Part shown: in pieces, positions 1 through 64,000 of the stretch | How the letters are laid out: the number at the start of each line of letters is the position of its first letter | Numbering within the stretch: position 1 is the stretch's first letter | Source: a virus | Length of the DNA: 64,000 nt | Reading direction: 5' to 3' (one strand) | Virus record (IMG/VR): IMGVR_UViG_3300034140_000002 | Span: 1-64,000 of that record | The notes under the pieces: generated by a model | What the model was told of the DNA's origin: nothing | What the model saw: only the letters and a program-made list of their open reading frames with translations | Databases searched by the model: none | Position numbers and translations under genes: made by a program

Positions 1-146
1 CGCACAAAAAACTCATCCGTATTCATGTTACGGAGGAGGCCACGCAGGACAAGCTCAGCTTGCTTCTCGGATTTGTTCTCTACAGATATGCGTGACACAA
101 CTTCACTAGAGGACATTTCAACTACTTCTAGAGCTATAGTTTTCAT
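1..146 (-). CDS. Hypothetical protein, 3' end beyond window
   Basis: The first 48 codons are visible; the frame stays open to the window edge, so the gene is truncated here. The ATG overlaps the upstream stop as ATGA, the usual translational coupling of this block. The visible part is polar and probably helical (MKTIALEVVEMSSSEVV...). I do not recognise a family. Confidence 0.6.
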   Translation of the reverse strand, partial: MKTIALEVVEMSSSEVVSRISVENKSEKQAELVLRGLLRNMNTDEFFV

Positions 147-319
147 GCTGTTTGTGCCCAAATCCAAGTTAGATAGTATTGTACATGATCTTCGGCCTGC
201 TCAGCCATATTAGCTAGAGTATATTTAGCCGAAGCCTCGTTAGTGAATCCTTGAATAATGATAGAATCTGACACAATATGTCCGTGAACGTATTCGCGCA
301 TAAGGAGATGGATTTTCAT
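143..319 (-). CDS. Hypothetical protein, 58 aa
   Basis: Short frame starting at an ATG that overlaps the upstream stop (ATGA) and ending in ATGA overlap with the next gene, so it sits exactly in the coupled chain. It begins MKIHLLMREYVHG and has a central E-A-S-A-K-Y segment typical of small soluble phage proteins. No family is recognised. The tight packing on both sides is the main support. Confidence 0.65.
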   Translation of the reverse strand: MKIHLLMREYVHGHIVSDSIIIQGFTNEASAKYTLANMAEQAEDHVQYYLTWIWAQTA

Positions 320-564
320 TTCTGGTATCCATCTCTAGCACACTTCTGATGTTTCTTCCACTCATCAATTTGCTCTTGTGTCATCTCACCCGGACAAAAC
401 TCCAGCATGAGCCTGTCAATTTCAGCTTGCTGCATTTTGTAAGCTACTTGCCATCCCTCCCAAGCAGTGTTGGTATCGGAACTATCATACATAAGCATGT
501 CCCAAGAGTCAATATTGAATCCTTTAGACGCTGCCCAACTCTCAAAGCTCTCTCGCATGCTCAT
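316..564 (-). CDS. Hypothetical protein, 82 aa
   Basis: Starts at the ATG overlapping the preceding stop (ATGA), with a GGAG Shine-Dalgarno just upstream, rather than at an in-frame ATG five codons earlier. The N-terminal pattern MSMRESFESWAASKGF followed by W-x-A-W resembles many small phage early proteins that start with an F-E-x-W helix. It is acidic and soluble. Function unknown. Confidence 0.7.
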   Translation of the reverse strand: MSMRESFESWAASKGFNIDSWDMLMYDSSDTNTAWEGWQVAYKMQQAEIDRLMLEFCPGEMTQEQIDEWKKHQKCARDGYQK

Positions 565-770
565 TCCAATTCTCCCCAATAATGTTCTGTCACCCAGTCT
601 ACAAACTCCGTAGGCTTGTCATCTTCAGCATGATCGTTACTCCAAGCAAGACAGAAGTCATGGTATTCTGCCATAATCTCATCCTTGTGCCAAGCCCAAT
701 CAATAAAATCTGAATGCGCCTGCCGGAGCAAGGCTATTCGGAAGGCTTCTAGGGTTTCGTTGTCAGCCAT
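561..770 (-). CDS. Hypothetical protein, 69 aa
   Basis: The start chosen is the ATG of MADNETLEAF, which lies inside the last codons of the upstream gene; an upstream in-frame start would add 24 residues lying entirely within that gene. The protein is acidic and Trp/His-rich (FIDWAWHKDEIMAEYHDF). No recognised domain. It is coupled to its neighbours by 4-8 base overlaps. Confidence 0.65.
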   Translation of the reverse strand: MADNETLEAFRIALLRQAHSDFIDWAWHKDEIMAEYHDFCLAWSNDHAEDDKPTEFVDWVTEHYWGELE

Positions 771-1023
771 TCTCCTGCTCCACAAGATGCTCACGAACAA
801 CTTTAATCTGATGCTCAACAAACCTGTCAAGCGCTGCGACATCCTTAAAGTATAACAGAATAGCTGGCTCTTTATCCAGAAGGCTTTCGTCGATAGTCTC
901 TCCAGCTACACCGGGCTTGTCAAGCTCAAAGAAGCCTATAGAAGCCCCCGGACCATCTTTGTAAGTTCCTGTGCTGATGCCTACAGCACCAAAGCCAAGG
1001 GGAATTGTGATTGTGTTTTTCAT
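763..1023 (-). CDS. Hypothetical protein, 86 aa
   Basis: Begins MKNTITIPLGFGAVGIS directly after the upstream stop. The N-terminal half is glycine-rich with beta character; the C-terminal half is a charged helix (ALDRFVEHQIKVVREHLVEQ). No family recognised. It has the same operon and codon style as its small neighbours but follows the compositionally different gene at 1024-2025. Confidence 0.65.
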   Translation of the reverse strand: MKNTITIPLGFGAVGISTGTYKDGPGASIGFFELDKPGVAGETIDESLLDKEPAILLYFKDVAALDRFVEHQIKVVREHLVEQENG

Positions 1024-2025
1024 TTAGTACACCTTAGTGACAGCTGCGCTCGGCTGACGGGCGGCACGGTCGGCCAGCACGTAGGCGTGCATATGGTCAG
1101 CGTCATACACGACCCGCCTTTGCGGCCATAGCATGTAATGATCCTCCGGCAGCGGCGGCAACTCGCCCTGTTTGACTTCGGGTACGGAAAACCACCCTGC
1201 CGCTTTCATGTCCATCAGTTTCGATGTGCAGTAGTCGCACACGACTACGCCGCCGATAATATTTTCATTACCCGGAACGCCGCCCTTTGCACCTAAGCAC
1301 ATCTTGCACCCATCCAGCGCGCTCGCATCCTGTTTGACCTCGGTGGCAAAAGTCTCGATTTCTTCGACTGCACCACTGTTTCCCGCGAAGTCACGCGCAC
1401 CTTGCCGATTAGTGAATACACGTTTGCGCCCCTGCAAAGTGATGCCAAGGAAGGCACCCACTGGCGCAGCTTGCACAGCCGGGGCAGCAAGTGCTGCGCG
1501 AATCTCGGCGTCGTTCGTGCCGGTTGGCGACGTAGCAAGGTCGTGCGCCCACCGCTTAATTTCAGCCTTCGTGATCGGGTTACAAGTAGCGAGGTATTCA
1601 ACGCATTGCTGAGCGAGTCGCAAAGTCTCGGCATCGGGCGCAGCTTGCACAGGTGTGCAGACTGGCGGAACGCAACGAAACTGATCTAGATCGTTGCTCA
1701 TTGCTCCGATATCGGCGGCGTTGTAAAAGCGGGATGAATTCTTATGCGCAAAAGCAGCAGAAACCTGCCGCTTAAAATTTGGGTGGTGCTGGACTACATG
1801 CACGAATTCGTGCGTCACCGCATCCCACAAAACTGTATCTATTTTCTCCACTCGCGCGCCATCAAGGCTTTCGGCATCGCCAGCAGGTTGAATAGATGCG
1901 CGCTCGGCGCATACGATAGCGTGTTGCAATGCCACATAGTTGGCAGTGCTATTTAGGTCCATGAATGCACGCGCAGCCTTTGTCAGTGATGTCACGGTAT
2001 CGGGTGGGGTGGTAGATTGGGTCAT
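1024..2025 (-). CDS. Hypothetical protein with CxxC pairs, GC-rich, probably acquired
   Basis: 333 residues. It is visibly richer in GC and in GCG/GCC/CTG codons than the genes on either side, and is Ala-rich (EIRAALAAPAVQAAP). A C-x-x-C pair (CKMC) and a second one (CDYC) about 25 residues later suggest a small zinc ribbon around residues 240-270. The C-terminal stretch, DADHMHAYVLADRAARQ, has the look of small-molecule-free phage and prophage proteins from high-GC proteobacteria; that resemblance is from memory. The start overlaps the upstream stop (ATGA), so it is integrated into the coupled operon. Function unknown. Confidence 0.7.
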   Translation of the reverse strand: MTQSTTPPDTVTSLTKAARAFMDLNSTANYVALQHAIVCAERASIQPAGDAESLDGARVEKIDTVLWDAVTHEFVHVVQHHPNFKRQVSAAFAHKNSSRFYNAADIGAMSNDLDQFRCVPPVCTPVQAAPDAETLRLAQQCVEYLATCNPITKAEIKRWAHDLATSPTGTNDAEIRAALAAPAVQAAPVGAFLGITLQGRKRVFTNRQGARDFAGNSGAVEEIETFATEVKQDASALDGCKMCLGAKGGVPGNENIIGGVVVCDYCTSKLMDMKAAGWFSVPEVKQGELPPLPEDHYMLWPQRRVVYDADHMHAYVLADRAARQPSAAVTKVY

Positions 2026-2276
2026 GGCTTGGCCTTTTTAACTAAACTCACTGCGTTTTCAAGATAGGATACTTTATTTTCCACATTATCTTCACTCTTG
2101 GCAAACAAATCCTTAACTTTCATCCAAATAGTGATGCGTGGATGATACAGCCGTAGCTCTGCGCCGCTAACACATTTGCCACCGTACCTAAGTTCTGTGA
2201 CATATTGCCAGCCTGTACGGCAGCACATATCCCCTGACTGATGAAAGCATGTCTTACAAGATTTAGGCTCAGTCAT
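2022..2276 (-). CDS. Cys-rich hypothetical protein, 84 aa
   Basis: Start set at MTEPKSCKTC, two bases after the upstream stop, with AGG nearby; earlier in-frame starts would overlap the upstream gene. The first 45 residues hold C-x-x-C, CC and a later KC, consistent with a small metal-binding knuckle (C8, C11, C18, C19, then KCVSG). The C-terminus is a charged helix. Function unknown; DNA or RNA binding is possible. Confidence 0.65.
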   Translation of the reverse strand: MTEPKSCKTCFHQSGDMCCRTGWQYVTELRYGGKCVSGAELRLYHPRITIWMKVKDLFAKSEDNVENKVSYLENAVSLVKKAKP

Positions 2277-2277
2277 A

Positions 2278-2445
2278 TCAAACCTGATCATACGAGAAAG
2301 CGACCACAAAAGCTAATCCAAACCCTATCAGAGAGAAGAAACGACAAGTATCTGACCAAACGCCGATGTCAAAACTGACATTGTAAAAAGCCCCCATCAT
2401 GTACACGAACAACATTCCAAGGAGTGCAATAGCAATTGATTTCAT
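2278..2445 (-). CDS. Small membrane protein, 55 aa, two TM segments
   Basis: Starts at MKSIAIALLG behind an AAGGGAG Shine-Dalgarno contained in the end of the preceding gene. Two hydrophobic segments, residues about 4-21 and 31-50, fit a helical hairpin in the inner membrane. Small early membrane proteins of phages often modify host envelope functions, but nothing here says which. Confidence 0.65.
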   Translation of the reverse strand: MKSIAIALLGMLFVYMMGAFYNVSFDIGVWSDTCRFFSLIGFGLAFVVAFSYDQV

Positions 2446-2446
2446 A

Positions 2447-2644
2447 TTAAGCTCCCTTCTGTGCAGGCGTCTTACGTGGCACAAATGTTGCTAGAATATG
2501 GCTGTCACCAAGCAATTCCATAGCTCGCAACCAGTTGCGCACGTTGTGGCGAATAATCGCCTTGTCTGTGCCAGCGTTCTTGTACAAGCGGAAAGCCTTT
2601 TTAATTTGGGAAAGGGTGGCCCATTGTTTGTTAGTAGTTTTCAT
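2447..2644 (-). CDS. Hypothetical basic protein, 65 aa
   Basis: Lys/Arg-rich small protein (SQIKKAFRLYKNAGTDKAIIR). The basic, helical character suggests nucleic-acid or protein binding. It is coupled to the upstream gene by ATGA. No family recognised. Confidence 0.65.
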   Translation of the reverse strand: MKTTNKQWATLSQIKKAFRLYKNAGTDKAIIRHNVRNWLRAMELLGDSHILATFVPRKTPAQKGA

Positions 2645-2898
2645 TTTGGGTCAGCTTTCAAAAGAGCTTTAGCAAAGCGTTCAATATCTGGATCAAGCCA
2701 ATCTAGGTTGAGAGGTAGAGCGTTGAGAAGCATTTTCAAAGCTGATTCAAGTTCTTCAATACGCGCATCAGCTTTGAGCGCAAGCTCTGCCGCAGCATGG
2801 CGGGCGTCCCGGTGTCCTAGTTTGTATCCCATGAATTCGTCACCGATGTCTAGGTTGTATTCGCACGGAAGGCGCATAATGTCGTCGTGCAAGCTCAT
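2641..2898 (-). CDS. Hypothetical protein, 85 aa
   Basis: Contains a GYKLGHRDARHAAAELALKADARIEELE region, i.e. a G-x-x-x-G-x-R-x-A-R-H-A-A-x-x-A segment followed by a short coiled coil. That layout is common in small phage proteins of unknown function. ATGA overlaps link it to both neighbours. Confidence 0.7.
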   Translation of the reverse strand: MSLHDDIMRLPCEYNLDIGDEFMGYKLGHRDARHAAAELALKADARIEELESALKMLLNALPLNLDWLDPDIERFAKALLKADPK

Positions 2899-3215
2899 TT
2901 CAATTTCCCCTCGATAAACAATTTAGAAATCTCCACTTCAGCATTGAGCAGATCGTTACCGTAGCCATCATACTGTGTTTCAGCTTCGTTGTGGCAAACA
3001 AAGTACCAAGTGTACCTAGCACCCATACGGAAGCTGCCAATCTTGATTCCCTCTGCATCCCGCATAGTAGCATTCTGCGAGTATGTTGCCAGCACTTGAG
3101 CAGCTTCACTCACAAGAAATACAACGTCAGTTTCTGTGCAAATCCAGTGCCCGTAAAAGCTGCCATTGACGCGGAAAGACTGGATGTGCGAAGAGTTCTC
3201 TGGGAGGTCGATCAT
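2895..3215 (-). CDS. Hypothetical protein, 106 aa
   Basis: Soluble alpha/beta protein starting MIDLPENSSHIQSF, with an aromatic core (YTWYFVCHNEAETQYDGYGNDL). No recognised domain. The ATGA overlap fixes the start. Confidence 0.7.
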   Translation of the reverse strand: MIDLPENSSHIQSFRVNGSFYGHWICTETDVVFLVSEAAQVLATYSQNATMRDAEGIKIGSFRMGARYTWYFVCHNEAETQYDGYGNDLLNAEVEISKLFIEGKLK

Positions 3216-3574
3216 TTTGAGTCTCCTAGTAATGCAAAAACCTCGTTAGCAAACTCATCAGCATCTTCAAACGAAATCAAAGTCTCCGTTTGGCTGTTCT
3301 TAGGGCTACAGAGGTACACGCCAATTTCTAGGTGAGCACGTACAGCGCAACGCTTAAAAGAGACATATGAGCGAGCTTTGATAGCTTTTGCAAGCTCTAA
3401 AATTTCCCAACCCTCCCCTTCGATACATGCGGTTGGCTCAAGACGCTCAGACATGCAGTGGTACAAGTAACCCGGCTTACGTTCCTCTGACCATTCACGG
3501 CCATCATGCTCTGCTCGAACAATAGTGTACCAACCGGCAAGAAACTCTTCACAATTCTTTAGCTTGATTTTCAT
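3212..3574 (-). CDS. Hypothetical protein, 120 aa
   Basis: Starts MKIKLKNCEEFLAGWY; a basic N-terminus is followed by a mixed alpha/beta region and an acidic C-terminus (FEDADEFANEVFALLGD). ATGA overlaps connect it to both neighbours. No function can be assigned. Confidence 0.7.
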   Translation of the reverse strand: MKIKLKNCEEFLAGWYTIVRAEHDGREWSEERKPGYLYHCMSERLEPTACIEGEGWEILELAKAIKARSYVSFKRCAVRAHLEIGVYLCSPKNSQTETLISFEDADEFANEVFALLGDSK

Positions 3575-3780
3575 TTTGAGTCCTTATAACGAGCTACGAT
3601 GTCTTTCAACACTGCAATGTCCTGATAACCTTGTTCTGCTGCTGCTTGGACAATACGTCCAACTTCATTTTGACTGGTGAAGCGTTCATCTTGCTCAAGG
3701 CCACTCACTGTGGCGCTGATTGCATTTGCTGATGCTTTGAGGATGCGAATCAAGTTGTCATTGAGTGGTAGAGTTTTCAT
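3571..3780 (-). CDS. Hypothetical protein, 69 aa
   Basis: Helical small protein (ILKASANAISATVSGLEQDERF... ALKDIVARYKD). No family recognised. Coupled by 4-base overlaps to the genes before and after. Confidence 0.7.
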   Translation of the reverse strand: MKTLPLNDNLIRILKASANAISATVSGLEQDERFTSQNEVGRIVQAAAEQGYQDIAVLKDIVARYKDSK

Positions 3781-4079
3781 TTCACACCTTCGTAAGCAGG
3801 AAAATTTTTAAGGAATGGCGCAAGAGTAAGAGCAGCCTGCAAGTATTGCTTGTGAATTAGGGCGTTTTGAGCGTGAAACTCTTCTTCCAACACTTGCAAT
3901 TTTTGCAGTAGCTCCAAGCCGTCTTCCTCAGTCATTTGATGCTGCACATGGACATTACCCATGTAGTTAGGGGAGTAGGCCCTTGCATCCCCATTTTTAA
4001 CTGCGATTGGACCTACTATTGCAGACCCCAGAACATAAGGGAATTGGTCATACCCCCAGAATGCAAAACTCTTTTCCAT
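3777..4079 (-). CDS. Hypothetical protein, 100 aa, first gene of leftward operon
   Basis: Start taken at MEKSFAFWGYDQF, seven bases after a GGAG, not at a TTG seven codons earlier. The C-terminal half is predominantly helical (LELLQKLQVLEEEFHAQNALIHKQYLQ), possibly a coiled coil. It is the first gene downstream of the extended -10 promoter at 4119-4146, so it heads the leftward chain running to position 1. Confidence 0.7.
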   Translation of the reverse strand: MEKSFAFWGYDQFPYVLGSAIVGPIAVKNGDARAYSPNYMGNVHVQHQMTEEDGLELLQKLQVLEEEFHAQNALIHKQYLQAALTLAPFLKNFPAYEGVK

Positions 4080-4118
4080 TTCATTTCTCCGTTTGTTCAA
4101 TTGTCCAGCCGATGACTA

Positions 4119-4146
4119 ATAATACCACAGCCACCACATAACGCAA
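4119..4146 (-). promoter_or_regulatory. Sigma70-type promoter, extended -10
   Basis: Read on the minus strand: TTGCGT, 16 bases, TATTAT, with TG one base before the -10 (extended -10). The -35 is weak, matching only in TTG. It lies between the terminator at 4185-4206 and the first gene of the leftward operon, with transcription expected to start near 4112. Confidence 0.5.
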
Positions 4147-4184
4147 GCACTATCGTAACAATCTTAAAAATATTCGTCAGACGT

Positions 4185-4206
4185 AAAAAAGCCCTCCGAA
4201 GAGGGC
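4185..4206 (-). terminator. Rho-independent terminator
   Basis: On the minus strand GCCCTC-TTCG-GAGGGC followed by TTTTTT: a six-pair GC stem, a UUCG tetraloop and a run of six U. It lies 52 bases after the stop of the gene at 4258-4752 and isolates that gene from the leftward operon beyond. Confidence 0.92.
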
Positions 4207-4257
4207 AAATGCAGCTTAGTAGGAGAGAGGGTCGTTCCTAAGCTGCCCCACGAGAAA

Positions 4258-4752
4258 TTATGCTTCCATGATGGCTTTAGTGATCGCTGCGATGAGCTTC
4301 TGCTTGTAGGCATCAACATCAGTTTTTTCAGCTTTGCCGTCAGCATCCCGGTTGAGAACACTTTCCTTGATGAGACGCTGGCGCAGAATCACTTCTTTCT
4401 TGCCAAACTGCTTGCTGAAGTCTTGCACCAGTTTCTTAACTTCCTCTTCCGATTCGATGGGCTTCGTGCTCTTGTAGAATGCCAGCGAAACTGAGGTTGG
4501 CTGACTGCCTTTCTTACCATCCCAATACTGAATCGAGTTGTCATCACGGTTCTGCGTATCAGCAAGGAACAGGATGTTGTTATTCAGTAAATCCTTACGA
4601 GGAACGATTGCTGGTGCGGTGCCTATGATTGGCTGAGCAACTTTCTTTGCAGGAGCTTGTTGTTCCATAGCTTTGTTAGCCTCCAGAATTGCGTTAGCCA
4701 TTGCACCTTGCAGGGCTGGATTGTTTGCTACGTTTGCGTTTTGAGTGTTCAT
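4258..4752 (-). CDS. Hypothetical protein, 164 aa, monocistronic, probably well expressed
   Basis: Start set at MNTQNANVANNPALQ, which has the strong AAAGGAAATAAA initiation sequence directly upstream; the 17 extra codons further up lack one. The N-terminal third is Ala/Asn/Gln-rich and probably disordered; the rest is charged and helical (EEEVKKLVQDFSKQFGKKEVILRQ), ending in ITKAIMEA. It is alone between its own promoter region (with palindromes) and a strong terminator, an arrangement typical of an abundantly made early protein. No homologous family is recognised. Confidence 0.8.
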   Translation of the reverse strand: MNTQNANVANNPALQGAMANAILEANKAMEQQAPAKKVAQPIIGTAPAIVPRKDLLNNNILFLADTQNRDDNSIQYWDGKKGSQPTSVSLAFYKSTKPIESEEEVKKLVQDFSKQFGKKEVILRQRLIKESVLNRDADGKAEKTDVDAYKQKLIAAITKAIMEA

Positions 4753-4813
4753 TTTATTTCCTTTAAGAGTAATTAGATTAGAAGTTGTGCGCTGCTTCGA
4801 CACTTTGCAGGGT

Positions 4814-4828
4814 GTTTGTTCTACAAAC
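4814..4828. repeat. 15-bp perfect palindrome, possible operator
   Basis: GTTTGT-TCT-ACAAAC, two perfect 6-base arms around three bases, in the leader of the gene at 4258-4752, just downstream of its predicted promoter. Placement fits a repressor operator or a small leader hairpin. Confidence 0.5.
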
Positions 4829-4850
4829 TGTTTGCAGCGCCGATGTATGA

Positions 4851-4880
4851 ACTATAGCGCAGTGTTGTCCTACAAATCAA
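4851..4880 (-). promoter_or_regulatory. Candidate sigma70 promoter for the 4258-4752 gene
   Basis: Minus strand TTGATT, 18 bases, TATAGT; start expected near 4844. The -35 box lies at the edge of the TCCTACAA/TTGTAGGA inverted repeat (4868-4898), which could allow a regulator to block it. Confidence 0.5.
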
Positions 4881-4898
4881 CCTGAAAAACTTGTAGGA
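4868..4898. repeat. 8-bp inverted repeat over the -35 region
   Basis: TCCTACAA, 15 bases, TTGTAGGA: perfect 8-base arms. The left arm shares CTACAAA with the palindrome at 4814-4828, which suggests one DNA-binding protein with several half-sites. Confidence 0.5.
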
Positions 4899-4907
4899 AT
4901 CTGACTA

Positions 4908-4923
4908 CTGTATAGCTATACAG
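4908..4923. repeat. 16-bp perfect palindrome
   Basis: CTGTATAGCTATACAG is fully self-complementary with no spacer. It sits three bases beyond the stop codon of the gene at 4926-5177 and upstream of the next promoter. No U-tract follows, so an operator is likelier than a terminator. Confidence 0.55.
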
Positions 4924-4925
4924 GG

Positions 4926-5177
4926 CTATTCAAACTCCCGAGTCATAGTGAGCATGTAGCCCTTCTTATGATATACAAACCCTTGCTCCTTGGCCCATAC
5001 ATAGAAGCTCTCTACGCTCTGGAACACTGGGGAGATTGCGAAATGTCCAATCCCCTTGAACCACAGTAGTTCATCGTATGCAAATGTTCCGCTCTCTCCG
5101 CTCACGTTGTCATAGCAATTAACACAATACGTGATTTCGTTTAGTCGATCTAACATGCTGCGCTTTACAAGATGCAT
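4926..5177 (-). CDS. Hypothetical protein, 83 aa
   Basis: Starts MHLVKRSMLDRLNEITYCVNCYDN with a GGGGAAACGG leader sequence just upstream. It contains a C-V-N-C pair and an aromatic core (LLWFKGIGHFAIS). It has its own strong promoter at 5252-5280 and a structured leader. Function unknown. Confidence 0.7.
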   Translation of the reverse strand: MHLVKRSMLDRLNEITYCVNCYDNVSGESGTFAYDELLWFKGIGHFAISPVFQSVESFYVWAKEQGFVYHKKGYMLTMTREFE

Positions 5178-5210
5178 TCCGTTTCCCCTTTATTTATATG
5201 CCCTGTCAGG

Positions 5211-5232
5211 CTTTGTACGTCTCCGTACAGAG
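5211..5232 (-). promoter_or_regulatory. Leader hairpin with GAGA loop
   Basis: In the predicted leader of the 4926-5177 mRNA, TGTACG-GAGA-CGTACA forms a six-pair stem closed by a GNRA loop, extended by further pairs across one mismatch. It lies between the promoter and the ribosome binding site and could stabilise the mRNA or bind a regulator. Confidence 0.45.
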
Positions 5233-5251
5233 GAGGCGCGAGTAAAGGGGC

Positions 5252-5280
5252 ATTGTATGACATAGATCAACAATGTTCAA
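5252..5280 (-). promoter_or_regulatory. Sigma70 promoter
   Basis: Minus strand TTGAAC, 17 bases, TACAAT. Five of six matches in each box and ideal spacing. Start near 5245, leaving a leader of about 68 bases before the gene at 4926-5177. Confidence 0.75.
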
Positions 5281-5604
5281 GGAAAACAAGTGTATGGGTT
5301 TATGTGAGAATTGGCGTAAATTCTCAGCAGGAAATACCTTGTGTTCGCCAGACAAAAGGCATATGCTGGAAATTGAACATAGAGTTGATATGTGTCAATA
5401 AAGATGGTGCTTGTAAGCAAGTAGGGCCGCTGCATTGCCAAGAAGCAATGCTATGTGGAAATAGATGCTATTTAACAACTTTTTATAACACACTGCCATC
5501 ATTCCGTCCACAGGAAGTGGCTGGCAAATTGCATAAGAGCGTAGTTAGAAATTCGGTGGGAATTCAGCCTGTTTTGGCATGCAGGCTGTAGTGAAAACTG
5601 AAAA
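5281..5604. other. Gene-free stretch with several hairpins
   Basis: No convincing gene is found here. It contains perfect inverted repeats: GAGAATT-6-AATTCTC (5306-5325), GCATTGC-6-GCAATGC (5432-5451) and CAGCCTG-10-CAGGCTG (5565-5588). The last follows the stop of the gene at 5605-5901 and may end that transcript, although no U-run follows. The rest could hold an RNA or a replication-related site; nothing decides this. Confidence 0.45.
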
Positions 5605-5901
5605 CTAAATTGTCTCTGTGATTGGCTTGTCCATTGTTACATCAAAGTCTTCCGAGGTTTTGTCAGAAATATCGGCGTCCGGGTCGCTGAGTGGAATTAA
5701 CCAAGTCGTCGGAACACGCCACATTTTCGTAGAGCCTTTAGACGGTGTATGCGGGAAAAGTACACACGAATCACCTATAGCAATTTCTTGTAGAAATTCC
5801 CCCGGATGTACAACTTCTCCACAAGCGCCATTAGGAGGGGCATAATCCTTAATATCCGAACCCTCTGGCACTTTCAACATCACCAATGTTCCCGGTTTCA
5901 T
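5605..5901 (-). CDS. Hypothetical protein, 98 aa
   Basis: Beta-rich small protein (MKPGTLVMLKVPEGSDI... GEVVHPGEFLQEIAIGDSCVLFP), resembling a short SH3-like or barrel fold by pattern only. The C-terminus is acidic (DPDADISDKTSEDFD). ATGA overlap with the gene upstream. Confidence 0.7.
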   Translation of the reverse strand: MKPGTLVMLKVPEGSDIKDYAPPNGACGEVVHPGEFLQEIAIGDSCVLFPHTPSKGSTKMWRVPTTWLIPLSDPDADISDKTSEDFDVTMDKPITETI

Positions 5902-6680
5902 ACTCGCTCCAATCGCTCAAGAAAATCAGCTACAAAATAATTAATCTTTTTCTGGTCATACTTAGCGTCAATGCCATCTTTACCCATTCCTTGCGAATAG
6001 CAATAGATGCGGCGCAAAGCTTTGAGCGCATTCCCGAGAGGAAAGTTGTCTCCCACTAACGCTGCAATCACATCCCCTGTCTCGCAATCAAAGGTGCCAT
6101 TCTTCGTTTTGATAGTGAGCTTGTAGTAGTCAGTGGAGCCTCCATCAGATTTGACAGGGCCAACAATTTTGCCGCTGTCACGAATCGTAACGTGATCTTC
6201 CATCTTGCCATCAACTTTATTGTAAGCAGGAGTTTCAGGCTGCACAAAATAGTCCTCATCGCTCTTGTGCAAGCGCCAGTGTGTGATGTAGAAATTATCC
6301 TGCTTGTCTATATCCCAATAGAAGTCACTCGCATAGCATCCGGTATCAATGTCGCCATTTTGAAACATTACATCAATCTTCTTATCCGCAGTGTAAGGGA
6401 CATCTCCAGTGGTTTCAATCCAATCGTTCTCCACCTTCCCAGTAATCTTGTCCGTCTTGCCGAAGATTTCAAGCTCTAGGGCTGCTGGCATCTTCGGGTT
6501 GGCGTCGCGCTCGTAATCACTACTATGTGTGGCGGCGTACAGCATGTCCCAAGCATCGCTGTCAAAAACCAAGTAGGGTCCACTAGTATCTTCGTCATAC
6601 CATGATACCCCTTGTTCCTGAAGATACTTCGCCACCTTCTGCATCTGCTCAGGCGTCCCTTTGTATTTGAAGCTTTTCAT
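5898..6680 (-). CDS. DUF3310-like protein, 260 aa
   Basis: The C-terminal 80 residues carry the DUF3310 pattern: E-T-G-D-V-I-x-A-L followed by F-P-L-G-N-A-L-K-A-L-R-R and a closing helix (KINYFVADFLERLE). This short helical domain is widespread in phages and is often annotated as nucleotide kinase without proof. The first 170 residues, with aromatic-rich beta segments (YASDFYWDIDKQDNFYITHW), are unknown. The start overlaps the upstream stop as TAATG. It is the middle gene of three controlled by the promoter at 7064-7092. Confidence 0.75.
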   Translation of the reverse strand: MKSFKYKGTPEQMQKVAKYLQEQGVSWYDEDTSGPYLVFDSDAWDMLYAATHSSDYERDANPKMPAALELEIFGKTDKITGKVENDWIETTGDVPYTADKKIDVMFQNGDIDTGCYASDFYWDIDKQDNFYITHWRLHKSDEDYFVQPETPAYNKVDGKMEDHVTIRDSGKIVGPVKSDGGSTDYYKLTIKTKNGTFDCETGDVIAALVGDNFPLGNALKALRRIYCYSQGMGKDGIDAKYDQKKINYFVADFLERLERV

Positions 6681-7030
6681 TAGCTGTTATCCTTTGTGAT
6701 AAATCCGTTGTCAGGGTTTGTGAAGAATTTCACCATCTCCCCTGATGTGATGAAATGTTGAACAGCTTCGTTCGCTGCTGCGCGAGCAATGCGTGTAGAC
6801 ACCCCTTCATTAGAGGACTCTGTTGCAGCCTGACTTACAATAGCGCACAAGTCGACGTAATTGAGAGTGCTTTTTGGGTATTCGATAGGCTTGACACGAT
6901 ATTGAAAACTATCTTCCCAAGCAGGAACGCGGCCAGTACATGTGGTCCAGCTATTCCCATTATTTGCAGAGTACTGGATGGTAGCACCCTCAGCCCAAGC
7001 TTTAATCATTTCACAATGTTTCTGTTTCAT
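6680..7030 (-). CDS. Hypothetical protein, 116 aa, first gene of leftward unit
   Basis: Two ATGs lie side by side; the second is preferred because GAGG lies five bases upstream. The N-terminal 50 residues (ATIQYSANNGNSWTTC... FQYRVKPIEYPK) match a common phage pattern in which a sample-like W-x-x-C strand is followed by Y-R-V-K-P. The C-terminal half is helical. Function unknown. It is the first gene after a near-consensus promoter. Confidence 0.75.
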   Translation of the reverse strand: MKQKHCEMIKAWAEGATIQYSANNGNSWTTCTGRVPAWEDSFQYRVKPIEYPKSTLNYVDLCAIVSQAATESSNEGVSTRIARAAANEAVQHFITSGEMVKFFTNPDNGFITKDNS

Positions 7031-7063
7031 CATTTCCTCATTAAATTTGTTAAGACAAGCCCC

Positions 7064-7092
7064 ATCTTATCTACGCTATTGACATTTGTCAA
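7064..7092 (-). promoter_or_regulatory. Strong leftward sigma70 promoter
   Basis: Minus strand TTGACA, 17 bases, TAAGAT. The -35 is perfect. It sits inside an inverted repeat TTGACA-TT-TGTCAA (7079-7092), which may be an operator. Start near 7057, 27 bases before the gene ending at 6680. Confidence 0.85.
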
Positions 7093-7326
7093 CGTGTTTC
7101 GTGCGCTAAGGAATTTCATTTGAGAAATCTTCATATTGCCTAGAAGAATTTGAACGTCCTACACGAGTCCTACACACCTGATTGGTATCCCTCTGCGAGA
7201 ATCTTGGTAGCTTTTGTCCGCCCCTCATAGGGAGAACACACATTCTCGCACCTTCTTTGATTTCCGTCAATAAATTCATTTGTCGCAGCGCAACATCGAA
7301 ATATGGCGTCTGATCCTACAAAGTCG

Positions 7327-7355
7327 TTGACAGCTGGAAATGGAACACGTATATT
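7327..7355 (+). promoter_or_regulatory. Strong rightward sigma70 promoter
   Basis: TTGACA, 17 bases, TATATT. Perfect -35 and five of six in the -10. Start near 7362, giving a 60-base leader before the first rightward gene. Together with the promoter at 7064-7092 it makes 7034-7422 the divergent early control region. The bases between the two promoters show no further gene that I accept. Confidence 0.85.
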
Positions 7356-7422
7356 GAACGACATGGCAGCAGCGTCTTGCGGCTAAACAAGAAATCCCTT
7401 AACCAATATCAGGAGACTCAAA

Positions 7423-7557
7423 ATGGCCGCAATGGACGAAACAGTACAATTTAACAACGTTGCTATCGAAGCACCACAGGCTGACATGCTTGTCATGTTC
7501 ATGGACGACGACCTTGTTGTGTACGCAGAGTTGGATGAAATTGTCATTTCGCTGTAA
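7423..7557 (+). CDS. Acidic hypothetical protein, 44 aa, first rightward gene
   Basis: Too short to stand out, but it has AGGAG upstream, directly follows the strong rightward promoter and is followed by a terminator hairpin, so it should be among the most transcribed genes. The protein is very acidic (MFMDDDLVVYAELDE), with net charge far below zero, like DNA-mimic or host RNA polymerase inhibitors of phages. That functional idea is inference only. Confidence 0.7.
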   Translation: MAAMDETVQFNNVAIEAPQADMLVMFMDDDLVVYAELDEIVISL

Positions 7558-7564
7558 TTACAAG

Positions 7565-7586
7565 GCCCCGCAAGGGGCAATTCTTT
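7565..7586 (+). terminator. Hairpin terminator or attenuator after the first gene
   Basis: GCCCC-GCAA-GGGGC followed by AATTCTTTT: a five-pair GC stem with a GNRA loop and a moderate U-tract. It probably lets only part of the transcription from 7362 continue into the rest of the operon. Confidence 0.65.
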
Positions 7587-7596
7587 TGGGGGTTAT

Positions 7597-7797
7597 ATGT
7601 ATAGTATTATTTTGATTGTGTTTGGATTGGCAGAGAACAACTATCGAGAGAATTCTGTTGCTACAGAAATGGTGGGCAAGTACGACTCAGTAGTCATATG
7701 CGAAGCTGTAGCTAAAGGACTTCGGGGAAATTTCAAATACGATAACATCACGTTTGTCAAAACAGCACAATGCGTGCAAGTGAAGGACAAACCATGA
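7597..7797 (+). CDS. Hypothetical protein, 66 aa
   Basis: Begins MYSIILIVFGLAENNY after a GGGGG ribosome binding stretch. Hydrophobic start followed by a soluble alpha/beta region. The stop overlaps the next start (ATGA). No family recognised. Confidence 0.6.
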   Translation: MYSIILIVFGLAENNYRENSVATEMVGKYDSVVICEAVAKGLRGNFKYDNITFVKTAQCVQVKDKP

Positions 7798-8039
7798 GCG
7801 GGTTGTTTTATTTCACTCTGGCTATGCTGTGCTTGGCGGTGCTGAATCACTACTTCCTGAGCTATCGTAACCTTAAAATTTATGACATCCAAAAGCGAGC
7901 AATCGCTGTTATATTCGACAGCGGACGTTGGCAGGAGTTAGAATGGCTGCTCAATCGTCAAAGTTATAACAGTAAGATTTTCGACATTCGTAAGCACACT
8001 TTTGAAGATTTTTATCCAGAACTGAAAGATATGAAATGA
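7794..8039 (+). CDS. Hypothetical protein with N-terminal TM, 81 aa
   Basis: The start MSGLFYFTLAMLCLAVL is chosen because it overlaps the upstream stop (ATGA) and has AAGGA before it. One N-terminal membrane segment (residues 3-20) precedes a charged cytoplasmic-type helix. Function unknown. Confidence 0.65.
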   Translation: MSGLFYFTLAMLCLAVLNHYFLSYRNLKIYDIQKRAIAVIFDSGRWQELEWLLNRQSYNSKIFDIRKHTFEDFYPELKDMK

Positions 8040-8164
8040 AGGCATACAAAGAGGAACAATCCCCTAGCAGCGCTATTATTGTGCTCGCCATTGGCGTGAC
8101 GATTGCTGTGGCGGGATTTGCTATTTGGATTATTACGGCTGCGGCTGAGAGGGGGCTTCTGTGA
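8036..8164 (+). CDS. Small single-TM protein, 42 aa
   Basis: The ATG overlaps the upstream stop and the stop overlaps the next start. Residues about 13-36 form one hydrophobic helix (IIVLAIGVTIAVAGFAIWII), preceded by a short polar head and followed by a charged end. Likely an inner-membrane peptide. Confidence 0.65.
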   Translation: MKAYKEEQSPSSAIIVLAIGVTIAVAGFAIWIITAAAERGLL

Positions 8165-8610
8165 ACAAACACATCGAGGGCCGTGGCAAAGCCACAGTGA
8201 AAGTGGATTGTATTATGGTGCGTGTTGGGGCCGCTATCACCACTTACGAATGCCCATTCTTCGTGGATGTTGAGTTTTACTATGAGTCTGAAATCAAAGC
8301 CACAGAAGACGAACCGGGATGTAACGAGTACGTAGAGGCTTTCAACATACGCTTACTAGAGCCAATCTATTTGGTGAATGATAATGGGGGCGTTTCGGTA
8401 AGGTTGGATGATCGCTGCAACTTGGTGGAGGTACTTACAATGGCAGACATTGAGCGTATCGAGACGGATATCAAGTTGGTTGCCCAACAACCTCGTTATC
8501 CAGAGCCTATCCGCACCAAGCTCTGCACTTCAGATAATCTCCGCCTACCAGAGGATGATGAAGTGATGCGCAATCTTGGACATCAACTTAAGGACTATCG
8601 CCATGAATAG
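8161..8610 (+). CDS. Hypothetical protein, 149 aa, GTG start
   Basis: GTG start overlapping the previous stop (GTGA). Beta-rich in the first 70 residues (VKVDCIMVRVGAAITTYECPFFVDVEFYY), with a long acidic-to-basic tail. No recognised domain. Confidence 0.65.
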   Translation: MNKHIEGRGKATVKVDCIMVRVGAAITTYECPFFVDVEFYYESEIKATEDEPGCNEYVEAFNIRLLEPIYLVNDNGGVSVRLDDRCNLVEVLTMADIERIETDIKLVAQQPRYPEPIRTKLCTSDNLRLPEDDEVMRNLGHQLKDYRHE

Positions 8611-8800
8611 CTTTCTCTTCTACCTTGTCATGCTCATCCCTAACACAGAGAGGCCCACTATTGTGCTCCTGCAAGTTCATGACACAGCAGCCGAATGTCA
8701 TGTTGTGCTGGCTAAGGCCCCTGCTGACGTTAAAGAAAAGTTTGCTTGCATTGAAATCAACCTTACACCACAACCAATCAACCCGAGGAATAAATTATGA
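8603..8800 (+). CDS. Hypothetical protein, 65 aa
   Basis: Start MNSFLFYLVMLIPNTERP, with AAGGA upstream, preferred to an in-frame start nine codons earlier inside the previous gene. Possible signal-anchor or short beta protein. Linked to the next gene by ATGA. Confidence 0.6.
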   Translation: MNSFLFYLVMLIPNTERPTIVLLQVHDTAAECHVVLAKAPADVKEKFACIEINLTPQPINPRNKL

Positions 8801-8979
8801 GCAATATGAGCAATTACGAGGAGGACGTTCTATTCGAGCGTGTACAGGAACTTGTAACAGAGAACAAAGCTCTCCTTAAAGAGATTATGCTGCTGGAAGC
8901 AGAGCGTGACATGTTTATGATGGAGCGTGACGAAGCGTTGCAGAATTATAGCGACCTTTATTACGCAGGGAACAATTGA
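8797..8979 (+). CDS. Coiled-coil protein, 60 aa
   Basis: Nearly entirely one predicted coiled coil (VQELVTENKALLKEIMLLEA...), with heptad leucines. It may dimerise. It lies between small membrane proteins and the secreted hydrolase. No specific role known. Confidence 0.65.
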   Translation: MSNMSNYEEDVLFERVQELVTENKALLKEIMLLEAERDMFMMERDEALQNYSDLYYAGNN

Positions 8980-9371
8980 AGCCTTGGCTGACGCTGCTGA
9001 TAGCTCTAGGAGCAGTTTTAAGCCCTCTAGCAGCCGCTCAGAGCGATGCTACGTGCGAAGCTATCACTTTGTTCTACGAAGCCTCTACAGAGCCTCTGAA
9101 GGGCAAACGTGCTGTGTTGGATGTCATTCGTCACAGAGCATCTGCGCTAGGGAAAACGAGTTGTGAAGTAGTGAAGCAGAGGGGACAATTCTCCTTCGTG
9201 CATAAGAAATTTAAGTGGAAGATTACGCAGGGTATGTTGACAACGTGGCAGAATGTGGATATAATGTCGCCTGTGTGTGAAAGTTGCTGGTATTTCAATT
9301 CTGGCAAACGTATTAAAAAATACAAATTTAGCAAACGTATCAAGAATCATAACTTCTATCTAAGGAAATGA
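8976..9371 (+). CDS. SleB-like cell wall hydrolase with signal peptide
   Basis: 131 residues. Residues 1-22 are a classical signal peptide (KPWLTLLIALGAVLSPLAAAQS). Residues 28-75 carry the hydrolase_2/SleB core: A-I-T-L-F-Y-E-A-S with the catalytic-type Glu, then V-L-D-V-I-R-H-R and Q-F-S-F. The family cleaves peptidoglycan glycan strands. The start is TTG overlapping the upstream stop (TTGA), the same coupling as at 29520. Export by Sec would put it in the periplasm. It lies in the early rightward operon, far from the lysis genes, so a role other than final lysis (envelope remodelling or superinfection exclusion) is possible. Confidence 0.8.
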   Translation: MKPWLTLLIALGAVLSPLAAAQSDATCEAITLFYEASTEPLKGKRAVLDVIRHRASALGKTSCEVVKQRGQFSFVHKKFKWKITQGMLTTWQNVDIMSPVCESCWYFNSGKRIKKYKFSKRIKNHNFYLRK

Positions 9372-9372
9372 C

Positions 9373-9594
9373 ATGGATAAGCAACAAGCAAGTAAGGAAT
9401 TGGCAGCATTGGTTATTGCAGCATACGAAGCTCTAGGAGCAGCAGAAACCTTTGCTATTGAACATGAGTTAAACTTTAGCTTTGCGCCTACTCGCGGAAT
9501 GGGTGGGTATTTCGATCCAGAAAGTATTGGCCGAGAGTGTTATGACAGCGGGGAAGTTTTGAACGGCTGGAATCCTAGCAGCCGTGGTTGCTAA
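9373..9594 (+). CDS. Hypothetical protein, 73 aa, C-terminal WN-SS-C motif
   Basis: Ala-rich helical N-terminus, then a Gly/Tyr-rich region ending GWNPSSRGC. The two genes that follow end in a similar W-N-x-S...C tail although their bodies differ. Function unknown. Confidence 0.65.
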   Translation: MDKQQASKELAALVIAAYEALGAAETFAIEHELNFSFAPTRGMGGYFDPESIGRECYDSGEVLNGWNPSSRGC

Positions 9595-9611
9595 TTAAAT
9601 TGGAGAATAGA

Positions 9612-10022
9612 ATGGAAATGCTTATTGGTGGTTACACGCTGGACGAACTGAAGAAAGTGCAAACTGCTGTCCGTAAGGATGCTAGCGCCGTTATTTCGGA
9701 TGCTATTGACAAGGCTACAAAGGCTTTGGAAGAAATTCTTAAATATGAGGATATTGACGATGACATAGATATGAATGAGCTTCAGACAGAAATTAACTTC
9801 TTTGCTAAAATGGCAGAAGAAAATCTGAAGCTGGCAAAGGTTGTCTCGGATATCAGTGGTGTGGAGTACTATCTCCCGTATTCGTCAGATTACGGCAGCG
9901 ACGGCTTCTATTATCGTCTGGAAAGTACTGACCTGTACAACATTGACTCTGTGAGCGATGCTATGAGTGTTCTGGAAGATATGGAATATCAGAGCCGTCA
10001 GTGGAATCAATCGAACTGCTAA
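9612..10022 (+). CDS. Hypothetical acidic helical protein, 136 aa
   Basis: Start MEMLIGGYTLDELKK with GGAG nine bases upstream, rather than eight codons earlier. Mostly helical and acidic (EDIDDDIDMNELQTEINFF), ending QWNQSNC, a variant of the C-terminal tail of the flanking genes. Function unknown. Confidence 0.7.
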   Translation: MEMLIGGYTLDELKKVQTAVRKDASAVISDAIDKATKALEEILKYEDIDDDIDMNELQTEINFFAKMAEENLKLAKVVSDISGVEYYLPYSSDYGSDGFYYRLESTDLYNIDSVSDAMSVLEDMEYQSRQWNQSNC

Positions 10023-10049
10023 TCAACTAACACACAAAAAGGAAATAAA

Positions 10050-10304
10050 ATGGCAACTAAGAAAAATACTGAAGCGCTGGACTTCGATCTGGCAGTGTTT
10101 AAGAAACAAAAAGAGCAGCTTGCGCGTGTCGCCAGCACTGAAGTGGCAAACAAAGTAACAGAGATTAAAATTCTGATTGACCAGATTAAGGAGCTTGTGT
10201 CGCTGTCAGGAATCACTCTCAACCTGAAGAACGAGTTGGCATATGCTATTGAGTGCGTGGATGAACTCCATCCTGATTGGAACTCTTCGTCTTACGATTG
10301 CTAA
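10050..10304 (+). CDS. Hypothetical helical protein, 84 aa, C-terminal WN-SS-C motif
   Basis: Strong initiation sequence AAAAAGGAAATAAA before the ATG. Helical, with Lys-rich N-terminus and C-terminal tail DWNSSSYDC. Third member of the tail-sharing trio. No family recognised. Confidence 0.7.
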   Translation: MATKKNTEALDFDLAVFKKQKEQLARVASTEVANKVTEIKILIDQIKELVSLSGITLNLKNELAYAIECVDELHPDWNSSSYDC

Positions 10305-10312
10305 GGAATAAT

Positions 10313-11233
10313 ATGCTCGTACTACTCGGCTCAAGGGCGTTAGCCTTCTATTGTGACATTGGTCGCACTCCTATGGACACAGACTTGCTTGGCACATACG
10401 ATGATTGCACAGCCTACATCAAGGAGCTTGGTAAGCGCGAGCGTATTGTTGCCAATTATCCGGCTGACGGGGGTAAGAAGATTATCGTCAAGACGGATAA
10501 GGGTATTTATGAGTTTGAGGTGTGTTGGCCTGACAGTTGCAGTGAGGCTTTGCTCGATATTGTTAGCAGTAGCTCGGATACTTTCGTCAGTGATTGGGAG
10601 GAAGAGGTTGTCGTCCCGAGTTATGACATCCTCTACATGCTAAAAATGTCTCATCGCTACCGCAAGGACAGCCCCCATTTCCTCAAAACAATTCGGGATA
10701 TCCAACTCATGCGTAAGCTTGGTGCCAAGATGCCTGTTCAGTATTCTGAGTGGTTCAAGTTACGTGAAAAGAACACTTATCGGAACAATCTTCCTAAGCT
10801 CAATCAGAGTAAGAAGGATTTCTTCGACAACAGCGCTTCTATTTACACCCTCGATCATGACAGTATTCACGAAGCTGTGAAGCATCTGGAGCGTCCTGCT
10901 TATGAGTATTTCAAACCAGATGCGGCTGAGGTAATGACTAGCAAATCTATGTTCTTTGCAACATCTTATGAGGTGAGGTTGTATGCAGCACTCGAAGAAG
11001 TTATGGTATTATCTATCGAGCGATCTATTCACCCTTTCAATCTTACAGGGGAGAAGTTGCGCTGGGCATTCGATATGGCGCACATGAAGCTTGCTACGTC
11101 TATTAGCTCTGGTTGGTTCAGGGAGTTTGTGTGGGAGAATTATGATGAGGTGCAAGGGATGTACTCTGAGCACTATGTGAATAACTTTTATCGGGCGCTT
11201 GGCGCTGGTGAGATTAAACCGTTTGAGGGGTAA
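10313..11233 (+). CDS. Nucleotidyltransferase-like protein, 306 aa
   Basis: The N-terminus reads LLGSRAL and, nine residues later, D-T-D-L, the G-S-x(n)-D-x-D signature of the polymerase-beta-type nucleotidyltransferase fold. A third acidic position (FEVCWPD region, residue about 60) could complete the metal site. The C-terminal 200 residues are helical and unknown. Start set at the ATG with AAGGA upstream. Substrate unknown: transfer of a nucleotide to RNA, protein or a small molecule is possible. A second, unrelated-looking member is at 25390. Confidence 0.6.
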   Translation: MLVLLGSRALAFYCDIGRTPMDTDLLGTYDDCTAYIKELGKRERIVANYPADGGKKIIVKTDKGIYEFEVCWPDSCSEALLDIVSSSSDTFVSDWEEEVVVPSYDILYMLKMSHRYRKDSPHFLKTIRDIQLMRKLGAKMPVQYSEWFKLREKNTYRNNLPKLNQSKKDFFDNSASIYTLDHDSIHEAVKHLERPAYEYFKPDAAEVMTSKSMFFATSYEVRLYAALEEVMVLSIERSIHPFNLTGEKLRWAFDMAHMKLATSISSGWFREFVWENYDEVQGMYSEHYVNNFYRALGAGEIKPFEG

Positions 11234-11235
11234 GT

Positions 11236-11442
11236 ATGAATCACTACGATCCAACCCAGTACCAAGGGACAGACTCAGAAGGGGATTGGGTATTGGTAAG
11301 TCGTTTGTCAAAAGAAGAATTGCAACAGAATCTTTGCATGGCTATGCACGCACTTGAACGTGTTGAAAATAGTATGGCAGCTATCTCTGGTGTAATTGAA
11401 GATTGGCGCGATGACACTCTAAAACCTGAATCGGAGGAATAA
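11236..11442 (+). CDS. Hypothetical protein, 68 aa
   Basis: Polar helical protein (LSKEELQQNLCMAMHALERVENSMAAI) with an acidic C-terminus. Starts two bases after the preceding stop. No family recognised. Confidence 0.6.
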   Translation: MNHYDPTQYQGTDSEGDWVLVSRLSKEELQQNLCMAMHALERVENSMAAISGVIEDWRDDTLKPESEE

Positions 11443-11443
11443 T

Positions 11444-11752
11444 ATGGGCGTAGACACTCGCGCATGCTGCATGTTTGGAATTGCATTTGATTCTATGGAT
11501 GCTGCAATGAATCATCTTCTGGCTCGTGGAGTTATCACAGAAGAACAAGCCGCTGACTTTGTAGACGATGGCGAAATTTGGGGCCTTTACGTAGAGTGGC
11601 AACTTGAAAGCTGCTATTCGGGATCAAATGGTGTCCTAGGGTGCCACATAAAGAATGTTGATCTTGTAAAGCTTGAACAAATCATTGCAAACGTTCAGGC
11701 AGAACTTGGTAATGACAATCTTAAGCTGCATAACTTTGTGTATTGGTATTGA
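11444..11752 (+). CDS. Hypothetical protein, 102 aa
   Basis: AGGA lies six bases before the ATG. Contains CC and isolated Cys residues (RACCMFGI, SCYSG, LGCH) with a helix-loop-helix-like acidic centre (ITEEQAADFVDDGEIWG). Function unknown. Confidence 0.65.
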   Translation: MGVDTRACCMFGIAFDSMDAAMNHLLARGVITEEQAADFVDDGEIWGLYVEWQLESCYSGSNGVLGCHIKNVDLVKLEQIIANVQAELGNDNLKLHNFVYWY

Positions 11753-11753
11753 T

Positions 11754-11912
11754 ATGAAAACATTTAGTATTAGTAAGTGGTTCCACGTAGAAGCTGAAAA
11801 TTCAGAAGAGGCTTGGGCTATTGCTGTGGAGATTGGTGAGGTTGTTGAAGAGTTTGGCAGCTATCTCTGCACCGACAGTGGCGATATTGACGTAGAAGAG
11901 GTGGAGGAATGA
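11754..11912 (+). CDS. Acidic hypothetical protein, 52 aa
   Basis: The ATG follows the previous stop by one base. Sequence MKTFSISKWFHVEAENSEEAWAIAVEIGEVVEEF has the pattern of small phage proteins in which a beta strand is followed by a helix with E-A-W/A-A. The next gene's start overlaps its stop (ATGA). Confidence 0.6.
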   Translation: MKTFSISKWFHVEAENSEEAWAIAVEIGEVVEEFGSYLCTDSGDIDVEEVEE

Positions 11913-12127
11913 CTAAGATTTATGCAATACGCAACAAAGACGGAGAGTTCCAATCTTTCAATGGTAAAGTAGCTTGGCTCAACAGGGCTGGTGCTAAGAG
12001 TTCTTGGAATGCTGTCACCAATCGCTATAAGCGGGGTGGGGGCATTATCAAATGGGATGATCAAACTCTGTATGAGATTGTTGAGCTTACCGAGATTGTT
12101 CACATGTATGAGGACTTGTGCAAATGA
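11909..12127 (+). CDS. Hypothetical protein, 72 aa
   Basis: Begins MTKIYAIRNKDGEFQSFNGKVAWL, a beta-hairpin-like start; the middle is Gly/Lys-rich (RYKRGGGIIKW). ATGA overlaps on both sides. Function unknown. Confidence 0.65.
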   Translation: MTKIYAIRNKDGEFQSFNGKVAWLNRAGAKSSWNAVTNRYKRGGGIIKWDDQTLYEIVELTEIVHMYEDLCK

Positions 12128-12276
12128 AAATGTTCACTGCAACGTATCGGGTAGTTATTGCAGCAGAAGATGTGGATGAAGCAGCGTTGATGGCTGATGA
12201 TATAGAATGTGAGATGTTAGGTATAAATTACGTGCAACAAGTTTACAGCGACCCGTATATTGAGGAATTGAAATGA
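12124..12276 (+). CDS. Hypothetical protein, 50 aa
   Basis: Short frame locked between two ATGA overlaps. MKMFTATYRVVIAAEDVDEAALMADDIE is a strand-helix pattern similar to the protein at 11754, so the two may be paralogues. Its stop overlaps thyX, so it is probably co-translated with it. Confidence 0.65.
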   Translation: MKMFTATYRVVIAAEDVDEAALMADDIECEMLGINYVQQVYSDPYIEELK

Positions 12277-12962
12277 TCAGTGCAAAATTGATTGCTGTAA
12301 CAAAACCAGTTGTAGAAGGTATTGAAGACGCTAAAGAGCTTATTGCCTATTGCGCTCGTGTATCCAACCCAGCTAACCAGATGAACATGGCTACGGCTGA
12401 CAAACTTCTAGCCTATCTTAAGAAGAACCGTCACTGGAGTCCTCTGGAGATGGCTAATGCTGTTGTGGAAGTAAACTCCCCGCGTGACATTGCACGGCAA
12501 CTACTGCGGCACGGAAGCTTTAAGTTTCAAGAGTTTAGCCAGCGTTATGCTGATGTCACTATGTTGGAGGAAGCCTTCTGCATCCGTGAGCTTCGTATGC
12601 AAGATACTAAGAACCGTCAGAATAGCGTACACACTGATGACGAAGAATTGGCTAAGTGGTGGCACGATGAGCAAGAGAAGCTTCTGGCACGAGTGAAGAC
12701 GCTATACTCTCAGGCTCTCAACAAAGGTATTGCTAAGGAAGTTGCTCGGGTTGTGCTGCCAGAAGGTATGACCATGAGCCGTGTGTATGTGAATGGTACT
12801 ATCCGAAGCTGGGTGCATTACCTTGAAGTACGTCTGGAGGAAGGTGTCACACAGTGGGAGCATGTGATGCTGGCGAGGATTATTGCTGAGGCTGTGAATG
12901 CTGCATTCCCTTGCGTAGAAGAAAGCTGGAAAGCTGTTGACAACGCTCAACAACCAGCGTAA
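12273..12962 (+). CDS. thyX: Flavin-dependent thymidylate synthase ThyX
   Basis: 229 residues, within the usual range. ThyX makes dTMP from dUMP using FAD, methylene-tetrahydrofolate and NADPH. The signature region lies at residues 77-92: LLRHGSFKFQEFSQRY, matching the family's RHR...S...Y core. The third position is Gly81 where the family normally has Arg (R-H-R), an unusual change at the dUMP/FAD site. The late region (residues about 160-200, MTMSRVYVNGTIRSWVHYLEVR) is the typical second conserved block. With NrdAB it supplies dNTPs for replication. ATGA overlap with the upstream gene. Confidence 0.9.
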   Translation: MISAKLIAVTKPVVEGIEDAKELIAYCARVSNPANQMNMATADKLLAYLKKNRHWSPLEMANAVVEVNSPRDIARQLLRHGSFKFQEFSQRYADVTMLEEAFCIRELRMQDTKNRQNSVHTDDEELAKWWHDEQEKLLARVKTLYSQALNKGIAKEVARVVLPEGMTMSRVYVNGTIRSWVHYLEVRLEEGVTQWEHVMLARIIAEAVNAAFPCVEESWKAVDNAQQPA

Positions 12963-12991
12963 GATGTACTTTATCCAAACAAATTAGGAAA

Positions 12992-13004
12992 CCTGCAAAG
13001 CAGG
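12992..13004 (+). other. Short hairpin downstream of thyX
   Basis: CCTGC-AAA-GCAGG followed by CTCCTTTC. Only five pairs and a poor U-run, so at most a weak terminator or an mRNA stabiliser between thyX and the next gene. Confidence 0.3.
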
Positions 13005-13028
13005 CTCCTTTCAACGAAAGGAAACACA

Positions 13029-13238
13029 ATGAGTCTATATCAAGTAAATGTTGTCAAACTGTATGGCCCCCAAGACGGAGTAATCACTTTGCAAGAGGAT
13101 GGCGATGGTCTTGGCATGGTGCATGTAAGTTCTTCGGGGGAGTATTACGGCAAATTTGAATTCAACATGGAGCCTGACGAGGCTATTGTACTCGCCAACG
13201 CTATTATCCAGCAGGCCAATTATCTGAAAGGGAAATAA
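13029..13238 (+). CDS. Hypothetical protein, 69 aa
   Basis: GAAAGGAAACACA before the ATG. Beta-rich start (VVKLYGPQDGVITLQEDGDGLGMVHV) and a C-terminal helix (EAIVLANAIIQQANYL). Resembles small phage proteins of unknown role. Confidence 0.65.
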   Translation: MSLYQVNVVKLYGPQDGVITLQEDGDGLGMVHVSSSGEYYGKFEFNMEPDEAIVLANAIIQQANYLKGK

Positions 13239-13239
13239 A

Positions 13240-13455
13240 ATGATTGCAATTCTGATTATCTTGTTGGTGTGGATGCTCTTTGGTGTGCTAGGTCTGACAC
13301 TGAGCTACCACAATAAAAACTCTCCGTTCTACGGCCATCTGAAGCTTGATACAGTTGTCATTGGATTGCTCTGTGGCGTAGGCTGCTTGCTGGCTGAATT
13401 GCTTGATATGGCATCCGATTCAGATGTTGTTCTTTTTAAAAGGAAAGAGAAATGA
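13240..13455 (+). CDS. Membrane protein, 71 aa, two TM segments
   Basis: Hydrophobic segments at residues 2-20 and 38-56 separated by a short polar loop, with a positively charged C-terminus (LFKRKEK) placing both ends in the cytoplasm. Overlaps the next membrane gene (ATGA). Role unknown. Confidence 0.65.
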   Translation: MIAILIILLVWMLFGVLGLTLSYHNKNSPFYGHLKLDTVVIGLLCGVGCLLAELLDMASDSDVVLFKRKEK

Positions 13456-13691
13456 TGCTTACCCTTATTATCCTCGCATGGCTGCTGTCAGGCTTTGCAG
13501 GAGCAGGCGTCTGGTTTTTCTGTGTGCGAGTTTTCCAGTATGACGAAAGTATGAGTCTCTGTACAGTTGCACTAAACGGTATCCTTGGGCCTGTTAGTTT
13601 GGTCTTGGGGCTTTATATAGCCTTTCTAGACTTCTTTCTGTACCACTACAAAGGTTGCGGTAAAGCTATCTTCAAAAAGGAAGTAAAATGA
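13452..13691 (+). CDS. Membrane protein, 79 aa, two TM segments
   Basis: Helices at residues 3-26 and 38-62 and a Lys-rich C-terminus (KAIFKKEVK), the same topology as its neighbour at 13240, so the two may act together or have arisen by duplication. Function unknown. Confidence 0.65.
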   Translation: MMLTLIILAWLLSGFAGAGVWFFCVRVFQYDESMSLCTVALNGILGPVSLVLGLYIAFLDFFLYHYKGCGKAIFKKEVK

Positions 13692-13912
13692 ACAACTACA
13701 ACACTATGGCAAGCATCATCCAATCTTCCATCTCCGTGCGAGCATGGGCTATCACTAAGGAACAGGTGTTCCACAGCTTCTACAAAGAGCATGGGCGTGT
13801 GAAAGAGGCTCGCAAGAGTAAGGAGGAGCTTAAGGTGCTGCACAAGCTGCAAACACAGGATAAACGTGTGCTGAGTGTGATTCGTGAAGTAGCTCGTCAA
13901 AATGACTTGTAG
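13688..13912 (+). CDS. Hypothetical basic protein, 74 aa
   Basis: Helical and basic (FYKEHGRVKEARKSKEELKVLHKLQTQDKR). It overlaps the primase-helicase gene by 11 bases and may serve as a partner for it; that is only positional inference. Confidence 0.65.
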   Translation: MNNYNTMASIIQSSISVRAWAITKEQVFHSFYKEHGRVKEARKSKEELKVLHKLQTQDKRVLSVIREVARQNDL

Positions 13913-15650
13913 TACTAATTATGTAATAGGTAAGAACCCTTGTCCTAAATGCCGTAAAGCTGGTAACGATCACAAGGGCGACAACTTCACATTCTACGGG
14001 CAGGGTAAAGGTGGGTTTTGCTTCAGTTGCAATTACGTGCTACCTTCCGACGAGCGCAAAGCTGAACTTGGGTGGAATGAGGATAACAATGACGAAGAGG
14101 AATATGTGAGCACACGAGAAAAGATTACACCTGAAGAAAACGAACGTATCAAGAGTTACACAGGATCGGACGGAAAGGGGTATCGTGGCATTAAAACTGC
14201 TACGAATATCTTTTTCGGCGTTCGCTATGAGTATGACGAAACAACTGGCGAGCCAATTAAGCAGTATATTCCAACGACTGTAGGTGGGGAACTGGCTGGG
14301 TATCGCACTCGCCGCTTCCCGAAAGACTTCGGTGGGCCTATTGGTCAAGTAGGTAAAGAGTGCGACATGATTTTTCAGTTCCGCTTTAAGACTCACAGCA
14401 ACACTGTAATCATCAGTGGTGGCGAGACTAAGGCTCTGAACACTTACCAGATGATTTATGATAATCAGGTTAAGCGTGATAAGCTTGACTATGAGACTAC
14501 TGCTGTAGTGTGCTCTACGTTGGGTGAGAGCGGCGCGGCAAAGCAAGTGGCAGCACAGTATGAGTTCTTCGATCAGTTTAAGAAGATCATTATCTGCATG
14601 GACCAAGACAAAGCTGGTGAGGAGGCTACAGCAGCGTTAGTTAAAGCACTCCCTAAAGGTAAAGTTTGGATTATGAAGATGCGCCACAAGGATGCTGATA
14701 TCTACGTTGAGAAGGGTCACGAGAAGGAATTCATTAGTGACTTCCTTAATACTAAGAAGTATGTTCCTCATGGGATTACTGCGTCTACAGACATAGATCA
14801 GAAGATGGAAGAGTTTCTGATGAAGCCTCGCCTCAGCCTTCCGGCATACCTGCACAAGTTGCAGAAAAAGCTGCGAGGTGGTTTGCCTGTCTGCATCTTC
14901 AATATCCTTTCGGCTTCTGGTACAGGTAAGAGTACCCACGTTGACGCAATGACGCTACACTGGATTCTTAATGAAGATCGCACTGTGGGGATTATTCCAA
15001 TGGAGACTTGCGAGGGTGAGTATGGTGTCAATCTGCTATCGTCCTTTGCAGAAGTTAAAATTAACCTGTTTGAGTCCGTAGAAGAGCGTCTAAACTTCAT
15101 CCGTGATGACGATATTGTGGCGCTTAAGCAGAAGCTGTTTTACCATGAGGATGGTAGCCCGCGTTTCTACATTCTGGATGCTGAGGCTGAATCTCTGCAA
15201 AGTCGTGTGGAATATTTGATTGTCAGTCTTGGTTGCAAGATCATTATCATTGACCCTATTCAGGATGTCTTTGATATGCTTGGTGAAGATGAGCAGGCTA
15301 AGTTCATGGGCTGGATGAAGGGCTGGATGAAGAAAGGTATCACGTTCGTTAATGTGAACCATGCCCGTAAAAATGGTGGCGGCACTAAAGCTAACAGTAA
15401 GGGTGCTGAGCTTTCCGAAGAGGATATGATGGGTTCTTCCACCATCTTCAAGAGTGGCGGTATCAACCTTATCTTGATGCGTAACAAGGACGCTGAAAGC
15501 GAGGAAGAGAAGAACACCACTATCATGAAGCTCTCTAAGGCCCGTGGAGTAGGCGACACGGGTATGGTGGGTAAATACTACTACGAGATGGCTAAACACA
15601 AGCTGTGGGACTTGGACGACTATCTTGCAGAGAATCCTGCACAATTTTAA
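13902..15650 (+). CDS. T7 gp4-like DNA primase-helicase
   Basis: 582 residues, close to the usual 550-650. N-terminal zinc ribbon C14-x2-C17...C40-x2-C43 recognises primer sites. Toprim-type primase region near residues 165-245 contains IISGGETKA and IICMDQDKAGEEA, the acidic metal-binding motifs. RecA-type helicase: Walker A A-S-G-T-G-K-S-T near 337-344, Walker B IIIIDPIQD near 450, and a following N-H-A-R-K motif. It unwinds duplex DNA 5'-3' and primes lagging-strand synthesis with the family A polymerase at 18596. The 11-base overlap with the upstream gene implies translational coupling. Identification is firm. Confidence 0.93.
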   Translation: MTCSTNYVIGKNPCPKCRKAGNDHKGDNFTFYGQGKGGFCFSCNYVLPSDERKAELGWNEDNNDEEEYVSTREKITPEENERIKSYTGSDGKGYRGIKTATNIFFGVRYEYDETTGEPIKQYIPTTVGGELAGYRTRRFPKDFGGPIGQVGKECDMIFQFRFKTHSNTVIISGGETKALNTYQMIYDNQVKRDKLDYETTAVVCSTLGESGAAKQVAAQYEFFDQFKKIIICMDQDKAGEEATAALVKALPKGKVWIMKMRHKDADIYVEKGHEKEFISDFLNTKKYVPHGITASTDIDQKMEEFLMKPRLSLPAYLHKLQKKLRGGLPVCIFNILSASGTGKSTHVDAMTLHWILNEDRTVGIIPMETCEGEYGVNLLSSFAEVKINLFESVEERLNFIRDDDIVALKQKLFYHEDGSPRFYILDAEAESLQSRVEYLIVSLGCKIIIIDPIQDVFDMLGEDEQAKFMGWMKGWMKKGITFVNVNHARKNGGGTKANSKGAELSEEDMMGSSTIFKSGGINLILMRNKDAESEEEKNTTIMKLSKARGVGDTGMVGKYYYEMAKHKLWDLDDYLAENPAQF

Positions 15651-15657
15651 ATAGTCC

Positions 15658-15686
15658 TTGCGGAGCCTCAACAACTCCGCTATAAT
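15658..15686 (+). promoter_or_regulatory. Sigma70 promoter with inverted repeat in the spacer
   Basis: TTGCGG, 17 bases, TATAAT (perfect -10); start near 15693. The spacer and -35 edge form GCGGAG-9-CTCCGC (15660-15680), which could be an operator or, read as RNA from upstream, a short terminator hairpin. It drives the 15718 onward genes. Confidence 0.75.
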
Positions 15687-15717
15687 TCTTACACAGTAAC
15701 CAAACAAGGAAAACAAG

Positions 15718-15912
15718 ATGAATCTCCGAGACGCAATTGCAATTGAAACCTTGAAGATACTTATGAGTAGCACTGAAGCAGAACAAGGCACACATAACAT
15801 GGACGGCTCTGAAGAAGAAGCCGAAGAATGTGCAGACTTTTATGACAACATGGCACGTGGAGCATACTTAATGGCGGACGCTATGATACGTGTACGGGAG
15901 GAAGCGAAATGA
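15718..15912 (+). CDS. Acidic helical hypothetical protein, 64 aa
   Basis: First gene after the promoter at 15658. Acidic, helical (EEEAEECADFYDNMARGAYLMADAMIRVREEAK). AAGGAAAACAAG precedes the start. Function unknown. Confidence 0.65.
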   Translation: MNLRDAIAIETLKILMSSTEAEQGTHNMDGSEEEAEECADFYDNMARGAYLMADAMIRVREEAK

Positions 15913-16088
15913 AAATTCAATACTGGTGTTCCATCGGCTTCGGCCCAAAAATTGTTGCCGAGTTTGATACTTACGAAGACTTTGGCATACCTGACGAAGA
16001 TTGGAATGAGATGTCTGACGAAGAGAAAGAAGATGGCTTGGAAGACTGGGCTATGCAACATGTATCTTACGGAATTAAGGAACTCTGA
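15909..16088 (+). CDS. DUF7167-like small protein, 59 aa
   Basis: Frame linked to both neighbours (ATGA before, TGATG after). The sequence has a W-N-E-M-S-D-E-E-K-E-D-G...A-M-Q-H pattern, which I associate with small phage proteins of the DUF7167 type; that assignment is from memory. Very acidic. Confidence 0.6.
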   Translation: MKIQYWCSIGFGPKIVAEFDTYEDFGIPDEDWNEMSDEEKEDGLEDWAMQHVSYGIKEL

Positions 16089-16279
16089 TGCCAACCGTAA
16101 CCATAGGGTCAACATTTGGGCAAGCTCTTTGCAAGCACTTTGGACTACCTCTAGACCAAGTGTCGCAACATCTCACAGTCAACGCTGGGGCAGGCGAAAT
16201 ATTCGGAGTGACGCTGGACATTGCACTCACAGGTGATGACGTTATGCATATTGGACTTATTATGAAGGAAGCAAAATGA
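16088..16279 (+). CDS. Hypothetical protein, 63 aa
   Basis: Starts in a TGATG overlap. Beta-type protein (MPTVTIGSTFGQALCKHFGLPLDQVSQHLTV...) with a C-terminal hydrophobic strand. No family recognised. Confidence 0.65.
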   Translation: MPTVTIGSTFGQALCKHFGLPLDQVSQHLTVNAGAGEIFGVTLDIALTGDDVMHIGLIMKEAK

Positions 16280-16527
16280 CACTTAAACAAACTCGACAAC
16301 AAATTCTCCTTAACCGTAAAATACTGTCTACCATGTACGCAACACTTGCAGATGTTAAAGCTGACAAGCGTCATTGGGACTATGTAGGTAACATCGAGGC
16401 AGAATACGCTGCACACAATTACCTGAAATGGCTTCGTAAGCAAATCGCCTCTCTTGTGGTACTTCAGAAGGCTTTGAAGGCTGACTTGGCTTGGACTCTG
16501 GCTATCGACGCGGCTAGCCGGGCATGA
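16276..16527 (+). CDS. Hypothetical helical protein, 83 aa
   Basis: Almost all helix and Lys/Leu-rich (TRQQILLNRKILSTMYATLADVKADKRHW... LRKQIASLVVLQKALKADLAW). Possible coiled-coil dimer. It overlaps the HD-domain gene. Confidence 0.65.
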   Translation: MTLKQTRQQILLNRKILSTMYATLADVKADKRHWDYVGNIEAEYAAHNYLKWLRKQIASLVVLQKALKADLAWTLAIDAASRA

Positions 16528-17042
16528 GCAATTCCCGCATCAAGCTCCTCTCAGGCGGGTTCTTTGACTTCATTGACATTGAAAACAGCACGTACACTGT
16601 TGAGGACATAGCACACAACCTTAGCCACATCTGCCGCTACACAGGTGCTGTAGAACAATTTTACAGCGTAGCACAGCATAGTGTTATTGTAAGTCACTGT
16701 GTACCTCCAGAACACGCTTTGAGCGGCTTGATGCATGATGCTAGCGAAGCATTCATGTCCGACCTTAATAGCCCTCTGAAGGCGCTCATGAAGCCCTATA
16801 AGGCTCTGGAAAAGAAAGTCGAGAAGGAAATCTTCGGACGGCTTAATCTACCCTTTCCTATGAAGAGCAGTGTTAAGGTGGCAGATGTGGCTGTATTCAT
16901 GGCTGAGAATCGTGACCTGCGGGGCATTCACTCAGAGGTGGGAGATATTGAAGCTTACGATAAGCGGATTGTCCCTTGGACAGCAGCTAAGTCTAAGAAG
17001 GAATTCCTTAAACGTTATAACGAATTGACGGAGAAAAAATAA
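16524..17042 (+). CDS. HD-domain hydrolase, YfbR-like
   Basis: 172 residues. Motifs: A-Q-H-S-V (first metal His), L-M-H-D-A-S-E-A-F-M (HD pair and catalytic Glu), and late V-A-D-V-A-V-F-M-A-E (final Asp). The arrangement matches small HD phosphohydrolases such as the 5'-nucleotidase YfbR; the sequence S-P-L-K after the HD block is also typical for phage members. Probable role is dephosphorylation of a deoxynucleotide to adjust pools; substrate unproven. Confidence 0.8.
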   Translation: MSNSRIKLLSGGFFDFIDIENSTYTVEDIAHNLSHICRYTGAVEQFYSVAQHSVIVSHCVPPEHALSGLMHDASEAFMSDLNSPLKALMKPYKALEKKVEKEIFGRLNLPFPMKSSVKVADVAVFMAENRDLRGIHSEVGDIEAYDKRIVPWTAAKSKKEFLKRYNELTEKK

Positions 17043-17140
17043 TGGTAGCTATTTTTGCATTTTTTGTGTGCTGCGCGTACAATGCGCCTTGGTACATCTT
17101 CCTGTTAGGCTTCATGTGCCTGCTGATGGATAGTAATTGA
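17042..17140 (+). CDS. Tiny membrane peptide, 32 aa
   Basis: TAATG overlap at the start. Nearly all hydrophobic, with two short segments (AIFAFFVCCAY and WYIFLLGFMCLLM). Supported by position and overlaps more than by sequence. Confidence 0.5.
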   Translation: MVAIFAFFVCCAYNAPWYIFLLGFMCLLMDSN

Positions 17141-17141
17141 T

Positions 17142-17324
17142 ATGAATATTTGGCAATCTGTGGAGTGCGATGCTTGGTCGAGAAACTTCAACTACGAGGA
17201 TTATCTATATTTTCATATGAAGTCGGGTGACCTTGGTAGGGTGTTCACACGACAGGGCTATGAAGCTTTCTGCGAGTTAATCAACTCTGAAATGGAAAGG
17301 GACATGAATGAAGCTTTTCTTTAA
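17142..17324 (+). CDS. Hypothetical protein, 60 aa
   Basis: Aromatic-rich, acidic (MNIWQSVECDAWSRNFNYEDYLYFHMK). Starts one base after the preceding stop and overlaps the next gene by 17 bases. Function unknown. Confidence 0.6.
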   Translation: MNIWQSVECDAWSRNFNYEDYLYFHMKSGDLGRVFTRQGYEAFCELINSEMERDMNEAFL

Positions 17325-17700
17325 AGCGAAAGATGGCGGTCCCGAGTCTAAAGTGACAGGGTATTGGCTCATTGAGAGTAAGCGCTTCTTTTCAATCGCC
17401 CTGCTCCGCTTCGACAAAGGTAGCCGCGAGGCTTTCCATACGCATGCGTTCAATGCTGTGAGTTGGGTGTTGTGGGGTGGCTTGAAAGAGCATGTCCTTA
17501 ATCTGCCACTTAAACTGTTTGCGTATGGCCCGAGTCTTAAGCCTATTATCACACCTCGTGACCGCTTCCATCGTGTGTTCGGTATGGCAGACGTAACATG
17601 GGCACTAACCTTTCGCGGCCCTTGGGACGCAACTTGGAAAGAATGGCTCCCTGCTGAGGATAAGGAAATTACATTGACGAATGGGAGGGTGGTTGTATGA
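17308..17700 (+). CDS. Cupin-like protein, 130 aa
   Basis: Contains a cupin pattern: E-A-F-H-T-H-A-F-N-A-V-S-W-V-L-W-G-G (metal-binding H-x-H and a following Gly turn) and a second His in F-H-R-V (residue about 90). A single cupin barrel is expected. Role in phage biology unknown; such proteins appear in several phages without a proven function. Confidence 0.6.
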   Translation: MKLFFKAKDGGPESKVTGYWLIESKRFFSIALLRFDKGSREAFHTHAFNAVSWVLWGGLKEHVLNLPLKLFAYGPSLKPIITPRDRFHRVFGMADVTWALTFRGPWDATWKEWLPAEDKEITLTNGRVVV

Positions 17701-18176
17701 CTAAACATGTAATCTACGAAGAATTAGAGGAAAGTGATTGGATTTGCGCCCTCGAAGATAAAACTGTTGAAGAGGCTATTCAGTGGCTTAGTGACTACCA
17801 GCGCGACTACGTGCTAGAGGTAGACTACAATTGGGACAGTAAGGATGGTAAAATCACAGTAGCTCGTATGGAGACAGACGAAGAAGAACACGCTCGTGAG
17901 AACGCAGCAGCTATAGCGGAAGCTAAGAAGCTTGCTGATAAGGCTGTGCAAGAGAAAGCTATGGCTGCATACGAAGAGAGCCTTCTGCAAAGCAAAGTGG
18001 CAATGGACGTTGCTGTGTGGGCTTACCTAGAGAAACACAAAGATAATCCTCGTAAGGGTGACTTGGGCAACCTTTATCGTGCTAAGATTAACCTTGAACA
18101 AGCAGGTCATGGGCCGGGAAGTATTGCTGCCAAGGGTATTGAGGAATGCATGGAGAGGCTTGAAAATGGCACCTGA
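17697..18176 (+). CDS. Hypothetical helical protein, 159 aa
   Basis: N-terminal 60 residues are mixed alpha/beta (EEAIQWLSDYQRDYVLEVDYNWDSKDGKITVARME); the centre is a long Ala/Glu/Lys helix (EEHARENAAAIAEAKKLADKAVQEKAMAAYEESLLQ) with coiled-coil character. No family recognised. Confidence 0.65.
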   Translation: MTKHVIYEELEESDWICALEDKTVEEAIQWLSDYQRDYVLEVDYNWDSKDGKITVARMETDEEEHARENAAAIAEAKKLADKAVQEKAMAAYEESLLQSKVAMDVAVWAYLEKHKDNPRKGDLGNLYRAKINLEQAGHGPGSIAAKGIEECMERLENGT

Positions 18177-18588
18177 ATGCATGTTGGATAAAGCTTGGCA
18201 AGCTGCTGTAGCTTATCATGGCGATCAAATGTACGGAGGTAGGCCGTATGCTTGGCATCTTGTACAAGTGGCAAACAGTTTGGATGCTTACAGTGCTGAG
18301 CATATTGCCGTGGCATATTTGCATGACATCCTAGAGGACACTGCGTACACTGAGGAAGATTTGCGCATGACGTTTCCACAAGATGTGGCCGATGCTGTGG
18401 TGGCTATGACGAAGGTGGATGGCGAGGAGTACGGAGATTACATTCAAAAAGTGATTGATAACGATATTGCCCATGTTGTCAAGATGTACGATACTATCTG
18501 CAACCTGCAAGAGAGTTTGAATACACAACAGTGGCGAAGAGTGCTGAAGTATTCAAGTCAATTGGCAATGCTGGCTAGACATAAATAG
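18166..18588 (+). CDS. MESH1-like (p)ppGpp hydrolase
   Basis: 140 residues. The start is the ATG with GAGAGG seven bases upstream. HD-type pattern of RelA/SpoT hydrolase domains: Y-G-G-R-P-Y-A-W-H31, H53-D54-I-L-E57-D58-T, and V-K106-M-Y-D109-T-I-C-N113. These correspond to the substrate-binding Arg, metal-binding His, HD and ED residues, and the K-x-x-D-x-x-x-N motif. The length matches single-domain small alarmone hydrolases; no synthetase, TGS or ACT domain is present. It probably removes the 3'-diphosphate of ppGpp, or a related nucleotide, and could blunt the host stringent response. The exact substrate is inferred. Confidence 0.8.
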   Translation: MAPECMLDKAWQAAVAYHGDQMYGGRPYAWHLVQVANSLDAYSAEHIAVAYLHDILEDTAYTEEDLRMTFPQDVADAVVAMTKVDGEEYGDYIQKVIDNDIAHVVKMYDTICNLQESLNTQQWRRVLKYSSQLAMLARHK

Positions 18589-18595
18589 GAGAGCT

Positions 18596-21025
18596 ATGCG
18601 TGTAGTTTTTGATAATGAAACGAACGGATTTTTGGATCACACAAGTATCGACTACACTGCAAGTCCCTATAAGTTGTTGGGTTCTTATAAACTGCATTGT
18701 ATCGCTGCTAAGGACATTGACACGGGCGAGATTTACACATTTGTGCAAGGGGAGTGCTACACAAAGTTTGTAGAGTGGAGCAAGAAAGTGACTATGTTCA
18801 TTGGTCACAATATCATTAACTTTGACATGCTAGTTCTCAAGTTGGCTCTTGGTTTGAATTACACAATCGGAGATATTGACACGTTTGATGGCCGTCCTGT
18901 TGTGATCTTCGATACGATGATTGCTAGCAAAGTATTGAATCCAGACCGTTACGGTGGTCATTCTATTGAAGCTTGGGGCAAGACTCTCGGCCTTGAGAAA
19001 ATTGACTGGCGCAGCAAAGCTATCGAAATCGGTCTTATCCAAGCTAACGATCCTGACGGAGCAGAGTTTCAGACGTATCACCCTGAGATGCTTGTATACA
19101 ATATTCGTGACGTAGAAGTGAATCACAAAGTGTACAATGCGTTGCTTAAAGAGTGGGGCGACTGGCCTTGGCAAGATGCTTTTAAGCTTGAGCAGAAGGT
19201 AGCAGAGATTATCACTCGCCAACAGCACCGTGGATTCTGGTACGATAAGAAGCTTGCTGAAGAGTGTGTGCGAGATTTGGATATTAAGATGGAAGAGATT
19301 CGCAATATTGTGGAACCTCTTATTCCTCCGCGTCCTCTTGCTAAGACTAAGCAGGCGTTGTACACTCCGACGAAAACGCAGTTTCTTAAATCGGGAGTGC
19401 CTAACACGCACATTAAGAACTTCATCGCCAAACATGGAGGTGTGCTAGAGAAGCGAGATGGCAGCTATTTTACAACGCTGTTTGGCAAGGAACACAAACT
19501 GCCAATTCCTTGTGAGCCTCTGGTTGCCACAGAACCGGGAAAGCTGAGCAGCAGCGCTGGGGATAGTGCCCACATCAAGGGCTGGCTTATGACGGAGTTT
19601 AAGTGGAACCCTTCGCAATACAAGGAGCGAGACTTAACCTGTGATAGTAAGAAAAAGAAAATTAGTCAAGAGAAGTTTGAAGCTGCTGTAGAGAAGTATG
19701 TAGAACAAACGTTGGCTTCGCCCTTCTGTCATGATCGTTGCTACGAATTAGAAGTGAAGCCTCACAGATTACGGGATAAGTTGCTTAATCATGACATCAA
19801 GCGACCTCTTAAAGTGTACACTAACCCTACGCTCACTGTTGGGCAGGAGAAGGAAATTGACCCTAATCTTTTGGCTATTGCAGATAAGTTTCCTCATGCA
19901 AAGCTTGTGTCTGATTACTTCACCTATACTCACCGTAGGAACAGCATTCTTGGCGGTGGTGTGGACCCTGACGATGATGAGGAGGAACCAGAGAAAGGCT
20001 TCTTGAGTGAGCCACGGCTTGAGCTAGACGGACGTATTCCTACTCCTGCTGGCACTTGTGACGCGGCAACAAGTCGCATGAAACATCGCAGAGTAGCCAA
20101 CATAAGTAGAACTAGCAGTTTGTACGGTAAGCAAATGCGCTCGCAGTTTGGAGTAGATTTGGAGGATGGCTTTCTGCAAATGGCTTTCGACTTTGACAGC
20201 TTGGAAGCTAAGATGGAAACTCATGCTGTATTCAAGTATCCGGGTGGGCCTGAGTATGGTGTGAGTCTTACGGCTGAGAAGCCTAACGATTGTCACTCAG
20301 TATTGGCACGAGCTATTACAGAGATGTTGGGACGAGAGTTTCCCCGGCAGTCTGCTAAGCCTGTCAAGTACGGTTGCAGTTATAATGCACAGCCTAAGCG
20401 TGTAGCAAAGACAGTGGGCTGCTCTCTGGAGGATGGTAACGTTATTTTCGATGCATTCTGGCTGCAAGCTGCACCTCTGAAGTTGCTCAAAGAAGCTATG
20501 CAGAAGTATTGGGAAGGACCGGGACAGAAGAAATTCATCCCAGCTATTGACAAGCGTAAGCTGCCAATCCGTTCCAAGGGTAACGTGATTAACAGTTATC
20601 TACAAAGTGCTGGTGTTATATGTGCTAAACGTGCTATGGTGATGCATGATAAGATGTTGGAAGATGAAGGTCTGTTAGTAGACTTCTTTGCAGACGATTG
20701 GAAGAACAAAGATTTCTGTCAACAGATGATCGCGTATCATGATGAGGCTCAGTACGAAGTTAGGCGCACGGCTGTGACGTTCAAAACGTTTATGATTGGT
20801 GATGACGAGAAGGCTGCGGAAAAGGCTGCGAAGGCTTTTAAGGCTGTTCAGACCGATAAAGTATGGTCTGACGTAGGCCACACAGATAAAATGTATTACG
20901 TGGCTTACAACCGCGCTGGAGAGCTTGCAACAGAGGCTGTGCGTATGTCGGGAGAGTATTACAACTTGAACGTGGAGCTTACAGCAGGCTACATGATCGG
21001 CACTAACTGGGCAACTTGTCACTAG
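18596..21025 (+). CDS. Family A DNA polymerase with 3'-5' exonuclease
   Basis: 809 residues. Exonuclease motifs: ExoI F-D-N-E-T-N, ExoII H-N-I-I-N-F-D, ExoIII Y-N-I-R-D. Polymerase motifs: A F-D-F-D-S-L-E-A-K (residue about 532), B K-P-V-K-Y-G-C-S-Y (about 590-600), C Y-H-D-E-A (about 714). The T7-type layout (exo plus pol, no 5' nuclease) goes with the primase-helicase at 13902. The enzyme replicates phage DNA; a separate FEN-like exonuclease is at 26871. AGGAG precedes the ATG. Insertions of about 100 residues around 320-470 relative to T7 gp5 may hold the processivity-factor contact. Confidence 0.93.
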   Translation: MRVVFDNETNGFLDHTSIDYTASPYKLLGSYKLHCIAAKDIDTGEIYTFVQGECYTKFVEWSKKVTMFIGHNIINFDMLVLKLALGLNYTIGDIDTFDGRPVVIFDTMIASKVLNPDRYGGHSIEAWGKTLGLEKIDWRSKAIEIGLIQANDPDGAEFQTYHPEMLVYNIRDVEVNHKVYNALLKEWGDWPWQDAFKLEQKVAEIITRQQHRGFWYDKKLAEECVRDLDIKMEEIRNIVEPLIPPRPLAKTKQALYTPTKTQFLKSGVPNTHIKNFIAKHGGVLEKRDGSYFTTLFGKEHKLPIPCEPLVATEPGKLSSSAGDSAHIKGWLMTEFKWNPSQYKERDLTCDSKKKKISQEKFEAAVEKYVEQTLASPFCHDRCYELEVKPHRLRDKLLNHDIKRPLKVYTNPTLTVGQEKEIDPNLLAIADKFPHAKLVSDYFTYTHRRNSILGGGVDPDDDEEEPEKGFLSEPRLELDGRIPTPAGTCDAATSRMKHRRVANISRTSSLYGKQMRSQFGVDLEDGFLQMAFDFDSLEAKMETHAVFKYPGGPEYGVSLTAEKPNDCHSVLARAITEMLGREFPRQSAKPVKYGCSYNAQPKRVAKTVGCSLEDGNVIFDAFWLQAAPLKLLKEAMQKYWEGPGQKKFIPAIDKRKLPIRSKGNVINSYLQSAGVICAKRAMVMHDKMLEDEGLLVDFFADDWKNKDFCQQMIAYHDEAQYEVRRTAVTFKTFMIGDDEKAAEKAAKAFKAVQTDKVWSDVGHTDKMYYVAYNRAGELATEAVRMSGEYYNLNVELTAGYMIGTNWATCH

Positions 21026-21033
21026 GAGAAGAG

Positions 21034-21114
21034 ATGGAAAAAGACTACGCATGGAATGGATATCGCTGGCAGCGCATTCCTAATGAAGCATACACGGAGG
21101 ATTACAATGATTAA
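21034..21114 (+). CDS. Tiny acidic peptide, 26 aa
   Basis: MEKDYAWNGYRWQRIPNEAY...; AGGAG lies eight bases before the ATG and the reading frame overlaps the next gene. Too short for any family assignment; supported by a good ribosome binding site and by filling the gap after the polymerase. Confidence 0.5.
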   Translation: MEKDYAWNGYRWQRIPNEAYTEDYND

Positions 21115-21493
21115 AACTAACACAAAACAAATGATTGACGTAGGCGACTTCAACACTCTTGTAGAGAAAACCTACGGACGCCCTTACAACTTCCAGCAAC
21201 AAGATGGTTGCAAGGAGCGTCAGAATGTTAACATCACTGTACCAGAGGGTGCATACGATTTTGAGAATGACACCATTCCAGAAGAAGTTAATGGCGAGGA
21301 AATGGGCGTAAGCTTTGCAGCGTGGCTTGCTCGTGATCCTCAAGAATGGAGTGGGAAAGAAGGTTCAAAAAGTTTTATGCGCTCCTTATTCTGGGAACGC
21401 AATTTCTACCCAGATGTGCAAATGGTTGTCAACGACTTGCACGCTAAAGGGTTGTTCCCGGCTGGCGAGTATGTTATTAACATTGATTGGTGA
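21107..21493 (+). CDS. Hypothetical protein, 128 aa
   Basis: Start MIKTNTKQMIDVGDFNTLVEKTYGRPYNF behind CGGAGG; earlier in-frame starts lie within the previous peptide. The mixture of W (AAWLARDPQEW) and D/E residues suggests a soluble globular protein. Unknown family. Confidence 0.7.
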   Translation: MIKTNTKQMIDVGDFNTLVEKTYGRPYNFQQQDGCKERQNVNITVPEGAYDFENDTIPEEVNGEEMGVSFAAWLARDPQEWSGKEGSKSFMRSLFWERNFYPDVQMVVNDLHAKGLFPAGEYVINIDW

Positions 21494-21496
21494 TAT

Positions 21497-21709
21497 ATGA
21501 AAGTTAAAGAATTAATAGCAGCCCTACAACTCTGCGACCAAGAATTAGAAGTGTACAGCTATTGCGATCACGGACAAAGCCCCGAGAAGGCTGATGTCCC
21601 AAGCATGATTTACACCACTGAGGATGCATTCTGCTTGTGGGACGAATACTCTCATGACGCTGATGACGCAGATGAGTATGGATACACTCATAAGGCTATC
21701 ATGCTATGA
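21497..21709 (+). CDS. Hypothetical acidic protein, 70 aa
   Basis: MKVKELIAALQLCDQELEVYSYCDHGQSPE... has the shape of a widespread phage family in which a K-E-L-I-x-x-L helix is followed by a V-Y strand and acidic tail. Function unknown. Confidence 0.65.
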   Translation: MKVKELIAALQLCDQELEVYSYCDHGQSPEKADVPSMIYTTEDAFCLWDEYSHDADDADEYGYTHKAIML

Positions 21710-21849
21710 CTAACACACGAGTACAAGGGTATCGAGATTACTACGATGGCATCTACGATTGCCCATATAGCCATGAAACAGAGCACGAACTCTGGAGTGA
21801 TTGGTGTGACGGCCAAATGGAAGCTGAGTGCGAGGACGAAGGTAAATGA
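21706..21849 (+). CDS. Ribosome modulation factor (RMF)-like protein, 47 aa
   Basis: Motif G-Y-R-D-Y-Y-D-G-I-Y-D-C-P-Y followed by L-W-S-D-W-C-D-G matches the G-Y-x-A-G...C-P-Y...W-x-x-G-W pattern of E. coli RMF. RMF blocks the ribosome near the anti-Shine-Dalgarno and dimerises 70S particles in starvation. Phage relatives are known but their action is not. ATGA overlaps on both sides. Unlike RMF the protein is acidic, so direct rRNA binding is uncertain. Confidence 0.55.
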   Translation: MTNTRVQGYRDYYDGIYDCPYSHETEHELWSDWCDGQMEAECEDEGK

Positions 21850-22031
21850 CAGAAATGCTCCTAACAGATGCAGAAGTGTTGCTTGTCCTTATGGACAGGA
21901 AGCGCTGTGCGGACATACTATTTATTACTGAAATGCGTAAAACCTGCCAGCACGATTGGGCTTACATCGGGCATGGGCATAGCGATGATATGTACGAATG
22001 CAGCCTTTGTGGTGAAACTAAGTGGGAGTGA
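21846..22031 (+). CDS. Small zinc-finger-like protein, 61 aa
   Basis: C-terminal 30 residues have C-x-H-x(5)-H-x-H-x(5)-C-x-x-C, consistent with a single zinc knuckle. The N-terminal half is a helix. ATGA overlap upstream. Role unknown; nucleic-acid binding possible. Confidence 0.6.
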   Translation: MTEMLLTDAEVLLVLMDRKRCADILFITEMRKTCQHDWAYIGHGHSDDMYECSLCGETKWE

Positions 22032-22034
22032 ATG

Positions 22035-22238
22035 ATGACTGACTACAGTGTGTTAGAAATTTGGCATAACCCAAAAACTATCGAACAAGCTTTAAGTATC
22101 GCACGGGACAGTATAAGGTTCTCCCGCGTAAAAGAATCTTACTTCACAAATTATGCTACATTTGAGCCACATGTGTGGGTCGTGGATGCTATTTGTTGTG
22201 CCCTCTCTGGTCAATATTATATCCTTGAAGACTCATGA
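22035..22238 (+). CDS. Hypothetical protein, 67 aa
   Basis: Two ATGs abut; the second has the better spacing to GGAG. Sequence TDYSVLEIWHNPKTIEQALSIARDSIRF is soluble and alpha/beta. No family recognised. Confidence 0.6.
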   Translation: MTDYSVLEIWHNPKTIEQALSIARDSIRFSRVKESYFTNYATFEPHVWVVDAICCALSGQYYILEDS

Positions 22239-22438
22239 TGACTGACGAATTTGACATGTTTTTAGCAGTACAACGAGAAGAGGTTAGTTATTATGCTTTT
22301 CAGAAGTGGATGACAGAGCAGAGGGAAAATGTTGACGAAGAACTCTGGCAGCGCATCTACGACCAAGGATACGGCGACGGCAGTACCCAGTCTTGGGAAG
22401 ACGCCTATGTAGCTGCTAAAGAAGAACTGGGCGTATAG
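22235..22438 (+). CDS. Hypothetical acidic protein, 67 aa
   Basis: ATGA overlap start. Helical, W- and E-rich (FQKWMTEQRENVDEELWQRIYDQGYGDGSTQSWEDAY). No family recognised. Confidence 0.6.
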   Translation: MMTDEFDMFLAVQREEVSYYAFQKWMTEQRENVDEELWQRIYDQGYGDGSTQSWEDAYVAAKEELGV

Positions 22439-22855
22439 ATGGGACGCCGCAAACGCTCTGAACGCCTAGATTGCAAGCCACCCAGCAGGCGTGCTAAGGC
22501 TAAGTGGGCCAAGCTCATCAAGCTCTGCACGCAGATTGTTATTACGTGGCCTAGCAATAGCGTCACACAGAAAAGCCCTCTTGTGCAGATTGTATGGCCT
22601 GTGGTGGCTGGTGCAGTGTTAGAGCGTCCAGAAGATTGGCCCATAAGTAAGGGGTTTGTCAAGACAGACACAACATTTACAGCTAAATATAATTGTGAAA
22701 CTCTGCTTGATTGGTTTTACGCTAGGCGCTATATAGACTACAATGCCGACTCTTTGATGAAGCAGAGGGCAAGCTTTATGGGTAAGATGAGCACCACCGA
22801 ATATTGGGCAGAACAGTTTCTTAGATATGGAGATGACATTGGAAGTGACAGCTAA
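22439..22855 (+). CDS. Hypothetical protein, 138 aa
   Basis: Starts directly after the preceding stop. Basic N-terminus (MGRRKRSERLDCKPPSRRAKAKWAKLIK) and a hydrophobic-core C-terminus. Unknown; nucleic-acid binding by the Arg/Lys-rich start is a guess. Confidence 0.6.
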   Translation: MGRRKRSERLDCKPPSRRAKAKWAKLIKLCTQIVITWPSNSVTQKSPLVQIVWPVVAGAVLERPEDWPISKGFVKTDTTFTAKYNCETLLDWFYARRYIDYNADSLMKQRASFMGKMSTTEYWAEQFLRYGDDIGSDS

Positions 22856-23018
22856 AGATAAAATTTGGGCTGAGGGTTATGCAGCCTACGAAAACGAGGA
22901 AGATTGTGCTGTGAATCCTTATGATAAATATTTAACGCCTGCACAATATGAAATTTGGGAAGATGGATGGTATGACGCCTTCAATGAGGAATTTCCTGAA
23001 GTGAAACACTATGAGTAA
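22827..23018 (+). CDS. RMF-like small protein, 63 aa
   Basis: Motif A-E-G-Y-A-A-Y... N-P-Y-D... W-E-D-G-W-Y-D-A-F resembles the RMF layout (G-Y-x-A, P-Y, W-x-x-G-W-x-x-A), more closely than the protein at 21706 in its second half. A GTG at 22845 is an alternative start that would lessen the 29-base overlap. Possibly interacts with ribosomes; function not established. Confidence 0.5.
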   Translation: MEMTLEVTAKDKIWAEGYAAYENEEDCAVNPYDKYLTPAQYEIWEDGWYDAFNEEFPEVKHYE

Positions 23019-23667
23019 CGTAAAGCACTTCCAAGAAAACACAACCGGCATTGACTACGTTGTGGGGGATATTCATGGCTGCTTTGAGGTTTTAGAAGAA
23101 ACTCTATGTCATCTAAATTTCAACCCCACTGTAGACCGACTATTCTCTGTAGGAGACTTAGTTGACCGTGGCCCAGCATCCGAAGATAGCTTGGATTGGC
23201 TTGCTAAGCCTTGGTTCCATGCTGTACGGGGCAATCATGAGCAGATGGCTATCGACCTCCAAACTTATGGTGAAGACATGTACGCTCGGCATAATGGTAT
23301 GGGTTGGATATTGGATATGCCGAAGAGCCATCAGAAGCTCTATGCAGAGTGCTTCAAAGACTTACCATTGGCTATTGACATCACTGTGGGTGATAAGAAG
23401 TATGGTATTGTGCATGCTGATGTACCTGTTGGAGATTGGGACGATATTGAAGCTGCTCTCGATGGGCACAATGCAGACGGATATGCTAACCTTGCTATGT
23501 GGGGTAGGGATAGAATTAACTACAAGGATAAAAGCATTATTAAGAACGTAGAAGTTGTTTATGTGGGACATACACCACTAAAGGAAGTGACACCTCTTGG
23601 TAATGTTCTGTTTATTGACACGGGAGCTTGCTTTAAGGGTGCTCTCACTGTGATGAGGATGTATTGA
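23011..23667 (+). CDS. PrpA/lambda-type serine/threonine protein phosphatase
   Basis: 218 residues, the size of lambda phosphatase. Metallophosphoesterase motifs in order: G-D-I-H-G, G-D-L-V-D-R-G, R-G-N-H-E, V-H-A-D and G-H-T, giving the di-metal site. Removes phosphate from proteins (Ser/Thr/His) or from small phosphoesters; could counter host kinase signalling. Family identification firm, target unknown. Confidence 0.85.
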   Translation: MSNVKHFQENTTGIDYVVGDIHGCFEVLEETLCHLNFNPTVDRLFSVGDLVDRGPASEDSLDWLAKPWFHAVRGNHEQMAIDLQTYGEDMYARHNGMGWILDMPKSHQKLYAECFKDLPLAIDITVGDKKYGIVHADVPVGDWDDIEAALDGHNADGYANLAMWGRDRINYKDKSIIKNVEVVYVGHTPLKEVTPLGNVLFIDTGACFKGALTVMRMY

Positions 23668-23810
23668 TGACGTACGAAGATGTTTACGAACAAATTAGGG
23701 CAGGGGATATGAGTTTTAAGGAATTTGAACAGTGGGCCATAAACTCCCATACTGAGTCTTTTGATGAGGGTTATCAAGAAGCGATTGACGATGAGCGGAG
23801 CAACTACTAA
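23667..23810 (+). CDS. Hypothetical acidic protein, 47 aa
   Basis: TGATG overlap at the start, TAATG at the end, so coupled both ways. F-K-E-F-E-Q-W and D-E-G-Y-Q-E-A-I motifs; no family recognised. Confidence 0.55.
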   Translation: MTYEDVYEQIRAGDMSFKEFEQWAINSHTESFDEGYQEAIDDERSNY

Positions 23811-23914
23811 TGAGCTATATGGCACAACTAATGATTGCATGGGCAATGTTTGTGGATTGGTTTAAAGAGACTTTTGGAAGTGGTGTGAATTTTCCTACGG
23901 AGCGTGACAAATGA
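23810..23914 (+). CDS. Tiny amphipathic peptide, 34 aa
   Basis: TAATG start overlap and ATGA end overlap. MSYMAQLMIAWAMFVDWFKETF is a hydrophobic helix followed by a polar end, consistent with membrane association. Confidence 0.5.
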   Translation: MSYMAQLMIAWAMFVDWFKETFGSGVNFPTERDK

Positions 23915-24057
23915 TTAGCCTACTGTGTGTGATGGTGAGTATGTTTGTAGTTGGCTTGTGCATGTATCAGGGGAGCTACGGATATGCTGCATTTAATTTT
24001 ACAGCAGCAGTCCTCAACGCCTATTTTGTTTTAGAAAAGATGGGAATCTTTGCTTGA
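23911..24057 (+). CDS. Small membrane protein, 48 aa
   Basis: Two hydrophobic segments (LLCVMVSMFVVGLC and FNFTAAVLNAYFVL). Its stop codon overlaps the -35 box of the next promoter, so the operon ends here. Confidence 0.55.
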   Translation: MISLLCVMVSMFVVGLCMYQGSYGYAAFNFTAAVLNAYFVLEKMGIFA

Positions 24058-24082
24058 CAGGAGGAAACAACTTCTGTATAAT
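24054..24082 (+). promoter_or_regulatory. Perfect-consensus sigma70 promoter
   Basis: TTGACA, 17 bases, TATAAT: both hexamers exact. Start near 24089, six bases before the tRNA. Expected to be one of the strongest promoters in the window, serving the tRNA, the structured RNA and the ssDNA-binding protein. Confidence 0.93.
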
Positions 24083-24094
24083 ACTCATTACATT

Positions 24095-24171
24095 GTCCCG
24101 GTAGCATAATTGGTGAATGCAGCGAACTCATAATTCGTTGATTACAGGTTCAAGTCCTGTTCGGGATACCA
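24095..24171 (+). tRNA. tRNA with anticodon CAU
   Basis: 77 bases including encoded CCA. Acceptor GTCCCGG/TCGGGAT with a G-U pair at each end; D stem GCAT/ATGC with GG in the loop; anticodon stem GCGAA/TTCGT around loop CTCATAA; T stem ACAGG/CCTGT with TTCAAGT loop. The anticodon CAU can mean elongator Met or, with lysidine at C34, Ile for AUA codons. The paired G1-U72 end argues against initiator tRNA, which has an unpaired first position. Only about six bases of leader precede it. Confidence 0.93.
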
Positions 24172-24194
24172 AAGAATTACAGTAGCATAGTAAT

Positions 24195-24248
24195 GGCTCA
24201 GCTACGCTGAGAGTCCTTACGGACAAAGCCTGTGTGGGCATTCACACA
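24195..24248 (+). ncRNA. Three-way-junction RNA element in the tRNA-SSB leader
   Basis: Bases 24195-24230 fold as a junction: closing stem GGCT/AGCC (24195-24198 with 24227-24230), hairpin CAGC-TAC-GCTG (24199-24209) and hairpin GTCC-TTAC-GGAC (24213-24224). Immediately after comes TGTGTG-6-CACACA (24231-24248) and an AT-rich stretch. It is cotranscribed with the tRNA and lies 28 bases before the SSB start codon. Possible uses are 3'-end protection or processing of the tRNA precursor, or control of SSB translation. No known riboswitch class is recognised. Confidence 0.5.
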
Positions 24249-24276
24249 TATTATATTTTAAACAAAAGGAAATACA

Positions 24277-25326
24277 ATGGCATCATTTGCACCAAAAAGT
24301 AATCGTCCAGCCCAATCCGAGAATACGGATAGCAAGCCTTTCGTAGCAATCATTCCAGAAGACGGCTTACAAGTTGTCCAGATTGGTCTGCTGGCATATC
24401 TAGGGGAGCACAAAAAGCATCCTAAGTTTGCCTCTACAAACGGTAAGCGTGAGCAGGACGAGAATGGTGAAGATAAGATTCTGTGGCCTAAAGAAGGTAA
24501 AGACACCGAGCAACGTGTTGGTGTGTATGTAGACCTCCTGTCTCAAACTCATGACTTCGGTGAGGACATCGGTGTTAAAAACATCCGTCTGCCTCTGCAC
24601 CAAGTAAGCCGTGGTATGAGTGAGGGTGTTAATTTCACTACCGTAGCTCCTCGCACTCCTGATGGTGACTACATCAAGGGTAAGCCTTGGCTGCTGGCTA
24701 GCACGAGTAATTTGTACAAGATTGCTGGCGTTACTCAGATTGACAAGGAAACTAAAGTGTCGGATGTCATCTTCAAAGCTGACTACAAGAATAAAGACTT
24801 GAACAATATTAACCTGCTGCTGGGTAAGCCGTTCATGTTTAATCTTGATGTTAAGGTTGAGAAAAAGGAAGATAACACTTACGTCAACACTAAGCTGAAA
24901 AGCCCTGTACCAATGATGAAAGGTATGGCAGCACCTGATGCCCTGTCCCCTGCTATCAGCATCACCTTTGATGATGAGGACTTGCTGGAAGAACGTGAGG
25001 ACTTGGGTGGTGTGGCTAAGATTGATCTGCTGCGTGTAGCTGATCTGCGTCGTATTGTGCTGGCAACGGATTATGCTGGCACTAAGATGCAAGAGGCTAT
25101 TCAGGAGCGCTTTGATGAGGATGAACTTATCAAAAAGGCTAAGGAGATTGATGCGAAGATTATCGAGACGGATAAAGACCTGATTGAGATTCGTGCTAAG
25201 TTCCCTAATGGCCCTGATGGTGGTGAAGCCCCTGCCCCTGTTAAAGCAGAAGGTGCTAAACCTAAAACTCCAATCAAGCCTAAGCCTCCTGCGGAAGGTG
25301 GCGCTGAGCCAGAGAGTCCATTCTAA
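24277..25326 (+). CDS. Putative single-stranded DNA-binding protein
   Basis: 349 residues. Strong AAAAGGAAATACA initiation site behind the perfect promoter, so high expression. Beta-rich body (residues 20-230), then a helix pair with heptad spacing (ADLRRIVLATDYAGTKMQEAIQERF), a Pro/Lys linker, and a short acidic end with terminal Phe (AEPESPF). That disordered linker plus acidic, aromatic tip is how SSBs hand over DNA to polymerase and helicase. No OB-fold motif can be confirmed by eye, so the role rests on expression, tail and position among replication genes. Confidence 0.6.
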   Translation: MASFAPKSNRPAQSENTDSKPFVAIIPEDGLQVVQIGLLAYLGEHKKHPKFASTNGKREQDENGEDKILWPKEGKDTEQRVGVYVDLLSQTHDFGEDIGVKNIRLPLHQVSRGMSEGVNFTTVAPRTPDGDYIKGKPWLLASTSNLYKIAGVTQIDKETKVSDVIFKADYKNKDLNNINLLLGKPFMFNLDVKVEKKEDNTYVNTKLKSPVPMMKGMAAPDALSPAISITFDDEDLLEEREDLGGVAKIDLLRVADLRRIVLATDYAGTKMQEAIQERFDEDELIKKAKEIDAKIIETDKDLIEIRAKFPNGPDGGEAPAPVKAEGAKPKTPIKPKPPAEGGAEPESPF

Positions 25327-25340
25327 ATTGTAATTAACAG

Positions 25341-25369
25341 CCCTGCATCCTAACGGGTGTGGGGTTTTT
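25341..25369 (+). terminator. Rho-independent terminator after SSB gene
   Basis: CCCTGCATCC-TAAC-GGGTGTGGGG forms a ten-pair stem with G-U pairs, followed by TTTTTC. Positioned 14 bases past the stop. It should cap the strong tRNA/SSB transcript while read-through feeds downstream genes. Confidence 0.82.
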
Positions 25370-25389
25370 CTGTTTTGTTTAAGGATTAT

Positions 25390-26148
25390 ATGACCGTAGC
25401 TAACCAGCACGAAAAAGAGATTAACAAGATTTTGGCAGCAGGCTCTCACTTCAAACCGAAGGGTGCATTCATTGCCGGAGGAGCGCTCACTAGCGCCTTC
25501 ACTAACCAACCTATTAACGATGTAGATTACTACTTCAAAACTAAAGAAGCTTTCATGGATGCTGTGTCCGAGGCTTACTCTGAGATGATGTGGTGTGTGG
25601 CTGCGACAGATCGCGCTGTAACATTCGTATACCATGATCACATTATCCAGCTTATGCTGTTTGACTTCTTCCCAGAAGCTAAAGACATCTTCAATGCATT
25701 CGATTACACCATCTGCATGGCTGCATACGACTTGGATAGCGAAGAGCTTATCTTTCACAACGATTTCCTGAAGCATGCCTCACAGCGTCATCTGAGCTTC
25801 CATAGTGGCACTCGCTATCCTTATGGCTCGTTGCTGCGCGTACTCAAGTACCAGAGTCGTGGCTATAGCATCGGCAAGGGCGATTTGCTGCGTATTGCAC
25901 TCTGCTGCGCTCAAGTGGAGATTAACTCTTGGGATGACCTCGCAGCAGCTATTGGTGGGCAGTATGGCGAGAAGGCTAAGATTGATACCGATGTTCCATT
26001 CTCTATGGAAGCTGCTATTAAACTTTACGAAGAGTCTCCTGAGATTACTGTGCAAGGTAACACAGAGGCTATGCCCGGTAGTGCTGGCGAGTTGCTGTAC
26101 AAGCTCAAGCTTATCGAAGAAGATAAACAGGAAGATTATGACTGGTGA
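25390..26148 (+). CDS. Nucleotidyltransferase-fold protein, 252 aa
   Basis: Start MTVANQHEKEI behind AAGGA. A-G-G-A-L-T-S, then N-D-V-D-Y-Y-F 12 residues later, is the G-G-x(n)-D-x-D metal site of polymerase-beta-like nucleotidyltransferases. The rest is alpha/beta with conserved H and Y residues but no other motif. Similar proteins occur in several phages near replication genes, function unproven. The gene at 10313 has the same catalytic signature but little other similarity. The 3' end overlaps the homing endonuclease by 11 bases. Confidence 0.65.
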   Translation: MTVANQHEKEINKILAAGSHFKPKGAFIAGGALTSAFTNQPINDVDYYFKTKEAFMDAVSEAYSEMMWCVAATDRAVTFVYHDHIIQLMLFDFFPEAKDIFNAFDYTICMAAYDLDSEELIFHNDFLKHASQRHLSFHSGTRYPYGSLLRVLKYQSRGYSIGKGDLLRIALCCAQVEINSWDDLAAAIGGQYGEKAKIDTDVPFSMEAAIKLYEESPEITVQGNTEAMPGSAGELLYKLKLIEEDKQEDYDW

Positions 26149-26890
26149 TAAAGTAACAGTCGGAAGTGTGTTTGATACGAAGTCGTTTGGGCAGTGTATA
26201 GTGACTGAGTATGTGAATGCCAACAAGGTGTATGTGAAGTTTATTAACACAGGTGGTGAACGGTATACAACAACCGGCAATCTTAAGAGGGGTTTAGTCA
26301 AAGATTACCTCACTCCTGTTGTGTGTGGTGTCGGGTTTATTGGTAATGGTAAATATCCTTGCAGAGTTGGTGGAAAAGTAACAAAGGAGTATTCTCACTG
26401 GTCTGCTATGCTGCAACGTGTATATGAACCAGATGGAGTTACCGCATATGAAGATGTATCTGTTGCGGAGTGTTGGCGCAATTTCCAAGGGTTTGCACAC
26501 TGGTGTCAATCTCAGAAGGGATTTTCAGAAGGTTGCTTTAATCTGGACAAGGATTTACTTAAAAAGGGTAATAGAGTTTACAGCCCAGATCATTGTTGTT
26601 TCATACCATACCATGTCAACACTGCGATAACAGGGATGAAGTGTTTTAACACCTCCGGTGAGACTGGTGTGTACAAATCAAAAACTGGAATGTTTTGTGC
26701 CGAGATTACGATGAACGGTAGTAAGGTTCATTTAGGGTCTTTCAAGACAAAAGAACAGGCTTCATTTGCTTACAAAAATGCTAAAGAATCTTACGTCCAA
26801 TCTTTAGCAGAGGTCTATAAAGAACGTGTAGCGGAAAACGTTTACAATGCTATAAAGAACTGGAGAGTAAATGACAACAGTATTATTTGA
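26138..26890 (+). CDS. Homing endonuclease: HNH-type with AP2 domain
   Basis: 250 residues. The central block L-D-K-D-L-L-K-K-G-N-R-V-Y-S-P-D-H-C-C-F-I-P is characteristic of phage HNH homing nucleases; the C-terminal G-V-Y-K-S-K-T-G... L-G-S-F-K-T-K-E-Q-A-S-F-A-Y region is an AP2-type DNA-binding domain. The start (MTGDKVTVGS) overlaps the upstream gene by 11 bases and the stop lies 20 bases inside the exonuclease gene, so it is free-standing, not in an intron. It would spread by cutting relatives lacking it. Confidence 0.8.
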   Translation: MTGDKVTVGSVFDTKSFGQCIVTEYVNANKVYVKFINTGGERYTTTGNLKRGLVKDYLTPVVCGVGFIGNGKYPCRVGGKVTKEYSHWSAMLQRVYEPDGVTAYEDVSVAECWRNFQGFAHWCQSQKGFSEGCFNLDKDLLKKGNRVYSPDHCCFIPYHVNTAITGMKCFNTSGETGVYKSKTGMFCAEITMNGSKVHLGSFKTKEQASFAYKNAKESYVQSLAEVYKERVAENVYNAIKNWRVNDNSII

Positions 26891-27899
26891 TTATGATCCC
26901 ATCCTTTATGCCGCTGGTAGCGTAGGTGAGACTCGCACAGTAAAAATCGTCCACCGTCAATCAGGGGACGAGTACGAATTTGACAACCGCACAGTATTTT
27001 GGGGTCATTGGAAAGCTAAAGCTGGTGGCTGGCTAGCAGATTACAATAAGGGTGCTGATAGCCCAAGACTACCCGAAGAATTTGATGTAACTGATGTGCA
27101 AACCCCGGAGCCAATTGAGAACTGTCTTCACACTGTCAAGAGGATGATTGAAGCTACTTGTGAAACTATAGGTACAAAGAGTTACTACGGGTATTCAGGA
27201 AAGGGAAAAACATTTCGAGAAGACATCTCTACTATTCTGAAGTACAAAGGTAATCGAGATAACTCGCTTCGCCCCTTTCATTTGGATAACTTGAAAGAAT
27301 ACTTAACTAAACATCACAACTGCGAGATTATTACCAGAATCGAAGCGGACGATGCTTGCACTATAGACAGCTACAACGGTTGGCATGCATGGAAGAAAAG
27401 TAGAAGCGACAAGGACAAGTTAGTATTAGCCTTTCAAGATAAGGACTACTACGGGATTGCAGGGCACATTTTCAACACAAACACTCAAGAGCCTATCTGC
27501 TCTTACGATGGCTTCGGTTGGCTAGGTCTGAACGATAAAGGTGACGTTAAAGGTAGGGGGAGGTTGTGGCTACTCCATCAAGTAATGAGTTCAGATGACG
27601 CTGATAATTACGCTGCTAACAGTGCCTGCGATATGAGGTGGGGGGAAAAGTCCTCGTTCAAGCTTCTTAAGGATTGCACAACAGACAAAGAAGCATTCGA
27701 GGCAGTGGTGGCTGGATACAAAAAATTATACCCAGCTAAGAAGAAAATTGTAGGGTGGCGAGGTGACGAAATTGAGATTGATTGGTTGTATGTGCTGCAA
27801 GAAAACTTTAACTTAGCAAAGATGTTGAGGAGTGCAGAGGAACAACCAACAGATATCAAAGAGGTTCTAGACAAGTTAGGTATTGCTTATGTCAGCTAA
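26871..27899 (+). CDS. 5'-3' exonuclease, FEN-like
   Basis: 342 residues. Motifs of the FEN/T5-type 5' nuclease family: D-Y-D-P near the N-terminus, Y-K-G-N-R, E-A-D-D-A-C and Q-D-K-D-Y-Y-G, which supply metal ligands and helical-arch residues. It would remove RNA primers and flaps, as T7 gp6 does. It overlaps the homing endonuclease upstream and the HNH nuclease downstream. Good identification. Confidence 0.85.
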   Translation: MTTVLFDYDPILYAAGSVGETRTVKIVHRQSGDEYEFDNRTVFWGHWKAKAGGWLADYNKGADSPRLPEEFDVTDVQTPEPIENCLHTVKRMIEATCETIGTKSYYGYSGKGKTFREDISTILKYKGNRDNSLRPFHLDNLKEYLTKHHNCEIITRIEADDACTIDSYNGWHAWKKSRSDKDKLVLAFQDKDYYGIAGHIFNTNTQEPICSYDGFGWLGLNDKGDVKGRGRLWLLHQVMSSDDADNYAANSACDMRWGEKSSFKLLKDCTTDKEAFEAVVAGYKKLYPAKKKIVGWRGDEIEIDWLYVLQENFNLAKMLRSAEEQPTDIKEVLDKLGIAYVS

Positions 27900-28434
27900 G
27901 AAGGTTAAGGAGCCTCTTGTAAGGTGCGGAGGCACTATGACAGAATCGGCCTATCTTGCTTGGATACGCTCCGCTTTGCGTAGCAAGTCCTTACGTTGGA
28001 AGCCACGCACAACAGCTATTGAGCTTTCCAGACGAGCCTACAAAGGCCCGAACAAGCTTCAGAAGTGGGAGTGCCAATGTGCCTTATGCGGCTTGTGGTT
28101 TAAGCAGAAGGATATCGTAGTGGATCACTATCCAGTGGCAGCAGGCAGTATCAAGAGTGTCGCAGATATTGGTAACTTCGCCAATAATCTGTTCTGTGAA
28201 ACTGATAATCTCCGCGTACTCTGTTCACCCTGTCACGACACACACACCCTATCGGAAAAGCTTGGCATCACTTTCTCAGAAGCTGTAGTAGAGCAAGAAA
28301 TAATTGCCATCTGCAAGAAAAAACTTCCAGAAATCCTTGCGTTCGCGCAAGACTACGGATACACTAAGGAACAGTTGTCCAATCCTGAGAAACGTCGTAA
28401 TGTCGTTTCCACTATATTGAAAGGAATTACATGA
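27889..28434 (+). CDS. HNH endonuclease, 181 aa
   Basis: ATG of MSAKKVKEPL chosen over a TTG two codons earlier. HNH core: C-A-L-C-G-x-W-F (zinc), V-V-D-H-Y-P, then N-L-R-V-L-C-S-P-C-H, giving two Cys pairs and the central D-H. Such proteins beside a T7-like replication set may resolve recombination or packaging intermediates, like T7 gp3 in role but not in fold; they can also be mobile. ATGA overlap with the next gene. Confidence 0.8.
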   Translation: MSAKKVKEPLVRCGGTMTESAYLAWIRSALRSKSLRWKPRTTAIELSRRAYKGPNKLQKWECQCALCGLWFKQKDIVVDHYPVAAGSIKSVADIGNFANNLFCETDNLRVLCSPCHDTHTLSEKLGITFSEAVVEQEIIAICKKKLPEILAFAQDYGYTKEQLSNPEKRRNVVSTILKGIT

Positions 28435-29072
28435 GTACTAAACTGCCAAACAAATTTGAATTTATTACAAGCCTTACAAAGCACACTTACAAGATGGAGA
28501 AGGTGGGTGACACTTACTACTGTTCTGCACTAGGTGTGGATGCGGACCCTGAATGGCACACTCCTTGGAAAGTACGATCTATTCAGGAAGCTTTGGCTGA
28601 GGGGCTTTGGACAATTACTAAAGACTTGGACCCGCAAGAACCTGAGTTGGTGTTCCCTTTCACGTACCGTCACAATGGCTGCGACACAGAGCACATCGTT
28701 GTAAAAGGTAGTGATGGGACATTAAAATGGATGGAAGACTACCCAACAACATGGGATGACTTGTTCTCAGAGGATCAACTGCGAGAGGATATTAAAAGGG
28801 GGGAGATTATTATCCTCTCAGTGGGAGAGCAACCCAAGCCCTCGCAGACGCGCCCAGAAGCCCCTACAAGCGTCGTAGAAACTCTTAAGGTACGAGTGGA
28901 CTCTTCTGAGATTAAAGCTGCCACAGAGGCTATGAATGCCCTTGCTGCGGGTGTGGAGAATGTTAATGTCAGTTTGGAGAGTATGCAGAAACTGTTGGCA
29001 GAGATGGGGCTGGGTAATGGTGGATACGTAACTCAAGCAGCAGTTGGTGACTTTTTCGAGGTAGAATTTTAA
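28431..29072 (+). CDS. Hypothetical protein, 213 aa
   Basis: Beta-rich first half (TYYCSALGVDADPEW... ITKDLDPQEPELVFPF), Pro-rich linker (PKPSQTRPEAPT), and a helix (AATEAMNALAAGVENVNVSLESMQKLLAEM). Domain-linker-helix layout suggests an adaptor. No family recognised. Confidence 0.65.
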   Translation: MSTKLPNKFEFITSLTKHTYKMEKVGDTYYCSALGVDADPEWHTPWKVRSIQEALAEGLWTITKDLDPQEPELVFPFTYRHNGCDTEHIVVKGSDGTLKWMEDYPTTWDDLFSEDQLREDIKRGEIIILSVGEQPKPSQTRPEAPTSVVETLKVRVDSSEIKAATEAMNALAAGVENVNVSLESMQKLLAEMGLGNGGYVTQAAVGDFFEVEF

Positions 29073-29315
29073 ATGGAAAATAAAAATCGTTGTGTGGTGC
29101 CCGTGGACAAAGCGGAGTTTGACACTCTTAAGCAGCAAGTTGAGGTGTTGGAACGGATAGTAAATCGTCTCAAGGGTGCGAATACAACTTACGGCGGTTG
29201 GCCCCCTAATCAGAAGTATTGGCTTGAACAGCACTACGGCCTAGATAATTCTGAAAAGAAGGTCAATATTGACTGGGCAAATCTAGGGACTACTGGAAAG
29301 GATTACAATGTTTAA
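29073..29315 (+). CDS. Hypothetical protein, 80 aa
   Basis: Coiled-coil segment (EFDTLKQQVEVLERIVNRLKG), then an aromatic, Gly-rich end. Starts at the ATG right after the previous stop. Function unknown. Confidence 0.65.
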   Translation: MENKNRCVVPVDKAEFDTLKQQVEVLERIVNRLKGANTTYGGWPPNQKYWLEQHYGLDNSEKKVNIDWANLGTTGKDYNV

Positions 29316-29523
29316 ACGAATCACAGAAGTGGATGAAGGCCCGTTTGAGGGGTTTGTGTACACCAATGATATGAATGATGAAGTTTATATAGAAATCTAT
29401 GACGACTTGTCAGGGGCAACGTTGCGGGACGGAAGCGACTATATTATTGTTAGCAAGGAAGACTTCCCTAAAATGCTAAACGCGTTGCAATCAGCTTATG
29501 AATACATTAAGGAGCGCACTTGA
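29308..29523 (+). CDS. Hypothetical acidic protein, 71 aa
   Basis: MFKRITEVDEGPFEGFVYTNDMNDEVYIEIYDD...: alternating beta pattern with a helix at the end (MLNALQSAYEYIKER). Unknown family. Its stop overlaps the TTG of the next gene. Confidence 0.65.
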   Translation: MFKRITEVDEGPFEGFVYTNDMNDEVYIEIYDDLSGATLRDGSDYIIVSKEDFPKMLNALQSAYEYIKERT

Positions 29524-30476
29524 ACGATAACATGGAATGGCAAGTTGATGCTGTTAATCTTGCTAACACAGGTGCCCTATCATGGCGCGGGATTGCTAAG
29601 GCGCTGGGAGTCAGTAAGAGTACAGTGTCAGACTATCTGCGCAGCTATTACGGCACTCTGGCTGCTACGAATGGTGGGGATGTTAATGGGGAAGAAAAGC
29701 TTCCTACTCACTTAGTAATCTTTGACACTCAAGTACGTCCGGGGATTGATCTAGACTATCTACGTTGGATTGGCGAATACATTGTCCGCAAGAAGCCTGA
29801 TGTTATTGTTATGATTGGTGACCATGCAGATATGGAAAGCCTTAGCTCTTACGACAAGGGTAAGCGTTCTGCTGAGGGTAAGCGTGTGCAGGAGGATATC
29901 AATGCTGCTATTGACGGTATGCGGGAGTTGCTTGTACCTATGTATAGCCTACAAGTAAAGCAAAAGCTTGCTGGTGAGACTGTTTACAACCCCCGTATGG
30001 TGTTAACACTAGGTAACCATGAGCAAAGGGTTGAACGCCACGTAGATGCTAATCCAGAATTGTATGGGTTCTTAAGTATTGACGACTTGCAATACAAAGA
30101 GTTTGGATGGGAAGTATATCCTTTCCTCACTCCGGTAGAAATTGATGGTGTCTACTATTGCCATTATTTCCCTAACGTGATGACTGGCAAGCCTCTGGGC
30201 GGTACAGCAGCTAATATGCTTACTAAGATTGGCACCAGCTTCACTATGGGGCACCAGCAGCTTCTGGACATCGCTGTGCGTACTCTGCAAACTACTGGGC
30301 AGCAGCAATGGGGTGTGAAGTGTGGTAGCTCCTATGTGCACGATGAAAGTTATAAGGGCGTGCAGGGTAATAAGCATTGGAGGGGGATTATGGTTAAGCA
30401 TAACGTTAAAGACGGGAGCTATGATCCTCTTATGATTTCCATGGATTGGCTTAAAAAGGAATATTCAAATGTATAA
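29520..30476 (+). CDS. HTH-metallophosphoesterase fusion, 318 aa
   Basis: TTG start overlapping the previous stop (TTGA). Residues 20-45 are a helix-turn-helix (LSWRGIAKALGVSKSTVSDYLR). From residue 62 follows a calcineurin-like phosphoesterase: F-D-T-Q (where most members have D-x-H), G-D-H-A-D, G-N-H-E, H-Y-F and G-H-Q. The first metal motif therefore lacks the usual His. Fused HTH implies DNA contact; a role in processing DNA ends or regulating phage genes is possible. Nuclease activity is unproven. Confidence 0.75.
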   Translation: MNDNMEWQVDAVNLANTGALSWRGIAKALGVSKSTVSDYLRSYYGTLAATNGGDVNGEEKLPTHLVIFDTQVRPGIDLDYLRWIGEYIVRKKPDVIVMIGDHADMESLSSYDKGKRSAEGKRVQEDINAAIDGMRELLVPMYSLQVKQKLAGETVYNPRMVLTLGNHEQRVERHVDANPELYGFLSIDDLQYKEFGWEVYPFLTPVEIDGVYYCHYFPNVMTGKPLGGTAANMLTKIGTSFTMGHQQLLDIAVRTLQTTGQQQWGVKCGSSYVHDESYKGVQGNKHWRGIMVKHNVKDGSYDPLMISMDWLKKEYSNV

Positions 30477-30645
30477 AATTCACACCACAGATGTGGCTAT
30501 CCGCGAAGCATTTAAGAAGTTCCATGAGAATGCTTTGGAGTTCCCAGAAGACTTTAACGAGGACTACGCTAACTATAATAGTGACCAATACTCAGAACTA
30601 GTAACTAACTATTTCTTAGAACTCTTGGAAGATGCGAGTACATAA
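30469..30645 (+). CDS. Hypothetical acidic protein, 58 aa
   Basis: Begins in the last codons of the preceding gene. MYKIHTTDVAIREAFKKFHENALEFPEDF has two acidic helical segments. TAATG overlap with the next gene. Unknown. Confidence 0.6.
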   Translation: MYKIHTTDVAIREAFKKFHENALEFPEDFNEDYANYNSDQYSELVTNYFLELLEDAST

Positions 30646-30821
30646 TGACTGAAAAAGACTACAACATCTGCATTGGCAGAATCCTCGCAGGGCAAGCGCT
30701 CTCTGAAGATACGGCACAGAGTTTCATTAGCGTTCTTAACGCTTTTGAGAACTTGCTTGATGAAGGTGATCAAGATGATTACTTTGGCACCGAAGGTTGG
30801 CGGCATCGTATTTGGGATTAA
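30645..30821 (+). CDS. Hypothetical protein, 58 aa
   Basis: TAATG start. The end reads DDYFGTEGWRHRIWD, a tail seen in other small phage proteins by my recollection (D-x-F-G-T-E-G-W). Function unknown. It is the last gene before the next promoter. Confidence 0.6.
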   Translation: MTEKDYNICIGRILAGQALSEDTAQSFISVLNAFENLLDEGDQDDYFGTEGWRHRIWD

Positions 30822-30833
30822 GTTAAATAGCCC

Positions 30834-30862
30834 TTGTCCTTTCCAGACACACTCTGTATAAT
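30834..30862 (+). promoter_or_regulatory. Sigma70 promoter for the nucleotide-metabolism genes
   Basis: TTGTCC, 17 bases, TATAAT (exact -10). Start near 30869. TCTGTATAATA at the -10 end also occurs in the promoter at 24054. It drives MazG-like, NrdB and NrdA. Confidence 0.75.
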
Positions 30863-30900
30863 AGCTGCTGCAAGACAACAATTAATTAACAAGGAATCAC

Positions 30901-31422
30901 ATGAGCAATAATATTCAACAAGCGTATGAGCAAATCCGTAAGTGGTACAGCATCGCTGGCCGTCTCAATCATGCCAATCACGAAGCTGCCCTTGACGGTG
31001 TGCCACACCAATTAGAACTTATTGACGAAGAGTTGAAAGAAACTTTTACAGCATTTGAAGAACAGAATGTGGCAGAACTTGTAGACGGCACTTGCGACAT
31101 GTTCTTTGTAGTGTGCGGAGAGATGCTTCGTCTAGAGGCGATGGGTGTAAATATCGAGAAAGCTCTTGCACGAGTTTGTGAGAATAATATGACTAAGTAC
31201 CCATTGACCCATGAACATAAGCAAAATCCCGCTCTAGCCCCAGAAGGTTGTGAAGTGGTTTTTACCGATTATGGGCATGTTGTATACAAGCGACCTCTTG
31301 ATGGGAAAATCCTTAAGCCTACTAACTATACCCCTGTGAACCTTGTAGGTACATTCCCAGAAGATCTTTTTGGAACTTCTTTGGATGACAACTTCTTCTT
31401 TCAGGTTGGAGAAGATAAATAA
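30901..31422 (+). CDS. MazG-like NTP pyrophosphohydrolase
   Basis: 173 residues. All-alpha NTP-PPase pattern: E-E-L-K-E-T (metal site), then V-D-G-T-C-D-M-F-F-V-V-C-G, and N-N-M-T-K-Y-P after the second helix. Members hydrolyse (d)NTPs to NMPs; phage versions may remove aberrant nucleotides or affect ppGpp indirectly. The last 60 residues are an extension beyond the usual domain. It is the first gene of the ribonucleotide reductase operon. Confidence 0.78.
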   Translation: MSNNIQQAYEQIRKWYSIAGRLNHANHEAALDGVPHQLELIDEELKETFTAFEEQNVAELVDGTCDMFFVVCGEMLRLEAMGVNIEKALARVCENNMTKYPLTHEHKQNPALAPEGCEVVFTDYGHVVYKRPLDGKILKPTNYTPVNLVGTFPEDLFGTSLDDNFFFQVGEDK

Positions 31423-31970
31423 TGCGAGCCACAAGCCTCCGAGATATTTTGCTGGCCTTCCGTCCGGGGACTTTCCCTAACGAAGTTACAATGATCCACC
31501 CAGATAATGACGCTGCTATCGCCACTGTGCTAGAACAGATTGGCTATGACATCAATAAAGAGTGGGAGTACGTCCCCTCCAAACATCGTGATATGCAAGG
31601 TGTTGTAGCAATTGGTTTTATGGTGGTGGGAGAATACTCCCGAGAAGATAAGCATCGCCATTTCCTAGACGCTAATGACCGCATTATCCTTGCTGGACAA
31701 GATGATGCCTCTCTTGGTAAAGAATTGGCAGGGATGGCAGGACGTAGGAACACGTATAAGAACAATGATGAAACTGAGAACACTCGGCATAAGCCTGATG
31801 ATCCTCGTTATTATTCTGATGCTCAATTACTTGACTTAGGTTTCACCACTGGCAATGAGGAAGAGTGCGACCCTTTTGAGGGGGATTACATCGAGTCTGA
31901 CTGGGAGGATAATCTTCGCGCCATTAAAGTTTTAGAAGAAATCTGTGCTGCAATTCGTAAAGGAAACTAA
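31422..31970 (+). CDS. Hypothetical protein, 182 aa
   Basis: TAATG overlaps at both ends. Soluble, with D/E-rich C-terminus. Contains H-R-D-M, E-D-K-H-R-H-F-L, but no domain I recognise. Its position between the MazG-like gene and nrdB suggests nucleotide metabolism. Confidence 0.65.
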   Translation: MRATSLRDILLAFRPGTFPNEVTMIHPDNDAAIATVLEQIGYDINKEWEYVPSKHRDMQGVVAIGFMVVGEYSREDKHRHFLDANDRIILAGQDDASLGKELAGMAGRRNTYKNNDETENTRHKPDDPRYYSDAQLLDLGFTTGNEEECDPFEGDYIESDWEDNLRAIKVLEEICAAIRKGN

Positions 31971-32965
31971 TGTCAAAACTACCGCGTATTAAAACGCCTA
32001 CAGATAGTTACGTAGTACACTACCCTCAGTTCATTGAGATGGCTAACACTCAGCTTGAGAAGTGCTTTTGGACAAGTAGTGAGATTGCAATCGAAAAAGA
32101 TAAGCAGGATATGCTTGTTAATATGACTGAGGCTGAGAAGCATGCTGTTACCACTGCGCTCAAGCTGTTCGTTAAATATGAAATCTTTGTTGGCACTGAG
32201 TATTGGTTGAACAAGGTATTGGTGCAATACCCTCGCCCAGAGATTCAGCGCATGGCATCTGTGTTTGGTATGATGGAGCTTGCAGTACATGCACCTTTCT
32301 ATAATAAACTTAATGAAGTCTTGGGCCTTAACACTGAGGAATTTTATACTAGCTATGTCGACGATCCTATTCTTAAGGCTCGTGTTGACTTTCTGGATAG
32401 TGCTGTGGATAGTGACGATGAGCTTTTGTCCCTAGCTGCTTTTAGTATCATTGAAGGTGCTGTGTTGTTTAGTAGCTTTGCTATGTTTAAGAATTTCCAG
32501 AGCAATGGTAACAATCTTATCAGCAACACTGTTCGCGGCATCAACCAGAGTGTTATTGATGAAGGTTTGCATCAGCAAGCAGGGGCTGCACTGTTTAAGG
32601 TAGTTCTTAAAGAGAGTAAGCTTAGCGCAGAAGATAAGGCTGCACTGTTTGAGCGTATTCAGGTTGTTGCTAAAGTTATTGGTGAGCATGAAGAACGTAT
32701 CAATGATATGCTGTTTGAGAAGGGTGCTCCTCGTGGTGGCTATACTCTGGAGTCAGCCAAAGCGTTTGCCCGTAGCCGAGTTAATGTGTGCCTTAGCGAT
32801 TTAGGAGTTGGACCTGTGTTCCCAGTTGAGCCTAATCCCGTAGCAGACTGGTTCTACACAAGTGTGCAAGGCTACCAGCAGATTGACTTCTTCACAGGAG
32901 TTGGTCGTGAGTACCAGCGTGGCTGGAATGAGAAGAATTTTGAGTGGAAGGTAGCGGATGAGTGA
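31970..32965 (+). CDS. nrdB: Class I ribonucleotide reductase, small subunit
   Basis: 331 residues. Provides the radical cofactor to NrdA for reducing ribonucleotides. Metal-site helices visible: K-Y-E-I-F-V-G-T-E-Y-W; E103-L-A-V-H107-A-P-F-Y111 (Tyr at the radical position, four after His); I-I-E-G-A-V-L-F-S-S-F; and D-E-G-L-H. Glu103 is four residues before His107, whereas E. coli NrdB has E-x-x-H. The start is in a TAATG overlap and the stop overlaps nrdA by 8 bases. Firm family assignment. Confidence 0.92.
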   Translation: MSKLPRIKTPTDSYVVHYPQFIEMANTQLEKCFWTSSEIAIEKDKQDMLVNMTEAEKHAVTTALKLFVKYEIFVGTEYWLNKVLVQYPRPEIQRMASVFGMMELAVHAPFYNKLNEVLGLNTEEFYTSYVDDPILKARVDFLDSAVDSDDELLSLAAFSIIEGAVLFSSFAMFKNFQSNGNNLISNTVRGINQSVIDEGLHQQAGAALFKVVLKESKLSAEDKAALFERIQVVAKVIGEHEERINDMLFEKGAPRGGYTLESAKAFARSRVNVCLSDLGVGPVFPVEPNPVADWFYTSVQGYQQIDFFTGVGREYQRGWNEKNFEWKVADE

Positions 32966-34697
32966 TAATTTGTATGAGCAACTGAGCGAAGAACGTAAGC
33001 AGGGTCAGATTGACGGCACCATTCCAGATTGGATGAGTACTAGCGGTTATCAGATGTTCAAGCAGAAGTATCTGTATGAGGCTGCTAATCCTCGTGAGCA
33101 ATTTATGAGAATTGCTAAGACGGCTGCTAAACATGCGCCAGCGCAAGCCCCTATGCACACCACCGAATTCATTGGTGACGAAGAACATCGTATTGCTTAT
33201 TGGACGGAGGAGTTCTTTCATGTACTCTGGAATGGCTACGTAGCATGCTCAACTCCGGTGCTCGCTAACATGGGCACTCAACGGGGTTGCCCTGTAAGCT
33301 GCGCAGGCTCTGTTGTAGATGACAGCATTGAAGGCTTCTATGATGGCTACCGTGAGATTGCTATCCTCACTAAGCAAGGCTTCGGAACTGCTACGGACTT
33401 GTCAGACATTCGCAAGCGTGGAAGTCCTATCAGTGCTGGAGGTAAGGCGTCTGGTGTGCTCCCAGTTATTAAGCACTTTGTGCAGGACATGCGCGATGTG
33501 GCACAAGGAACAGCACGCCGTGGTGCATGGGCAGGCTACCTTGACATCCAGCATGGAGATTTCTGGGAAGTTATTCAGTATCTTGAGGAGCAACCTGACG
33601 ACTTGAACATTGGTTGGATTATCACTGACAAGTTTATTGCCAAGCTCCAAAAGGGTAACAAGGAAGCTATTAAGCGATACCAACGTGCCCTCAAGGCTAA
33701 GATGATTTTCGGTAAGGGGTATTTCTTCTTTATAGACAAGGTTAACCGCCAACGTCCTGAGATGTACAAAGACTTGGGGCTGATGGTTAAAGCCAGTCAG
33801 CTTTGTACAGAGATTTTCCTGCATAGCGATTTGGAGCACACCTACACTTGCGTACTGGCATGGATGAATCTTACTAAGGCTCACTTGTGGGAAAATACTG
33901 ATGCTGTGTTTGTGGCTACAGTGTTCCTTGACTGCGTTGTGTCAGAGTTCTTGGAGCAAGCTCGCAACATCCGTGGCATGGAGAAGGCTGTGAGGGCCAC
34001 TGAGAAGGGCCGTGCTATTGGCCTTGGTGCGGGTGGTTTCCACACTTACTTGCAGGCTAACGGATTTGAGTGGGGTGGGATTGACGCTCACTTGTTCAAT
34101 GGGCGTGTCTTTAAGCACATTGATGAAGAGTCTTTGAAGGCGTCTCAGTGGCTTGCTAAAGAGCTTGGAGAGCCTGAGTGGTGTAAAGGATATGGCTTGC
34201 GCTTCACTCACCGGATGGCAGTGGCTCCTACAAAGAGCACGGCGCTTATCTACGGAGGAATTAGTGAGGGCATTAACCCAGATATTGCTATGAGCTTCAC
34301 ACAGCTTACAGCAGCCGGGGAAGTGGACCGTGTTAATCCTACTCTGCTTGCACTCATTAAGAGTAAAGGTCTTGACATAGAAGCTTGCATCAAAGATACT
34401 GTGCAGAGTCAGGGTAGTGTGCAGCATGTAGATTGGCTGACGGAAGATGAGAAGCGTGTGTTTAAGACGGCCTTTGAGATTAACCAGAGAGATATTCTCA
34501 GGTTGGCAGCAACCCGGCAACGCTACATCGATCAGGGGCAGTCCACCAATCTGTTCTTTGCAGGTAATGCTGATGAGAAGCTTATCTCTGAAATTCATCA
34601 GGAAGCTTTTGAGAATGAGAACATTCTTAGTTTGTATTATGTGTACAGTAGCAGAGGTGTAGTTAGTAGCAGTAGTGAGTGCGCTAGCTGTATGTAA
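32958..34697 (+). CDS. nrdA: Class I ribonucleotide reductase, large subunit
   Basis: 579 residues, short for NrdA (usually above 700) because there is no N-terminal ATP-cone, so no dATP allosteric off-switch. Catalytic residues seen: C-P-V-S-C-A-G (one of the redox pair), S-Q281-L-C283-T-E285 (thiyl radical Cys and Glu; Gln replaces the usual Asn), C-V-L-A-W-M-N-L, and L-Y-Y for radical transfer. The C-terminal E-C-A-S-C-M provides the pair that reduces the active site. It forms ribonucleotide reductase with the adjacent NrdB. Confidence 0.92.
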   Translation: MSDNLYEQLSEERKQGQIDGTIPDWMSTSGYQMFKQKYLYEAANPREQFMRIAKTAAKHAPAQAPMHTTEFIGDEEHRIAYWTEEFFHVLWNGYVACSTPVLANMGTQRGCPVSCAGSVVDDSIEGFYDGYREIAILTKQGFGTATDLSDIRKRGSPISAGGKASGVLPVIKHFVQDMRDVAQGTARRGAWAGYLDIQHGDFWEVIQYLEEQPDDLNIGWIITDKFIAKLQKGNKEAIKRYQRALKAKMIFGKGYFFFIDKVNRQRPEMYKDLGLMVKASQLCTEIFLHSDLEHTYTCVLAWMNLTKAHLWENTDAVFVATVFLDCVVSEFLEQARNIRGMEKAVRATEKGRAIGLGAGGFHTYLQANGFEWGGIDAHLFNGRVFKHIDEESLKASQWLAKELGEPEWCKGYGLRFTHRMAVAPTKSTALIYGGISEGINPDIAMSFTQLTAAGEVDRVNPTLLALIKSKGLDIEACIKDTVQSQGSVQHVDWLTEDEKRVFKTAFEINQRDILRLAATRQRYIDQGQSTNLFFAGNADEKLISEIHQEAFENENILSLYYVYSSRGVVSSSSECASCM

Positions 34698-34704
34698 ATA
34701 GTTG

Positions 34705-34733
34705 TTGACAACCCTTCGGTAGCAGAGTAAAAT
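34705..34733 (+). promoter_or_regulatory. Sigma70 promoter
   Basis: TTGACA, 17 bases, TAAAAT; start near 34740. It lies directly after nrdA and is followed by an AGGAGG ribosome binding site for the next gene. Confidence 0.8.
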
Positions 34734-34761
34734 TCTGTTATCGAAGCTTAAGGAGGATGTG

Positions 34762-35121
34762 ATGTTTGAATGGTGGCACAATCTAGGTCTGAGTGAGCCT
34801 GTAATTACCCTGCGTGAAACGCTGCTTGAGGATGAGTGGGAGGCTTCTCTTGCAAATGGGCTAGTCCCCAACCCATTCTATCGTTCTTGTGAACTTAAAA
34901 GTTCAAAACACAAACTGATCTTAAGCTTTGACCAAGGAAGTAACTATTTTCAGCAGCGCATAGACGGATTTCCTTGGATGACAGCACGAGAAGCTAAAGT
35001 TATCTACAAGTTAGCAGTCAAACGGTGGGATGGACTGCGCAAAGCTGAGAAAGACGCTAAACATAAACAGCAACGTGCCGAATTTGCAAAGAAGATTGGA
35101 GCACCTAGTGGATTGGTATGA
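34762..35121 (+). CDS. Hypothetical protein, 119 aa
   Basis: Perfect AGGAGG five bases before the ATG and a strong promoter upstream, so good expression. N-terminal aromatic (MFEWWHNLGLSEP), C-terminal basic helix (LAVKRWDGLRKAEKDAKHKQQRAEFAKKIG). Function unknown. Confidence 0.7.
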   Translation: MFEWWHNLGLSEPVITLRETLLEDEWEASLANGLVPNPFYRSCELKSSKHKLILSFDQGSNYFQQRIDGFPWMTAREAKVIYKLAVKRWDGLRKAEKDAKHKQQRAEFAKKIGAPSGLV

Positions 35122-35257
35122 CAAAGCAGAGCAAGAGATTGACGACGATCTTGAGCGAGGATTTATTACAGCAGCCGAGCATCGGCAAGCCTTACGAGAA
35201 CTCCGTCAGGAATATCAAGAGCACGAACGTGAAGAGAGTGGCAATGACTTCTATTAA
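35108..35257 (+). CDS. Small coiled-coil protein, 49 aa, GTG start
   Basis: Different frame from the upstream gene, overlapping it by 14 bases; GGAG precedes the GTG. D-D-D-L-E-R-G-F-I-T-A-A-E-H-R-Q-A-L-R-E-L-R-Q-E-Y follows a pattern of short phage helical proteins (L-x-x-G-x-I-x-x-x-E-x-x-x-x-x-x-E-L). Codon use fits better than a rival frame that starts at 35118. Confidence 0.55.
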   Translation: MDWYDKAEQEIDDDLERGFITAAEHRQALRELRQEYQEHEREESGNDFY

Positions 35258-35411
35258 ACACACGCTGCAAGCACTTCTCTATTTCTTCTGCTGCGTACTC
35301 CTCTTATGGATTGTACTCAGTGGCACAGTAGTAGTGGCAGCAATTATGATTCCGTTCTTGTGTGTGCAAGACGCAATGAAACTTTTTAACAATAAACAAA
35401 AGGGTAAATGA
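35244..35411 (+). CDS. Single-pass membrane protein, 55 aa
   Basis: MTSIKHTLQALLYFFCCVLLLWIVL...AAIMIPFLCV: a long hydrophobic stretch that may span twice, then a Lys-rich tail (MKLFNNKQKGK). Begins inside the end of the preceding gene. Role unknown. Confidence 0.6.
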   Translation: MTSIKHTLQALLYFFCCVLLLWIVLSGTVVVAAIMIPFLCVQDAMKLFNNKQKGK

Positions 35412-35665
35412 TGAGCATCAAGCGTAACGAAGGTGAAAGCTTTGCAGACTTTAAAGAGCGTCGTATCAGCGACAACGAGCAGACACGTTTGGCACTGAAG
35501 CCTAAGCTGTTTTGGAATAGCTATTATGATGGCACGTACACTAACGGTGAGCGGAATGAGGGTTTCAAGCGCTTGGTAGGTAGTCGTCAAGCTAAGAAGA
35601 TGACTAAGATGGACAAACGTAATGGTAAGGCTAATATTTCTAAACTGAATGAGAAAGCACAATAA
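35411..35665 (+). CDS. Hypothetical basic protein, 84 aa
   Basis: Start at the second of two adjacent ATGs because of the spacing to AAGGG. MSIKRNEGESFADFKERRISDNEQTR... then K-P-K-L-F-W-N-S-Y-Y-D-G-T-Y. Lys/Arg-rich end. Unknown. Confidence 0.65.
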   Translation: MSIKRNEGESFADFKERRISDNEQTRLALKPKLFWNSYYDGTYTNGERNEGFKRLVGSRQAKKMTKMDKRNGKANISKLNEKAQ

Positions 35666-36024
35666 TGACTACACTAGTTGAATACAGCCGCGAGATTGCC
35701 CCTAAGGTACGCAAGCTTCTGGAACTGAAAGAAACTCTCAAGGATGGCGTAGCAGATGATGCTAAAGTGATTGAATTAAAAGAGGAGATTGCCGACATCA
35801 ATGCACAGATTAAGCAACACATTGAAGACAACGAGTCTCAGCTTGTCCGAGAGATTAAAGACCTTGAGACGGATATTAAGCTCGCTATCAAGGCTGCTGC
35901 TAAGGGTACGGATTACAAGCCCGCTGAGTTGAAAGGTTTCTTTGAGGCTCGTGCTAAGGAGAAGGTAGCTGTGGTTGTAGATAAGGGTGCTCTGTTTGAG
36001 CAGCTTGAGAGTGAGTTGTCGTGA
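35665..36024 (+). CDS. Coiled-coil hypothetical protein, 119 aa
   Basis: TAATG overlap. Long heptad-patterned helix (VRKLLELKETLKDGVADDAKVIELKEEIADINAQIKQ), followed by a basic patch. Possibly a structural or regulatory adaptor. No family recognised. Confidence 0.7.
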   Translation: MTTLVEYSREIAPKVRKLLELKETLKDGVADDAKVIELKEEIADINAQIKQHIEDNESQLVREIKDLETDIKLAIKAAAKGTDYKPAELKGFFEARAKEKVAVVVDKGALFEQLESELS

Positions 36025-36227
36025 TGGGTATGCCTATTATACCTGTGAGCAAGTACGATGGAAGTAGGGTTTTTCAGGTAAGCGAAGATTTGGTAGTCAG
36101 GGCTGTTTATACTGAGTGTATGGATGGTGTGCTGCGACCTATCAAATTCAAGCAACAAGATGATCTTATTACAATTAAGATTGATCCAATTGGTAAGTTG
36201 TACTTTCGTTATAAAAACAACCAATAG
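36024..36227 (+). CDS. Hypothetical beta protein, 67 aa, last rightward gene
   Basis: TGATG overlap at the start. MGMPIIPVSKYDGSRVFQVSEDLVVRAVYTECMDG is mostly strand. It is the last gene before the convergent terminator. Function unknown. Confidence 0.6.
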   Translation: MGMPIIPVSKYDGSRVFQVSEDLVVRAVYTECMDGVLRPIKFKQQDDLITIKIDPIGKLYFRYKNNQ

Positions 36228-36228
36228 C

Positions 36229-36261
36229 AAAAAGCCCCTAATCCCGCAAAGGACTAAGGGC
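36229..36261 (-). terminator. Terminator of the late operon
   Basis: Minus strand: GCCCTTAGTCC-6-GGATTAGGGGC, nine of eleven paired, followed by TTTTT. It ends the leftward-transcribed late genes just past the spanins and meets the rightward block. Two further small hairpins (36268-36297) adjoin it. Confidence 0.85.
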
Positions 36262-36296
36262 ATAAAACCTCACACGAGGCTTCCTCTACCGGAGGA

Positions 36297-36572
36297 TTAC
36301 TTTTGCGACTCTACAGCTTTGATGAGCTTATCCATCTTATCTGAGCAAGCCCAGAAGATAGTAGCATTATCTGTATGAGCCTTGATTTGTGCCTTCCCAT
36401 CTAATCCTTCAACGGGCTGGATCGGAAGGCATTTCTGCGTCAGGTTTGGTGGGACTGGTTCCCGAGATGGCTTCGTTAATGATCCGCAACCCGTCATCAT
36501 CGAGACAGATATTCCGGTAAACATCACGAGTAACAACTTTTTCAACTTGCTTAGTGATAACCCTTGCATCAT
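36297..36572 (-). CDS. Outer-membrane spanin (Rz1-like lipoprotein)
   Basis: 91 residues. N-terminal signal with lipobox (SVSMMTGC, Cys28 region) for lipoprotein attachment, then a Pro-rich, soluble periplasmic part. It overlaps the i-spanin gene in another frame for 164 bases, the classical nested Rz/Rz1 layout. With Rz it fuses inner and outer membranes after the peptidoglycan is cut. Two adjacent ATGs at the start are alternatives. Confidence 0.82.
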   Translation of the reverse strand: MMQGLSLSKLKKLLLVMFTGISVSMMTGCGSLTKPSREPVPPNLTQKCLPIQPVEGLDGKAQIKAHTDNATIFWACSDKMDKLIKAVESQK

Positions 36573-36771
36573 CCTGCCTCTTATTCTTTAGTTCTTCATA
36601 TTCAATTGAAAGCTTGTTATATTCGGCGCGTTGCTTGCCGTCCAACTCACGTTGAATAACTTCTTGATCAGCCTTGTAAGCATCTACAGCCCTATCACCA
36701 ATCTCTGCATACAGCCACCAGCATAAGCCAGTGACTACGATTGCAATTAGAATTTTAATCTGGAGTAACAT
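36409..36771 (-). CDS. Inner-membrane spanin (Rz-like)
   Basis: 120 residues. N-terminal signal anchor (residues 6-22, ILIAIVVTGLCWWLYA), then a long helical periplasmic domain (DGKQRAEYNKLSIEYEELKNKRQDD). Pairs with the lipoprotein above to span the periplasm. Its 5' end overlaps the holin gene by 17 bases. Confidence 0.8.
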   Translation of the reverse strand: MLLQIKILIAIVVTGLCWWLYAEIGDRAVDAYKADQEVIQRELDGKQRAEYNKLSIEYEELKNKRQDDARVITKQVEKVVTRDVYRNICLDDDGLRIINEAISGTSPTKPDAEMPSDPAR

Positions 36772-37015
36772 TCTTTTCCTTAATAGTGTCTATCCCAAAT
36801 TTGACCACTCGTGCAACGCCCACAAGGGCTGTAGCATAGGGCACCCAGTTTGGGGGCAACCATAGCACCATCTCCGGTACGTAGGCTTGTAAGCCCGCTA
36901 GGACGGTTATCACAGTGATTAGTTGCAGAGAGAGGAATTTGTAGGCTGTCTTAAAATCTGGAATGAGTTTCACAGATACGACAGGCACTTTTACTACTTC
37001 GATTTCTTTGGTCAT
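36755..37015 (-). CDS. Putative holin, 86 aa
   Basis: Two hydrophobic segments, residues about 27-46 (LSLQLITVITVLAGLQAYVP) and 58-73 (YATALVGVARVVKF), separated by a Trp/Pro turn (LPPNW), with charged ends. Fits a class II/DUF7940-type holin. It lies between the endolysin and spanin genes, the standard cassette. ATGA overlap with the endolysin stop. Confidence 0.7.
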   Translation of the reverse strand: MTKEIEVVKVPVVSVKLIPDFKTAYKFLSLQLITVITVLAGLQAYVPEMVLWLPPNWVPYATALVGVARVVKFGIDTIKEKNVTPD

Positions 37016-37428
37016 TTTATTTTAGCTCCGTTACGTAGTTGTTCTAGGGTTAGGCCACCCGTGTATTGAAGGTGTGGTTTGTCGGGAAAGGAAGACCAGT
37101 CGCCACCCCATTCTAATCCCACTGTCTTAGCGATAGCGCCACAGCGATCAAATAGTTTAGTGTCGTTCCAATCAATCTTCCCGAACTTAAGTGGTGCGAA
37201 GTCGAAAGCGCATTTGAAATTGTGCCAGCTATACCCGCCCTTAGCGTTAGTAATACGCTTACCAGCAGTGGTGCGACCCTGAGCGTACAAAGCATTCTGC
37301 GATTCGATGTCACGATAGGTGGATGTGATAATAACATCAATGCCTTGGTCCTTGCATGCTGCAATAAATTTAGTAGCCATCATCATCACTTTAGGATGGA
37401 GGTCCGAGAGGCTGCGCGAGTTAATCAT
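37012..37428 (-). CDS. Endolysin, M15 L-alanyl-D-glutamate peptidase
   Basis: 138 residues. M15/VanY metal site: S-W-H69-N-F-K-C-A-F-D76 and P-H119-L-Q, with Glu106 in G-L-E-W-G-G-D-W as catalytic base; T-S-T-Y-R is the usual N-terminal motif. This is the T5-type endolysin, which cuts the peptide stem of peptidoglycan. No signal sequence, so a holin is needed. Strong AAAGGAAATAAA upstream. Confidence 0.9.
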   Translation of the reverse strand: MINSRSLSDLHPKVMMMATKFIAACKDQGIDVIITSTYRDIESQNALYAQGRTTAGKRITNAKGGYSWHNFKCAFDFAPLKFGKIDWNDTKLFDRCGAIAKTVGLEWGGDWSSFPDKPHLQYTGGLTLEQLRNGAKIK

Positions 37429-37457
37429 ATTTTATTTCCTTTAAGGTAGAATAGTGT

Positions 37458-37483
37458 GAAAAGCAGCCCGTCTTATAGCGGGC
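37458..37483 (-). terminator. Possible terminator before the endolysin
   Basis: Minus strand: GCCCG-CTATAAGA-CGGGC then TGCTTTTC. A five-pair GC stem with a modest U-run. Located between the gene at 37510-37809 and the endolysin; may only partly stop transcription. Confidence 0.45.
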
Positions 37484-37509
37484 TTGGTGTTTCTATTAGA
37501 TGTTAAAAA

Positions 37510-37809
37510 TTATGGGTTATTCCCACGATGGTTACTGTTATCAATCTGGTTATTCAAACGTTGTTCCACTCGGATAATACCCGAAGAGACGTTTTCCAGA
37601 GTACGGTTGATGTTTTCTACAGCGTGCACTAAGGCACCGTTAGTCACATACTTCTCACTTGCTACAAGTTTGTAGGCTAGCAACTCTTCGTATGTTTTGT
37701 CAGCTTTGGCTTGAACAGCATCTGTATCTGCTTTTAGTGCCCTGTAGAGATACGCGCCAACTGATAGAACAACACCTATTGCTATTTGAATTACTACATT
37801 CCAATCCAT
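37510..37809 (-). CDS. Hypothetical membrane-anchored coiled-coil protein, 99 aa
   Basis: One N-terminal TM (residues 5-22, VVIQIAIGVVLSVGAYLY), then a coiled coil (LENVSSGIIRVEQRLNNQ) and polar tail. This layout occurs in XhlA-like accessory lysis proteins and in some holin-antiholin pairs. Immediately upstream of the lysis genes, so a lysis-timing role is plausible. Confidence 0.6.
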   Translation of the reverse strand: MDWNVVIQIAIGVVLSVGAYLYRALKADTDAVQAKADKTYEELLAYKLVASEKYVTNGALVHAVENINRTLENVSSGIIRVEQRLNNQIDNSNHRGNNP

Positions 37810-37841
37810 TTTGAAACCCTTCTTTTTAACTACATTAAAGA

Positions 37842-37858
37842 ACTGCCAAAATAGCAGT
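37842..37858 (-). other. Small hairpin in intergenic region
   Basis: Minus strand ACTGC-7-GCAGT followed by TCTTTAATG. Weak terminator candidate between the genes at 37510 and 37903; the 94-base gap shows nothing else. Confidence 0.35.
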
Positions 37859-37902
37859 CCCTACGCAAGCCCTCGGGTTCTGGGAGAGCCTGTCGCATCT
37901 GG

Positions 37903-38418
37903 TTAGTCCTGCACGTAATACAACCTCAAGCCTTTATTCAAAGCTTCCTTCAATACTGCTGCGGGAGTTGCCCTCCCACCTAAATCTAGCCCTGACAGAC
38001 GCCTTGCTGTAATGACATACTCTGCACACTCCAACACATCATCTGCACCAATCTCCAGCTTATCCAAGTAAGCTAAGATAGCCTGCCACTTAGAATACTT
38101 GCCCTTGCCAATATGGGACATCAGATATTCCATCTCCACATCCTGCATAGGTGTACGAGTGGGAACAATGTAGAAGCCATCCTTAGCGAAGTTGCTGAGT
38201 GGCACAAGCCTAGCTAGTGGGGATACACTTTCTGCAATAAACACCCTCCCAGCAATCTTCACCACAACTCCTACATGGGTGTACTCCGTAAAAGAGAACA
38301 GCCGAACAAGCATAACCTGAGCATCATATAGCGATGCCCATTTATAATGACTAAAGAATACTAAATCTCCAGACTCTAAGCTATCCCTACAATCTTCGTA
38401 AGTAACTTTTTCACTCAT
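37903..38418 (-). CDS. Permuted papain-fold (YiiX/YebB-like) peptidase or amidase
   Basis: 171 residues. Y-T-H-V-G-V-V-V (catalytic His), A-E-S-V-S-P (acidic), and a late E-C-A-E-Y (catalytic Cys) are in the circularly permuted order of the NlpC/P60 superfamily (His before Cys). G-D-L-V-F-F at the start is also typical. In phages such enzymes are tail-associated or act on peptidoglycan peptides. It lies between the tail tip genes and the lysis genes. ATGA overlap upstream. Confidence 0.75.
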   Translation of the reverse strand: MSEKVTYEDCRDSLESGDLVFFSHYKWASLYDAQVMLVRLFSFTEYTHVGVVVKIAGRVFIAESVSPLARLVPLSNFAKDGFYIVPTRTPMQDVEMEYLMSHIGKGKYSKWQAILAYLDKLEIGADDVLECAEYVITARRLSGLDLGGRATPAAVLKEALNKGLRLYYVQD

Positions 38419-39251
38419 AGTGCCTCCACTTCTAGAGGCATGGCGTACACGCCAGCAGCATTAGCAGACAACACACTCACCTGACTAAACTTACCCCACA
38501 CAGTGTTGGCTTGCTCTAAGTCTCTGTCAGTGTTGTCAGGATACCCGCTCATCCACACAGGGCTACTAATTCCACAGTAGCTAACAATCTTCCACATGGC
38601 TTTCTGATCAACTGCCTTCAGAGCATTCATGTTCATAGTGAGCTTCTTGTACCTAGCACCTACGTCTGTGTGCAGGGTTCCAGAGTCACTGCGATAATTC
38701 TTGGACATGTCCTCCATGCTGAAACTAGCACCAATCTCTGCACCATAAGTTGGTTGGAAATATTCCCCAACCACAAGCTTCCATGCTTCTAAATATCCTT
38801 GTAGATTATTGGTATCTACAATATCTATTGTCACCCTGCGAGCACTCTTTACAGGGAAGAACACACGAGCCACAGAACCCCCTCCATAAGCGTAAGCAGA
38901 CACACTCTGAGCCGCTGTTAGTCCGGCTACTTTAATTGCCATAGCGGGGCTGCAAATAGTGCTGGTGTGCGTGTAGATGAGCGTACTGCCTGCTGTGTCC
39001 GAATAACACTTAACGACCATAGTAGCTGTTGGGCTGAAGTTACCGAACATACTCACCATGTTCACATTCTCAAGGTTGGTCCAAGAGGCTGTGACAGAGG
39101 CTGTAGTGACGGTGGCAACACTTCTCCACACTTCATTCTTACTGTTTGTGATAAGATTTGTCGCAGCTATTGCAGCGCTTGTTGCGGTGACTGTGGTGCC
39201 CACCCTGTCTACAATGTTGTCTGCTACGATTCTTAATACATTCTCGGCCAT
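38415..39251 (-). CDS. Tail-tip or fibre-associated protein, 278 aa
   Basis: Ser/Thr/Ala-rich, beta-sheet pattern in the first 180 residues (TVTATSAAIAATNLITNSKNEVWRS...) and a region with D-V-G-A-R-Y-K-K-L-T-M-N-M. No enzyme motif. Position after the large fibre gene suggests a distal tail structural protein. Unknown family. Confidence 0.6.
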   Translation of the reverse strand: MAENVLRIVADNIVDRVGTTVTATSAAIAATNLITNSKNEVWRSVATVTTASVTASWTNLENVNMVSMFGNFSPTATMVVKCYSDTAGSTLIYTHTSTICSPAMAIKVAGLTAAQSVSAYAYGGGSVARVFFPVKSARRVTIDIVDTNNLQGYLEAWKLVVGEYFQPTYGAEIGASFSMEDMSKNYRSDSGTLHTDVGARYKKLTMNMNALKAVDQKAMWKIVSYCGISSPVWMSGYPDNTDRDLEQANTVWGKFSQVSVLSANAAGVYAMPLEVEAL

Positions 39252-39255
39252 ATAT

Positions 39256-39819
39256 TCATTCCCATTTTATATTCGCCACTTCGGCTGCTGTTGTGGCGTC
39301 AGCCAATAGTTGTTTTAAGTTTTGTGCATGAGTGAAGTTTTGCTGACCTTGTTGCACCATAGCCATGAACAATTGAATCCATGTGGCTTTGTCAGGGATA
39401 GGTACGTAAGTGTTGTCTATAGCTTTCCATTGGTTAATAGGGACAACGCCCAATAAGGAAACCACTCCGTTCACAGCGTCTATATCAGAACGGGAGAGTT
39501 CGTCACAAGCTATCTGTTTTCCTTGGAAATTAAAATAGCTTCGATTAGCTTGCAACCTATTGGCGTTAATCTCAGCATTCTTACTCACTTTTAATTCAGA
39601 TAAAGATGCAGTTTCTACCCACACAACAGCCCCGTCAACAATAGAAGGAACGGTTGTAGGTGATGGGTGGTCACGAACAAATGGCGCTGGCAGTTCGACA
39701 TGCGTGCATCCGTCGATCAGTGACGGAAAATCCGGCATAGGGCCTTCGTCCGGGATATCTCGCTGAAACCCAAACTGAATTACATTCTGAGCGTCAATCA
39801 CTGCAAAGTATTTAATCAT
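39256..39819 (-). CDS. Tail fibre assembly-like protein with DUF4376-type end
   Basis: 187 residues. N-terminal part is a fibre-tip domain (IKYFAVIDAQNVIQFGFQRD...). The C-terminal region N-R-L-Q-A-N-R-S-Y-F-N-F-Q-G-K-Q-I-A-C-D-E-L-S-R-S-D...L-x-x-W-K-A-I-D-N matches DUF4376 of phage tail fibre chaperones. Overlaps the fibre gene by 4 bases. Likely needed for folding or attachment of the 772-residue protein. Confidence 0.7.
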   Translation of the reverse strand: MIKYFAVIDAQNVIQFGFQRDIPDEGPMPDFPSLIDGCTHVELPAPFVRDHPSPTTVPSIVDGAVVWVETASLSELKVSKNAEINANRLQANRSYFNFQGKQIACDELSRSDIDAVNGVVSLLGVVPINQWKAIDNTYVPIPDKATWIQLFMAMVQQGQQNFTHAQNLKQLLADATTAAEVANIKWE

Positions 39820-42134
39820 GGTGCTGTCCCTGATCCGTGTCCAACATCGACGTTGAAAGATTGCGATGCAGTTTGCCCGTAAGCGTCACGCACTGTGCAA
39901 GTCACATAGCCAGAGGTAAAGCTATTCGTAGCTGCCTTGCCGCTGACCGTAACCGTTGCTCCAGTCAAGGCGCTGAGCTTCAAGCTGCCAAAGTAACTCT
40001 CTACTTGCCACGAGTATGTGAATGGCGCAGTGCCATTGCTCACAACGGCAGTCTTTGCTTCGTAACCGACGTAACCGGCGCTGTTCGAAGCGCCATTGAA
40101 AGAAATGTTGCTGATAACAGCTAGGGTTGGCGGATTGGCAAGTGCAGTTGCAGCAGCAGCACCAGATGTCGCACCAGATGCAACCGTAGCTGCTGGTACT
40201 CCTGCTACGAGTGTTCCGGCTGGCGCGCCGACCGTTGCGCCATTAGCTGGCTTGTTCGGTCCGCCGACAGCATCGAAGTTGTTGCTTGCTAGCGGAACCA
40301 GCCTGATGTTTTTCAACGTTCCATTAATTATGGACGAGTCAAAACCGAGCGGAGCGGTTATGTTCGCGGACACAGTGCGCAGTATGGTCCGGTTCTTCAT
40401 GTAGATAACAGTGCTGCCGTCATAAGTAACGGAACATGAATCTCCAGTAGCGTACCCTGAAAGAATCACACTGTTTGTACTTCCCGACTCGTAGTAATAC
40501 AGGTTGTTCCCTGTGCCGTAGAGCGCGTAGTCGATATTCTGGTAGCTACTATCTTGGGCCGGGTTGCTGTCCAGACCAGCCATCCAGTCCCCACCCGACA
40601 ATGGCTCAAAGGATACAGACGCCCCTCCAGCAAAACCTTGATAGGTGAATGCGCCCCCGTCCCAGCCAACCTGACCTGTCCGAGATACTGAGTTACCTGT
40701 AATTACCGTTCCTGCGCCAGCGGCGATGAGAGTGATATCTGCTGTTGCGTTGTCAGCGGGCTTATTAGAGCCGCCCACGGAACCCCAATTGTTGCTGCTC
40801 TGCGGCAGGAACCGGATACCATTTATAGCCCCGGAAAATATACTGGAGTCAAAGAACAAAACTACGTTAGCGCCAAGATCAACCGTGACAGTGCGCATGA
40901 CAGTAGTGCCGTTCATGTACACTACTTTTGAACCGTCATAGGATACGGATAGAACATCGCCCACCGCGCAAGTCCCAATAGCCCCGCGATCTTGCCCGCT
41001 TTCATAACAATTAACCCCAGCGCTGCCGGTGCAGTACATCGCAAAGTCAATTGAGTTGTAAGACGAGTCTGTCGTTGGATCAGTGTTCAGCCCAAACATG
41101 AAGATATGGCTAGTAGACTCAACCACAATACTGGCGCAGCTACCTCCACGGAAACCGTTCTTACTGTAGACATCTGAGTCCCATCCAGAGGATGAAGTGC
41201 GAACTGCTCTATTCCCGTTAAGCACTATCCCGCCGCCGCGAGCCAGCAAAGTCACATCCAAGGAAGCGTTAAGGTCGCCCGTGTACGCATTGCGGTCAAG
41301 GTCTTGCACCCATGCCGTCCATGCACCAGCGCTAGTATTAGCAGATTGTGTGGTAAAGCGACGGAAAGTCAGACCGTTGATATAGGCATACTGATACGCC
41401 CCACCGCCTGTGTTGTCTTGGTACTGCTTGACAGTCTCAAGGACAAAATATGTATAAAGCGAGTAGACTTCCGAGCCGAAGAAAGTGATCGTAGTCTTGA
41501 ATTGTCGAGTTGTCCCCACCGGGTAATCGGAAGGCGGGTCATTCCGGTTGCGTGCACCGAAAAACGTTCCGTTCCCAAGATCGATAGTAGGCAGGGCAGT
41601 CATTTGACCTTGCGCACCGCCCGGTCCGGTAAGAACTCCTGTTGCACCGAGTGTCAGTCCTGTCGCGGTGGTCGCCGACTTTGCCGCAATGGCATTCAGC
41701 AGCAGGGTCTTGGCGTCGTAGTACAACTTGAATGCGGCACGGAAAGTCGTGCCCGTGATGGCGGTGTCTACGGTGAGCGTATTCCACGTTGGATTATTCG
41801 TATAGAGCAGCGTGTTGAGGTCAACCTTGCTGTTGTAGTAGGCATCCCGGTTCACGCCCAGTGCGTCGGCTTTGGCAATGATGTCGTTGAACTCACCATC
41901 CATCACGGCGACCTTAAGGATCACTTCCGGCTTTTCATCTCTCGACAGGATATTGTCGTTGAAAACAATAGCTAATGCATCATTGGCAAGCTGAGCTGAT
42001 GTAGCAGCATTATTCGCTGTCTGCTGAGCAGCCTGAGCAGCAGCTAAAGCCGCAGCAGCCGTTCCGTAACTCGGTAGCAAACGTGGAGACGCAGCTTGCA
42101 ACAATACATCTCTAGCATTCACTGGTGCTGTCAT
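39816..42134 (-). CDS. Large tail fibre/receptor-binding protein, 772 aa
   Basis: Residues 1-150 are Ala-rich and helical (AAAALAAAQAAQQTANNAATSAQLAND), trimer-type. Residues about 295-470 and 470-635 are two copies of one beta domain (each with G-W-D, Y-N/Q-x-I-D-Y/F-A-x-Y, Y-D-G-S, I-x-x-I-R). The last 80 residues (PFTYSWQVESYFGSLKLSALTG...) are an Ig-like domain. Tandem beta domains and an Ig domain suit receptor or polysaccharide binding. It lies next to the tail-tip protein at 42131. Confidence 0.8.
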   Translation of the reverse strand: MTAPVNARDVLLQAASPRLLPSYGTAAAALAAAQAAQQTANNAATSAQLANDALAIVFNDNILSRDEKPEVILKVAVMDGEFNDIIAKADALGVNRDAYYNSKVDLNTLLYTNNPTWNTLTVDTAITGTTFRAAFKLYYDAKTLLLNAIAAKSATTATGLTLGATGVLTGPGGAQGQMTALPTIDLGNGTFFGARNRNDPPSDYPVGTTRQFKTTITFFGSEVYSLYTYFVLETVKQYQDNTGGGAYQYAYINGLTFRRFTTQSANTSAGAWTAWVQDLDRNAYTGDLNASLDVTLLARGGGIVLNGNRAVRTSSSGWDSDVYSKNGFRGGSCASIVVESTSHIFMFGLNTDPTTDSSYNSIDFAMYCTGSAGVNCYESGQDRGAIGTCAVGDVLSVSYDGSKVVYMNGTTVMRTVTVDLGANVVLFFDSSIFSGAINGIRFLPQSSNNWGSVGGSNKPADNATADITLIAAGAGTVITGNSVSRTGQVGWDGGAFTYQGFAGGASVSFEPLSGGDWMAGLDSNPAQDSSYQNIDYALYGTGNNLYYYESGSTNSVILSGYATGDSCSVTYDGSTVIYMKNRTILRTVSANITAPLGFDSSIINGTLKNIRLVPLASNNFDAVGGPNKPANGATVGAPAGTLVAGVPAATVASGATSGAAAATALANPPTLAVISNISFNGASNSAGYVGYEAKTAVVSNGTAPFTYSWQVESYFGSLKLSALTGATVTVSGKAATNSFTSGYVTCTVRDAYGQTASQSFNVDVGHGSGTAP
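40230..41240 (-). repeat. Tandem duplication encoding two similar beta domains
   Basis: The coding sequence of residues about 295-470 and 470-635 of the fibre gene are in-frame copies: matching landmarks include F-x-G-G-A/C-S, D-S-S-Y-x-x-I-D, G-T-G/S, Y-E-S-G, Y-D-G-S-x-V-x-Y-M, M/L-R-T-V, F-D-S-S-I, and V-G-G-x-N-K-P-A. Divergence at most positions shows it is not recent. Confidence 0.75.
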
Positions 42135-43636
42135 AACAATACTCCAAATGTAGACGTAGCCGCAAGCCAGTCTGTTACTTTATTAATAATCTGTCCCCTA
42201 ACTCCTGCGCTCAACTGGAAGCGAGCGTGCTGTATTGTCTGAGGGTTTCCAAGTTGTTCTAGGATGAGGTGAGGAAGGCCGTCATAAACTACTACCCTGC
42301 GCTGCACACTCCAGAGATTAGTAAGGCGTGTCGCCTCAGCAAGCGCTGCTGATTGAGTAATCAGGAGGGTGTCAATAGGGGTCGGGTCTGAGAACAACTT
42401 ATATTTAGTGGCTACGGCAGTAGCTGCATATGTCTCACTCAACCACTCTTGCCCAAATAGCTCAATGTGATTGGCTGGGATACCTGTCTGCAAAGCTTCT
42501 TGCACACTCCAATTCTTACAGTAGTTAATCTTGGTAGATGCGAAAACGTCAGTCATTTCAGAAACACTAATACTCTTATCCTTCATGTCATCTGCGGTCA
42601 CTGTTGTACCTGCGGACGCTTGAGGAAGATCAAGCTTGATGATTTTCATCTTACCTGCAATGGTCATAGCCACACGGGAGCCAATGCTAGACACAAGCCT
42701 ATTGCAAACTTCCAGCACATTGGCCTTCTCTGTCAAGTAGATACCTAGAGGTTGTGTGTCAGCTGCTGCAAAAGTAGCTAAGCTTGTCAAATCTAGGTCA
42801 CTATCTGTAAACCTCTGCCCAACCAATCCATAATCCTTTACAAGGCGCTTTACAAGCCCTACAGCGTCGTTGGAATAGGTGGTTGGCTTATCCCCTTGAG
42901 CAGAGCATGTAATCGTACCTACGGGCGCTTGGTTAAGCCTAAACTTCCCTGTGGTTTCGTAACGAGTAACAGCGCTCCATCCCATTATGTCATTCGCTAG
43001 AGGGACACCGTTGTCTCGTATTTCAATGAAGCCGTTGATAGGCCCATTGTGAATTTGGTACTCATGTACACTGAGGTCCACTAGTAGAGGTGCTACGTTA
43101 TGGCACTCTCCGAATAGTAGAGGTAGCAGCTTATCCTTGTTCGGACCACTACCGCCTAGCTTAACTTCACTCACTGTTGTATTAAGGCGTTGAAGTTTAT
43201 CGCTCAACACCAATGTAAATTTGTCTCGGGTATTGCAATCAGCCTTAGCTACAATACCATCGAAGATTTGATAGAAATCTGTCCGAGGCCAACCGTAGTC
43301 ACCAATGAACAGTTTGACACTTCTACCTTGCCATACATCATTTTGCCAGCTATCTAAAGCTCCGCTGAAGTTATCAAACTCCACAACTCCAACTGAAAGG
43401 GATGCCTCCCCGGTTAAGGAAAGGCTCTCTGTAAATTGCACACCAGCAGAAATAACTGGCAGATAGGAAGTGGATGCAGGGGTTTCTCCTGCCAAGGTGA
43501 TATACCCTCTGTCTGATAAATACCTTGTAGTTTCACTGCCCAAGGCTGTATCAAACACACTCACTTCCATCAAGATACGCCGTTTGGCTGTACCACTTTT
43601 AAGCCATGCAACCAACTGCGTATCTGTCACTGCCAT
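42131..43636 (-). CDS. Tail hub/tip structural protein, 501 aa
   Basis: Contains early beta sequences (MAVTDTQLVAWLKSGTAKRRILMEV... GDYGWPRTDFYQIFDGIVAKADC) and a hinge-type region like tail hub proteins downstream of the tape measure. W-L-K-S-G-T-A-K-R at the start is typical of phage distal tail proteins. No enzyme motif. Position fits a distal hub connecting the tail tube to the fibre. Confidence 0.7.
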   Translation of the reverse strand: MAVTDTQLVAWLKSGTAKRRILMEVSVFDTALGSETTRYLSDRGYITLAGETPASTSYLPVISAGVQFTESLSLTGEASLSVGVVEFDNFSGALDSWQNDVWQGRSVKLFIGDYGWPRTDFYQIFDGIVAKADCNTRDKFTLVLSDKLQRLNTTVSEVKLGGSGPNKDKLLPLLFGECHNVAPLLVDLSVHEYQIHNGPINGFIEIRDNGVPLANDIMGWSAVTRYETTGKFRLNQAPVGTITCSAQGDKPTTYSNDAVGLVKRLVKDYGLVGQRFTDSDLDLTSLATFAAADTQPLGIYLTEKANVLEVCNRLVSSIGSRVAMTIAGKMKIIKLDLPQASAGTTVTADDMKDKSISVSEMTDVFASTKINYCKNWSVQEALQTGIPANHIELFGQEWLSETYAATAVATKYKLFSDPTPIDTLLITQSAALAEATRLTNLWSVQRRVVVYDGLPHLILEQLGNPQTIQHARFQLSAGVRGQIINKVTDWLAATSTFGVLL

Positions 43637-43656
43637 GTTATTCCTTTTAGTTTATT

Positions 43657-46600
43657 TTAGTTCAGGCCAATTATGGCCGTTTTGCGGTTGAGTTTACTCA
43701 CAGACTCGTCAAAGCCCTCTATAGTGTTTTCAGCATTAGCTAACGAAGCCGTGAAGGTTGCACCTACAACTGCACTTGTACCCTCTTTAGACTCTGCACG
43801 AAGCGAATCAACACTAGCAACAACTCGCTCAACTGTGCCCACTAACGCAGCGATTGTGGAAGGTGCTACAGCGCCACTGGTTGGTGCCATCACTTGGATG
43901 TCATTAGCCGTTGGGATGTACGTAGTTTCCATTTGCTTGTTAGTAAGTCCTGCTGCACTACCGAGAATGATTGCTTGCTTCAGTTCGAAGATAGCTTGTG
44001 TTACAGACATCACAGAATCGTTGAGGGTCAGTAGACCTTCTACTTGCTTATTAAGAGCATTCAAACTAGCGGTTGCTACATCCACTTGTGACGTTGCACT
44101 GCCAATCATTTGATCCAACATTGTTTGCACAAGATTGAAGTCAGATGTATAGCCTTCGCCGGAAGCGTTAATCACCTTAGATGCTGCCAGCAATGCACCA
44201 GAGGCTGTTGTCAGCTTGTCCTTCGCAGCTTGATCACCACCCTTAGCAGCCATAACAGTTGCATCGAATTGCTTACGAGCTTCTGCATACTTCTGCATAT
44301 TGGTGAGAGGGCTGTCAGCACCGAGCTTGAGGCTGTCCTGATAATTCTTCAGCGTGGTTATGAATGCTTTAGTTTTATCAATCACACCTTGCAGAGCACC
44401 AGACTCTTTGTCATAAGCCTTCTGGAGATTGTCCTTAGCCTTGTTCACAGCATCCAACGCTTTCTGCTGCGCGTTGCTGAGTTTAACCACTCCGTTAGCC
44501 AAGTCTGCTGCATAATCAGCCGCCTCCTTGAAAGCAGGAGCTAATTCCAACATAGCTGCATACAATTGCTGATCAGCTTTATTCGTCAGATCGAGAGCAC
44601 GAATCTTCTTGTTGAACAGTTCTATGGTTTTCACTTCGCCAATGTTTAATTCTGCGAGACGCTTATTAACTGAGTTGGTAATTGGCCCCATGCGTTCCAT
44701 CTCCGAGAGGAAATTGTCAACATAGAATTTCGTACCTTCTGTCAGTTTATCTAAGCCGCCTGCTGCTGCAATCAAACCTTCGCTAACTGTGATAGTTGCA
44801 ACACCTGTCAAATCAAAACTCTTGCCAAGAACGGCAAATACATCCTTAACTTGGATGAGGCTGTTTGCAACACGCATGACAGTTTCCAGATAACCTTCAC
44901 CAATCTTTTGGAATTGGCTTAAGCCTACTATGGAGAACTTAGCCATGTCGTCACCAACCTTGCTAAACACTGCTTCCAGTTCTTTTTGAACTGCATCCCC
45001 AGACAGCCCTTTCAAGCTGATTCTACCTATGTCAACTACAAAGCTGGAGAGTCGCTTGTTAAACTCACTACCACCCAGTCCAAGATTCTTGCTGGCTGCT
45101 TTAATACTTTCAGCCATACTCTCAATAATCTTAGTGAATTGGACATTCGTTTCACCACCAAGCGCGCTGGTTTGAGTGCTTGTCTTATCACTACGGAACC
45201 AACCCCCATCTTTCTTTACATCAGCATACTGATTAGCCCTCAAGCCACCGTTCAGAACAGATTGCAAAGAGGCGCTGTTAGCCATGATACCGCTATCAGT
45301 TGTGGTACGATTGCCACCGAAGACACTGTTGTTAAGTTTCCCGCCAAGCGTTGTTGCAATCTTGTCGGCAGGCCCAGAAGTTATCCCAGTGTTACGACCC
45401 ACTACAACTGCGGCTAGTCCAGAGATGTTCTCAGATACAATTTTCAGGTAGTTAACCATCGAGCTACCTTGAGCTAATCCTAAGCCAGAGTTCTTGGAAA
45501 GGATTTCAATACTGTTTGCAATGGAATTACTCTTCTCATCGCTACCCAATACAGAGCCTGTCCCTTGAGATTTCTGACGGCTTGCAGCATTCTCACCACC
45601 ACCTCCGCTGCCACCAAACGCTGCTACGCCAATTGCTGCAATAGCGGCTGCGCCTGCTGCCATACCCCACGGACCCATTTGCGCCATAAACTCCATCAGC
45701 ACAGTAGGAACTTTGAAAGCTTGCTTACCAGCTTCTGTGGTGCCTGTCATAATCAAAGACTTAATCATGCCAGCTATTTCAATAGCACGAAAAGCCTTCT
45801 CAGCACCCTCTAAGATTTTGTAGCCAGTCGTACCTTCTTTGAAGAAATTCTTAGCTGCGCCTGCTGCATCGCCATAAGCTTTAACACGAGCGCTACCAGA
45901 TTTATTTTCAAGGTTGTTGTAGTTCTGGGCAATCTTAAACAAGTCTGCTGCTGCCTTACCACCCTTACCGAAAGCATTCTCAAGAGAGGCTGAAATCGAC
46001 TCACCAACACCTCCCCACATTTTCTTCTGTGTTTCAGCTAGGTTGGTCATACGAGCTTGAGCTTCTTCGATATCCTTTGGGTTGGTGAGCTTGGACATAG
46101 CTTCACGCAGGATAGGCAAGTCAGCTAGATATTTAGCAGAGGCTGCCTGAGCGGCTTCCCACATACCAGCCAAGCCTTGACCTTCAGAACCAGTTTGAAT
46201 GCCCTTCATGGCGTTCTTAGTGGCATCCGCTAGGAGATTGAAAGATGCCTCAGCTTCCTTGTTAGCTGCTACTTTGATGCCTGCTGCTTTGGCCTCTTCG
46301 TTAGCAAATACCAACATCATAATATTGAAACGCTCAGCCTCGTCAGTTGTACGGTTGTATGAGTCAATAAGTTGATTACTACGCAGTTCATGCTTGCGAG
46401 CTTCATCAGCCTTAAACGCTTCTACAAACTGCCCGTTAGCTAAGTAAGCCTCGGCCTGAGCTTTGTATGTCTCTATTAAGATGCGGGAATTAAACTCTGC
46501 GCGTTTGTTGGTTGCGTCTTGCTTAGCGTCTTTACTTGCTTCGATGGCTGCAAGTACTGCGGCTTGCTCTTGGGCTATAGCACTCTCTTGATTTGCATAT

Positions 46601-49026
46601 TTGCGGAGGATATTGATCTTTTCAATAGATGCCAAACCCGTAACTGCTTGGCGCTCAAGCTCTGCATCACGGATTCGCTCGATCATTGCAAGCTCACCTA
46701 TATTGCCTTGTTTGAAAGCACTTTGAGCGTCTTCTTTAGCTTGATTAGCAGCCTTTTTGGCAGCTTCAACCTGTGCTTGAACACGGGATAATTCCTTGTT
46801 CATTGCATCGTTAATAGCCGCCTTCTTAGCTACTTCTGCAATCGTGTCAGTGCCACCGGGCATGCGGCCTGCTTCTTTAGCTTTGGCATCAGAGATAATT
46901 GCCAATTCCTTATTAAGCTCCACACTTCTTGCCAACGACTTCGCTGTGGCTTCCTCTTTTGTTTTGACTTCATCCTTAACACGAGCTAGGTTTTTAGCCA
47001 GAACAGTCAGTTCCTTAAGTGCGGTTATCTGCTGGCCGTCATACTTGTCAATATCGTTGTCGCCAGCATTCCAGCGATTGATACCTGCTAATTGATTAGG
47101 AGTAAATTGAGCCATTTTCTTATTCACGGCTGTTTCGGCATCGCCAATAGCGGAAGCCCCCTGCTCTTTCACTTTCTGCATTTGCAGATTTTGTAGCGCA
47201 GTGGTGTAGGCTTCCGTAGCAGTGGCCCCCTGACGCATTAGCTTGATTTGCTCCTCTAACTGCTTATTACCATCGTCTAACTTCTCTTTGAAGTCATCCA
47301 TGTAATTGAGAGCAGCTTGTTGTTTAGGTCCGAAAGCTTCTTCTTTCTTAGTCGCCCACCAAACAAGTAGCGCTGCGCCTGCTGCTAGTGCTAAACCAAT
47401 TAGACCTAACGAAGCCTGAAAGGCAATTGCAGAAATACGAGCAAGGTCCATAGCGGTTTTCAGAACTACGAATGCTTGCGCAAGACCTGTCAACAAACCT
47501 AGTACCATAGCCGCAGCTTTGAATGCTAAGAACGCCCTTACAACTTGCCACACTGCATCAGCATTATTGACCAAGAATACTGCGAAGTTTGCTACAGCCA
47601 TTGCAGCACGTTGCACACCAGAAATAAACTCAGGGGAATTGAACGCTGCCTTCAGGCTACGTGCTACCAGTGATAATTGTGGTTGTATGTCCTGAAATGC
47701 CTTGATCAAGCTAGTTTCCAGAGTGTTCTTAACAGATTTAAACTGTGAGTCAACTGTCAACGCCATAGCTGCTGCACCTTGGGCCATGAAACCATAGCTC
47801 TCGTTGATGGCGGTGTTCATCTGCTCCAGTTTATTCTTAAAGCCAGTAGAACCATCTTCCGATTCCTTCAGCTTTTGCCGGTACAAAGATAAAATCTCTA
47901 CTAAAGACTTCATACCACGTTCGTTAGCCATACGTGCTAGTAATGTCTTTTGTTCGGCTGCTGTGTACTTACTAAGTGCGCCGTCCAAGGTGCTGAACAA
48001 CTCCAGCATAGGTTTGAAATTACCTTCTACATCTTTAAGATTCTGTGGCTTCAGCCCAATCAGATTGAGCGTGTTCTTAAGCTTGTCACTATCAGCAGCA
48101 AGCTCTTTGTACATATTCTTGAGGGAAGTACCAGCAGCGCTACCACGAATACCTAAGTTGGACAAGGCAGCAAAAGCTGTACCAATATCCACAATACTTG
48201 CTCCGTATAGCTTACCAACCACTGAACCTGATTTGAATGCTTCAGACAGCGATTCTACAGAGGACATAGAAACAGCAGCAGTTTTAGCAATGACGTCACC
48301 AATACGGCTATAGCCCTCTGCGGTGTATCCTAAAGCAGTACCTACTTGCACCAAAGTGAATGCAGCTTTCTCAACTGTTGTGCCACCGATCAGAGCGAGG
48401 TTAAGAGCATCCTTCATTGCAACCATAGCCTGCTGTGCATTCAAGCCAGCCATAACCAGAGTGTCAAATGCCTTCGCAACCTCTTGCGGACCGTAGATAC
48501 CTGAGCCAAGGTCTAAAATAGCCTCACGCATCTTGTTGATGGAATCTACCGACTCCATACCCTTGACACGGATACCTTCAAGTGTGTGTTCAATGTCTTT
48601 GCCGAGAGTGAAGATAGCCTTCATACCAGCACCTACTGCAAGGCCAGCCATCATCCCTGCTAAGTTACCGTAAGTGAGCCACAAAGCTCCCATAGAACCT
48701 GAAAGGCCCCGAGCTAAGCTGTGAGCTTCACGCATACCTTCGTTGTGGCGGCGTTGTGAAGTATCAGCCTGAGTGGTACGCTGATTAAGAGTACCAAGGG
48801 TATTGTTAAGCGCATTTAAAGCTGCTGTAAGGGCTGCTGTGGAACCTGTGGTAGCATTCACTGTGGCAGACATCCCGTTAAGCTTTTTCATAGCTTCTGC
48901 TAGGGCCAACACCCTCTTCTCTGCGTTACCAGCAGTCGTGGACAAGCCTCCAAGTTGACTGGATGCCTCTTTAATACCAATACTTTCTACTCTAATGCTT
49001 AGCGCAGTGACATCTACAGCAGCCAT
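43657..49026 (-). CDS. Tape measure protein
   Basis: 1789 residues, the longest protein. Residues about 90-320 carry the phage tail tape measure domain (AMKDALNLALIGG, S-V-V-G-K-L-Y-G-A-S). A Val/Ala/Leu membrane-like segment is at about 480-570 and a second hydrophobic Ala/Gly stretch near 1110-1130. Long coiled-coil parts fill the rest. By the tape rule of about 0.15 nm per residue the tail would be about 270 nm long. Follows the frameshifted chaperones. Confidence 0.93.
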   Translation of the reverse strand: MAAVDVTALSIRVESIGIKEASSQLGGLSTTAGNAEKRVLALAEAMKKLNGMSATVNATTGSTAALTAALNALNNTLGTLNQRTTQADTSQRRHNEGMREAHSLARGLSGSMGALWLTYGNLAGMMAGLAVGAGMKAIFTLGKDIEHTLEGIRVKGMESVDSINKMREAILDLGSGIYGPQEVAKAFDTLVMAGLNAQQAMVAMKDALNLALIGGTTVEKAAFTLVQVGTALGYTAEGYSRIGDVIAKTAAVSMSSVESLSEAFKSGSVVGKLYGASIVDIGTAFAALSNLGIRGSAAGTSLKNMYKELAADSDKLKNTLNLIGLKPQNLKDVEGNFKPMLELFSTLDGALSKYTAAEQKTLLARMANERGMKSLVEILSLYRQKLKESEDGSTGFKNKLEQMNTAINESYGFMAQGAAAMALTVDSQFKSVKNTLETSLIKAFQDIQPQLSLVARSLKAAFNSPEFISGVQRAAMAVANFAVFLVNNADAVWQVVRAFLAFKAAAMVLGLLTGLAQAFVVLKTAMDLARISAIAFQASLGLIGLALAAGAALLVWWATKKEEAFGPKQQAALNYMDDFKEKLDDGNKQLEEQIKLMRQGATATEAYTTALQNLQMQKVKEQGASAIGDAETAVNKKMAQFTPNQLAGINRWNAGDNDIDKYDGQQITALKELTVLAKNLARVKDEVKTKEEATAKSLARSVELNKELAIISDAKAKEAGRMPGGTDTIAEVAKKAAINDAMNKELSRVQAQVEAAKKAANQAKEDAQSAFKQGNIGELAMIERIRDAELERQAVTGLASIEKINILRKYANQESAIAQEQAAVLAAIEASKDAKQDATNKRAEFNSRILIETYKAQAEAYLANGQFVEAFKADEARKHELRSNQLIDSYNRTTDEAERFNIMMLVFANEEAKAAGIKVAANKEAEASFNLLADATKNAMKGIQTGSEGQGLAGMWEAAQAASAKYLADLPILREAMSKLTNPKDIEEAQARMTNLAETQKKMWGGVGESISASLENAFGKGGKAAADLFKIAQNYNNLENKSGSARVKAYGDAAGAAKNFFKEGTTGYKILEGAEKAFRAIEIAGMIKSLIMTGTTEAGKQAFKVPTVLMEFMAQMGPWGMAAGAAAIAAIGVAAFGGSGGGGENAASRQKSQGTGSVLGSDEKSNSIANSIEILSKNSGLGLAQGSSMVNYLKIVSENISGLAAVVVGRNTGITSGPADKIATTLGGKLNNSVFGGNRTTTDSGIMANSASLQSVLNGGLRANQYADVKKDGGWFRSDKTSTQTSALGGETNVQFTKIIESMAESIKAASKNLGLGGSEFNKRLSSFVVDIGRISLKGLSGDAVQKELEAVFSKVGDDMAKFSIVGLSQFQKIGEGYLETVMRVANSLIQVKDVFAVLGKSFDLTGVATITVSEGLIAAAGGLDKLTEGTKFYVDNFLSEMERMGPITNSVNKRLAELNIGEVKTIELFNKKIRALDLTNKADQQLYAAMLELAPAFKEAADYAADLANGVVKLSNAQQKALDAVNKAKDNLQKAYDKESGALQGVIDKTKAFITTLKNYQDSLKLGADSPLTNMQKYAEARKQFDATVMAAKGGDQAAKDKLTTASGALLAASKVINASGEGYTSDFNLVQTMLDQMIGSATSQVDVATASLNALNKQVEGLLTLNDSVMSVTQAIFELKQAIILGSAAGLTNKQMETTYIPTANDIQVMAPTSGAVAPSTIAALVGTVERVVASVDSLRAESKEGTSAVVGATFTASLANAENTIEGFDESVSKLNRKTAIIGLN

Positions 49027-49037
49027 AGGATTTCCTT

Positions 49038-49580
49038 TTATTTGTTGTGGACAACCTCCACTGATGTATCATGTTCTCTATTACCAAACTGTGCTATCAT
49101 AGCGTCCCTAATTGCGTCAGCATTTTGTACAGCCTGTTCTTCTGGAATGTCTTCCACGAATATCTTAATAGGGCATTCCCGATTAGGATCATTAGCTGCT
49201 GCATACTCTGAAGAATACTCGCAACTCAATCTGTAAATCATTTCAATCTCTTGGTCTAGTAATGTGCTTTGCTCAACTACTAGAGGTGTAAATATCGTAC
49301 TTCCGTCTAATGCTTTGTTTGGGTGCTCCACCCACTCTACATAAGACTCTTTATAAAATCTATTTGCCCAAGAAGTAATCTGAGGCCATGACAGAGGTAT
49401 AAGGCCACCAGCACCTTGCCCAACAGTGCCTGCCTGATGCCACATATCTACTAACCACTCTTCATACGAAGAAAGGGGAGCCATGTCTAAGTATGGACTC
49501 CCCTTCGTATAATTATCTCTGCGTGATTTTTCAGCATCTTTAGGAGTGGCATTGAGCCAAGCTTGGTGCCTAACATACAC
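49038..49580 (-). CDS. Tail assembly chaperone, T-like part made by -1 frameshift
   Basis: The frame is open upstream through the stop of the G-like gene and needs no start of its own: it is read as a G-T fusion after ribosomes slip at 49610-49616. The fusion would be about 329 residues. As a stand-alone frame it would start at a GTG at 49580 (no good SD). The sequence (PLSWPQITSWANRFYKESYVEW... EIEMIYRLSCEYSSEY) resembles T-type domains. Helps polymerise the tail tube on the tape measure. Confidence 0.8.
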   Translation of the reverse strand: MYVRHQAWLNATPKDAEKSRRDNYTKGSPYLDMAPLSSYEEWLVDMWHQAGTVGQGAGGLIPLSWPQITSWANRFYKESYVEWVEHPNKALDGSTIFTPLVVEQSTLLDQEIEMIYRLSCEYSSEYAAANDPNRECPIKIFVEDIPEEQAVQNADAIRDAMIAQFGNREHDTSVEVVHNK

Positions 49581-49594
49581 GCAGAGATTAGTGA

Positions 49595-50026
49595 TTACTT
49601 CTTGACGAAGTTTCCCAGCTTGTTCATGAACTCAGTAACTTGGTCACCAATCCATGCCAGATTGTGAGTAGCATAAAGCTTCTTGAAATCTTCTTTCGAT
49701 TGCGGCTGAATCTTAACTTCGTCTTTCCCTTCGCCAACTGCAAATTCCAGATTGGCCGAGCTAACGCTCACTGCTGCCAAGAACTCTGCATTCTCATCCA
49801 TCATTTCATCGAGAGACTTAGACTTCTTGTTATTCTTTTGTGCTTCTTGTTTGCGGAGTTGTGCAGCCATGTAGTTGCGGTATTGCTTCGAACTACGACC
49901 GTACAGGGTGATCGTTACAGCTTCCTTTTCGTCTTCATCTGCGTACAGATAAGCGCCGGATTCTGGATCGGTGATATGCATGTCAACTACATCGACGAGG
50001 GCACGAGTGGAGAGATTAAATGCCAT
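49595..50026 (-). CDS. Tail assembly chaperone, G-like
   Basis: 143 residues. Beta start (STRALVDVVDMHITDPESGAYLY), a charged middle, and a C-terminal helix (FKKLYATHNLAWIGDQVTEFMNKLG). Precedes the tape measure in every siphophage; the short product is made in excess over the frameshift fusion. Starts behind AAAGGAACAAATATT. Confidence 0.82.
   Translation of the reverse strand: MAFNLSTRALVDVVDMHITDPESGAYLYADEDEKEAVTITLYGRSSKQYRNYMAAQLRKQEAQKNNKKSKSLDEMMDENAEFLAAVSVSSANLEFAVGEGKDEVKIQPQSKEDFKKLYATHNLAWIGDQVTEFMNKLGNFVKK
49610..49616 (-). other. Programmed -1 frameshift slippery site GGGAAAC
   Basis: Minus-strand GGGAAAC lies in phase as G-GGA-AAC in the G-like gene, near its last codons (…L-G-N-F), 13 bases before its stop. 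It has the X-XXY-YYZ form and differs from the lambda G/T slippery site GGGAAAG in one base. The -1 frame is open from here to 49038. Confidence 0.85.
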
Positions 50027-50047
50027 AATATTTGTTCCTTTGGTAGA

Positions 50048-51010
50048 TTAAATTTGAGCGGCTTGTGCCACTTCTGGGGTTGCTAGGGGTTTCTCTGTTG
50101 CCAGAGGTGTTACGAATGATAGTAGTGCTGGTAAGTCAACGTTGAGGAAACATTCTGTACTTCCGTTATAAATTGCATCAACCTGCTTGTAATTCTGCTT
50201 GAGGTAGGTATGGCAGGCTTGTTCTAAGTTCCACACAAGTTGTCCATCATCGAAGTAGAAAGCAGCAATGATGTCCAGTTTAGGGCCACCTGTGCGTATA
50301 ACTTCTTTGACACGTATCTCAGGCTTACGGTTAGTGATTCCAACTTTGGTAGTGTTGTTATCAGAGAGGATATATAAGTAACCTGCCTTGTTTTTACGAA
50401 AGCCGGTCTCAGCACACTTAGGACAACCTTGTCCTTGTAGGAAGTTGCTAGGTATGGCTGAGAAATCCCCATGATGCTTACAGTGAATAGTTACTTTAAC
50501 TTTGTCACCTTGATACACAGTATCTGGAAAGGTATAGTTATCGTTACTAAGCGACTCGCACTCGTTAATGAATTCCTCTTGCGTTTTGGTCTGTTTTAGG
50601 TTTCTTACAAGTTGTGCGCATTTAGGACACTGCTTACCTTTCATCCTATTAGTTGGGGACATAGAGAACACCCCATGATCTTCGACATTGCAGATAATGT
50701 CGACCTTAGTATCTTTATTCTTATATTTGACTAGGCTATGATCGTAGTGTGGCTTAGTGGCAAGGCTACGATTTATGAATTCTTGTGTTGTCAGACGTTG
50801 CGTATCCGCAGCATTTTCCTTTCCACAAGTCGGGCATCCGTTTCCTCCGCTATGAGAATTTGGGGACTGCCAAAAGAAGGTTCCATGTTTTACACAACCT
50901 ATTTCTACTTTATTTTTAGAGTCTAGGTAGACAAGTTTGGAATAATCATGTTTAATTTTGTGCTGCTCTGGCACAGTTGCCAGCCATGTTTCTGTGTTAA
51001 GTCTTTTCAT
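50048..51010 (-). CDS. Free-standing GIY-YIG homing endonuclease with zinc-ribbon repeats
   Basis: 320 residues. Three C-P-x-C... zinc ribbons (residues about 38-65, 104-136, 155-200; each with H-G-x-F and G-x-x-C-P-x-C), typical of DUF723 repeats, followed by G-Y-L-Y-I-L-S-D...T-K-V-G-I-T-N-R-K-P (GIY-YIG nuclease). It sits between the tail tube and chaperone genes and can spread by cutting empty sites. The ribosome binding site is inside a hairpin (see 51011). Confidence 0.85.
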   Translation of the reverse strand: MKRLNTETWLATVPEQHKIKHDYSKLVYLDSKNKVEIGCVKHGTFFWQSPNSHSGGNGCPTCGKENAADTQRLTTQEFINRSLATKPHYDHSLVKYKNKDTKVDIICNVEDHGVFSMSPTNRMKGKQCPKCAQLVRNLKQTKTQEEFINECESLSNDNYTFPDTVYQGDKVKVTIHCKHHGDFSAIPSNFLQGQGCPKCAETGFRKNKAGYLYILSDNNTTKVGITNRKPEIRVKEVIRTGGPKLDIIAAFYFDDGQLVWNLEQACHTYLKQNYKQVDAIYNGSTECFLNVDLPALLSFVTPLATEKPLATPEVAQAAQI

Positions 51011-51029
51011 GTGTACCTTCGTGGCACAC
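51011..51029 (-). promoter_or_regulatory. Hairpin sequestering the homing endonuclease RBS
   Basis: Minus strand GTGTGCC-ACGAA-GGTACAC is a seven-pair stem directly abutting the start codon; the GAAGG SD is in the loop and stem. It should repress translation when the late transcript is full length, as described for several phage homing endonucleases (e.g. T4). Confidence 0.7.
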
Positions 51030-51034
51030 TAGAT

Positions 51035-51061
51035 GGGTGGTGGGTAAAAGCCCACACACCC
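51035..51061 (-). other. Strong hairpin between tail tube gene and endonuclease
   Basis: Minus strand GGGTGTGTGGG-CTTTTA-CCCACCACCC: ten pairs with one bulge, no U-run after it. It may mark RNA processing or slow polymerase rather than end transcription. Confidence 0.6.
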
Positions 51062-51075
51062 GTAGTGCTATTTAA

Positions 51076-51519
51076 TTATACGACTACCAAATCACCCGAA
51101 AGGGCGGCGTTAGCTTCCATACCTGTAATCTGCGATTGTCCGCCAACAGTTACTTTGAAACCTGTGATCAGCGCTTGGGAATAAAAAATAGTGCCATTTT
51201 GCAGAACCATTTTAATGCAGTAAGTATTAGGGGATACGTCCGCAGCTTTCAAAAGGATTTGACCCGGATCAGTTGGTGCATAAGCGCCCTTAAGCGATAA
51301 TGATCCTGGGTCACGACTACCTTTCAGTTTATACGTAGTATTCTCAGCGACAGGGTTATGATTGATAATCGAAGTGTCACCGCCGATAACACCAATGTCG
51401 GTAAGGTCTTTTACCAAAGTGTAAGTAAGGGCAGCAAAACCTGCTGCATTAAATGTAGCTGGAACACCAGCCGAGATAGATAGGGTAGAACCAACAGACG
51501 AGAAGGCCAATGTAGGCAT
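51076..51519 (-). CDS. Major tail (tube) protein
   Basis: 147 residues. Beta-sandwich pattern (AFSSVGSTLSISAGVPATFNAAGFAALTYTLVKDLTDIGVIGG) and Q-A-L-I-T-G-F-K-V-T-V-G-G, with conserved position immediately before the chaperones in order of transcription, apart from the inserted homing gene. Preceded by the strong TTAAAGGAAATATAAA start. Well-supported by place and pattern. Confidence 0.8.
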   Translation of the reverse strand: MPTLAFSSVGSTLSISAGVPATFNAAGFAALTYTLVKDLTDIGVIGGDTSIINHNPVAENTTYKLKGSRDPGSLSLKGAYAPTDPGQILLKAADVSPNTYCIKMVLQNGTIFYSQALITGFKVTVGGQSQITGMEANAALSGDLVVV

Positions 51520-51537
51520 TTTATATTTCCTTTAAGA

Positions 51538-51900
51538 TTAGTAAGGTGTTACGATTGCGGCACGAACTACTGCACCAGTTGCTGCGGTGATTGCTACGGT
51601 GCCGTTCAGGTAAGCCTTAGCTTTATCCAGAGCTACCATTGCGAAACTATTAGCTGCTACAGTTACTGCCAAACCAGAGGCTACCGAGAGGGTGGCACCA
51701 GCCGTATCAGGAACTGTAATAGTAGTGCCAGCAGAGCCGTCAATAGTGACTACCACTGGGGAAGCCGACGTATTGCAAAGAATAAGTTCTTGGCCTTGAT
51801 CTGCTGTGTAAACAAGAGTGTCTCCCGATACTGCCAACAAGATACTGGCAGGGGTTACAGGGGCCAAAGCATTTTTAGATGTTACTGCTACAACTGCCAT
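51538..51900 (-). CDS. Virion structural protein, 120 aa
   Basis: Ala/Val/Thr-rich beta protein (TVAITAATGAVVRAAIV) with start AAAAGGAAATAAC. Sits just upstream of the tail tube gene. May decorate the tail tube or capsid. Family not recognised. Confidence 0.6.
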   Translation of the reverse strand: MAVVAVTSKNALAPVTPASILLAVSGDTLVYTADQGQELILCNTSASPVVVTIDGSAGTTITVPDTAGATLSVASGLAVTVAANSFAMVALDKAKAYLNGTVAITAATGAVVRAAIVTPY

Positions 51901-51911
51901 GTTATTTCCTT

Positions 51912-52325
51912 TTAATTAGATTCATCCATACGGTATGGAATAATGATGGGAATGATTCGCCAGCCCGAATCAAGCATCGCGCTCTTAGCGCTAGCAGGGG
52001 CTTCAACGGATACGGGTAAGAGTGTCTTAGGGAACACAGGAAACAACTGTGCAATTTCTTCTGCAATGGCTTCACCCTGCCCAGCGCCCTTACTATCTTC
52101 ACACCACACGTTCACTTGAAAGTCACCATAAAAACGTCTCTTAGAGCCGTCTAGGGTAGCTACAATAGTGTTTGCAGGAGTGAAGAATGCCTCTAAGAAG
52201 GGTGCGTTATCAAGAGGCTTAGAAAAGGACTCACCTTCACGGGAAATCTTAAGGGGTGGGGAGTAGCTGGAAGCGAAGGCTGCGAGGGCTGTCATAAACT
52301 TTGCACGAATAATCGTTTGGGACAT
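51912..52325 (-). CDS. Tail terminator-like protein (DUF4128-type)
   Basis: 137 residues. D-F-Q-V-N-V-W-C-E-D-S-K-G-A-G-Q-G and a later W-R-I-I-P-I-I-I-P match the tail terminator/minor tail group; gene order (neck gene, terminator, tube) fits. Stops growth of the tail tube and attaches it to the head. Confidence 0.7.
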   Translation of the reverse strand: MSQTIIRAKFMTALAAFASSYSPPLKISREGESFSKPLDNAPFLEAFFTPANTIVATLDGSKRRFYGDFQVNVWCEDSKGAGQGEAIAEEIAQLFPVFPKTLLPVSVEAPASAKSAMLDSGWRIIPIIIPYRMDESN

Positions 52326-52771
52326 TAGATATATTTTCCTTTCAGATTATTAATAGCTTTGCCAGTGAACCCGTAAGCCTTAACTTTTCCACTCCACTTC
52401 CATCCGTTTGTACTTTCTTCAGCAGGCCAGCCAAGCTTGTCTGCACGATAACTATACCCCATTGCGTTCGTAAGGTAGATTGTGTTATCCTTAGTGTAAA
52501 ATAGGGACAAGTGCTGCACACCCCGGATACGCATCAAACTTTCGCTGCCTGTGAGGTCGGGGCCGTTAGGGACGGGAACAACAACTTGTCCAATAGAGAC
52601 ATGCCAGTTATTAGCAATGTCCCCGTTGGAGAAGCCGCCGTAGTTGATGTTTTTATAGCCTGTCAGTGTAACTAGCTCTGTGCCAAGGTATTCAAAAGCT
52701 TTGCACACACTAGTATTCATGCCTAAATTAGCCTTGTGTTCAAAGGCCCTAATCTGAGCTTCAAAATTCAT
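52325..52771 (-). CDS. Head-tail neck protein, HK97 gp10-like
   Basis: 148 residues. Order just before the tail terminator (one base overlap, TAATG-type). Sequence (GDIANNWHVSIGQVVVP... SLMRIRGVQHLSLFY) is beta-rich, consistent with the neck-joining family. First gene of the tail unit under the promoter at 52797. Confidence 0.65.
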   Translation of the reverse strand: MNFEAQIRAFEHKANLGMNTSVCKAFEYLGTELVTLTGYKNINYGGFSNGDIANNWHVSIGQVVVPVPNGPDLTGSESLMRIRGVQHLSLFYTKDNTIYLTNAMGYSYRADKLGWPAEESTNGWKWSGKVKAYGFTGKAINNLKGKYI

Positions 52772-52796
52772 AGGTATGCTTTCTCAATTAAAATCC

Positions 52797-52825
52797 ATTA
52801 TAGCACATAAGTGCGTAAAAGTCAA
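52797..52825 (-). promoter_or_regulatory. Very strong late-region promoter
   Basis: Minus strand TTGACT, 17 bases, TATAAT (exact -10). The spacer holds GCAC-TTAT-GTGC, a small palindrome. It starts transcription of the neck and tail genes independently of the head genes; start near 52790. Just upstream is a short stem CCAGC-5-GCTGG (about 52831-52845). Confidence 0.88.
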
Positions 52826-52858
52826 GTGTTTCCAGCCTTACGCTGGATGATGTTTAGC

Positions 52859-53179
52859 CTATTTAGTAATGTCTTGAACATAATTATAAGCGTCCTTGAC
52901 AAGCGTCCTGACAGCCCCGTTAGCTTCAGTAAGCTGGATATCATAGTAGAAAAATCCTACTTGATTGGCCTGCTCAGCCGTGGGGGAGAAAGAGATGCTA
53001 CTGTCAAACAAGCTGATAACACCCGGCACCTGATAAATCTGCGAGGTCGTGTCTACAGGGTTGCGGAGAGTGTTGAGAGTCATCACAGCAGTGCAACCTG
53101 CCAAGTCTACTGGAAGCGTATTGTAAGACACTGTGATCACATCAGCGGATGTATCTCCGCGAGTTCTGTTTAGTTGCAT
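52859..53179 (-). CDS. Structural protein with BppU-like pattern, 106 aa
   Basis: MQLNRTRGDTSADVITVSYNTLPVDLAGCTAVMTL is similar in pattern to the BppU/upper baseplate family (T-R-G-D-T near start, L-x-x-C/A). Ends in a Gln-Ala helix. Last gene of the accessory virion module. Function uncertain. Confidence 0.55.
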   Translation of the reverse strand: MQLNRTRGDTSADVITVSYNTLPVDLAGCTAVMTLNTLRNPVDTTSQIYQVPGVISLFDSSISFSPTAEQANQVGFFYYDIQLTEANGAVRTLVKDAYNYVQDITK

Positions 53180-53181
53180 AT

Positions 53182-54057
53182 TTACTCTCGCTTAAATGTG
53201 ATTTTGTACTTAGGGTTTTTGAATCTAACTTTTAAATTGGCAGGTATTGCAGACACACTTCCCGGAAGGGTTGTAAGAATATAATAGGAATCATTTGCTT
53301 CAATCCAATTAATGCTTCCATACGCTGGTTGAACTACGGAACCAAGTATGTGCATGATGTCATTGACCTCGGACCAATACACACCAGCAGATGCAGGCTG
53401 ATGTAATGTAACCTGAATATTAAGACCGTCATCAGCCTCCAGCCACGAAACCATTCCAGTATTTACGCCTAATATACTGGCCGAGATGTTGTGGCTGTCT
53501 GGCTCCTCAGTATACGATGTGTTGGTAGTTACCTGCAAGAAGCTTAGTAGGGACGTAACATCGTCCGCTTCTGTCCAACTTACAACACCTACATTTACCC
53601 CTGTAAGCTCGGCAACCACTAACACTACATCATCAGCTTCTGCCCAGTTTATGCTGCCATTCAAAGGGATTGTTATTGCTGCTGACATTGACATGATGTC
53701 GCTAGATTCTGTCCATGCCATTATACCAGTACAATCTTGTGACATGTTCAATGTTACAGTTTGTGTACCTAAATCAACTCCATCTTCTCTAAGCCTGTAC
53801 GTAAAAAAGGATGTAGGTCCATCATAAGAAAAACTACCATCCTCGTAGGCAAAGAATGTACCAATTCCGGGGGGAGTCTCCACAAAGCCTGAGTACTCTT
53901 TGTTGGCGTCATCAGGTAGGTTAAGGTCATTATATAAGTAGCTAGGCCCGTTGTCTCCTACTGATGGGACAGCAGAGCCTAGTACACCAAGTCCCCTATT
54001 CCCGAAATGAAAAGAGGATGCAATAAGAGGTGTATCGAAACGGAAGCTCATTGTCAA
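53182..54057 (-). CDS. Repeat protein with [WY]-x-E-x-D-D repeats, 291 aa
   Basis: The first 110 residues are a beta-rich cap (FDTPLIASSFHFGNRGLGVL). From 113 on, seven tandem repeats of about 23 residues share W/Y-[TAL]-E-x-[AN]-D-[ID] (WTESSDI, WAEADDV, WTEADDV, YTEEPDS, WLEADDG, WSEVNDI, WIEANDS), a beta-solenoid-like arrangement. Overlaps by four bases with the next gene, which has four more copies. A host-surface or calcium-binding shaft is plausible; function unknown. Confidence 0.8.
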   Translation of the reverse strand: MTMSFRFDTPLIASSFHFGNRGLGVLGSAVPSVGDNGPSYLYNDLNLPDDANKEYSGFVETPPGIGTFFAYEDGSFSYDGPTSFFTYRLREDGVDLGTQTVTLNMSQDCTGIMAWTESSDIMSMSAAITIPLNGSINWAEADDVVLVVAELTGVNVGVVSWTEADDVTSLLSFLQVTTNTSYTEEPDSHNISASILGVNTGMVSWLEADDGLNIQVTLHQPASAGVYWSEVNDIMHILGSVVQPAYGSINWIEANDSYYILTTLPGSVSAIPANLKVRFKNPKYKITFKRE

Positions 54058-55529
54058 ACCGCCGTATATTTCTCAACACCTAGTACACCAGCGGCGTTTG
54101 ACACTACTACTACATATTGCACGCCCGGAGTAAAACCCGCATTTGAGATAGTCAACACCCCTGATGCATCCGTAGTTCTGGCTGTAAAATTACTCACATA
54201 AGTAAGTGTAGTAATATTTAACACAGTGACTGTTAAAGATGTCAAGTTGGCTAGCACACTCCCTGTGTTATTTTTAAAAGGTGCTGTGGTTATCGTGGTG
54301 ACTGTTGTGACACTCCCTGTAATAGAGGATGTATCATTGACTTCGGCCCAAGACACAGTAGAAGATATAGAAGAACTTCCCGAAACAGTGTGTGTGTCAT
54401 TAGCTTCTGTATAGGACACAGAACTTGTAATTGATGTTACAACCACATTAGTGGAAATGATATGAACATCATCTACTTCAGTATATGTGCAACTCGCTGA
54501 GACAGTAGAAAAATATATACTAGCCGTCACACTTGTTACGTCAACATCTTCTGTGTACGTAATAGTTGCTGATGGCGTACTAGCAGCAGACTCCCACGCA
54601 CCAACATCATATGCTGCGCCTTGCGGGCGGGTAGTTCCAACAATATCAGCAGACGCATTGCTGACATCCGTTGTACCCACATTAAGTAAGGGGGATGTTG
54701 TAGCAAGACGCAGATCGTGAGTACCAATACTGATGTTTTGAAAAGTACCAGTTGACAGTGCAGCGACTGAGTAATTCGTTGCCGTAGCATTGCTGTAGCA
54801 TGCTGTTTTTGTAGCGGCAATAACCCCATCTTCAGGAGCAACTACACCGCCCACATAACAGTTCTTCATAATCGCGCTGATCGAGCCGGTTATGATTCCG
54901 TAAGTCAGTGGGGTAGCGCCCAAATTGACGAGTGTGCAATTAACTACCGTCGTCCCGTTCGTGAACGCCGCGATGACAGCAGCGGCGTCGTTTTTAAGCT
55001 GGGCGATATAGCAGTTCCGCACAAAACTCGCGGCAGTGGTCATCCGGAATGCGGCTTTGATTGAGGTGTTAACCCCGTAGCTTTCAAAGATGCAGTTATC
55101 GGTAGTGATATTTGTAACGCCTGCGCCAGAAGTATAAAAAGCAGGTTGCGCAGTGCTGCCCGTATTAGTATTGGCAACCTGTAGCTTCGTAATCCGCATG
55201 AAAGACTGCTGGACGTTGATTGTCGCACCCGCCGCCGTGCATCGGATTGCCGCCCCGACTGATGCGTTGTATCGCCCCGGATTCGTGGCGCGGTTCGCGT
55301 GGTCCATAAACGAGCAGCCCGGAGCGGCGGTCAATTCAGGGTAGCGTGTGGCGTCAGCGGTCTTTCCACTAAAAACGATGCTTGCGGTAATTACGAATTC
55401 CTGATTAAGCAACAAGCCACGGTGAACTTGGTCAGCCGTAATCATATTGGTAGGGACAGAAGCCCACCATGTAGGGATGTCTGGGTAAGCCCCTCCAGAG
55501 CCAATAGTCGATTCAATAATGGTTGCCAT
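54054..55529 (-). CDS. Beta-helix-like virion protein, 491 aa
   Basis: Residues 60-310 carry beta-helix repeats (N-x-x-F/I, V-x-N-C, T-V-V-N-C-T-L) as in pectate-lyase-type tailspikes. From about 315, four repeats (YTEDVDV, YTEVDDV, YTEANDT, WAEVNDT), 21-24 residues each, match those in the next gene. The C-terminal 80 residues are an Ig/fibre-tip-like domain (TVTVLNITTLTYVSNFTARTTDASG). Polysaccharide binding or cutting is plausible, no catalytic site seen. Confidence 0.7.
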   Translation of the reverse strand: MATIIESTIGSGGAYPDIPTWWASVPTNMITADQVHRGLLLNQEFVITASIVFSGKTADATRYPELTAAPGCSFMDHANRATNPGRYNASVGAAIRCTAAGATINVQQSFMRITKLQVANTNTGSTAQPAFYTSGAGVTNITTDNCIFESYGVNTSIKAAFRMTTAASFVRNCYIAQLKNDAAAVIAAFTNGTTVVNCTLVNLGATPLTYGIITGSISAIMKNCYVGGVVAPEDGVIAATKTACYSNATATNYSVAALSTGTFQNISIGTHDLRLATTSPLLNVGTTDVSNASADIVGTTRPQGAAYDVGAWESAASTPSATITYTEDVDVTSVTASIYFSTVSASCTYTEVDDVHIISTNVVVTSITSSVSYTEANDTHTVSGSSSISSTVSWAEVNDTSSITGSVTTVTTITTAPFKNNTGSVLANLTSLTVTVLNITTLTYVSNFTARTTDASGVLTISNAGFTPGVQYVVVVSNAAGVLGVEKYTAV

Positions 55530-55543
55530 TGAGATGCCTTATA

Positions 55544-56719
55544 TTATACTGTGAAAGAGGCTGACACCCAAGTGTTAGCTGATGGTATGGTCACTAATTG
55601 AGGGGTTACGGTAGCCAAAAACACGTCACTAATAGGTTCCACCATAACTGTGCGAGAACCTAGCTTACTCGTGACCTCGCAAGACCAGCCAGAAGATGTT
55701 TCTACCACATTTCTGAAGCTCAGCCCGATATTAATGCCCCCCACCAAGTCCACATTAGGGTCTTGATCCCCAGAGTGCTCCGTGAAGAGTGGGTATCCTT
55801 TACCTATCGTGAAAGTGCCGTAAGGGTAGCTGCCAGTAATCTCAGCCATAATAGAGCCAGTACTATGATCGCCATTATTCCAAGCAAACGCAAAACCGCG
55901 CTTAGCTGTACGTAGAGCATTCACAGCATCAATGTTCTCTTGGAACACAACAAAACCATCTTGCCTTCCGCAGCACCAGCCTAACCACGGAATTTTATTG
56001 CTTGTGTTACTAACGTATGCTATACAATCTTGTAGCACAGATACTTTACCACCTCCGTCCTCAGGGGATAAAAACGGTGAATTTGCCACAGGTACAGTTT
56101 CAAGAGCGCCTAACCAGTTTGCCACTGCCACGTTACCAATTGTACTGTACCTCCAACGGGGGCGGTCAGGGTAGATAGCAGCAAAGAGATGCTTACGGCG
56201 AATGCCAAAAGTCATAGTCCCCCACCCGCCCATAGAACCTCCAGTTAGGCAGGTTTTGTTAGGTAGACAAGGCACGTTTGTGCTTGCCCACTTCATTAAT
56301 GACTCTAGACGACGTTGTGTCACAAGAGCTACGTCTGACCCATAATTAGGTGTGTTTTTAAACCCCATCCACATGCTTTCACGGCGAGCGGAATTCGTTA
56401 CATTTAGGCCGTATTGGTCCACTGGCCTGAGTAACACGATAGAGGTATCAGTGCTGTTGACCAAACTAAACCTAAATGTGTTGTAAGTACCAACAGCAAG
56501 GTCATTACTAACTATTGCGTCGTATTGACGACCTGTGCTAGTGTTCTGTCCGCCACTACCGTGAAGTTGCAATATCAGAATTTTAGACGCTGTGGCTCCG
56601 GGGGTTCCACTACCTTCTAGTGCAACACTTACTGAATCGAAGGGGGCAATTTTATAACGGCCACCCTTCATTACTGTGCCGGAGGCTCCGTTGTAGATTT
56701 TAGCTACCGGCGATGCCAT
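55544..56719 (-). CDS. Alpha/beta-hydrolase esterase, virion-associated
   Basis: Start at MASPVAKIYNG, where ATG shares a base with the previous stop (TAATG). G-G-S162-M-G-G is the nucleophile elbow; H-G-S-G-G (53-57) the oxyanion loop; D254 (C-G-R-Q-D-G) and H285 (N-N-G-D-H) complete a Ser-Asp-His triad. An additional C-terminal beta domain (residues about 300-391) may attach it. Esterases of phage spikes deacetylate capsule or O-antigen; the substrate here is unknown. Confidence 0.78.
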   Translation of the reverse strand: MASPVAKIYNGASGTVMKGGRYKIAPFDSVSVALEGSGTPGATASKILILQLHGSGGQNTSTGRQYDAIVSNDLAVGTYNTFRFSLVNSTDTSIVLLRPVDQYGLNVTNSARRESMWMGFKNTPNYGSDVALVTQRRLESLMKWASTNVPCLPNKTCLTGGSMGGWGTMTFGIRRKHLFAAIYPDRPRWRYSTIGNVAVANWLGALETVPVANSPFLSPEDGGGKVSVLQDCIAYVSNTSNKIPWLGWCCGRQDGFVVFQENIDAVNALRTAKRGFAFAWNNGDHSTGSIMAEITGSYPYGTFTIGKGYPLFTEHSGDQDPNVDLVGGINIGLSFRNVVETSSGWSCEVTSKLGSRTVMVEPISDVFLATVTPQLVTIPSANTWVSASFTV

Positions 56720-57111
56720 TAGGCGTTTCCGCGAGTGGCAGTCCAAGCTGTTACAGCAACAGTTACACCTACTGTGATAGATGCTGTATTCAGAATCATA
56801 TCCGTGCCAGCAGTGCCAGCCGAGCCATCAATAACATGAGTCGTACCGTCTGCCTTAGTCACACGGAACCATGTAGCAGTTCCTACGGCTGCACCAGTAG
56901 TGTTAGCAGGAAGTGTAGGGGACAGTACAGCCGCAGATGCCGCAGGGGCGAATGGGCTACCTAGAGTAAACTCTGCAAGCAGATTGGTAGCAGTGCCACC
57001 AGTTGCTGGGCGAGCACCGTCATAAATACGCAGTTTAGCACCAGCACCTGCAAAAGTTGTAATTGCATCCATTTGCGCGTTGCGCAGTGTTACGTTATAG
57101 CCAGTTGCCAT
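56719..57111 (-). CDS. Virion-associated beta protein, 130 aa
   Basis: MATGYNVTLRNAQMDAITTFAGAGAKLRIYDGARPATGG: beta-rich, Ala/Thr-rich protein of a type common in phages of betaproteobacteria (from memory), unknown role. Starts after TTTAAAGGAAACAAAA. Coupled with the esterase. Confidence 0.65.
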   Translation of the reverse strand: MATGYNVTLRNAQMDAITTFAGAGAKLRIYDGARPATGGTATNLLAEFTLGSPFAPAASAAVLSPTLPANTTGAAVGTATWFRVTKADGTTHVIDGSAGTAGTDMILNTASITVGVTVAVTAWTATRGNA

Positions 57112-57132
57112 TTTTGTTTCCTTTAATTAAAT

Positions 57133-59562
57133 TTAGATTACTATCACAGGGTGTATCGAGCCAACAATCTCACCGTTACTATTAAAAATCACTGCGGTGT
57201 ACTTCGCACCACTTGTCAAGGAGTTGTCTACAATTTCAATTACTCCGGCTGAATCACTTTGTAAATTAGAATAAAACTTAGTGTTGCTCTCGCTACTCAA
57301 GGTAACTGTCAGCCCCTTTAAATCTCTAAAGTGAATATTCGTAATCAGCATTTTTGCAATTGGTGTTACAGGTGGTGGTGGAACAACTACCACAGGGGGT
57401 AATGTCTCACTAGGAGGTTGCGGGGGTGTTACAACTGCCGAGGTGCGAGGAACAATAGCAAACTGAGGGCTAGTATTGTAGTCAGGTTTAGTCTTGCGAC
57501 TCATAAATAGTGCCCAAGCCTTGCTGCCACCTTCATATCCACTGTCTGTTGCATAGGCCAAGGCAGGTTGGTAATTAGATGGAAAGCCCGCTGTAGCCCC
57601 CGGATAGCCTGTAAGTTCAACCACAGGGCTGCAAACAAGCTCTGCTACCTCTTTAGTATTATCCCAACATTGCTTTAGGGTTTTGTAAAAAGGTTGTGCC
57701 AGCTTAGCGGTTGTATCAACCGCAGCGGAGTCTTTAACTCGGATAACGTACATTGCCGCATCATTGGGGCAATACCCATCTGCAATCATCCTACCTACTT
57801 GAAACTTAGCTTTCCACTTAAGCAGTCTGCCAGCCTCTTCACAACCTAGTTCTGCTGCATGCCCTACTCCTTGCGTAAAGAAGTCATCCATATAAAGTGA
57901 CATGCCAACTCCTGCGATACCTTTAACTGCATAAGGTAAGCCCGGCGCTGCATCCAAAATCATGCCCAACTCGTTGTGTACAACTGGGTCAACTACTGTT
58001 ACTCTGCGCTCTACAACCTTTACACCGCTGGACGAACCATCCGTAAAGTTAATCCGGTAGTACTCCATAGTGTTATCCAGCCAATACTTGAAAGCGGTCT
58101 TTTGAGGGTGGCTGTCTGGAGTGATATAAGCAGCTTCTGCTAAAGTCCTAATAGACCACCCTTGGCCCCTTATTTGGTCAGACTTAACCCAGCCTTTTTC
58201 AAACATCCTGTAATACGGGTTGCTTCGGTAGGCATTATAATTGCACCAGAATAGAAGTTCCTCTAGGTAGAAATAATCTCCTGTGAGCAAGTAGGGTATA
58301 TAGGCAAAGGCAGGTTGATGTGATGTATCATTCTCTAATTTGCTAGCAGTGACTACAGGAGGTAATTTCTCATACTGCTTAGTGGCAGGGTTGAGGGTGT
58401 CACCCGGATTTCCAAGTATAGTCGCGTAAGGATACTTGATAACATCCAGCATAGTGTCGTCAGGGAGGCGTCTGTGAGCAGCCCAACTTCCTGCAACGTT
58501 TGCTGATTCTAGCATCAAGGCTTTAGCACGTTTATCCCCACTAATAATAGTGGCTGCGTAACAATCGGGTGCCAAGCCAATATCGGGACGACCGCCCGGA
58601 GCGGACATTACAGGTTGAAAACGCCCTGTAGCCATAGGCTCGAATGAGAACTTTTTCAAATCGGCTGCATAGCTTGCAAGAGTTATCTCCGACATTACAA
58701 TAGACGGGTCGTAGTTAGGAACAGCTTTGGTAGCTATGAAGTATGCCGAATTATGCTTAACATGCAGACTAGGTTTGCCACCTTGCCAGAAAGTCTTCTT
58801 CCAACGAGCGCCGGGAAAATGCACCAGCCCTAACTTACTGTAGACTTCTACACCGTCTGAAATAATCTTCACATCGTAGGTGATGTCAACTTGGGCCGGG
58901 ATCGGTGCTGGATTAGGTACGGCTTCTGTAGGGGCTAGGAATTTGAAACCGTTAGTGGTGTAGGTGTTAGTGTGCTCTAACGTTACGTCGAACTTGGCTT
59001 GACCTGTTGAATACGTACGCTCGTTAATCTGCACCCTGAGGAAAGGATGTTTATCGCCTCTTGCAGAAATCAAATCTTCAAATCCAATAAGCTCCACTGC
59101 AACCGGGCCAAGTAACCAACCCTTACTGTTATGGGCTTGAGCACGATATTCTATTCCTGCCTCAACCACCACGACCTCTACGTCTTTTGCACGTAACTGG
59201 TGATCTGGGGCTTCCGTCTTCAAAGATCGGATAAGGAACATTTCTCCGTTTTTATGAGTAACACCACTGATAATGCCGTGACGTACCGAGCCATCTTTGT
59301 GGGTAGCTTTAACATCTAATTGGAGGGGGATATCTTCAATCCCTGTGATACGTCCTACAAGAGTATCCGTAGGAGCTAACTCGCCAATCTTGAACACTTG
59401 CCCGAATGTGAATGGAGATACCTCTGCCACATCTTCAAAAACTACTGTTGTAATTGCTCCGCCAACAGGTACACTGGGGGATGTGAAAACAGGGGCAACA
59501 TACTCGGGTAATTTAATAGCTGGGGTGCCGGGTGTTTGCAAAGGGGTTGGTGTAATTGCCAT
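57133..59562 (-). CDS. Putative carbohydrate-active virion protein, alpha/alpha-toroid type, 809 aa
   Basis: Residues about 20-270 are beta-rich (RIFT-like barrel: TVVFEDVAEVSPFTFGQVFKIGELAPTD). Residues 300-640 are helical with Trp/His/Tyr patterns (LPDDTMLDVIKYPYAT, TSHQPAFAYIPYLLTG, FFTQGVGHAAELG), as in alpha/alpha-toroid lyases (PcRGLX/YetA-like). A Pro-rich linker (PPSETLPPVVVVPPPPV) leads to a C-terminal 70-residue beta domain. Polysaccharide lyase or binding protein is inferred. It overlaps none of the head genes but lies just after the head closure gene. Confidence 0.55.
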   Translation of the reverse strand: MAITPTPLQTPGTPAIKLPEYVAPVFTSPSVPVGGAITTVVFEDVAEVSPFTFGQVFKIGELAPTDTLVGRITGIEDIPLQLDVKATHKDGSVRHGIISGVTHKNGEMFLIRSLKTEAPDHQLRAKDVEVVVVEAGIEYRAQAHNSKGWLLGPVAVELIGFEDLISARGDKHPFLRVQINERTYSTGQAKFDVTLEHTNTYTTNGFKFLAPTEAVPNPAPIPAQVDITYDVKIISDGVEVYSKLGLVHFPGARWKKTFWQGGKPSLHVKHNSAYFIATKAVPNYDPSIVMSEITLASYAADLKKFSFEPMATGRFQPVMSAPGGRPDIGLAPDCYAATIISGDKRAKALMLESANVAGSWAAHRRLPDDTMLDVIKYPYATILGNPGDTLNPATKQYEKLPPVVTASKLENDTSHQPAFAYIPYLLTGDYFYLEELLFWCNYNAYRSNPYYRMFEKGWVKSDQIRGQGWSIRTLAEAAYITPDSHPQKTAFKYWLDNTMEYYRINFTDGSSSGVKVVERRVTVVDPVVHNELGMILDAAPGLPYAVKGIAGVGMSLYMDDFFTQGVGHAAELGCEEAGRLLKWKAKFQVGRMIADGYCPNDAAMYVIRVKDSAAVDTTAKLAQPFYKTLKQCWDNTKEVAELVCSPVVELTGYPGATAGFPSNYQPALAYATDSGYEGGSKAWALFMSRKTKPDYNTSPQFAIVPRTSAVVTPPQPPSETLPPVVVVPPPPVTPIAKMLITNIHFRDLKGLTVTLSSESNTKFYSNLQSDSAGVIEIVDNSLTSGAKYTAVIFNSNGEIVGSIHPVIVI

Positions 59563-59576
59563 ATTTGCCTCAATAA

Positions 59577-59972
59577 TTATTTACGGATGTACATTTCGTA
59601 CAGGATATTATCTTCGGCTGATGTGTTGTACTCTTTGACTGCTACAATTTTCCAGCGTGCATTATTAATTATTACGTAATCGCCTGTAGGATTTGCCAAC
59701 ACAGCGTCTGCAAATACATCTGCTTTTTCAGTTGGACGAATGTACAGGAGTTGGTCACCCTCTAGTATTTGTGAATTAGCATTGCTGGTAATTCCGTTAG
59801 TAGGGCGTGGAAGTTCTAGCTTGATCGCTTGTACAGAGATTTCTGTAGTGGGGGTGGATATAGTTCCATTGGAATCATCTGCCACAGGCTCACCAATAGA
59901 GTAGTAAGTAGTAGTGAATCCAAAGTCTGAGAAGAACTCCCCAATCATATTGTGGAAGTCACTGAATCTCAT
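59577..59972 (-). CDS. Head closure/stopper protein
   Basis: 131 residues. N-terminal short helix then beta (TYYSIGEPVADDSNGTISTPTTEISVQAIKLELP), with Q-L-L-Y-I-R-P and W-K-I-V-A-V-K-E-Y at the end, typical of head-closure proteins. Overlaps the upstream connector by 4 bases. Closes the portal after packaging. Confidence 0.7.
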   Translation of the reverse strand: MRFSDFHNMIGEFFSDFGFTTTYYSIGEPVADDSNGTISTPTTEISVQAIKLELPRPTNGITSNANSQILEGDQLLYIRPTEKADVFADAVLANPTGDYVIINNARWKIVAVKEYNTSAEDNILYEMYIRK

Positions 59973-60409
59973 GTTGCAAACCCTGTCCGGCTGTTATCGT
60001 TAGGAGATAGGTCAGCATTGAAAGAGAGTTGCTGAGCTTCCGTCCCATTAGTGAAATTGCAGTTCCAAGCCTTTTGGAATTCTAAGATAGGGCTGTACTC
60101 TGCTGCACTCATATAAGGGAGTGGGGAATAGTCTAGGAAGGCTGGGTTAGTGTGGGCAAGCATCAGAAACTGCTTGTATGCTGTGAAAGCCTCAGCCCCC
60201 CATACTTCCAACTGAGCCATCTTACGGTGTGTTTTGTGAGAAAGCATGCCAAGAATATACATAGCGCATATCTTTGCAGCGAGCTTCACATTGTTGCCAT
60301 TCTCAGAGAGAGTCGTCTGAATAACGTCATCACTCAGGTAGGGTAGGTCACTTACATCAGCAATACGAAGTCTTACTTTGCCGAGATTTGAGGATGGGTC
60401 AATAATCAT
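59969..60409 (-). CDS. Head-tail connector, gp6-like
   Basis: 146 residues. Start MIIDPSSNLGKVRLRIADVS with AAAGGAG upstream, instead of 20 codons further up. Helical N-terminus (V-R-L-R-I-A-D-V-S-D-L-P-Y-L-S-D) is the signature of phage connector proteins that bind the portal. First gene after the capsid terminator. Confidence 0.75.
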   Translation of the reverse strand: MIIDPSSNLGKVRLRIADVSDLPYLSDDVIQTTLSENGNNVKLAAKICAMYILGMLSHKTHRKMAQLEVWGAEAFTAYKQFLMLAHTNPAFLDYSPLPYMSAAEYSPILEFQKAWNCNFTNGTEAQQLSFNADLSPNDNSRTGFAT

Positions 60410-60459
60410 AATTTCTCCTTTGTTGTTTATGAATACTAGAATATAATACTCATAAAGAA

Positions 60460-60480
60460 CAAGCCCCACGAGGGGGCTTG
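60460..60480 (-). terminator. Terminator-like hairpin after the capsid gene
   Basis: Minus strand CAAGCCCC-CTCGT-GGGGCTTG, eight pairs, followed by TTCTTTATG. Strong stem and modest U-run; probably attenuates transcription after the very abundant capsid mRNA. Confidence 0.7.
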
Positions 60481-60495
60481 GATAATACTCAACTA

Positions 60496-61530
60496 TTAGT
60501 TAGTCGAGAACACACGGATAACAGCTTGTGGGCGCAGCAGGGCCGAGATGTGGTTCGACTCTGTTTCGATTTCGATCTTGGTGCCGTTTGCAGCAGCAGT
60601 CTCAAAAGCGTACATCTTTTCACCGGCTGTGTTGACCAGACCAAAACGCTCTGCTGGGGCAAAGTAGGTTTTGAAGGTATCACTACCTTGTGGAACTGCA
60701 ACGCCTTCGCCAGCAGTAACAATCGATACACCGTTGTACGAGTCGCGGACTTCACGGAACGTAACACCACCGAACGAGAACTCACGACCATTTTGCATAG
60801 CCGTACCACCATTCGACAGACGGCTGCGGATTGGATCGTTACCCGAGTTCATTGCTTGAGCATTGCTGTAAGCAGCTTTAACCGAAGCGTGGGTAATCAG
60901 CTTGTTGAAGAAAGTTGTGTCGCAAGGGATGATGATGCCACTGAAAACGCCATTACCGCCCATACCATCATGAACAGCTTGAATAATCAGCTCGATCTTT
61001 GCCAGAACTTCAGTACTAGTGGTGCCGAGAACCATGTCAACTTGCGTACGGGTGACGCCGAATTCAGTGTTCCAGTCTTGCACAACGGTACCGCTAGGTG
61101 CGTAAGCAGTACCCGAGAACAGAGCCTGAGCACGAGCTTTATTCAGCGTCCAGTCGTGGTTCTGACGCATACGGAACAGCTTTGCTTCGCGGACTTTCGC
61201 CAGTTGTTCAACTTCGTTAAAGTTATCGTAAGCCGATTTAGCTACGAGGTCTTTTGGCGAAATGAAGTCGTCATGTGGGAAGTGAGGAACAGCAAAGGTG
61301 TGCAGCTTGCGCGTACCCATCTTACCAACCGTATTTTTCTCACCACGTACGCGGTCAACCAGCAGAGCGCCATTGATCGTGGACTCTTCAAACATAACGG
61401 TGTCAGCAGCAACTGGCTCTTCCGAGAAGATGCCCATCTGGTTGAACGAACCGTATTGGATAGGGATGTTACGTACTGCCGATGTCAGGTCGACAATATC
61501 ATAAACATTAGTAGGGCTGCGAGTCAGCAT
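60496..61530 (-). CDS. Major capsid protein, lambda gpE-type
   Basis: 344 residues, the usual size. Pattern of the E family: N-terminal arm, E-E-P-V-A-A-D-T-V (E-loop), H-T-F-A-V-P-H-F-P-H-D-D region, and C-terminal G-T-K-I-E-I-E-T-E-S-N. The preceding scaffold, protease and decoration genes form the lambda-style head order. Expected to be the most abundant virion protein. Confidence 0.92.
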   Translation of the reverse strand: MLTRSPTNVYDIVDLTSAVRNIPIQYGSFNQMGIFSEEPVAADTVMFEESTINGALLVDRVRGEKNTVGKMGTRKLHTFAVPHFPHDDFISPKDLVAKSAYDNFNEVEQLAKVREAKLFRMRQNHDWTLNKARAQALFSGTAYAPSGTVVQDWNTEFGVTRTQVDMVLGTTSTEVLAKIELIIQAVHDGMGGNGVFSGIIIPCDTTFFNKLITHASVKAAYSNAQAMNSGNDPIRSRLSNGGTAMQNGREFSFGGVTFREVRDSYNGVSIVTAGEGVAVPQGSDTFKTYFAPAERFGLVNTAGEKMYAFETAAANGTKIEIETESNHISALLRPQAVIRVFSTN

Positions 61531-61548
61531 TATATATTTCCTTAATTA

Positions 61549-61965
61549 TTAGTAAGTGGTGAGAACGTCAATGCCAGCAGCGGCAAGTTGTTCGTAGGCT
61601 GCGGTAGTCAGAGCACCGGCAGTAACCGAAGCACCCATCGTCAGGGACGAGTCCGAAACAGCGCAGATACCACGATAGAGGACGAGAAACTTAGTGTCGG
61701 TGGTAGCGGCCATTACGGTTGGGTTAGCTTGACCAAAGGCGTTGCCAACAACAACAGCAGCAGCAACTTGCGAGCCGTCACCAGCCGAAGCTTCAAGCAC
61801 TTTGTATTTACCAGTGGCGGTAACTTTACCGAGGACGGTGCCGATTTGAATAGTGGCTGCTGGACCATTAACGGTAACAACCTTTTTGCATTGACCCCAC
61901 TCTTGACCCTCTTCACGCTTGACAACGTTAGAGTAGCGCTGGGTTTCAGTAGCGATAACTGTCAT
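61549..61965 (-). CDS. Head decoration protein (gpD-like)
   Basis: 138 residues. T-V-I-A-T-E-T-Q-R-Y-S-N-V at the start, G-T-V-L-G-K-V-T-A-T-G-K-Y-K-V and V-A-A-A-V-V-V-G-N are typical of lambda gpD-type proteins. Trimer caps on the capsid that stabilise packaged heads. Preceded by AAGGAAATAAA. Confidence 0.85.
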   Translation of the reverse strand: MTVIATETQRYSNVVKREEGQEWGQCKKVVTVNGPAATIQIGTVLGKVTATGKYKVLEASAGDGSQVAAAVVVGNAFGQANPTVMAATTDTKFLVLYRGICAVSDSSLTMGASVTAGALTTAAYEQLAAAGIDVLTTY

Positions 61966-61978
61966 TTTATTTCCTTAA

Positions 61979-62512
61979 TTATTTAGTTGGGAATTGTGCG
62001 GCGATGCTAGCTGCCAATTGGGATACTACTGGGTTTACTTCAGCATCGACCTCTTTGGCCTCCGCAGCAGCGCCCGTCTCAGTGAACATCTCACTTTTCT
62101 CTTCAGCTTCAAACGAAGCTACATAGCCGCTCAGTACGGTAGCAAACGTGGTATCGTCAAGCGACTCCAGAGATGCTGCCATTTGTGCGCCTTTAACATC
62201 GCCCATTACAGCCGACAGCGAAGCTGTACGGGATGCTAGGGCAGTAGCTTTAGCGTTTGCTACTAGGGTAGCTTGAGCTTCTGCCGATTGTGCAAGGGCT
62301 GCTTCTGCTGCTTCATATTTAGTTTTGAGTTCTGCGAAGGCAGTCTCTTTTTCAGCAAGAGTGTTCGTAACTGTTTCCAGTTGAGCGCTCAGTTCTGCCG
62401 TCTTATCGGCAAGCGCTGTGGCTTGCTCAGTTGGGTCAATCATCGTGATTACTTCCTCTTGTTGTTCGGCTTCCACCGAGTTAAAAACCTTCTTAAAATA
62501 TTCTTTAAGCAT
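61979..62512 (-). CDS. Scaffold-like coiled-coil protein, 177 aa
   Basis: Start MLKEYFKKVFNSVEAEQQEEV with AAGGA eight bases upstream, within the protease stop; longer frames lie in the protease gene. Long Ala/Glu/Lys coiled coil (residues 25-110), a G-A-Q-M-A-A-S-L-E-S loop and helical end. Between protease and decoration gene, so a scaffold or protease core. Confidence 0.75.
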   Translation of the reverse strand: MLKEYFKKVFNSVEAEQQEEVITMIDPTEQATALADKTAELSAQLETVTNTLAEKETAFAELKTKYEAAEAALAQSAEAQATLVANAKATALASRTASLSAVMGDVKGAQMAASLESLDDTTFATVLSGYVASFEAEEKSEMFTETGAAAEAKEVDAEVNPVVSQLAASIAAQFPTK

Positions 62513-63353
62513 TTCGTTTATCCTTCTTGTCAGCCAACCAATTGGCAAATTCAGTGTGGTCCATTACCATATTCGCTAAACCGTTTTCCAGAGCTTCATC
62601 GGAATGAAACATCTTAGCGTCCATGCCAGCAATATCTTCTAGAGAAATACCTGTATGAAGTTGTACATGAGCAGCGAAGTTGTCACCTAAGCGAGTCACA
62701 TCTGTCTGCATGTCCTCTAGAAACTTATCAGAAAATGCACCATCATTCTTGAATGGAGTTTTACCCGGAGTAGATGCAATGTAGTGAATCTTAACGCCAG
62801 CCATGTCCAAAGCTTTGCTAGTATCTGCAACAGCACATACACATCCGATTGACCCTACCTTAGCTTCTGGGTGCATGACAACAAGGTCAGCAACACAAGC
62901 AATCAGGTAGCTGGCACTGGCACTGTATGTATCTACATAAGAGATAAGCTCTACTCCAGCTTCATCGCACATGTTGCGGAGAGTTTTAGCACAACTGAAA
63001 GCATGCATAGCCTCACCACCCGGAGACGAATGTGTCATCACAATAGTGTCAACACCCATTTTGATAAGCTCACGAGCTTCACGGAGAATACTCATGTAGC
63101 TTACACCCTCCGGAGCACATTCAGCCTTGATAGGCTTTGCAGTGAGAGCGCCATCAATCAGAATCTCGCCCACACCACCAATCTTCTCTTGTTGTTTAGG
63201 CGCCCGTTTAGTGTCTGCTACAACAGCGAACACTGGTGAGACACCTTGATTACGGCTTGACAGGTATTCAAGGATAGGAGACAATGCTTCCTGTGTGATA
63301 AGATGGGGCACAGAAAATGCCGATGCAGCTAACCTACGTAATTCATGCGACAT
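62505..63353 (-). CDS. S49-family prohead protease/SppA-like
   Basis: 282 residues. S49 features: H-S-S-P-G-G-E-A (oxyanion loop, residues about 108-115), D-T-Y-S-A-S-A-S-Y-L-I-A with catalytic Ser at about 146, and G-S-I-G-C-V-C. Cleaves scaffold and capsid during head maturation. Overlaps the scaffold start by 8 bases. Firm. Confidence 0.88.
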   Translation of the reverse strand: MSHELRRLAASAFSVPHLITQEALSPILEYLSSRNQGVSPVFAVVADTKRAPKQQEKIGGVGEILIDGALTAKPIKAECAPEGVSYMSILREARELIKMGVDTIVMTHSSPGGEAMHAFSCAKTLRNMCDEAGVELISYVDTYSASASYLIACVADLVVMHPEAKVGSIGCVCAVADTSKALDMAGVKIHYIASTPGKTPFKNDGAFSDKFLEDMQTDVTRLGDNFAAHVQLHTGISLEDIAGMDAKMFHSDEALENGLANMVMDHTEFANWLADKKDKRNA

Positions 63354-63362
63354 TTTCGCTCC

Positions 63363-64000
63363 TTATTTATTATTGGCGTTAGCCGTTGATGGATCAACTC
63401 CACCGGGCTTCTTAGCCGTACCCGGCCCAGCAGTTTTCATACCCTCGCCAGCCATCGTAGCCTTGCCTGTCATAACAGGGGTGAGCTTTTCCACATCTAC
63501 AGGCTGATCATCTGGCAGCGGTGCAACACCAAAGAACTTACGAACTCGGTTATAAACAGCCCTGTCACCTTCAATAGCACCAACACTGAATGCCTGCTGG
63601 ATAAATTTGCCCATTGCTTCCATGTCGATGTCTTCGATATCTTTATAGACAAACTGAGCCATCTTTCCAGTAGACCAGCCATTCATCTGATAGATAGTTT
63701 TCATCAAATCGTTATTTAGAACTCCAGCCATCTCACGTAGACGATAGTCAATTGCTAGAGCAAGTACAGAAGTTTTAGCGCTAGCTAAACTAAAGCTACC
63801 AGCCCCTTGACTCCCGAGCTTTACTATGTCACAATTAAGTGCTGACAAAATATCGTCTTGGAGGCGAGTAATAATCTTTTCTACATCGTAACGAGCACTG
63901 CCTTTAGCTTCCATCAGTTCATACGAGAAAAGTTGGTTGTTTTGCTCATCGTACATATTTGGAACTAGCAAACCCCGCTGCGTCCCATTGTTGTAGGCGT
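63363..64000 (-). CDS. Portal protein, C-terminal part (truncated by window)
   Basis: The frame is open across the window end (…YNNGTQRGLLVPNMYDEQ), so the visible 212 codons are the C-terminal part. L-F-S-Y-E-L-M-E-A-K-G-S-A-R-Y-D-V-E-K-I-I-T-R-L-Q-D-D-I-L resembles DUF935/portal C-terminal helices; the end is a disordered Gly/Lys/Pro tail (GPGTAKKPGG). The portal forms the ring through which DNA enters the head. Confidence 0.75.
   Translation of the reverse strand, partial: AYNNGTQRGLLVPNMYDEQNNQLFSYELMEAKGSARYDVEKIITRLQDDILSALNCDIVKLGSQGAGSFSLASAKTSVLALAIDYRLREMAGVLNNDLMKTIYQMNGWSTGKMAQFVYKDIEDIDMEAMGKFIQQAFSVGAIEGDRAVYNRVRKFFGVAPLPDDQPVDVEKLTPVMTGKATMAGEGMKTAGPGTAKKPGGVDPSTANANNK

Follow-up and report, generated by a model that had tools for sequence, protein, structure and literature searches.

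Six consecutive genes (C1 to C6) of a long-tailed siphophage, found in the 64,000-nucleotide viral sequence analysed here (the window), occupy a variable insertion site between the head-closure and neck genes and probably constitute an exchangeable module for attack on the host surface, with this slot as its hot spot. Enzymatic spikes are usually encoded after the tail genes, and phages that strip bacterial coats are normally studied through such spikes; what sets the cassette apart is less its parts than its site. A literature search at the level of titles and listings, with thin coverage of subscription journals, brought up no apparent paper on such a cassette.

Results

Six genes lie between head closure and neck

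All six open reading frames proposed in a first-pass annotation of this DNA were found, in one direction on the minus strand, and PHROG and Pfam matches identified the flanking genes as those of head closure and neck, as that annotation had supposed.

Head-closure gene, 59577..59972, minus strand: upstream slot border (phrog_161, E 2.9e-8)
C1, 57133..59562, minus strand: PL26-like three-domain protein of 809 aa, with N-terminal beta domains and an alpha/alpha toroid (residues about 30-710) and a C-terminal beta domain also present in C4 (residues about 737-809)
C2, 56719..57111, minus strand: small virion-type protein of 130 aa (phrog_3758)
C3, 55544..56719, minus strand: alpha/beta-hydrolase-type putative esterase, 391 aa from ATG 56719
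C4, 54054..55529, minus strand: putative beta-helix protein of 491 aa with repeats and the C-terminal domain common to C1
C5, 53182..54057, minus strand: 291-aa protein with an N-terminal domain, repeats and a basic C-terminal tail
C6, 52859..53179, minus strand: small protein of 106 aa (phrog_1084)
Neck/tail-completion gene, 52325..52771, minus strand: downstream slot border (phrog_169, E 8.5e-4)
Tail terminator, 51912-52325 (Pfam Phage_tail_terminator_5, E 2.1e-13)
120-aa gene, 51538..51900, minus strand: between the tail terminator and the major tail protein

The cassette genes had been described as mostly overlapping, but just one of the five internal junctions overlaps (C2-C3, TAATG), or two of five if C5 starts at TTG 54057; the gaps are 14 bp from head closure to C1, 21 bp for C1-C2, -1 bp for C2-C3, 14 bp for C3-C4, 2 bp each for C4-C5 and C5-C6, and 87 bp from C6 to the neck gene. 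Because homologues are present in other phages, the cassette is more than a run of chance reading frames. The domain of the 120-aa gene is also present at the C-terminal end of slot proteins from two related loci (L008 and L015) as judged by BLASTP, the only matches used here; a profile of this gene also caught proteins bearing FN3 domains.

The slot is empty in some relatives and differently filled in others

The slot was seen whole in 18 of 31 related loci; in the remaining 13 (L007, L010, L012, L013, L018, L020, L023, L030, L031, L033, L035, L037 and L039), which were left out of the count, the contig ended before any neck gene was seen. Both strands were read for slot genes in L015, L024 and L036; in the other loci the reading covered the plus strand alone. 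Five of the whole slots were empty (0-55 bp) and the other 13 held 1.0-10.7 kb, with gene content that differed between relatives. The slot is thus a variable insertion site, and the empty slots together with the differing cargo mark the cassette as accessory; a comparison of gene order, proposed earlier as a check and now run, therefore found the cassette absent in some relatives and upheld its accessory nature. The shared position of the filled slots is what one would expect of a standard neck module present throughout this group of phages, but absence from five of 18 relatives and varying content already contradict such a module, making it virtually untenable.

In a capsid-protein tree, from which L025 (55 aa of capsid protein) was omitted, the four empty rows require four changes, at least two of them forced by supported branches, and the empty L017 is sister to the filled L016 and L022. 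The five empty records, which are possibly fragments, had no match at E <= 0.001 to C1, to C2, to the Pfam SASA esterases or to the LDYGFDW family that ends several slots. Comparison of the window with L029 at the DNA level revealed a mosaic, with 76.9% identity over C2, 69-72% over the head genes, 67.7% over C4/C5 and no match over the body of C3, at whose place L029 encodes a weakly kelch-like protein. In an all-against-all comparison, seven of the 13 filled slots (L008, L014, L016, L019, L022, L029 and L034) contained no SASA or C1 relative, and many cargoes are therefore not demonstrated to be enzymes.

C1 has a predicted PL26-like fold

An AlphaFold model of C1 built on 23 sequences had a pLDDT of 82.4 and a pTM of 0.82 (a 4-sequence model, with a pLDDT of 38.9, was too poor for use). 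When this model was aligned with known structures by VIA-align, the top four entries were all PL26 (Z 13.1-13.3, residues 30-710), and the next family, at Z 9.9, matched the toroid alone. This predicted fold, PL26-like and with three domains, supports the earlier proposal of an alpha/alpha toroid in the 809-aa protein. Foldseek found nothing in the PDB for this model at E <= 0.001, and sequence searches of the PDB with C1 recovered no PL26 chain, even with a 23-sequence profile. The PcRGLX_1st domain (PF19501, cut-off 22.1 bits) scored 29.9 bits in the C1 homologue of L015, below the cut-off in those of L024 and L036, and 17.4 bits in C1 of the window; because this last score falls below the cut-off, we call C1 PL26-like and do not file it as PL26. 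On the strength of the model, we infer that C1 is a PL26-like lyase. When 20 window proteins were searched with a profile of the C-terminal domain made without C1, C1 was recovered at E 1.9e-6.

Scanned against viral contigs as a single sequence, C1 gave no confirmed match; a profile scan found 22 loci, three of which are second views of L036, L024 and L015. Residence of the bacterial C1 homologues in exopolysaccharide clusters was tested and found no support, as the sampled neighbours formed no consistent polysaccharide cluster. Every second locus (40) was taken from the best 80 of 262 relatives, and 32 of these were used; among the 94 neighbouring reading frames, chosen mechanically by length and some of them probably spurious, the most frequent Pfam families were S9 peptidase (8), cytochrome c (7) and Acyl_transf_3 (7), with glycosyl transferase at 2 and MBOAT at 1.

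An esterase-like protein accompanies the lyase-like protein

The esterase triad claimed for C3 held up, with Ser161 (GGSMG), Asp253 (GRxDG) and His284 (NGDH or NGNH; alignment A10 numbering) invariant in all seven sequences compared; the start did not, as the reading frame opens at TTG 56746 but translation most likely begins at ATG 56719. Read as motifs, these residues would form a catalytic triad. Pfam scores for Peptidase_S9 (14.1 bits) and Esterase (12.6 bits) were below their cut-offs, PDB searches returned esterases at E 0.03-0.1, and phage records gave no match to C3.

Lyase-like and esterase-like genes occur together in all four C1-bearing slots (window, L015, L024 and L036). The partner is C3 in the window, a SASA protein over the cut-off in L015 and L024, and in L036 a protein with a SASA score below the cut-off that is 35% identical to its L024 counterpart. 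Outside the clade, the SASA profile matched in two of 19 other C1 loci (L057 and L069), many of which are cut, and as far as visible the pairing is rare there. The predicted PL26-like fold, the invariant C3 triad and SASA esterases over the Pfam cut-off in four sister slots all lend support to the polysaccharide-modifying role suggested by the first-pass annotation.

Fibre-like and small proteins complete the cassette

A [WY]-x-E-x-D-D repeat had been attributed to a single protein; the repeat is real but is present in two. The strict pattern [WY]xEx[DN]D occurs three times in C4 and five times in C5 (means of 0.0 and 0.009 in 1000 shuffles), and the relaxed pattern [WYF]xExxD four and seven times. 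The L029 homologues of C4 and C5 have one copy each and 12 C4-/C5-like proteins of L044-L049 have none, showing that the repeat is not a fixed trait of these families. C4 had no Pfam or PHROG match; the N-terminal domain of C5 is common to L029, L044-L049 and gp42 of EBPR siphovirus 1.

C2 matched phrog_3758 over residues 4-127 (E 2e-24). Its profile matched 44nx_B, a "Structural protein", at E 2.3e-16, more strongly than 9rkv_A, a chain of the phage 7-7-1 "tail fibers" model (E 5.3e-10), and also matched genes 7-7-1_000103 (E 5e-14) and 7-7-1_000105 (E 1e-21). Members of the C2 family lie among tail and baseplate genes in the Vibrio phages VP16T and CKB-S1; in PHROGs, phrog_3758 and phrog_240 (the latter an alternative small protein) both carry the class "head and packaging".

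The label "BppU-like" given earlier to C6 is weak, as its PF10651 (BppU_N) score of 13.3 bits falls short of the 23.1-bit cut-off. Phage records had no match to C6, and a profile search of the PDB returned one cadherin at E 0.041, which was taken as chance. The LDYGFDW family, the last slot gene in several relatives, has no sequence match to C6; it matched 8jou_D, a "Virion-associated phage protein" (E 1.3e-14) of what we take to be the fibre structure of podophage GP4, and also BcepIL02 gp57.

Discussion

A model for the cassette and its alternatives

In the model that we favour, the cassette products would form an appendage of the virion, which the small proteins C2 and C6 and the fibre-like C4 and C5 may build or dock, and the C-terminal domain common to C1 and C4 could dock both at one place. 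C3 would strip ester groups from an acylated, probably uronic-acid-bearing host polysaccharide, and C1 would act as a lyase to cleave the chain; fold and motif point to enzymes, and the targets of known PL26 enzymes suggest the substrate. To suit the coat of their host, phages would trade complete kits or replace just the enzyme that lies between conserved small genes.

The site of the genes is poor evidence for the mounting on head or neck that the first-pass annotation suggested, because related parts sit elsewhere in other phages and because the C2 family includes the 7-7-1 "tail fibers" chain. Such parts precede the protease gene in the cultured relative P26059A, and cassette or sister-slot parts lie among the minor tail genes of Faith1. 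P26059A, a Curvibacter phage from freshwater kept as a laboratory isolate, was seen by TEM to be a siphovirus (PMC5964084). In EBPR siphovirus 1, gp39 to gp42 lie between the terminase (gp33) and head-protein (gp47) genes, with gp39 a C1 homologue (29%), gp41 a match to the C-terminal domain of C4 and gp42 a match to the N-terminal domain of C5; C2, C3 and C6 had no match in that record. Clues from the protein families point both ways, to the head by PHROG class and to the tail by the 7-7-1 likeness, and mounting on the tail, at its tip or side, seems somewhat likelier than on the head or neck. That the proteins decorate the head-tail junction as a neck or collar appendage, with the enzymes working there, is a possible but doubtful alternative. 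The inserts of this clade lie between head-closure and neck genes, outside it C1 is upstream of a major-tail-protein gene and in the same direction in four of 19 other C1 loci (L056, L058, L066 and L069), and both small families carry the head and packaging class; set against this are the other genome sites, the tail and baseplate company of the C2 family and, in L064, a C1 gene directly after the tape-measure gene. A fuller version, in which a group of siphophages has a swappable neck-mounted port whose esterase and PL26-like lyase digest acylated host polysaccharide besides or instead of the tail tip, with contents exchanged as a kit, strikes us as rather unlikely.

If the C1- and C3-type proteins were inactive sugar-binding folds, the appendage would grip polysaccharide without cutting it, and the many slots without a recognised enzyme are consistent with this idea; conservation of the C3 triad in all seven sequences and the presence next to C1, in three further slots, of SASA as another kind of esterase (below the cut-off in one of them) argue against it, and we consider pure binding unlikely. 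Late-made enzymes that stay outside the virion, are freed at lysis and thin the matrix for progeny would fit the L037 record, where a homologue of C1 that begins with a signal sequence of lipoprotein type lies outside the structural genes (L077:439-2538). No such start was seen in C1 of the window, however, where C1 to C6 belong to the same run of genes as the structural ones, C1 is accompanied by repeats of fibre type and by families of small virion proteins, and a C-terminal domain links C1 to C4, all of which make release at lysis quite improbable.

If the slot is a port for enzymes, annotation confined to the end of the tail genes would miss host-range genes in a whole group of phages. New enzymes that cut polysaccharides might come from the PL26-like family, which occurs both in phages and on Oxalobacteraceae chromosomes. 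With its empty, small and large inserts, the slot offers a natural series for studying how such kits are gained and traded.

Comparison with known systems

The closest structural counterpart of C1 is PcRGLX, a PL26 exo-rhamnogalacturonan lyase (PDB 5xqg, 5xqj, 5xqo and 5xq3), with likeness over 492-498 aligned residues at 10-11% identity; C1 differs in having an extra C-terminal domain. In Agrobacterium phage 7-7-1 (PDB 9RKV), which has a contractile tail whereas the window phage is a long-tailed siphophage, the C2-family genes 000103 and 000105 adjoin a 587-aa fibre gene. From its length of 141 aa and its place near the fibre gene, 7-7-1_000103 appears to be the "garland" protein gp014 of the published account (PMC12796354).

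BcepIL02 gp55, gp56 and gp57 are all annotated as virion-associated and resemble sister slots: gp55 belongs to phrog_240, as does the small protein of L009 and L011, and gp56, for which PDB searches found nothing, appears by eye to have repeats and a basic tail. The window differs from this arrangement, and from 8jou, in having C6 where sister slots have the LDYGFDW family. In phage DT57C, the LtfC fibre collar consists of small beta proteins arranged in a ring, which holds fibres by added strands (PMC10713586). PF23926 (LtfC-like) matched a slot protein of L036 at E 0.043 and 14.8 bits, below the cut-off of 27, and Pfam searches gave no LtfC match among the cassette proteins of the window, so that the collar may serve as an analogy only. 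Against these systems, the cassette reads as a variant of known attack modules, made unusual by its site, its PL26-like protein and the swapping of its contents.

The cassette and its setting

The six-gene cassette is a real, exchangeable kit of fibre-like proteins and predicted enzymes at an unusual gene site. The first-pass annotation had placed an accessory virion cassette between the head-closure and neck genes, which was borne out with corrections: six minus-strand genes lie there in the structural row of the window, which is part of a 93,664-base IMG/VR virus record. The names capsid, connector, and chaperone in this row were assigned partly from gene position and partly from comparison with capsid relatives.

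Features of the window, minus strand
Row before the cassette: S49 protease, 189-aa gene (taken as scaffold), lambda-D-like decoration protein, major capsid protein, head-tail connector, head closure
52859-59562, cassette: C1 (809 aa), C2 (130 aa), C3 (about 391 aa), C4 (491 aa), C5 (291 aa), C6 (106 aa)
Row after the cassette: neck protein, tail terminator, 120-aa gene (51538-51900), major tail protein, zinc-finger-type gene, two genes taken as tail chaperones, tape measure
50048-51010: encodes treble-clef/CapR-type domains (DUF4379, CapR); flanked by the genes of major tail protein and tail chaperone
37903-38418: weak Peptidase_C92 match (permuted papain-like amidase; 19.2 bits, cut-off 27), near endolysin and spanin genes

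Relatives of the treble-clef/CapR-type gene occur in related phage loci L012, L014, L015, L017, L021, L022, L024, and L025 at many differing positions among structural genes, a scatter that would resemble that of a homing-endonuclease family.

A hypervariable slot

We gathered 31 related loci by capsid protein at 68-85% identity, the 85% value covering only 55 residues. Contigs spanned the slot, measured from the head-closure end to the neck start, in 18 of the 31; five slots were empty and 13 filled.

Slot lengths (bp)
Empty: L025 0; L032 2; L017, L028, and L038 55
Shorter: L022 1,031; L016 1,250; L034 3,590; L019 3,598; L014 4,021; L011 4,253; L021 4,722
Longer: L029 5,504; L015 6,818 (through wider view L070); L008 6,901; L024 7,236; L036 7,653; L009 about 10.7 kb (through wider view L075)
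Window: 6,806

We placed the window and 17 relatives on a capsid-protein tree, where empty rows required 4 changes versus a shuffled mean of 3.7, with at least two forced by supported branches. Resolution was weak, with stars on 4 of 15 inner branches, so the tree indicates that empty slots are scattered and gives no tally of events.

In Pfam searches of slot proteins, SASA esterases scored above cut-off in L009, L011, L015, and L024 and below it in L021 and L036, and C1-type proteins occurred in L015, L024, and L036; SASA or C1 was present in 6 of 13 filled slots, and in two of these (L021, L036) the SASA score was weak. Other cargo included FN3 domains (L008, L014), Ig-like domains (L008, L036), a lectin-like LamG domain slightly below cut-off (L008), a weakly kelch-like protein (L029; 17.7 bits versus a cut-off of 50), and an M14 peptidase with kelch in the incomplete L037 slot. 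Small families recurred as well: C2 in L019, L029, and L034; C6 and a second small family, phrog_240, in L009, L011, L021, and L036; and the LDYGFDW family in L009, L011, L014, L019, L024, L029, and L034, where the L009 and L011 copies are fused to a longer protein. The 120-aa gene recurs as a C-terminal domain of slot proteins (L008:10753-13563, L015:19793-20806), where it is perhaps a docking domain. A second conserved kit (L019:11949-15493, L033, L034) comprises C2, a 95-aa protein, a protein of about 480 aa, and a repeat protein, plus an LDYGFDW protein in L019 and L034; the 490-aa protein of the L019 kit had no match in a PHROG search.

Predicted enzymes

Ser161, Asp253, and His284 of C3 were invariant in all seven C3-type sequences. 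C3 matched no curated family at cut-off and had weak PDB matches (E 0.03-0.1), so its assignment as a predicted esterase rests on motif, conservation, and these matches.

A C1 model built from a 23-sequence alignment (pLDDT 82.4, pTM 0.82) placed four PL26 (PcRGLX) entries on top in VIA-align (Z 13.1-13.3; 492-498 residues aligned across 30-710); the next families scored Z 9.9 and below, with mainly the toroid covered. Foldseek alone found no PDB match at E ≤ 0.001, and among viral models it matched two proteins (E 1.8e-15 and 9.7e-9), both listed as unnamed or uncharacterised. The N-terminal Pfam domain PcRGLX_1st scored above cut-off in L015 (29.9 bits) and below it in window C1 (17.4 bits), L024, and L036. 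By modelled fold, C1 is a PL26-like protein encoded among phage structural genes. A profile of the C4-type C-terminal domain, made without C1, matched the C1 end (E 1.9e-6, in a set of 20 window proteins).

Each of the four C1-bearing slots (window, L015, L024, L036) additionally contained a gene for an esterase or an esterase-like protein, and two unrelated types occurred among them. The weak case is L036, whose SASA match was below cut-off and did not appear when its record was searched with Pfam; the protein is 35% identical to that of L024. Among 19 other C1 loci, two (L057, L069) had a SASA profile match.

At L077:439-2538, in the L037 record, a C1-like protein bearing the lipoprotein-type signal LAGC lies distant from that phage's structural genes and resembles a captured host gene. 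The best 80 of 262 cellular C1 relatives (34-42% identity) were mostly from Massilia and other Oxalobacteraceae, and the nearest cultured capsid relatives were phages of Limnohabitans (DC31, 42%), Pseudomonas (two, 43%), and Curvibacter (P26059A, 40%); these relatives weakly hint at a host in Burkholderiales.

Exchange of cassette genes

Window and L029 DNA were 76.9% identical from C2 into the first bases of C3, exceeding the head genes (69-72%); the C3 body had no match, and similarity returned at the C4 end and C5 start (67.7%). L029 encodes a different protein at the C3 place, whose first 34 residues match C3, about nine of them inside the C2-overlapping stretch. This pattern reads as mosaic exchange.

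Among further loci, L044 carries C2-C3-C4-C5 in the window's order, and in L045-L049 C3 precedes proteins that are C4-like or have the C-terminal domain, together with a C5-type N-terminal domain; neither a head-closure nor a neck gene was found in the available flanks of L044-L049. C1 and C2 are also adjacent in L058 and L071.

Location on the particle

The C2 family takes in 9rkv_A (E 5.3e-10) and 44nx_B (E 2.3e-16). The 9RKV entry comes from phage 7-7-1 and is its 'tail fibers' model (PMC12796354). The likely gene of 9rkv_A, 7-7-1_000103 (141 aa), adjoins a 587-aa fibre gene, and we infer that it encodes garland protein gp014. Vibrio phages VP16T and CKB-S1 have a C2 relative amid tail and baseplate genes. 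The LDYGFDW family matches 8jou_D (E 1.3e-14), which we take to be podophage GP4, and BcepIL02 gp57; the adjoining gp55 and gp56 are also annotated as virion-associated. In Faith1 and Vasanti, the LDYGFDW gene comes after the tape-measure gene amid minor tail genes; in Mae-JY28 it is late within a block of mostly unnamed genes, and in Madraxi it is ahead of terminase.

In the cultured siphovirus P26059A, gene 0004 matches LDYGFDW (E 1.4e-5), 0005 is homologous to C2 (E 1.1e-18), and 0007 encodes a repeat protein 31% identical to C5 across 162 residues; these genes sit between 'structural protein' gene 0003, taken as the portal, and protease 0010. Only a single gene separates head closure from tail terminator there. 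At L048:5893-10637, an S49 protease match follows closely after C3- and C5-like genes, an arrangement reminiscent of this pre-protease site.

Mounting on the tail is modestly favoured over head or neck. Against it, PHROGs places both C2 and phrog_240 in its 'head and packaging' category.

Comparison with known systems

No literature on such a cassette was apparent among open-licence papers. The parts of the cassette are of known kinds; the new points are the presence of a PL26-like protein within a row of phage structural genes, the pairing of predicted lyase and esterase in this clade, and the hypervariable slot between head closure and neck.

Follow-up and report, generated by a model that had tools for sequence, protein, structure and literature searches.

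Curvibacter phage P26059A encodes, in its gene 0007, a protein with T-E-x-x-D repeats of 21 residues. This protein matches phrog_38872 (1.5e-15), a PHROG family of unknown function, and its gene sits between the portal and protease genes. A second known system is that of the Barbaviruses, phages of Rheinheimera, in which a gene cassette encodes a phrog_3758 protein, a lectin-like protein with the C-terminal domain, and a protein that combines an Ig-like N-terminal domain with tandem repeats; the two adjacent genes (gp131/gp132, or gp138/gp139 in Barba19A) have the repeat in common. The Barbavirus repeat has a period of 24 residues and reads NISIADxLPxLxS. Repeats of the VCBS and cadherin-like (Big_9) type start with a strand-E-D-loop-strand arrangement (GTVTED...GTLTV), and this likeness to the repeats described below serves as a lead only: our repeats are not matched by these models in Pfam or NCBIfam, and their units are one fifth the length. 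Tandem-repeat stalks are an already known kind of phage part. In crAss-like phages, BACON-domain tandem repeats are described as evolving by duplication and horizontal transfer (PMC6949934). They are like the present repeats in belonging to tail-associated phage proteins, but a BACON unit is a whole domain of a known family, whereas the unit described here is 21-24 residues long and without a match to any known family.

Results

The window that we analysed comprises bases 1-64000 of a 93,664-base IMG/VR virus record. PHROG matches identified a tailed phage, with genes for portal, head protease, decoration, major head and head closure proteins at the right-hand end, followed by a tail terminator, a major tail protein and a tape measure protein of 1,789 aa, the whole series being on the minus strand. 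Since no sheath was matched among the proteins scanned, the phage is likely a siphovirus. Between the major tail protein and the tail assembly genes lies an ORF of 320 aa (50048-51010) in which Cys-rich segments recur. It has a relative at the matching place in another contig (L030:9553-10494) and, as judged from its sequence, looks like an insertion of a homing-type nuclease.

Six genes without routine annotation form a cassette, with head closure (59577-59972) on one side and tail completion (52325-52771) on the other:

57133..59562, minus strand: 809-aa protein with a weak rhamnogalacturonan-lyase-like (PcRGLX) N-terminus
56719..57111, minus strand: virion structural protein, PHROG match to phrog_3758
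55544..56746, minus strand: alpha/beta-hydrolase-like protein, Peptidase_S9 match below the cut-off
54054-55529, minus strand: gene B, 491-aa ORF
53182-54057, minus strand: gene A, 291-aa ORF
52859..53179, minus strand: small protein of phrog_1084, weakly BppU_N-like

The location of genes A and B among virion genes suggests that their products are part of the virion. Members of phrog_3758 lie beside the cassette in L030 and the Barbaviruses too, and beside a repeat gene in L117, so that this virion protein keeps turning up next to repeat genes in unrelated phages. This recurrence suggests either that the cassette is mobile as a unit or that the phrog_3758 protein is its platform. The lyase-like 809-aa protein has a homologue (L034:6192-8873) that is fused to an Ig-like domain of the gene A type and to a different tandem repeat (SPTGIASS...).

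For gene A, the ATG at 54051 is a more likely start than the TTG at 54057, giving 289 aa as in its relative in L030. The two proteins are composed of the following parts:

53743..54051, minus strand: gene A, N-terminal Ig-like domain (MSFRFDTPLIASS...GPSYLYND...YEDGSF), with 79-80% identity to L030 and about 40% to Barbavirus
53272..53733, minus strand: gene A, repeat array of seven 21-23-residue units, aa 109-262 (from motif, profile and DSSP of the model)
53185..53271, minus strand: gene A, short basic C-terminal tail (SAIPANLKVRFKNPKYKITFKRE), similar to the Barba tail (APQNLIYIKPKPRFITLR)
54582..55529, minus strand: gene B, N-terminal right-handed beta-helix, aa 1-316, with a choice-of-anchor Q segment at its end (aa 270-314)
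54300..54572, minus strand: gene B, repeat array of four 21-24-residue units, aa 320-410 (from motif and profile)
54057..54299, minus strand: gene B, C-terminal Ig/FN3-like domain, aa 411-491, common to L030, L034 and Barba gp131/gp138

A Big_9-like match to the L034 homologue of the gene A N-terminal domain fell below the cut-off.

A preliminary description of this DNA had reported eleven [WY]-x-E-x-[ND]-D repeats in two adjacent genes, and these were indeed recovered, as [WY]-x-E-x-x-D. The seven cores of gene A start at residues 115, 138, 161, 182, 205, 228 and 251 (spacings 23, 23, 21, 23, 23 and 23) and the four of gene B at residues 325, 349, 373 and 394 (spacings 24, 24 and 21). This is beyond what 20,000 shuffles per protein yielded, with means of 0.11 (gene A) and 0.05 (gene B) matches and maxima of 3 and 2, while none of the other ORFs of the 93,664-base record had more than two isolated motif matches. 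Counting the W/Y as position 0, 11/11 units have both E(+2) and D(+5). The proposed core W/Y-T/A-E-x-N/A/D-D therefore holds for these two acids but not at +4, which varies (WTESSD in unit 1 and YTEEPD in unit 4 of gene A). The arrays contain 19 (gene A) and 10 (gene B) acids and not a single Lys or Arg. The DNA of the units shows an identity of only about 44%, both inside gene A and across the two genes. This indicates that they are not recent copies and that the motif is under selection, and it rules out a recent gene conversion between the two arrays.

Relatives were gathered from IMG/VR with a gene A search, an alignment search and a DNA pattern search. The pattern (a pair of EA[ND]D motifs at a spacing of 21 residues) was found in 111 stretches, against an estimate of about one from base frequencies. 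The resulting TE-x-x-D family comprises 490 units from 57 ORFs of IMG/VR contigs, with as many as about 40 motif copies within one protein, and has the consensus [AG]-[TS]-[LA]-[AS]-[IVW]-T-E-A-[DN]-D-[TS]-[LV]-[SA]-[AS]-[TA]-[GA]-[TA]-[VL]-x-[IV]-x. Its period is 21 residues in most members and slightly longer in the window (21-24). A family profile built from 260 three-unit stretches of other phage contigs, and none of the window, matched gene A (P0001) with E=7.8e-24 and gene B (P0002) with 4.9e-13, as compared to 0.58 for the best of 400 shuffles. This verified that one repeat family is present in both genes. The same profile gave no match to the Barbavirus proteins P0008 and P0009, and the Barbavirus repeat, with about 5% identity to that of the window and no E-x-x-D pair, is unrelated in sequence.

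Neither Pfam nor NCBIfam holds a model for this repeat, Pfam matches being at chance level, and PDB sequence searches with the single proteins and with the repeat profile gave no meaningful match; a known family with settled function was thus not found. Among the candidates considered, Fil_haemagg reached 20.9 bits in L092, just under the cut-off of 21.5, and SPOCS_spoVID-N passed its cut-off in L052 alone, as a sum of weak pieces; both are absent for the window proteins. PHROGs contributed only the unnamed phrog_38872, which besides the P26059A protein matched L002 (1.2e-6) and, marginally, gene A (0.015). The P26059A protein differs from the proteins of the window in its N-terminal region and in being encoded by a single repeat gene. 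Bacterial or archaeal relatives were not detected in two scans of one genome per species, within the sensitivity of these scans, nor were relatives found in a plasmid search. In addition, our literature search retrieved no publication on the repeat. The TE-x-x-D repeat is therefore a widespread, undescribed phage repeat family, larger than the preliminary description had supposed.

The family units were collected by their motif, and invariance was therefore measured on 265 units that had neither been required to match nor been used for ascertainment, a match having been demanded of their lattice neighbours alone. In these, D(+5) was present in 265/265 and E(+2) in 97%, the remainder being D, while no other position exceeded 64%; each unit had about 2.9 acidic and 0.46 basic residues. 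Since position 0 (I, V, W or A) and position +1 (T in 64%) vary, W/Y is characteristic of a subfamily, and E-x-x-D of the family as such. The invariant acidic pair likely has a role, either in cation binding or in capping of a turn.

The repeat is combined with a variety of other domains. In gene B and L020 its partner is a right-handed beta-helix. As read from sequence, it is joined to LamG-like N-terminal domains in L003, L004, L005, L021 and L043, to an SGNH-hydrolase-like domain in L045 and to a beta-helix-like domain in L119. Conversely, homologues of the gene B beta-helix in L007 and L010 carry other, unrelated repeats in the same slot, and L034 has the C-terminal domain with FN3 domains instead of repeats. 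Such an interchange of domains is as expected for a stalk or linker of receptor-interaction proteins. The repeat gene of L089 adjoins a tail protein gene (phrog_6013).

The repeat proteins of L002, L003, L004, L005, L006, L043, L052, L057, L071, L082, L086, L101, L116 and L118 share a type of C-terminus, in which a short acidic-then-leucine peptide (e.g. REEEDIELLLLAM, EEDDAIAVLLLAA or REEDWLL) follows a charged, often coiled-coil-like stretch. This peptide, which the window proteins lack, may be a docking or assembly signal. In L098 (3201-4066) the array is divided between two overlapping frames, reflecting a frameshifted gene or a sequencing error.

Structure models were computed from alignments that left out the phages collection. 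AlphaFold modelled gene A with low confidence (mean pLDDT 52, about 58 in the repeat part). In this low-confidence model, DSSP assigned two strands to each unit, the first strand ending at the E and the D lying at the turn. The best Foldseek match of this model, Barba19A gp139, was not taken as proof of relationship (TM about 0.25, pLDDT 52). For gene B, the model has a good beta-helix at residues 1-300 (pLDDT about 85) and a good Ig-like domain at 411-491, with only about 35 for the repeat array between them. The beta-helix matched a pectin methylesterase (Foldseek E 9.5e-4, prob 1.00), and its fold resembles pectin methylesterases and tailspikes. Furthermore, NF041518 scored above its cut-off at residues 270-314, showing the helix-end signature of a right-handed beta-helix. 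By fold resemblance only, gene B is a putative polysaccharide depolymerase. Of the solenoid or hairpin array that had been proposed for the repeats, the two strands per unit are predicted at low confidence, while a beta-solenoid is not confidently predicted. A common ancestor of the two genes, likewise proposed, applies to the repeats but not to the ends of the proteins, since the beta-helix and Ig-like C-terminal domain of gene B are unrelated to the Ig-like N-terminal domain and short basic tail of gene A.

The number of repeats differs among relatives. The nearest one, the 19.7-kb contig L030, has a matching cassette with one unit per gene, compared to seven plus four in the window. In L030 (2601-4341) a propeller-like protein of 472 aa and a cupin-like protein of 109 aa take the place of the hydrolase-like gene, as judged from their sequences, so that the cassette would swap whole surface proteins. 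The Barbavirus cassette, which belongs to a myovirus and lies at the end of the tail module, varies too: Barba18A gp132 has nine motif-matched units around a LamG-like domain, whereas Barba19A has six and lacks this domain. Specifically, Barba19A carries a natural in-frame deletion of 789 bp that removes the LamG-like domain and three repeats (L028:37190-38791 versus L013:5998-6810). Both ends of the deletion have GATAGCAAT, where units 1 and 4 begin. At least 80% of the long form is present in 111/115 records. Because this loss runs from repeat to repeat, the repeats act as deletion seams.

Discussion

In the reading that we favour, with a probability of roughly 0.55, the repeat serves surface proteins of phage virions, adhesins or depolymerases, as a modular stalk or linker made of beta-hairpins. 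Each unit of 21-24 residues would fold into two strands and place the invariant E-x-x-D in or next to the turn of the hairpin, and tandem units would build an extended, strongly acidic rod. Between the docking end and an adhesin or depolymerase domain, most likely one that binds or cleaves sugars, such as the beta-helix of gene B or the Ig-like domain of gene A, the rod would thereby keep a distance. Neighbouring genes would share the unit because genes of a receptor-interaction cassette duplicate and exchange segments, with the repeats as recombination seams. Several observations speak against a stalk. The fold and extended shape are uncertain (pLDDT about 58 and 35 for the repeats of genes A and B, respectively), and a passive spacer would not usually combine invariant acids with a hydrophobic core of weak conservation. 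In addition, one unit per gene suffices in L030, which counts against length as the sole role.

The invariant acids could instead point to cation binding as the main function, with the E-x-x-D ladder offering one divalent-cation (Ca2+) site per unit and the array forming a fibre stiffened by calcium, in the manner of cadherin-like and RTX adhesins. The near-complete conservation of D and E, the excess of acids and the lack of Lys and Arg from the window arrays fit such a ladder, and stacked acids, if facing each other, would need neutralising. Cation binding by the pair is therefore plausible and a reasonable guess, but as the main function we regard it as rather unlikely: known Ca2+-binding repeats (RTX, cadherin, VCBS) were unmatched in Pfam, NCBIfam and PDB, the Barbavirus repeat at the equivalent place has no invariant acid, so that the cassette does not need one, and an E/D pair could instead serve to cap a turn through hydrogen bonds. 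At the other extreme, the arrays might be low-complexity sequence that lacks a specific function and has spread through slippage and recombination. Although relatives do have alternative repeat types or FN3 domains in the same slot, E and D are invariant at a DNA identity of only 44% between the window units, which argues that selection keeps the motif and makes this explanation very improbable.

The sharing of one repeat by two neighbours could also reflect a pairing code, in which the arrays of genes A and B dock, with each other or with the same partner, co-assemble into one fibre, as the preliminary description had suggested, and co-evolve. In L030 and Barba the repeats indeed look matched within a phage. 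Between genes A and B of L030 the units have 78% identity (dN 0.13, dS 1.28), albeit over a tiny sample of 19 codons, and for unit 1 of its gene A the identity to the window unit is as low as 28%, beside a domain with 80%. Barba gp131 and gp132 share a repeat type of their own, though their units were picked by motif, and sharing between two genes also occurs in L119 and L045. In the window itself, however, the identity across genes (30%) is not above that to L030 (33%). Moreover, the repeat occurs in two ORFs at only about five of roughly 100 surveyed loci (among the profile matches, the window, L030, L045, L119 and possibly L098 with its overlapping frames), most of the phages having just one repeat gene. 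In L119 the repeats and C-terminal part are duplicated between adjacent genes (51% identity over 261 aa), and since the whole C-terminal part is included, this sharing is a partial gene duplication. Duplication and recombination account for sharing without contact. For these reasons we prefer duplication and segment exchange within the cassette over docking between the two proteins, and consider a pairing code improbable. Slightly more doubtful still is a combination of these ideas, in which Glu-x-x-Asp hairpins of 21 residues form a cation-bound ladder and matched neighbouring arrays zip into a composite receptor-binding fibre, with the repeat type matched per phage.

With the modular stalk or linker as the preferred reading, what is new is a unit that has no Pfam or NCBIfam model and no solved relative, and whose two invariant acids are not predicted by a simple spacer. 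With the repeat profile, putative receptor-interaction proteins could be picked out in many phages that lack annotation, because a candidate binding or enzyme domain usually lies N-terminal to the repeats. Furthermore, the idea that neighbouring phage genes exchange receptor-binding and enzyme domains at seams formed by short repeats can now be tested.
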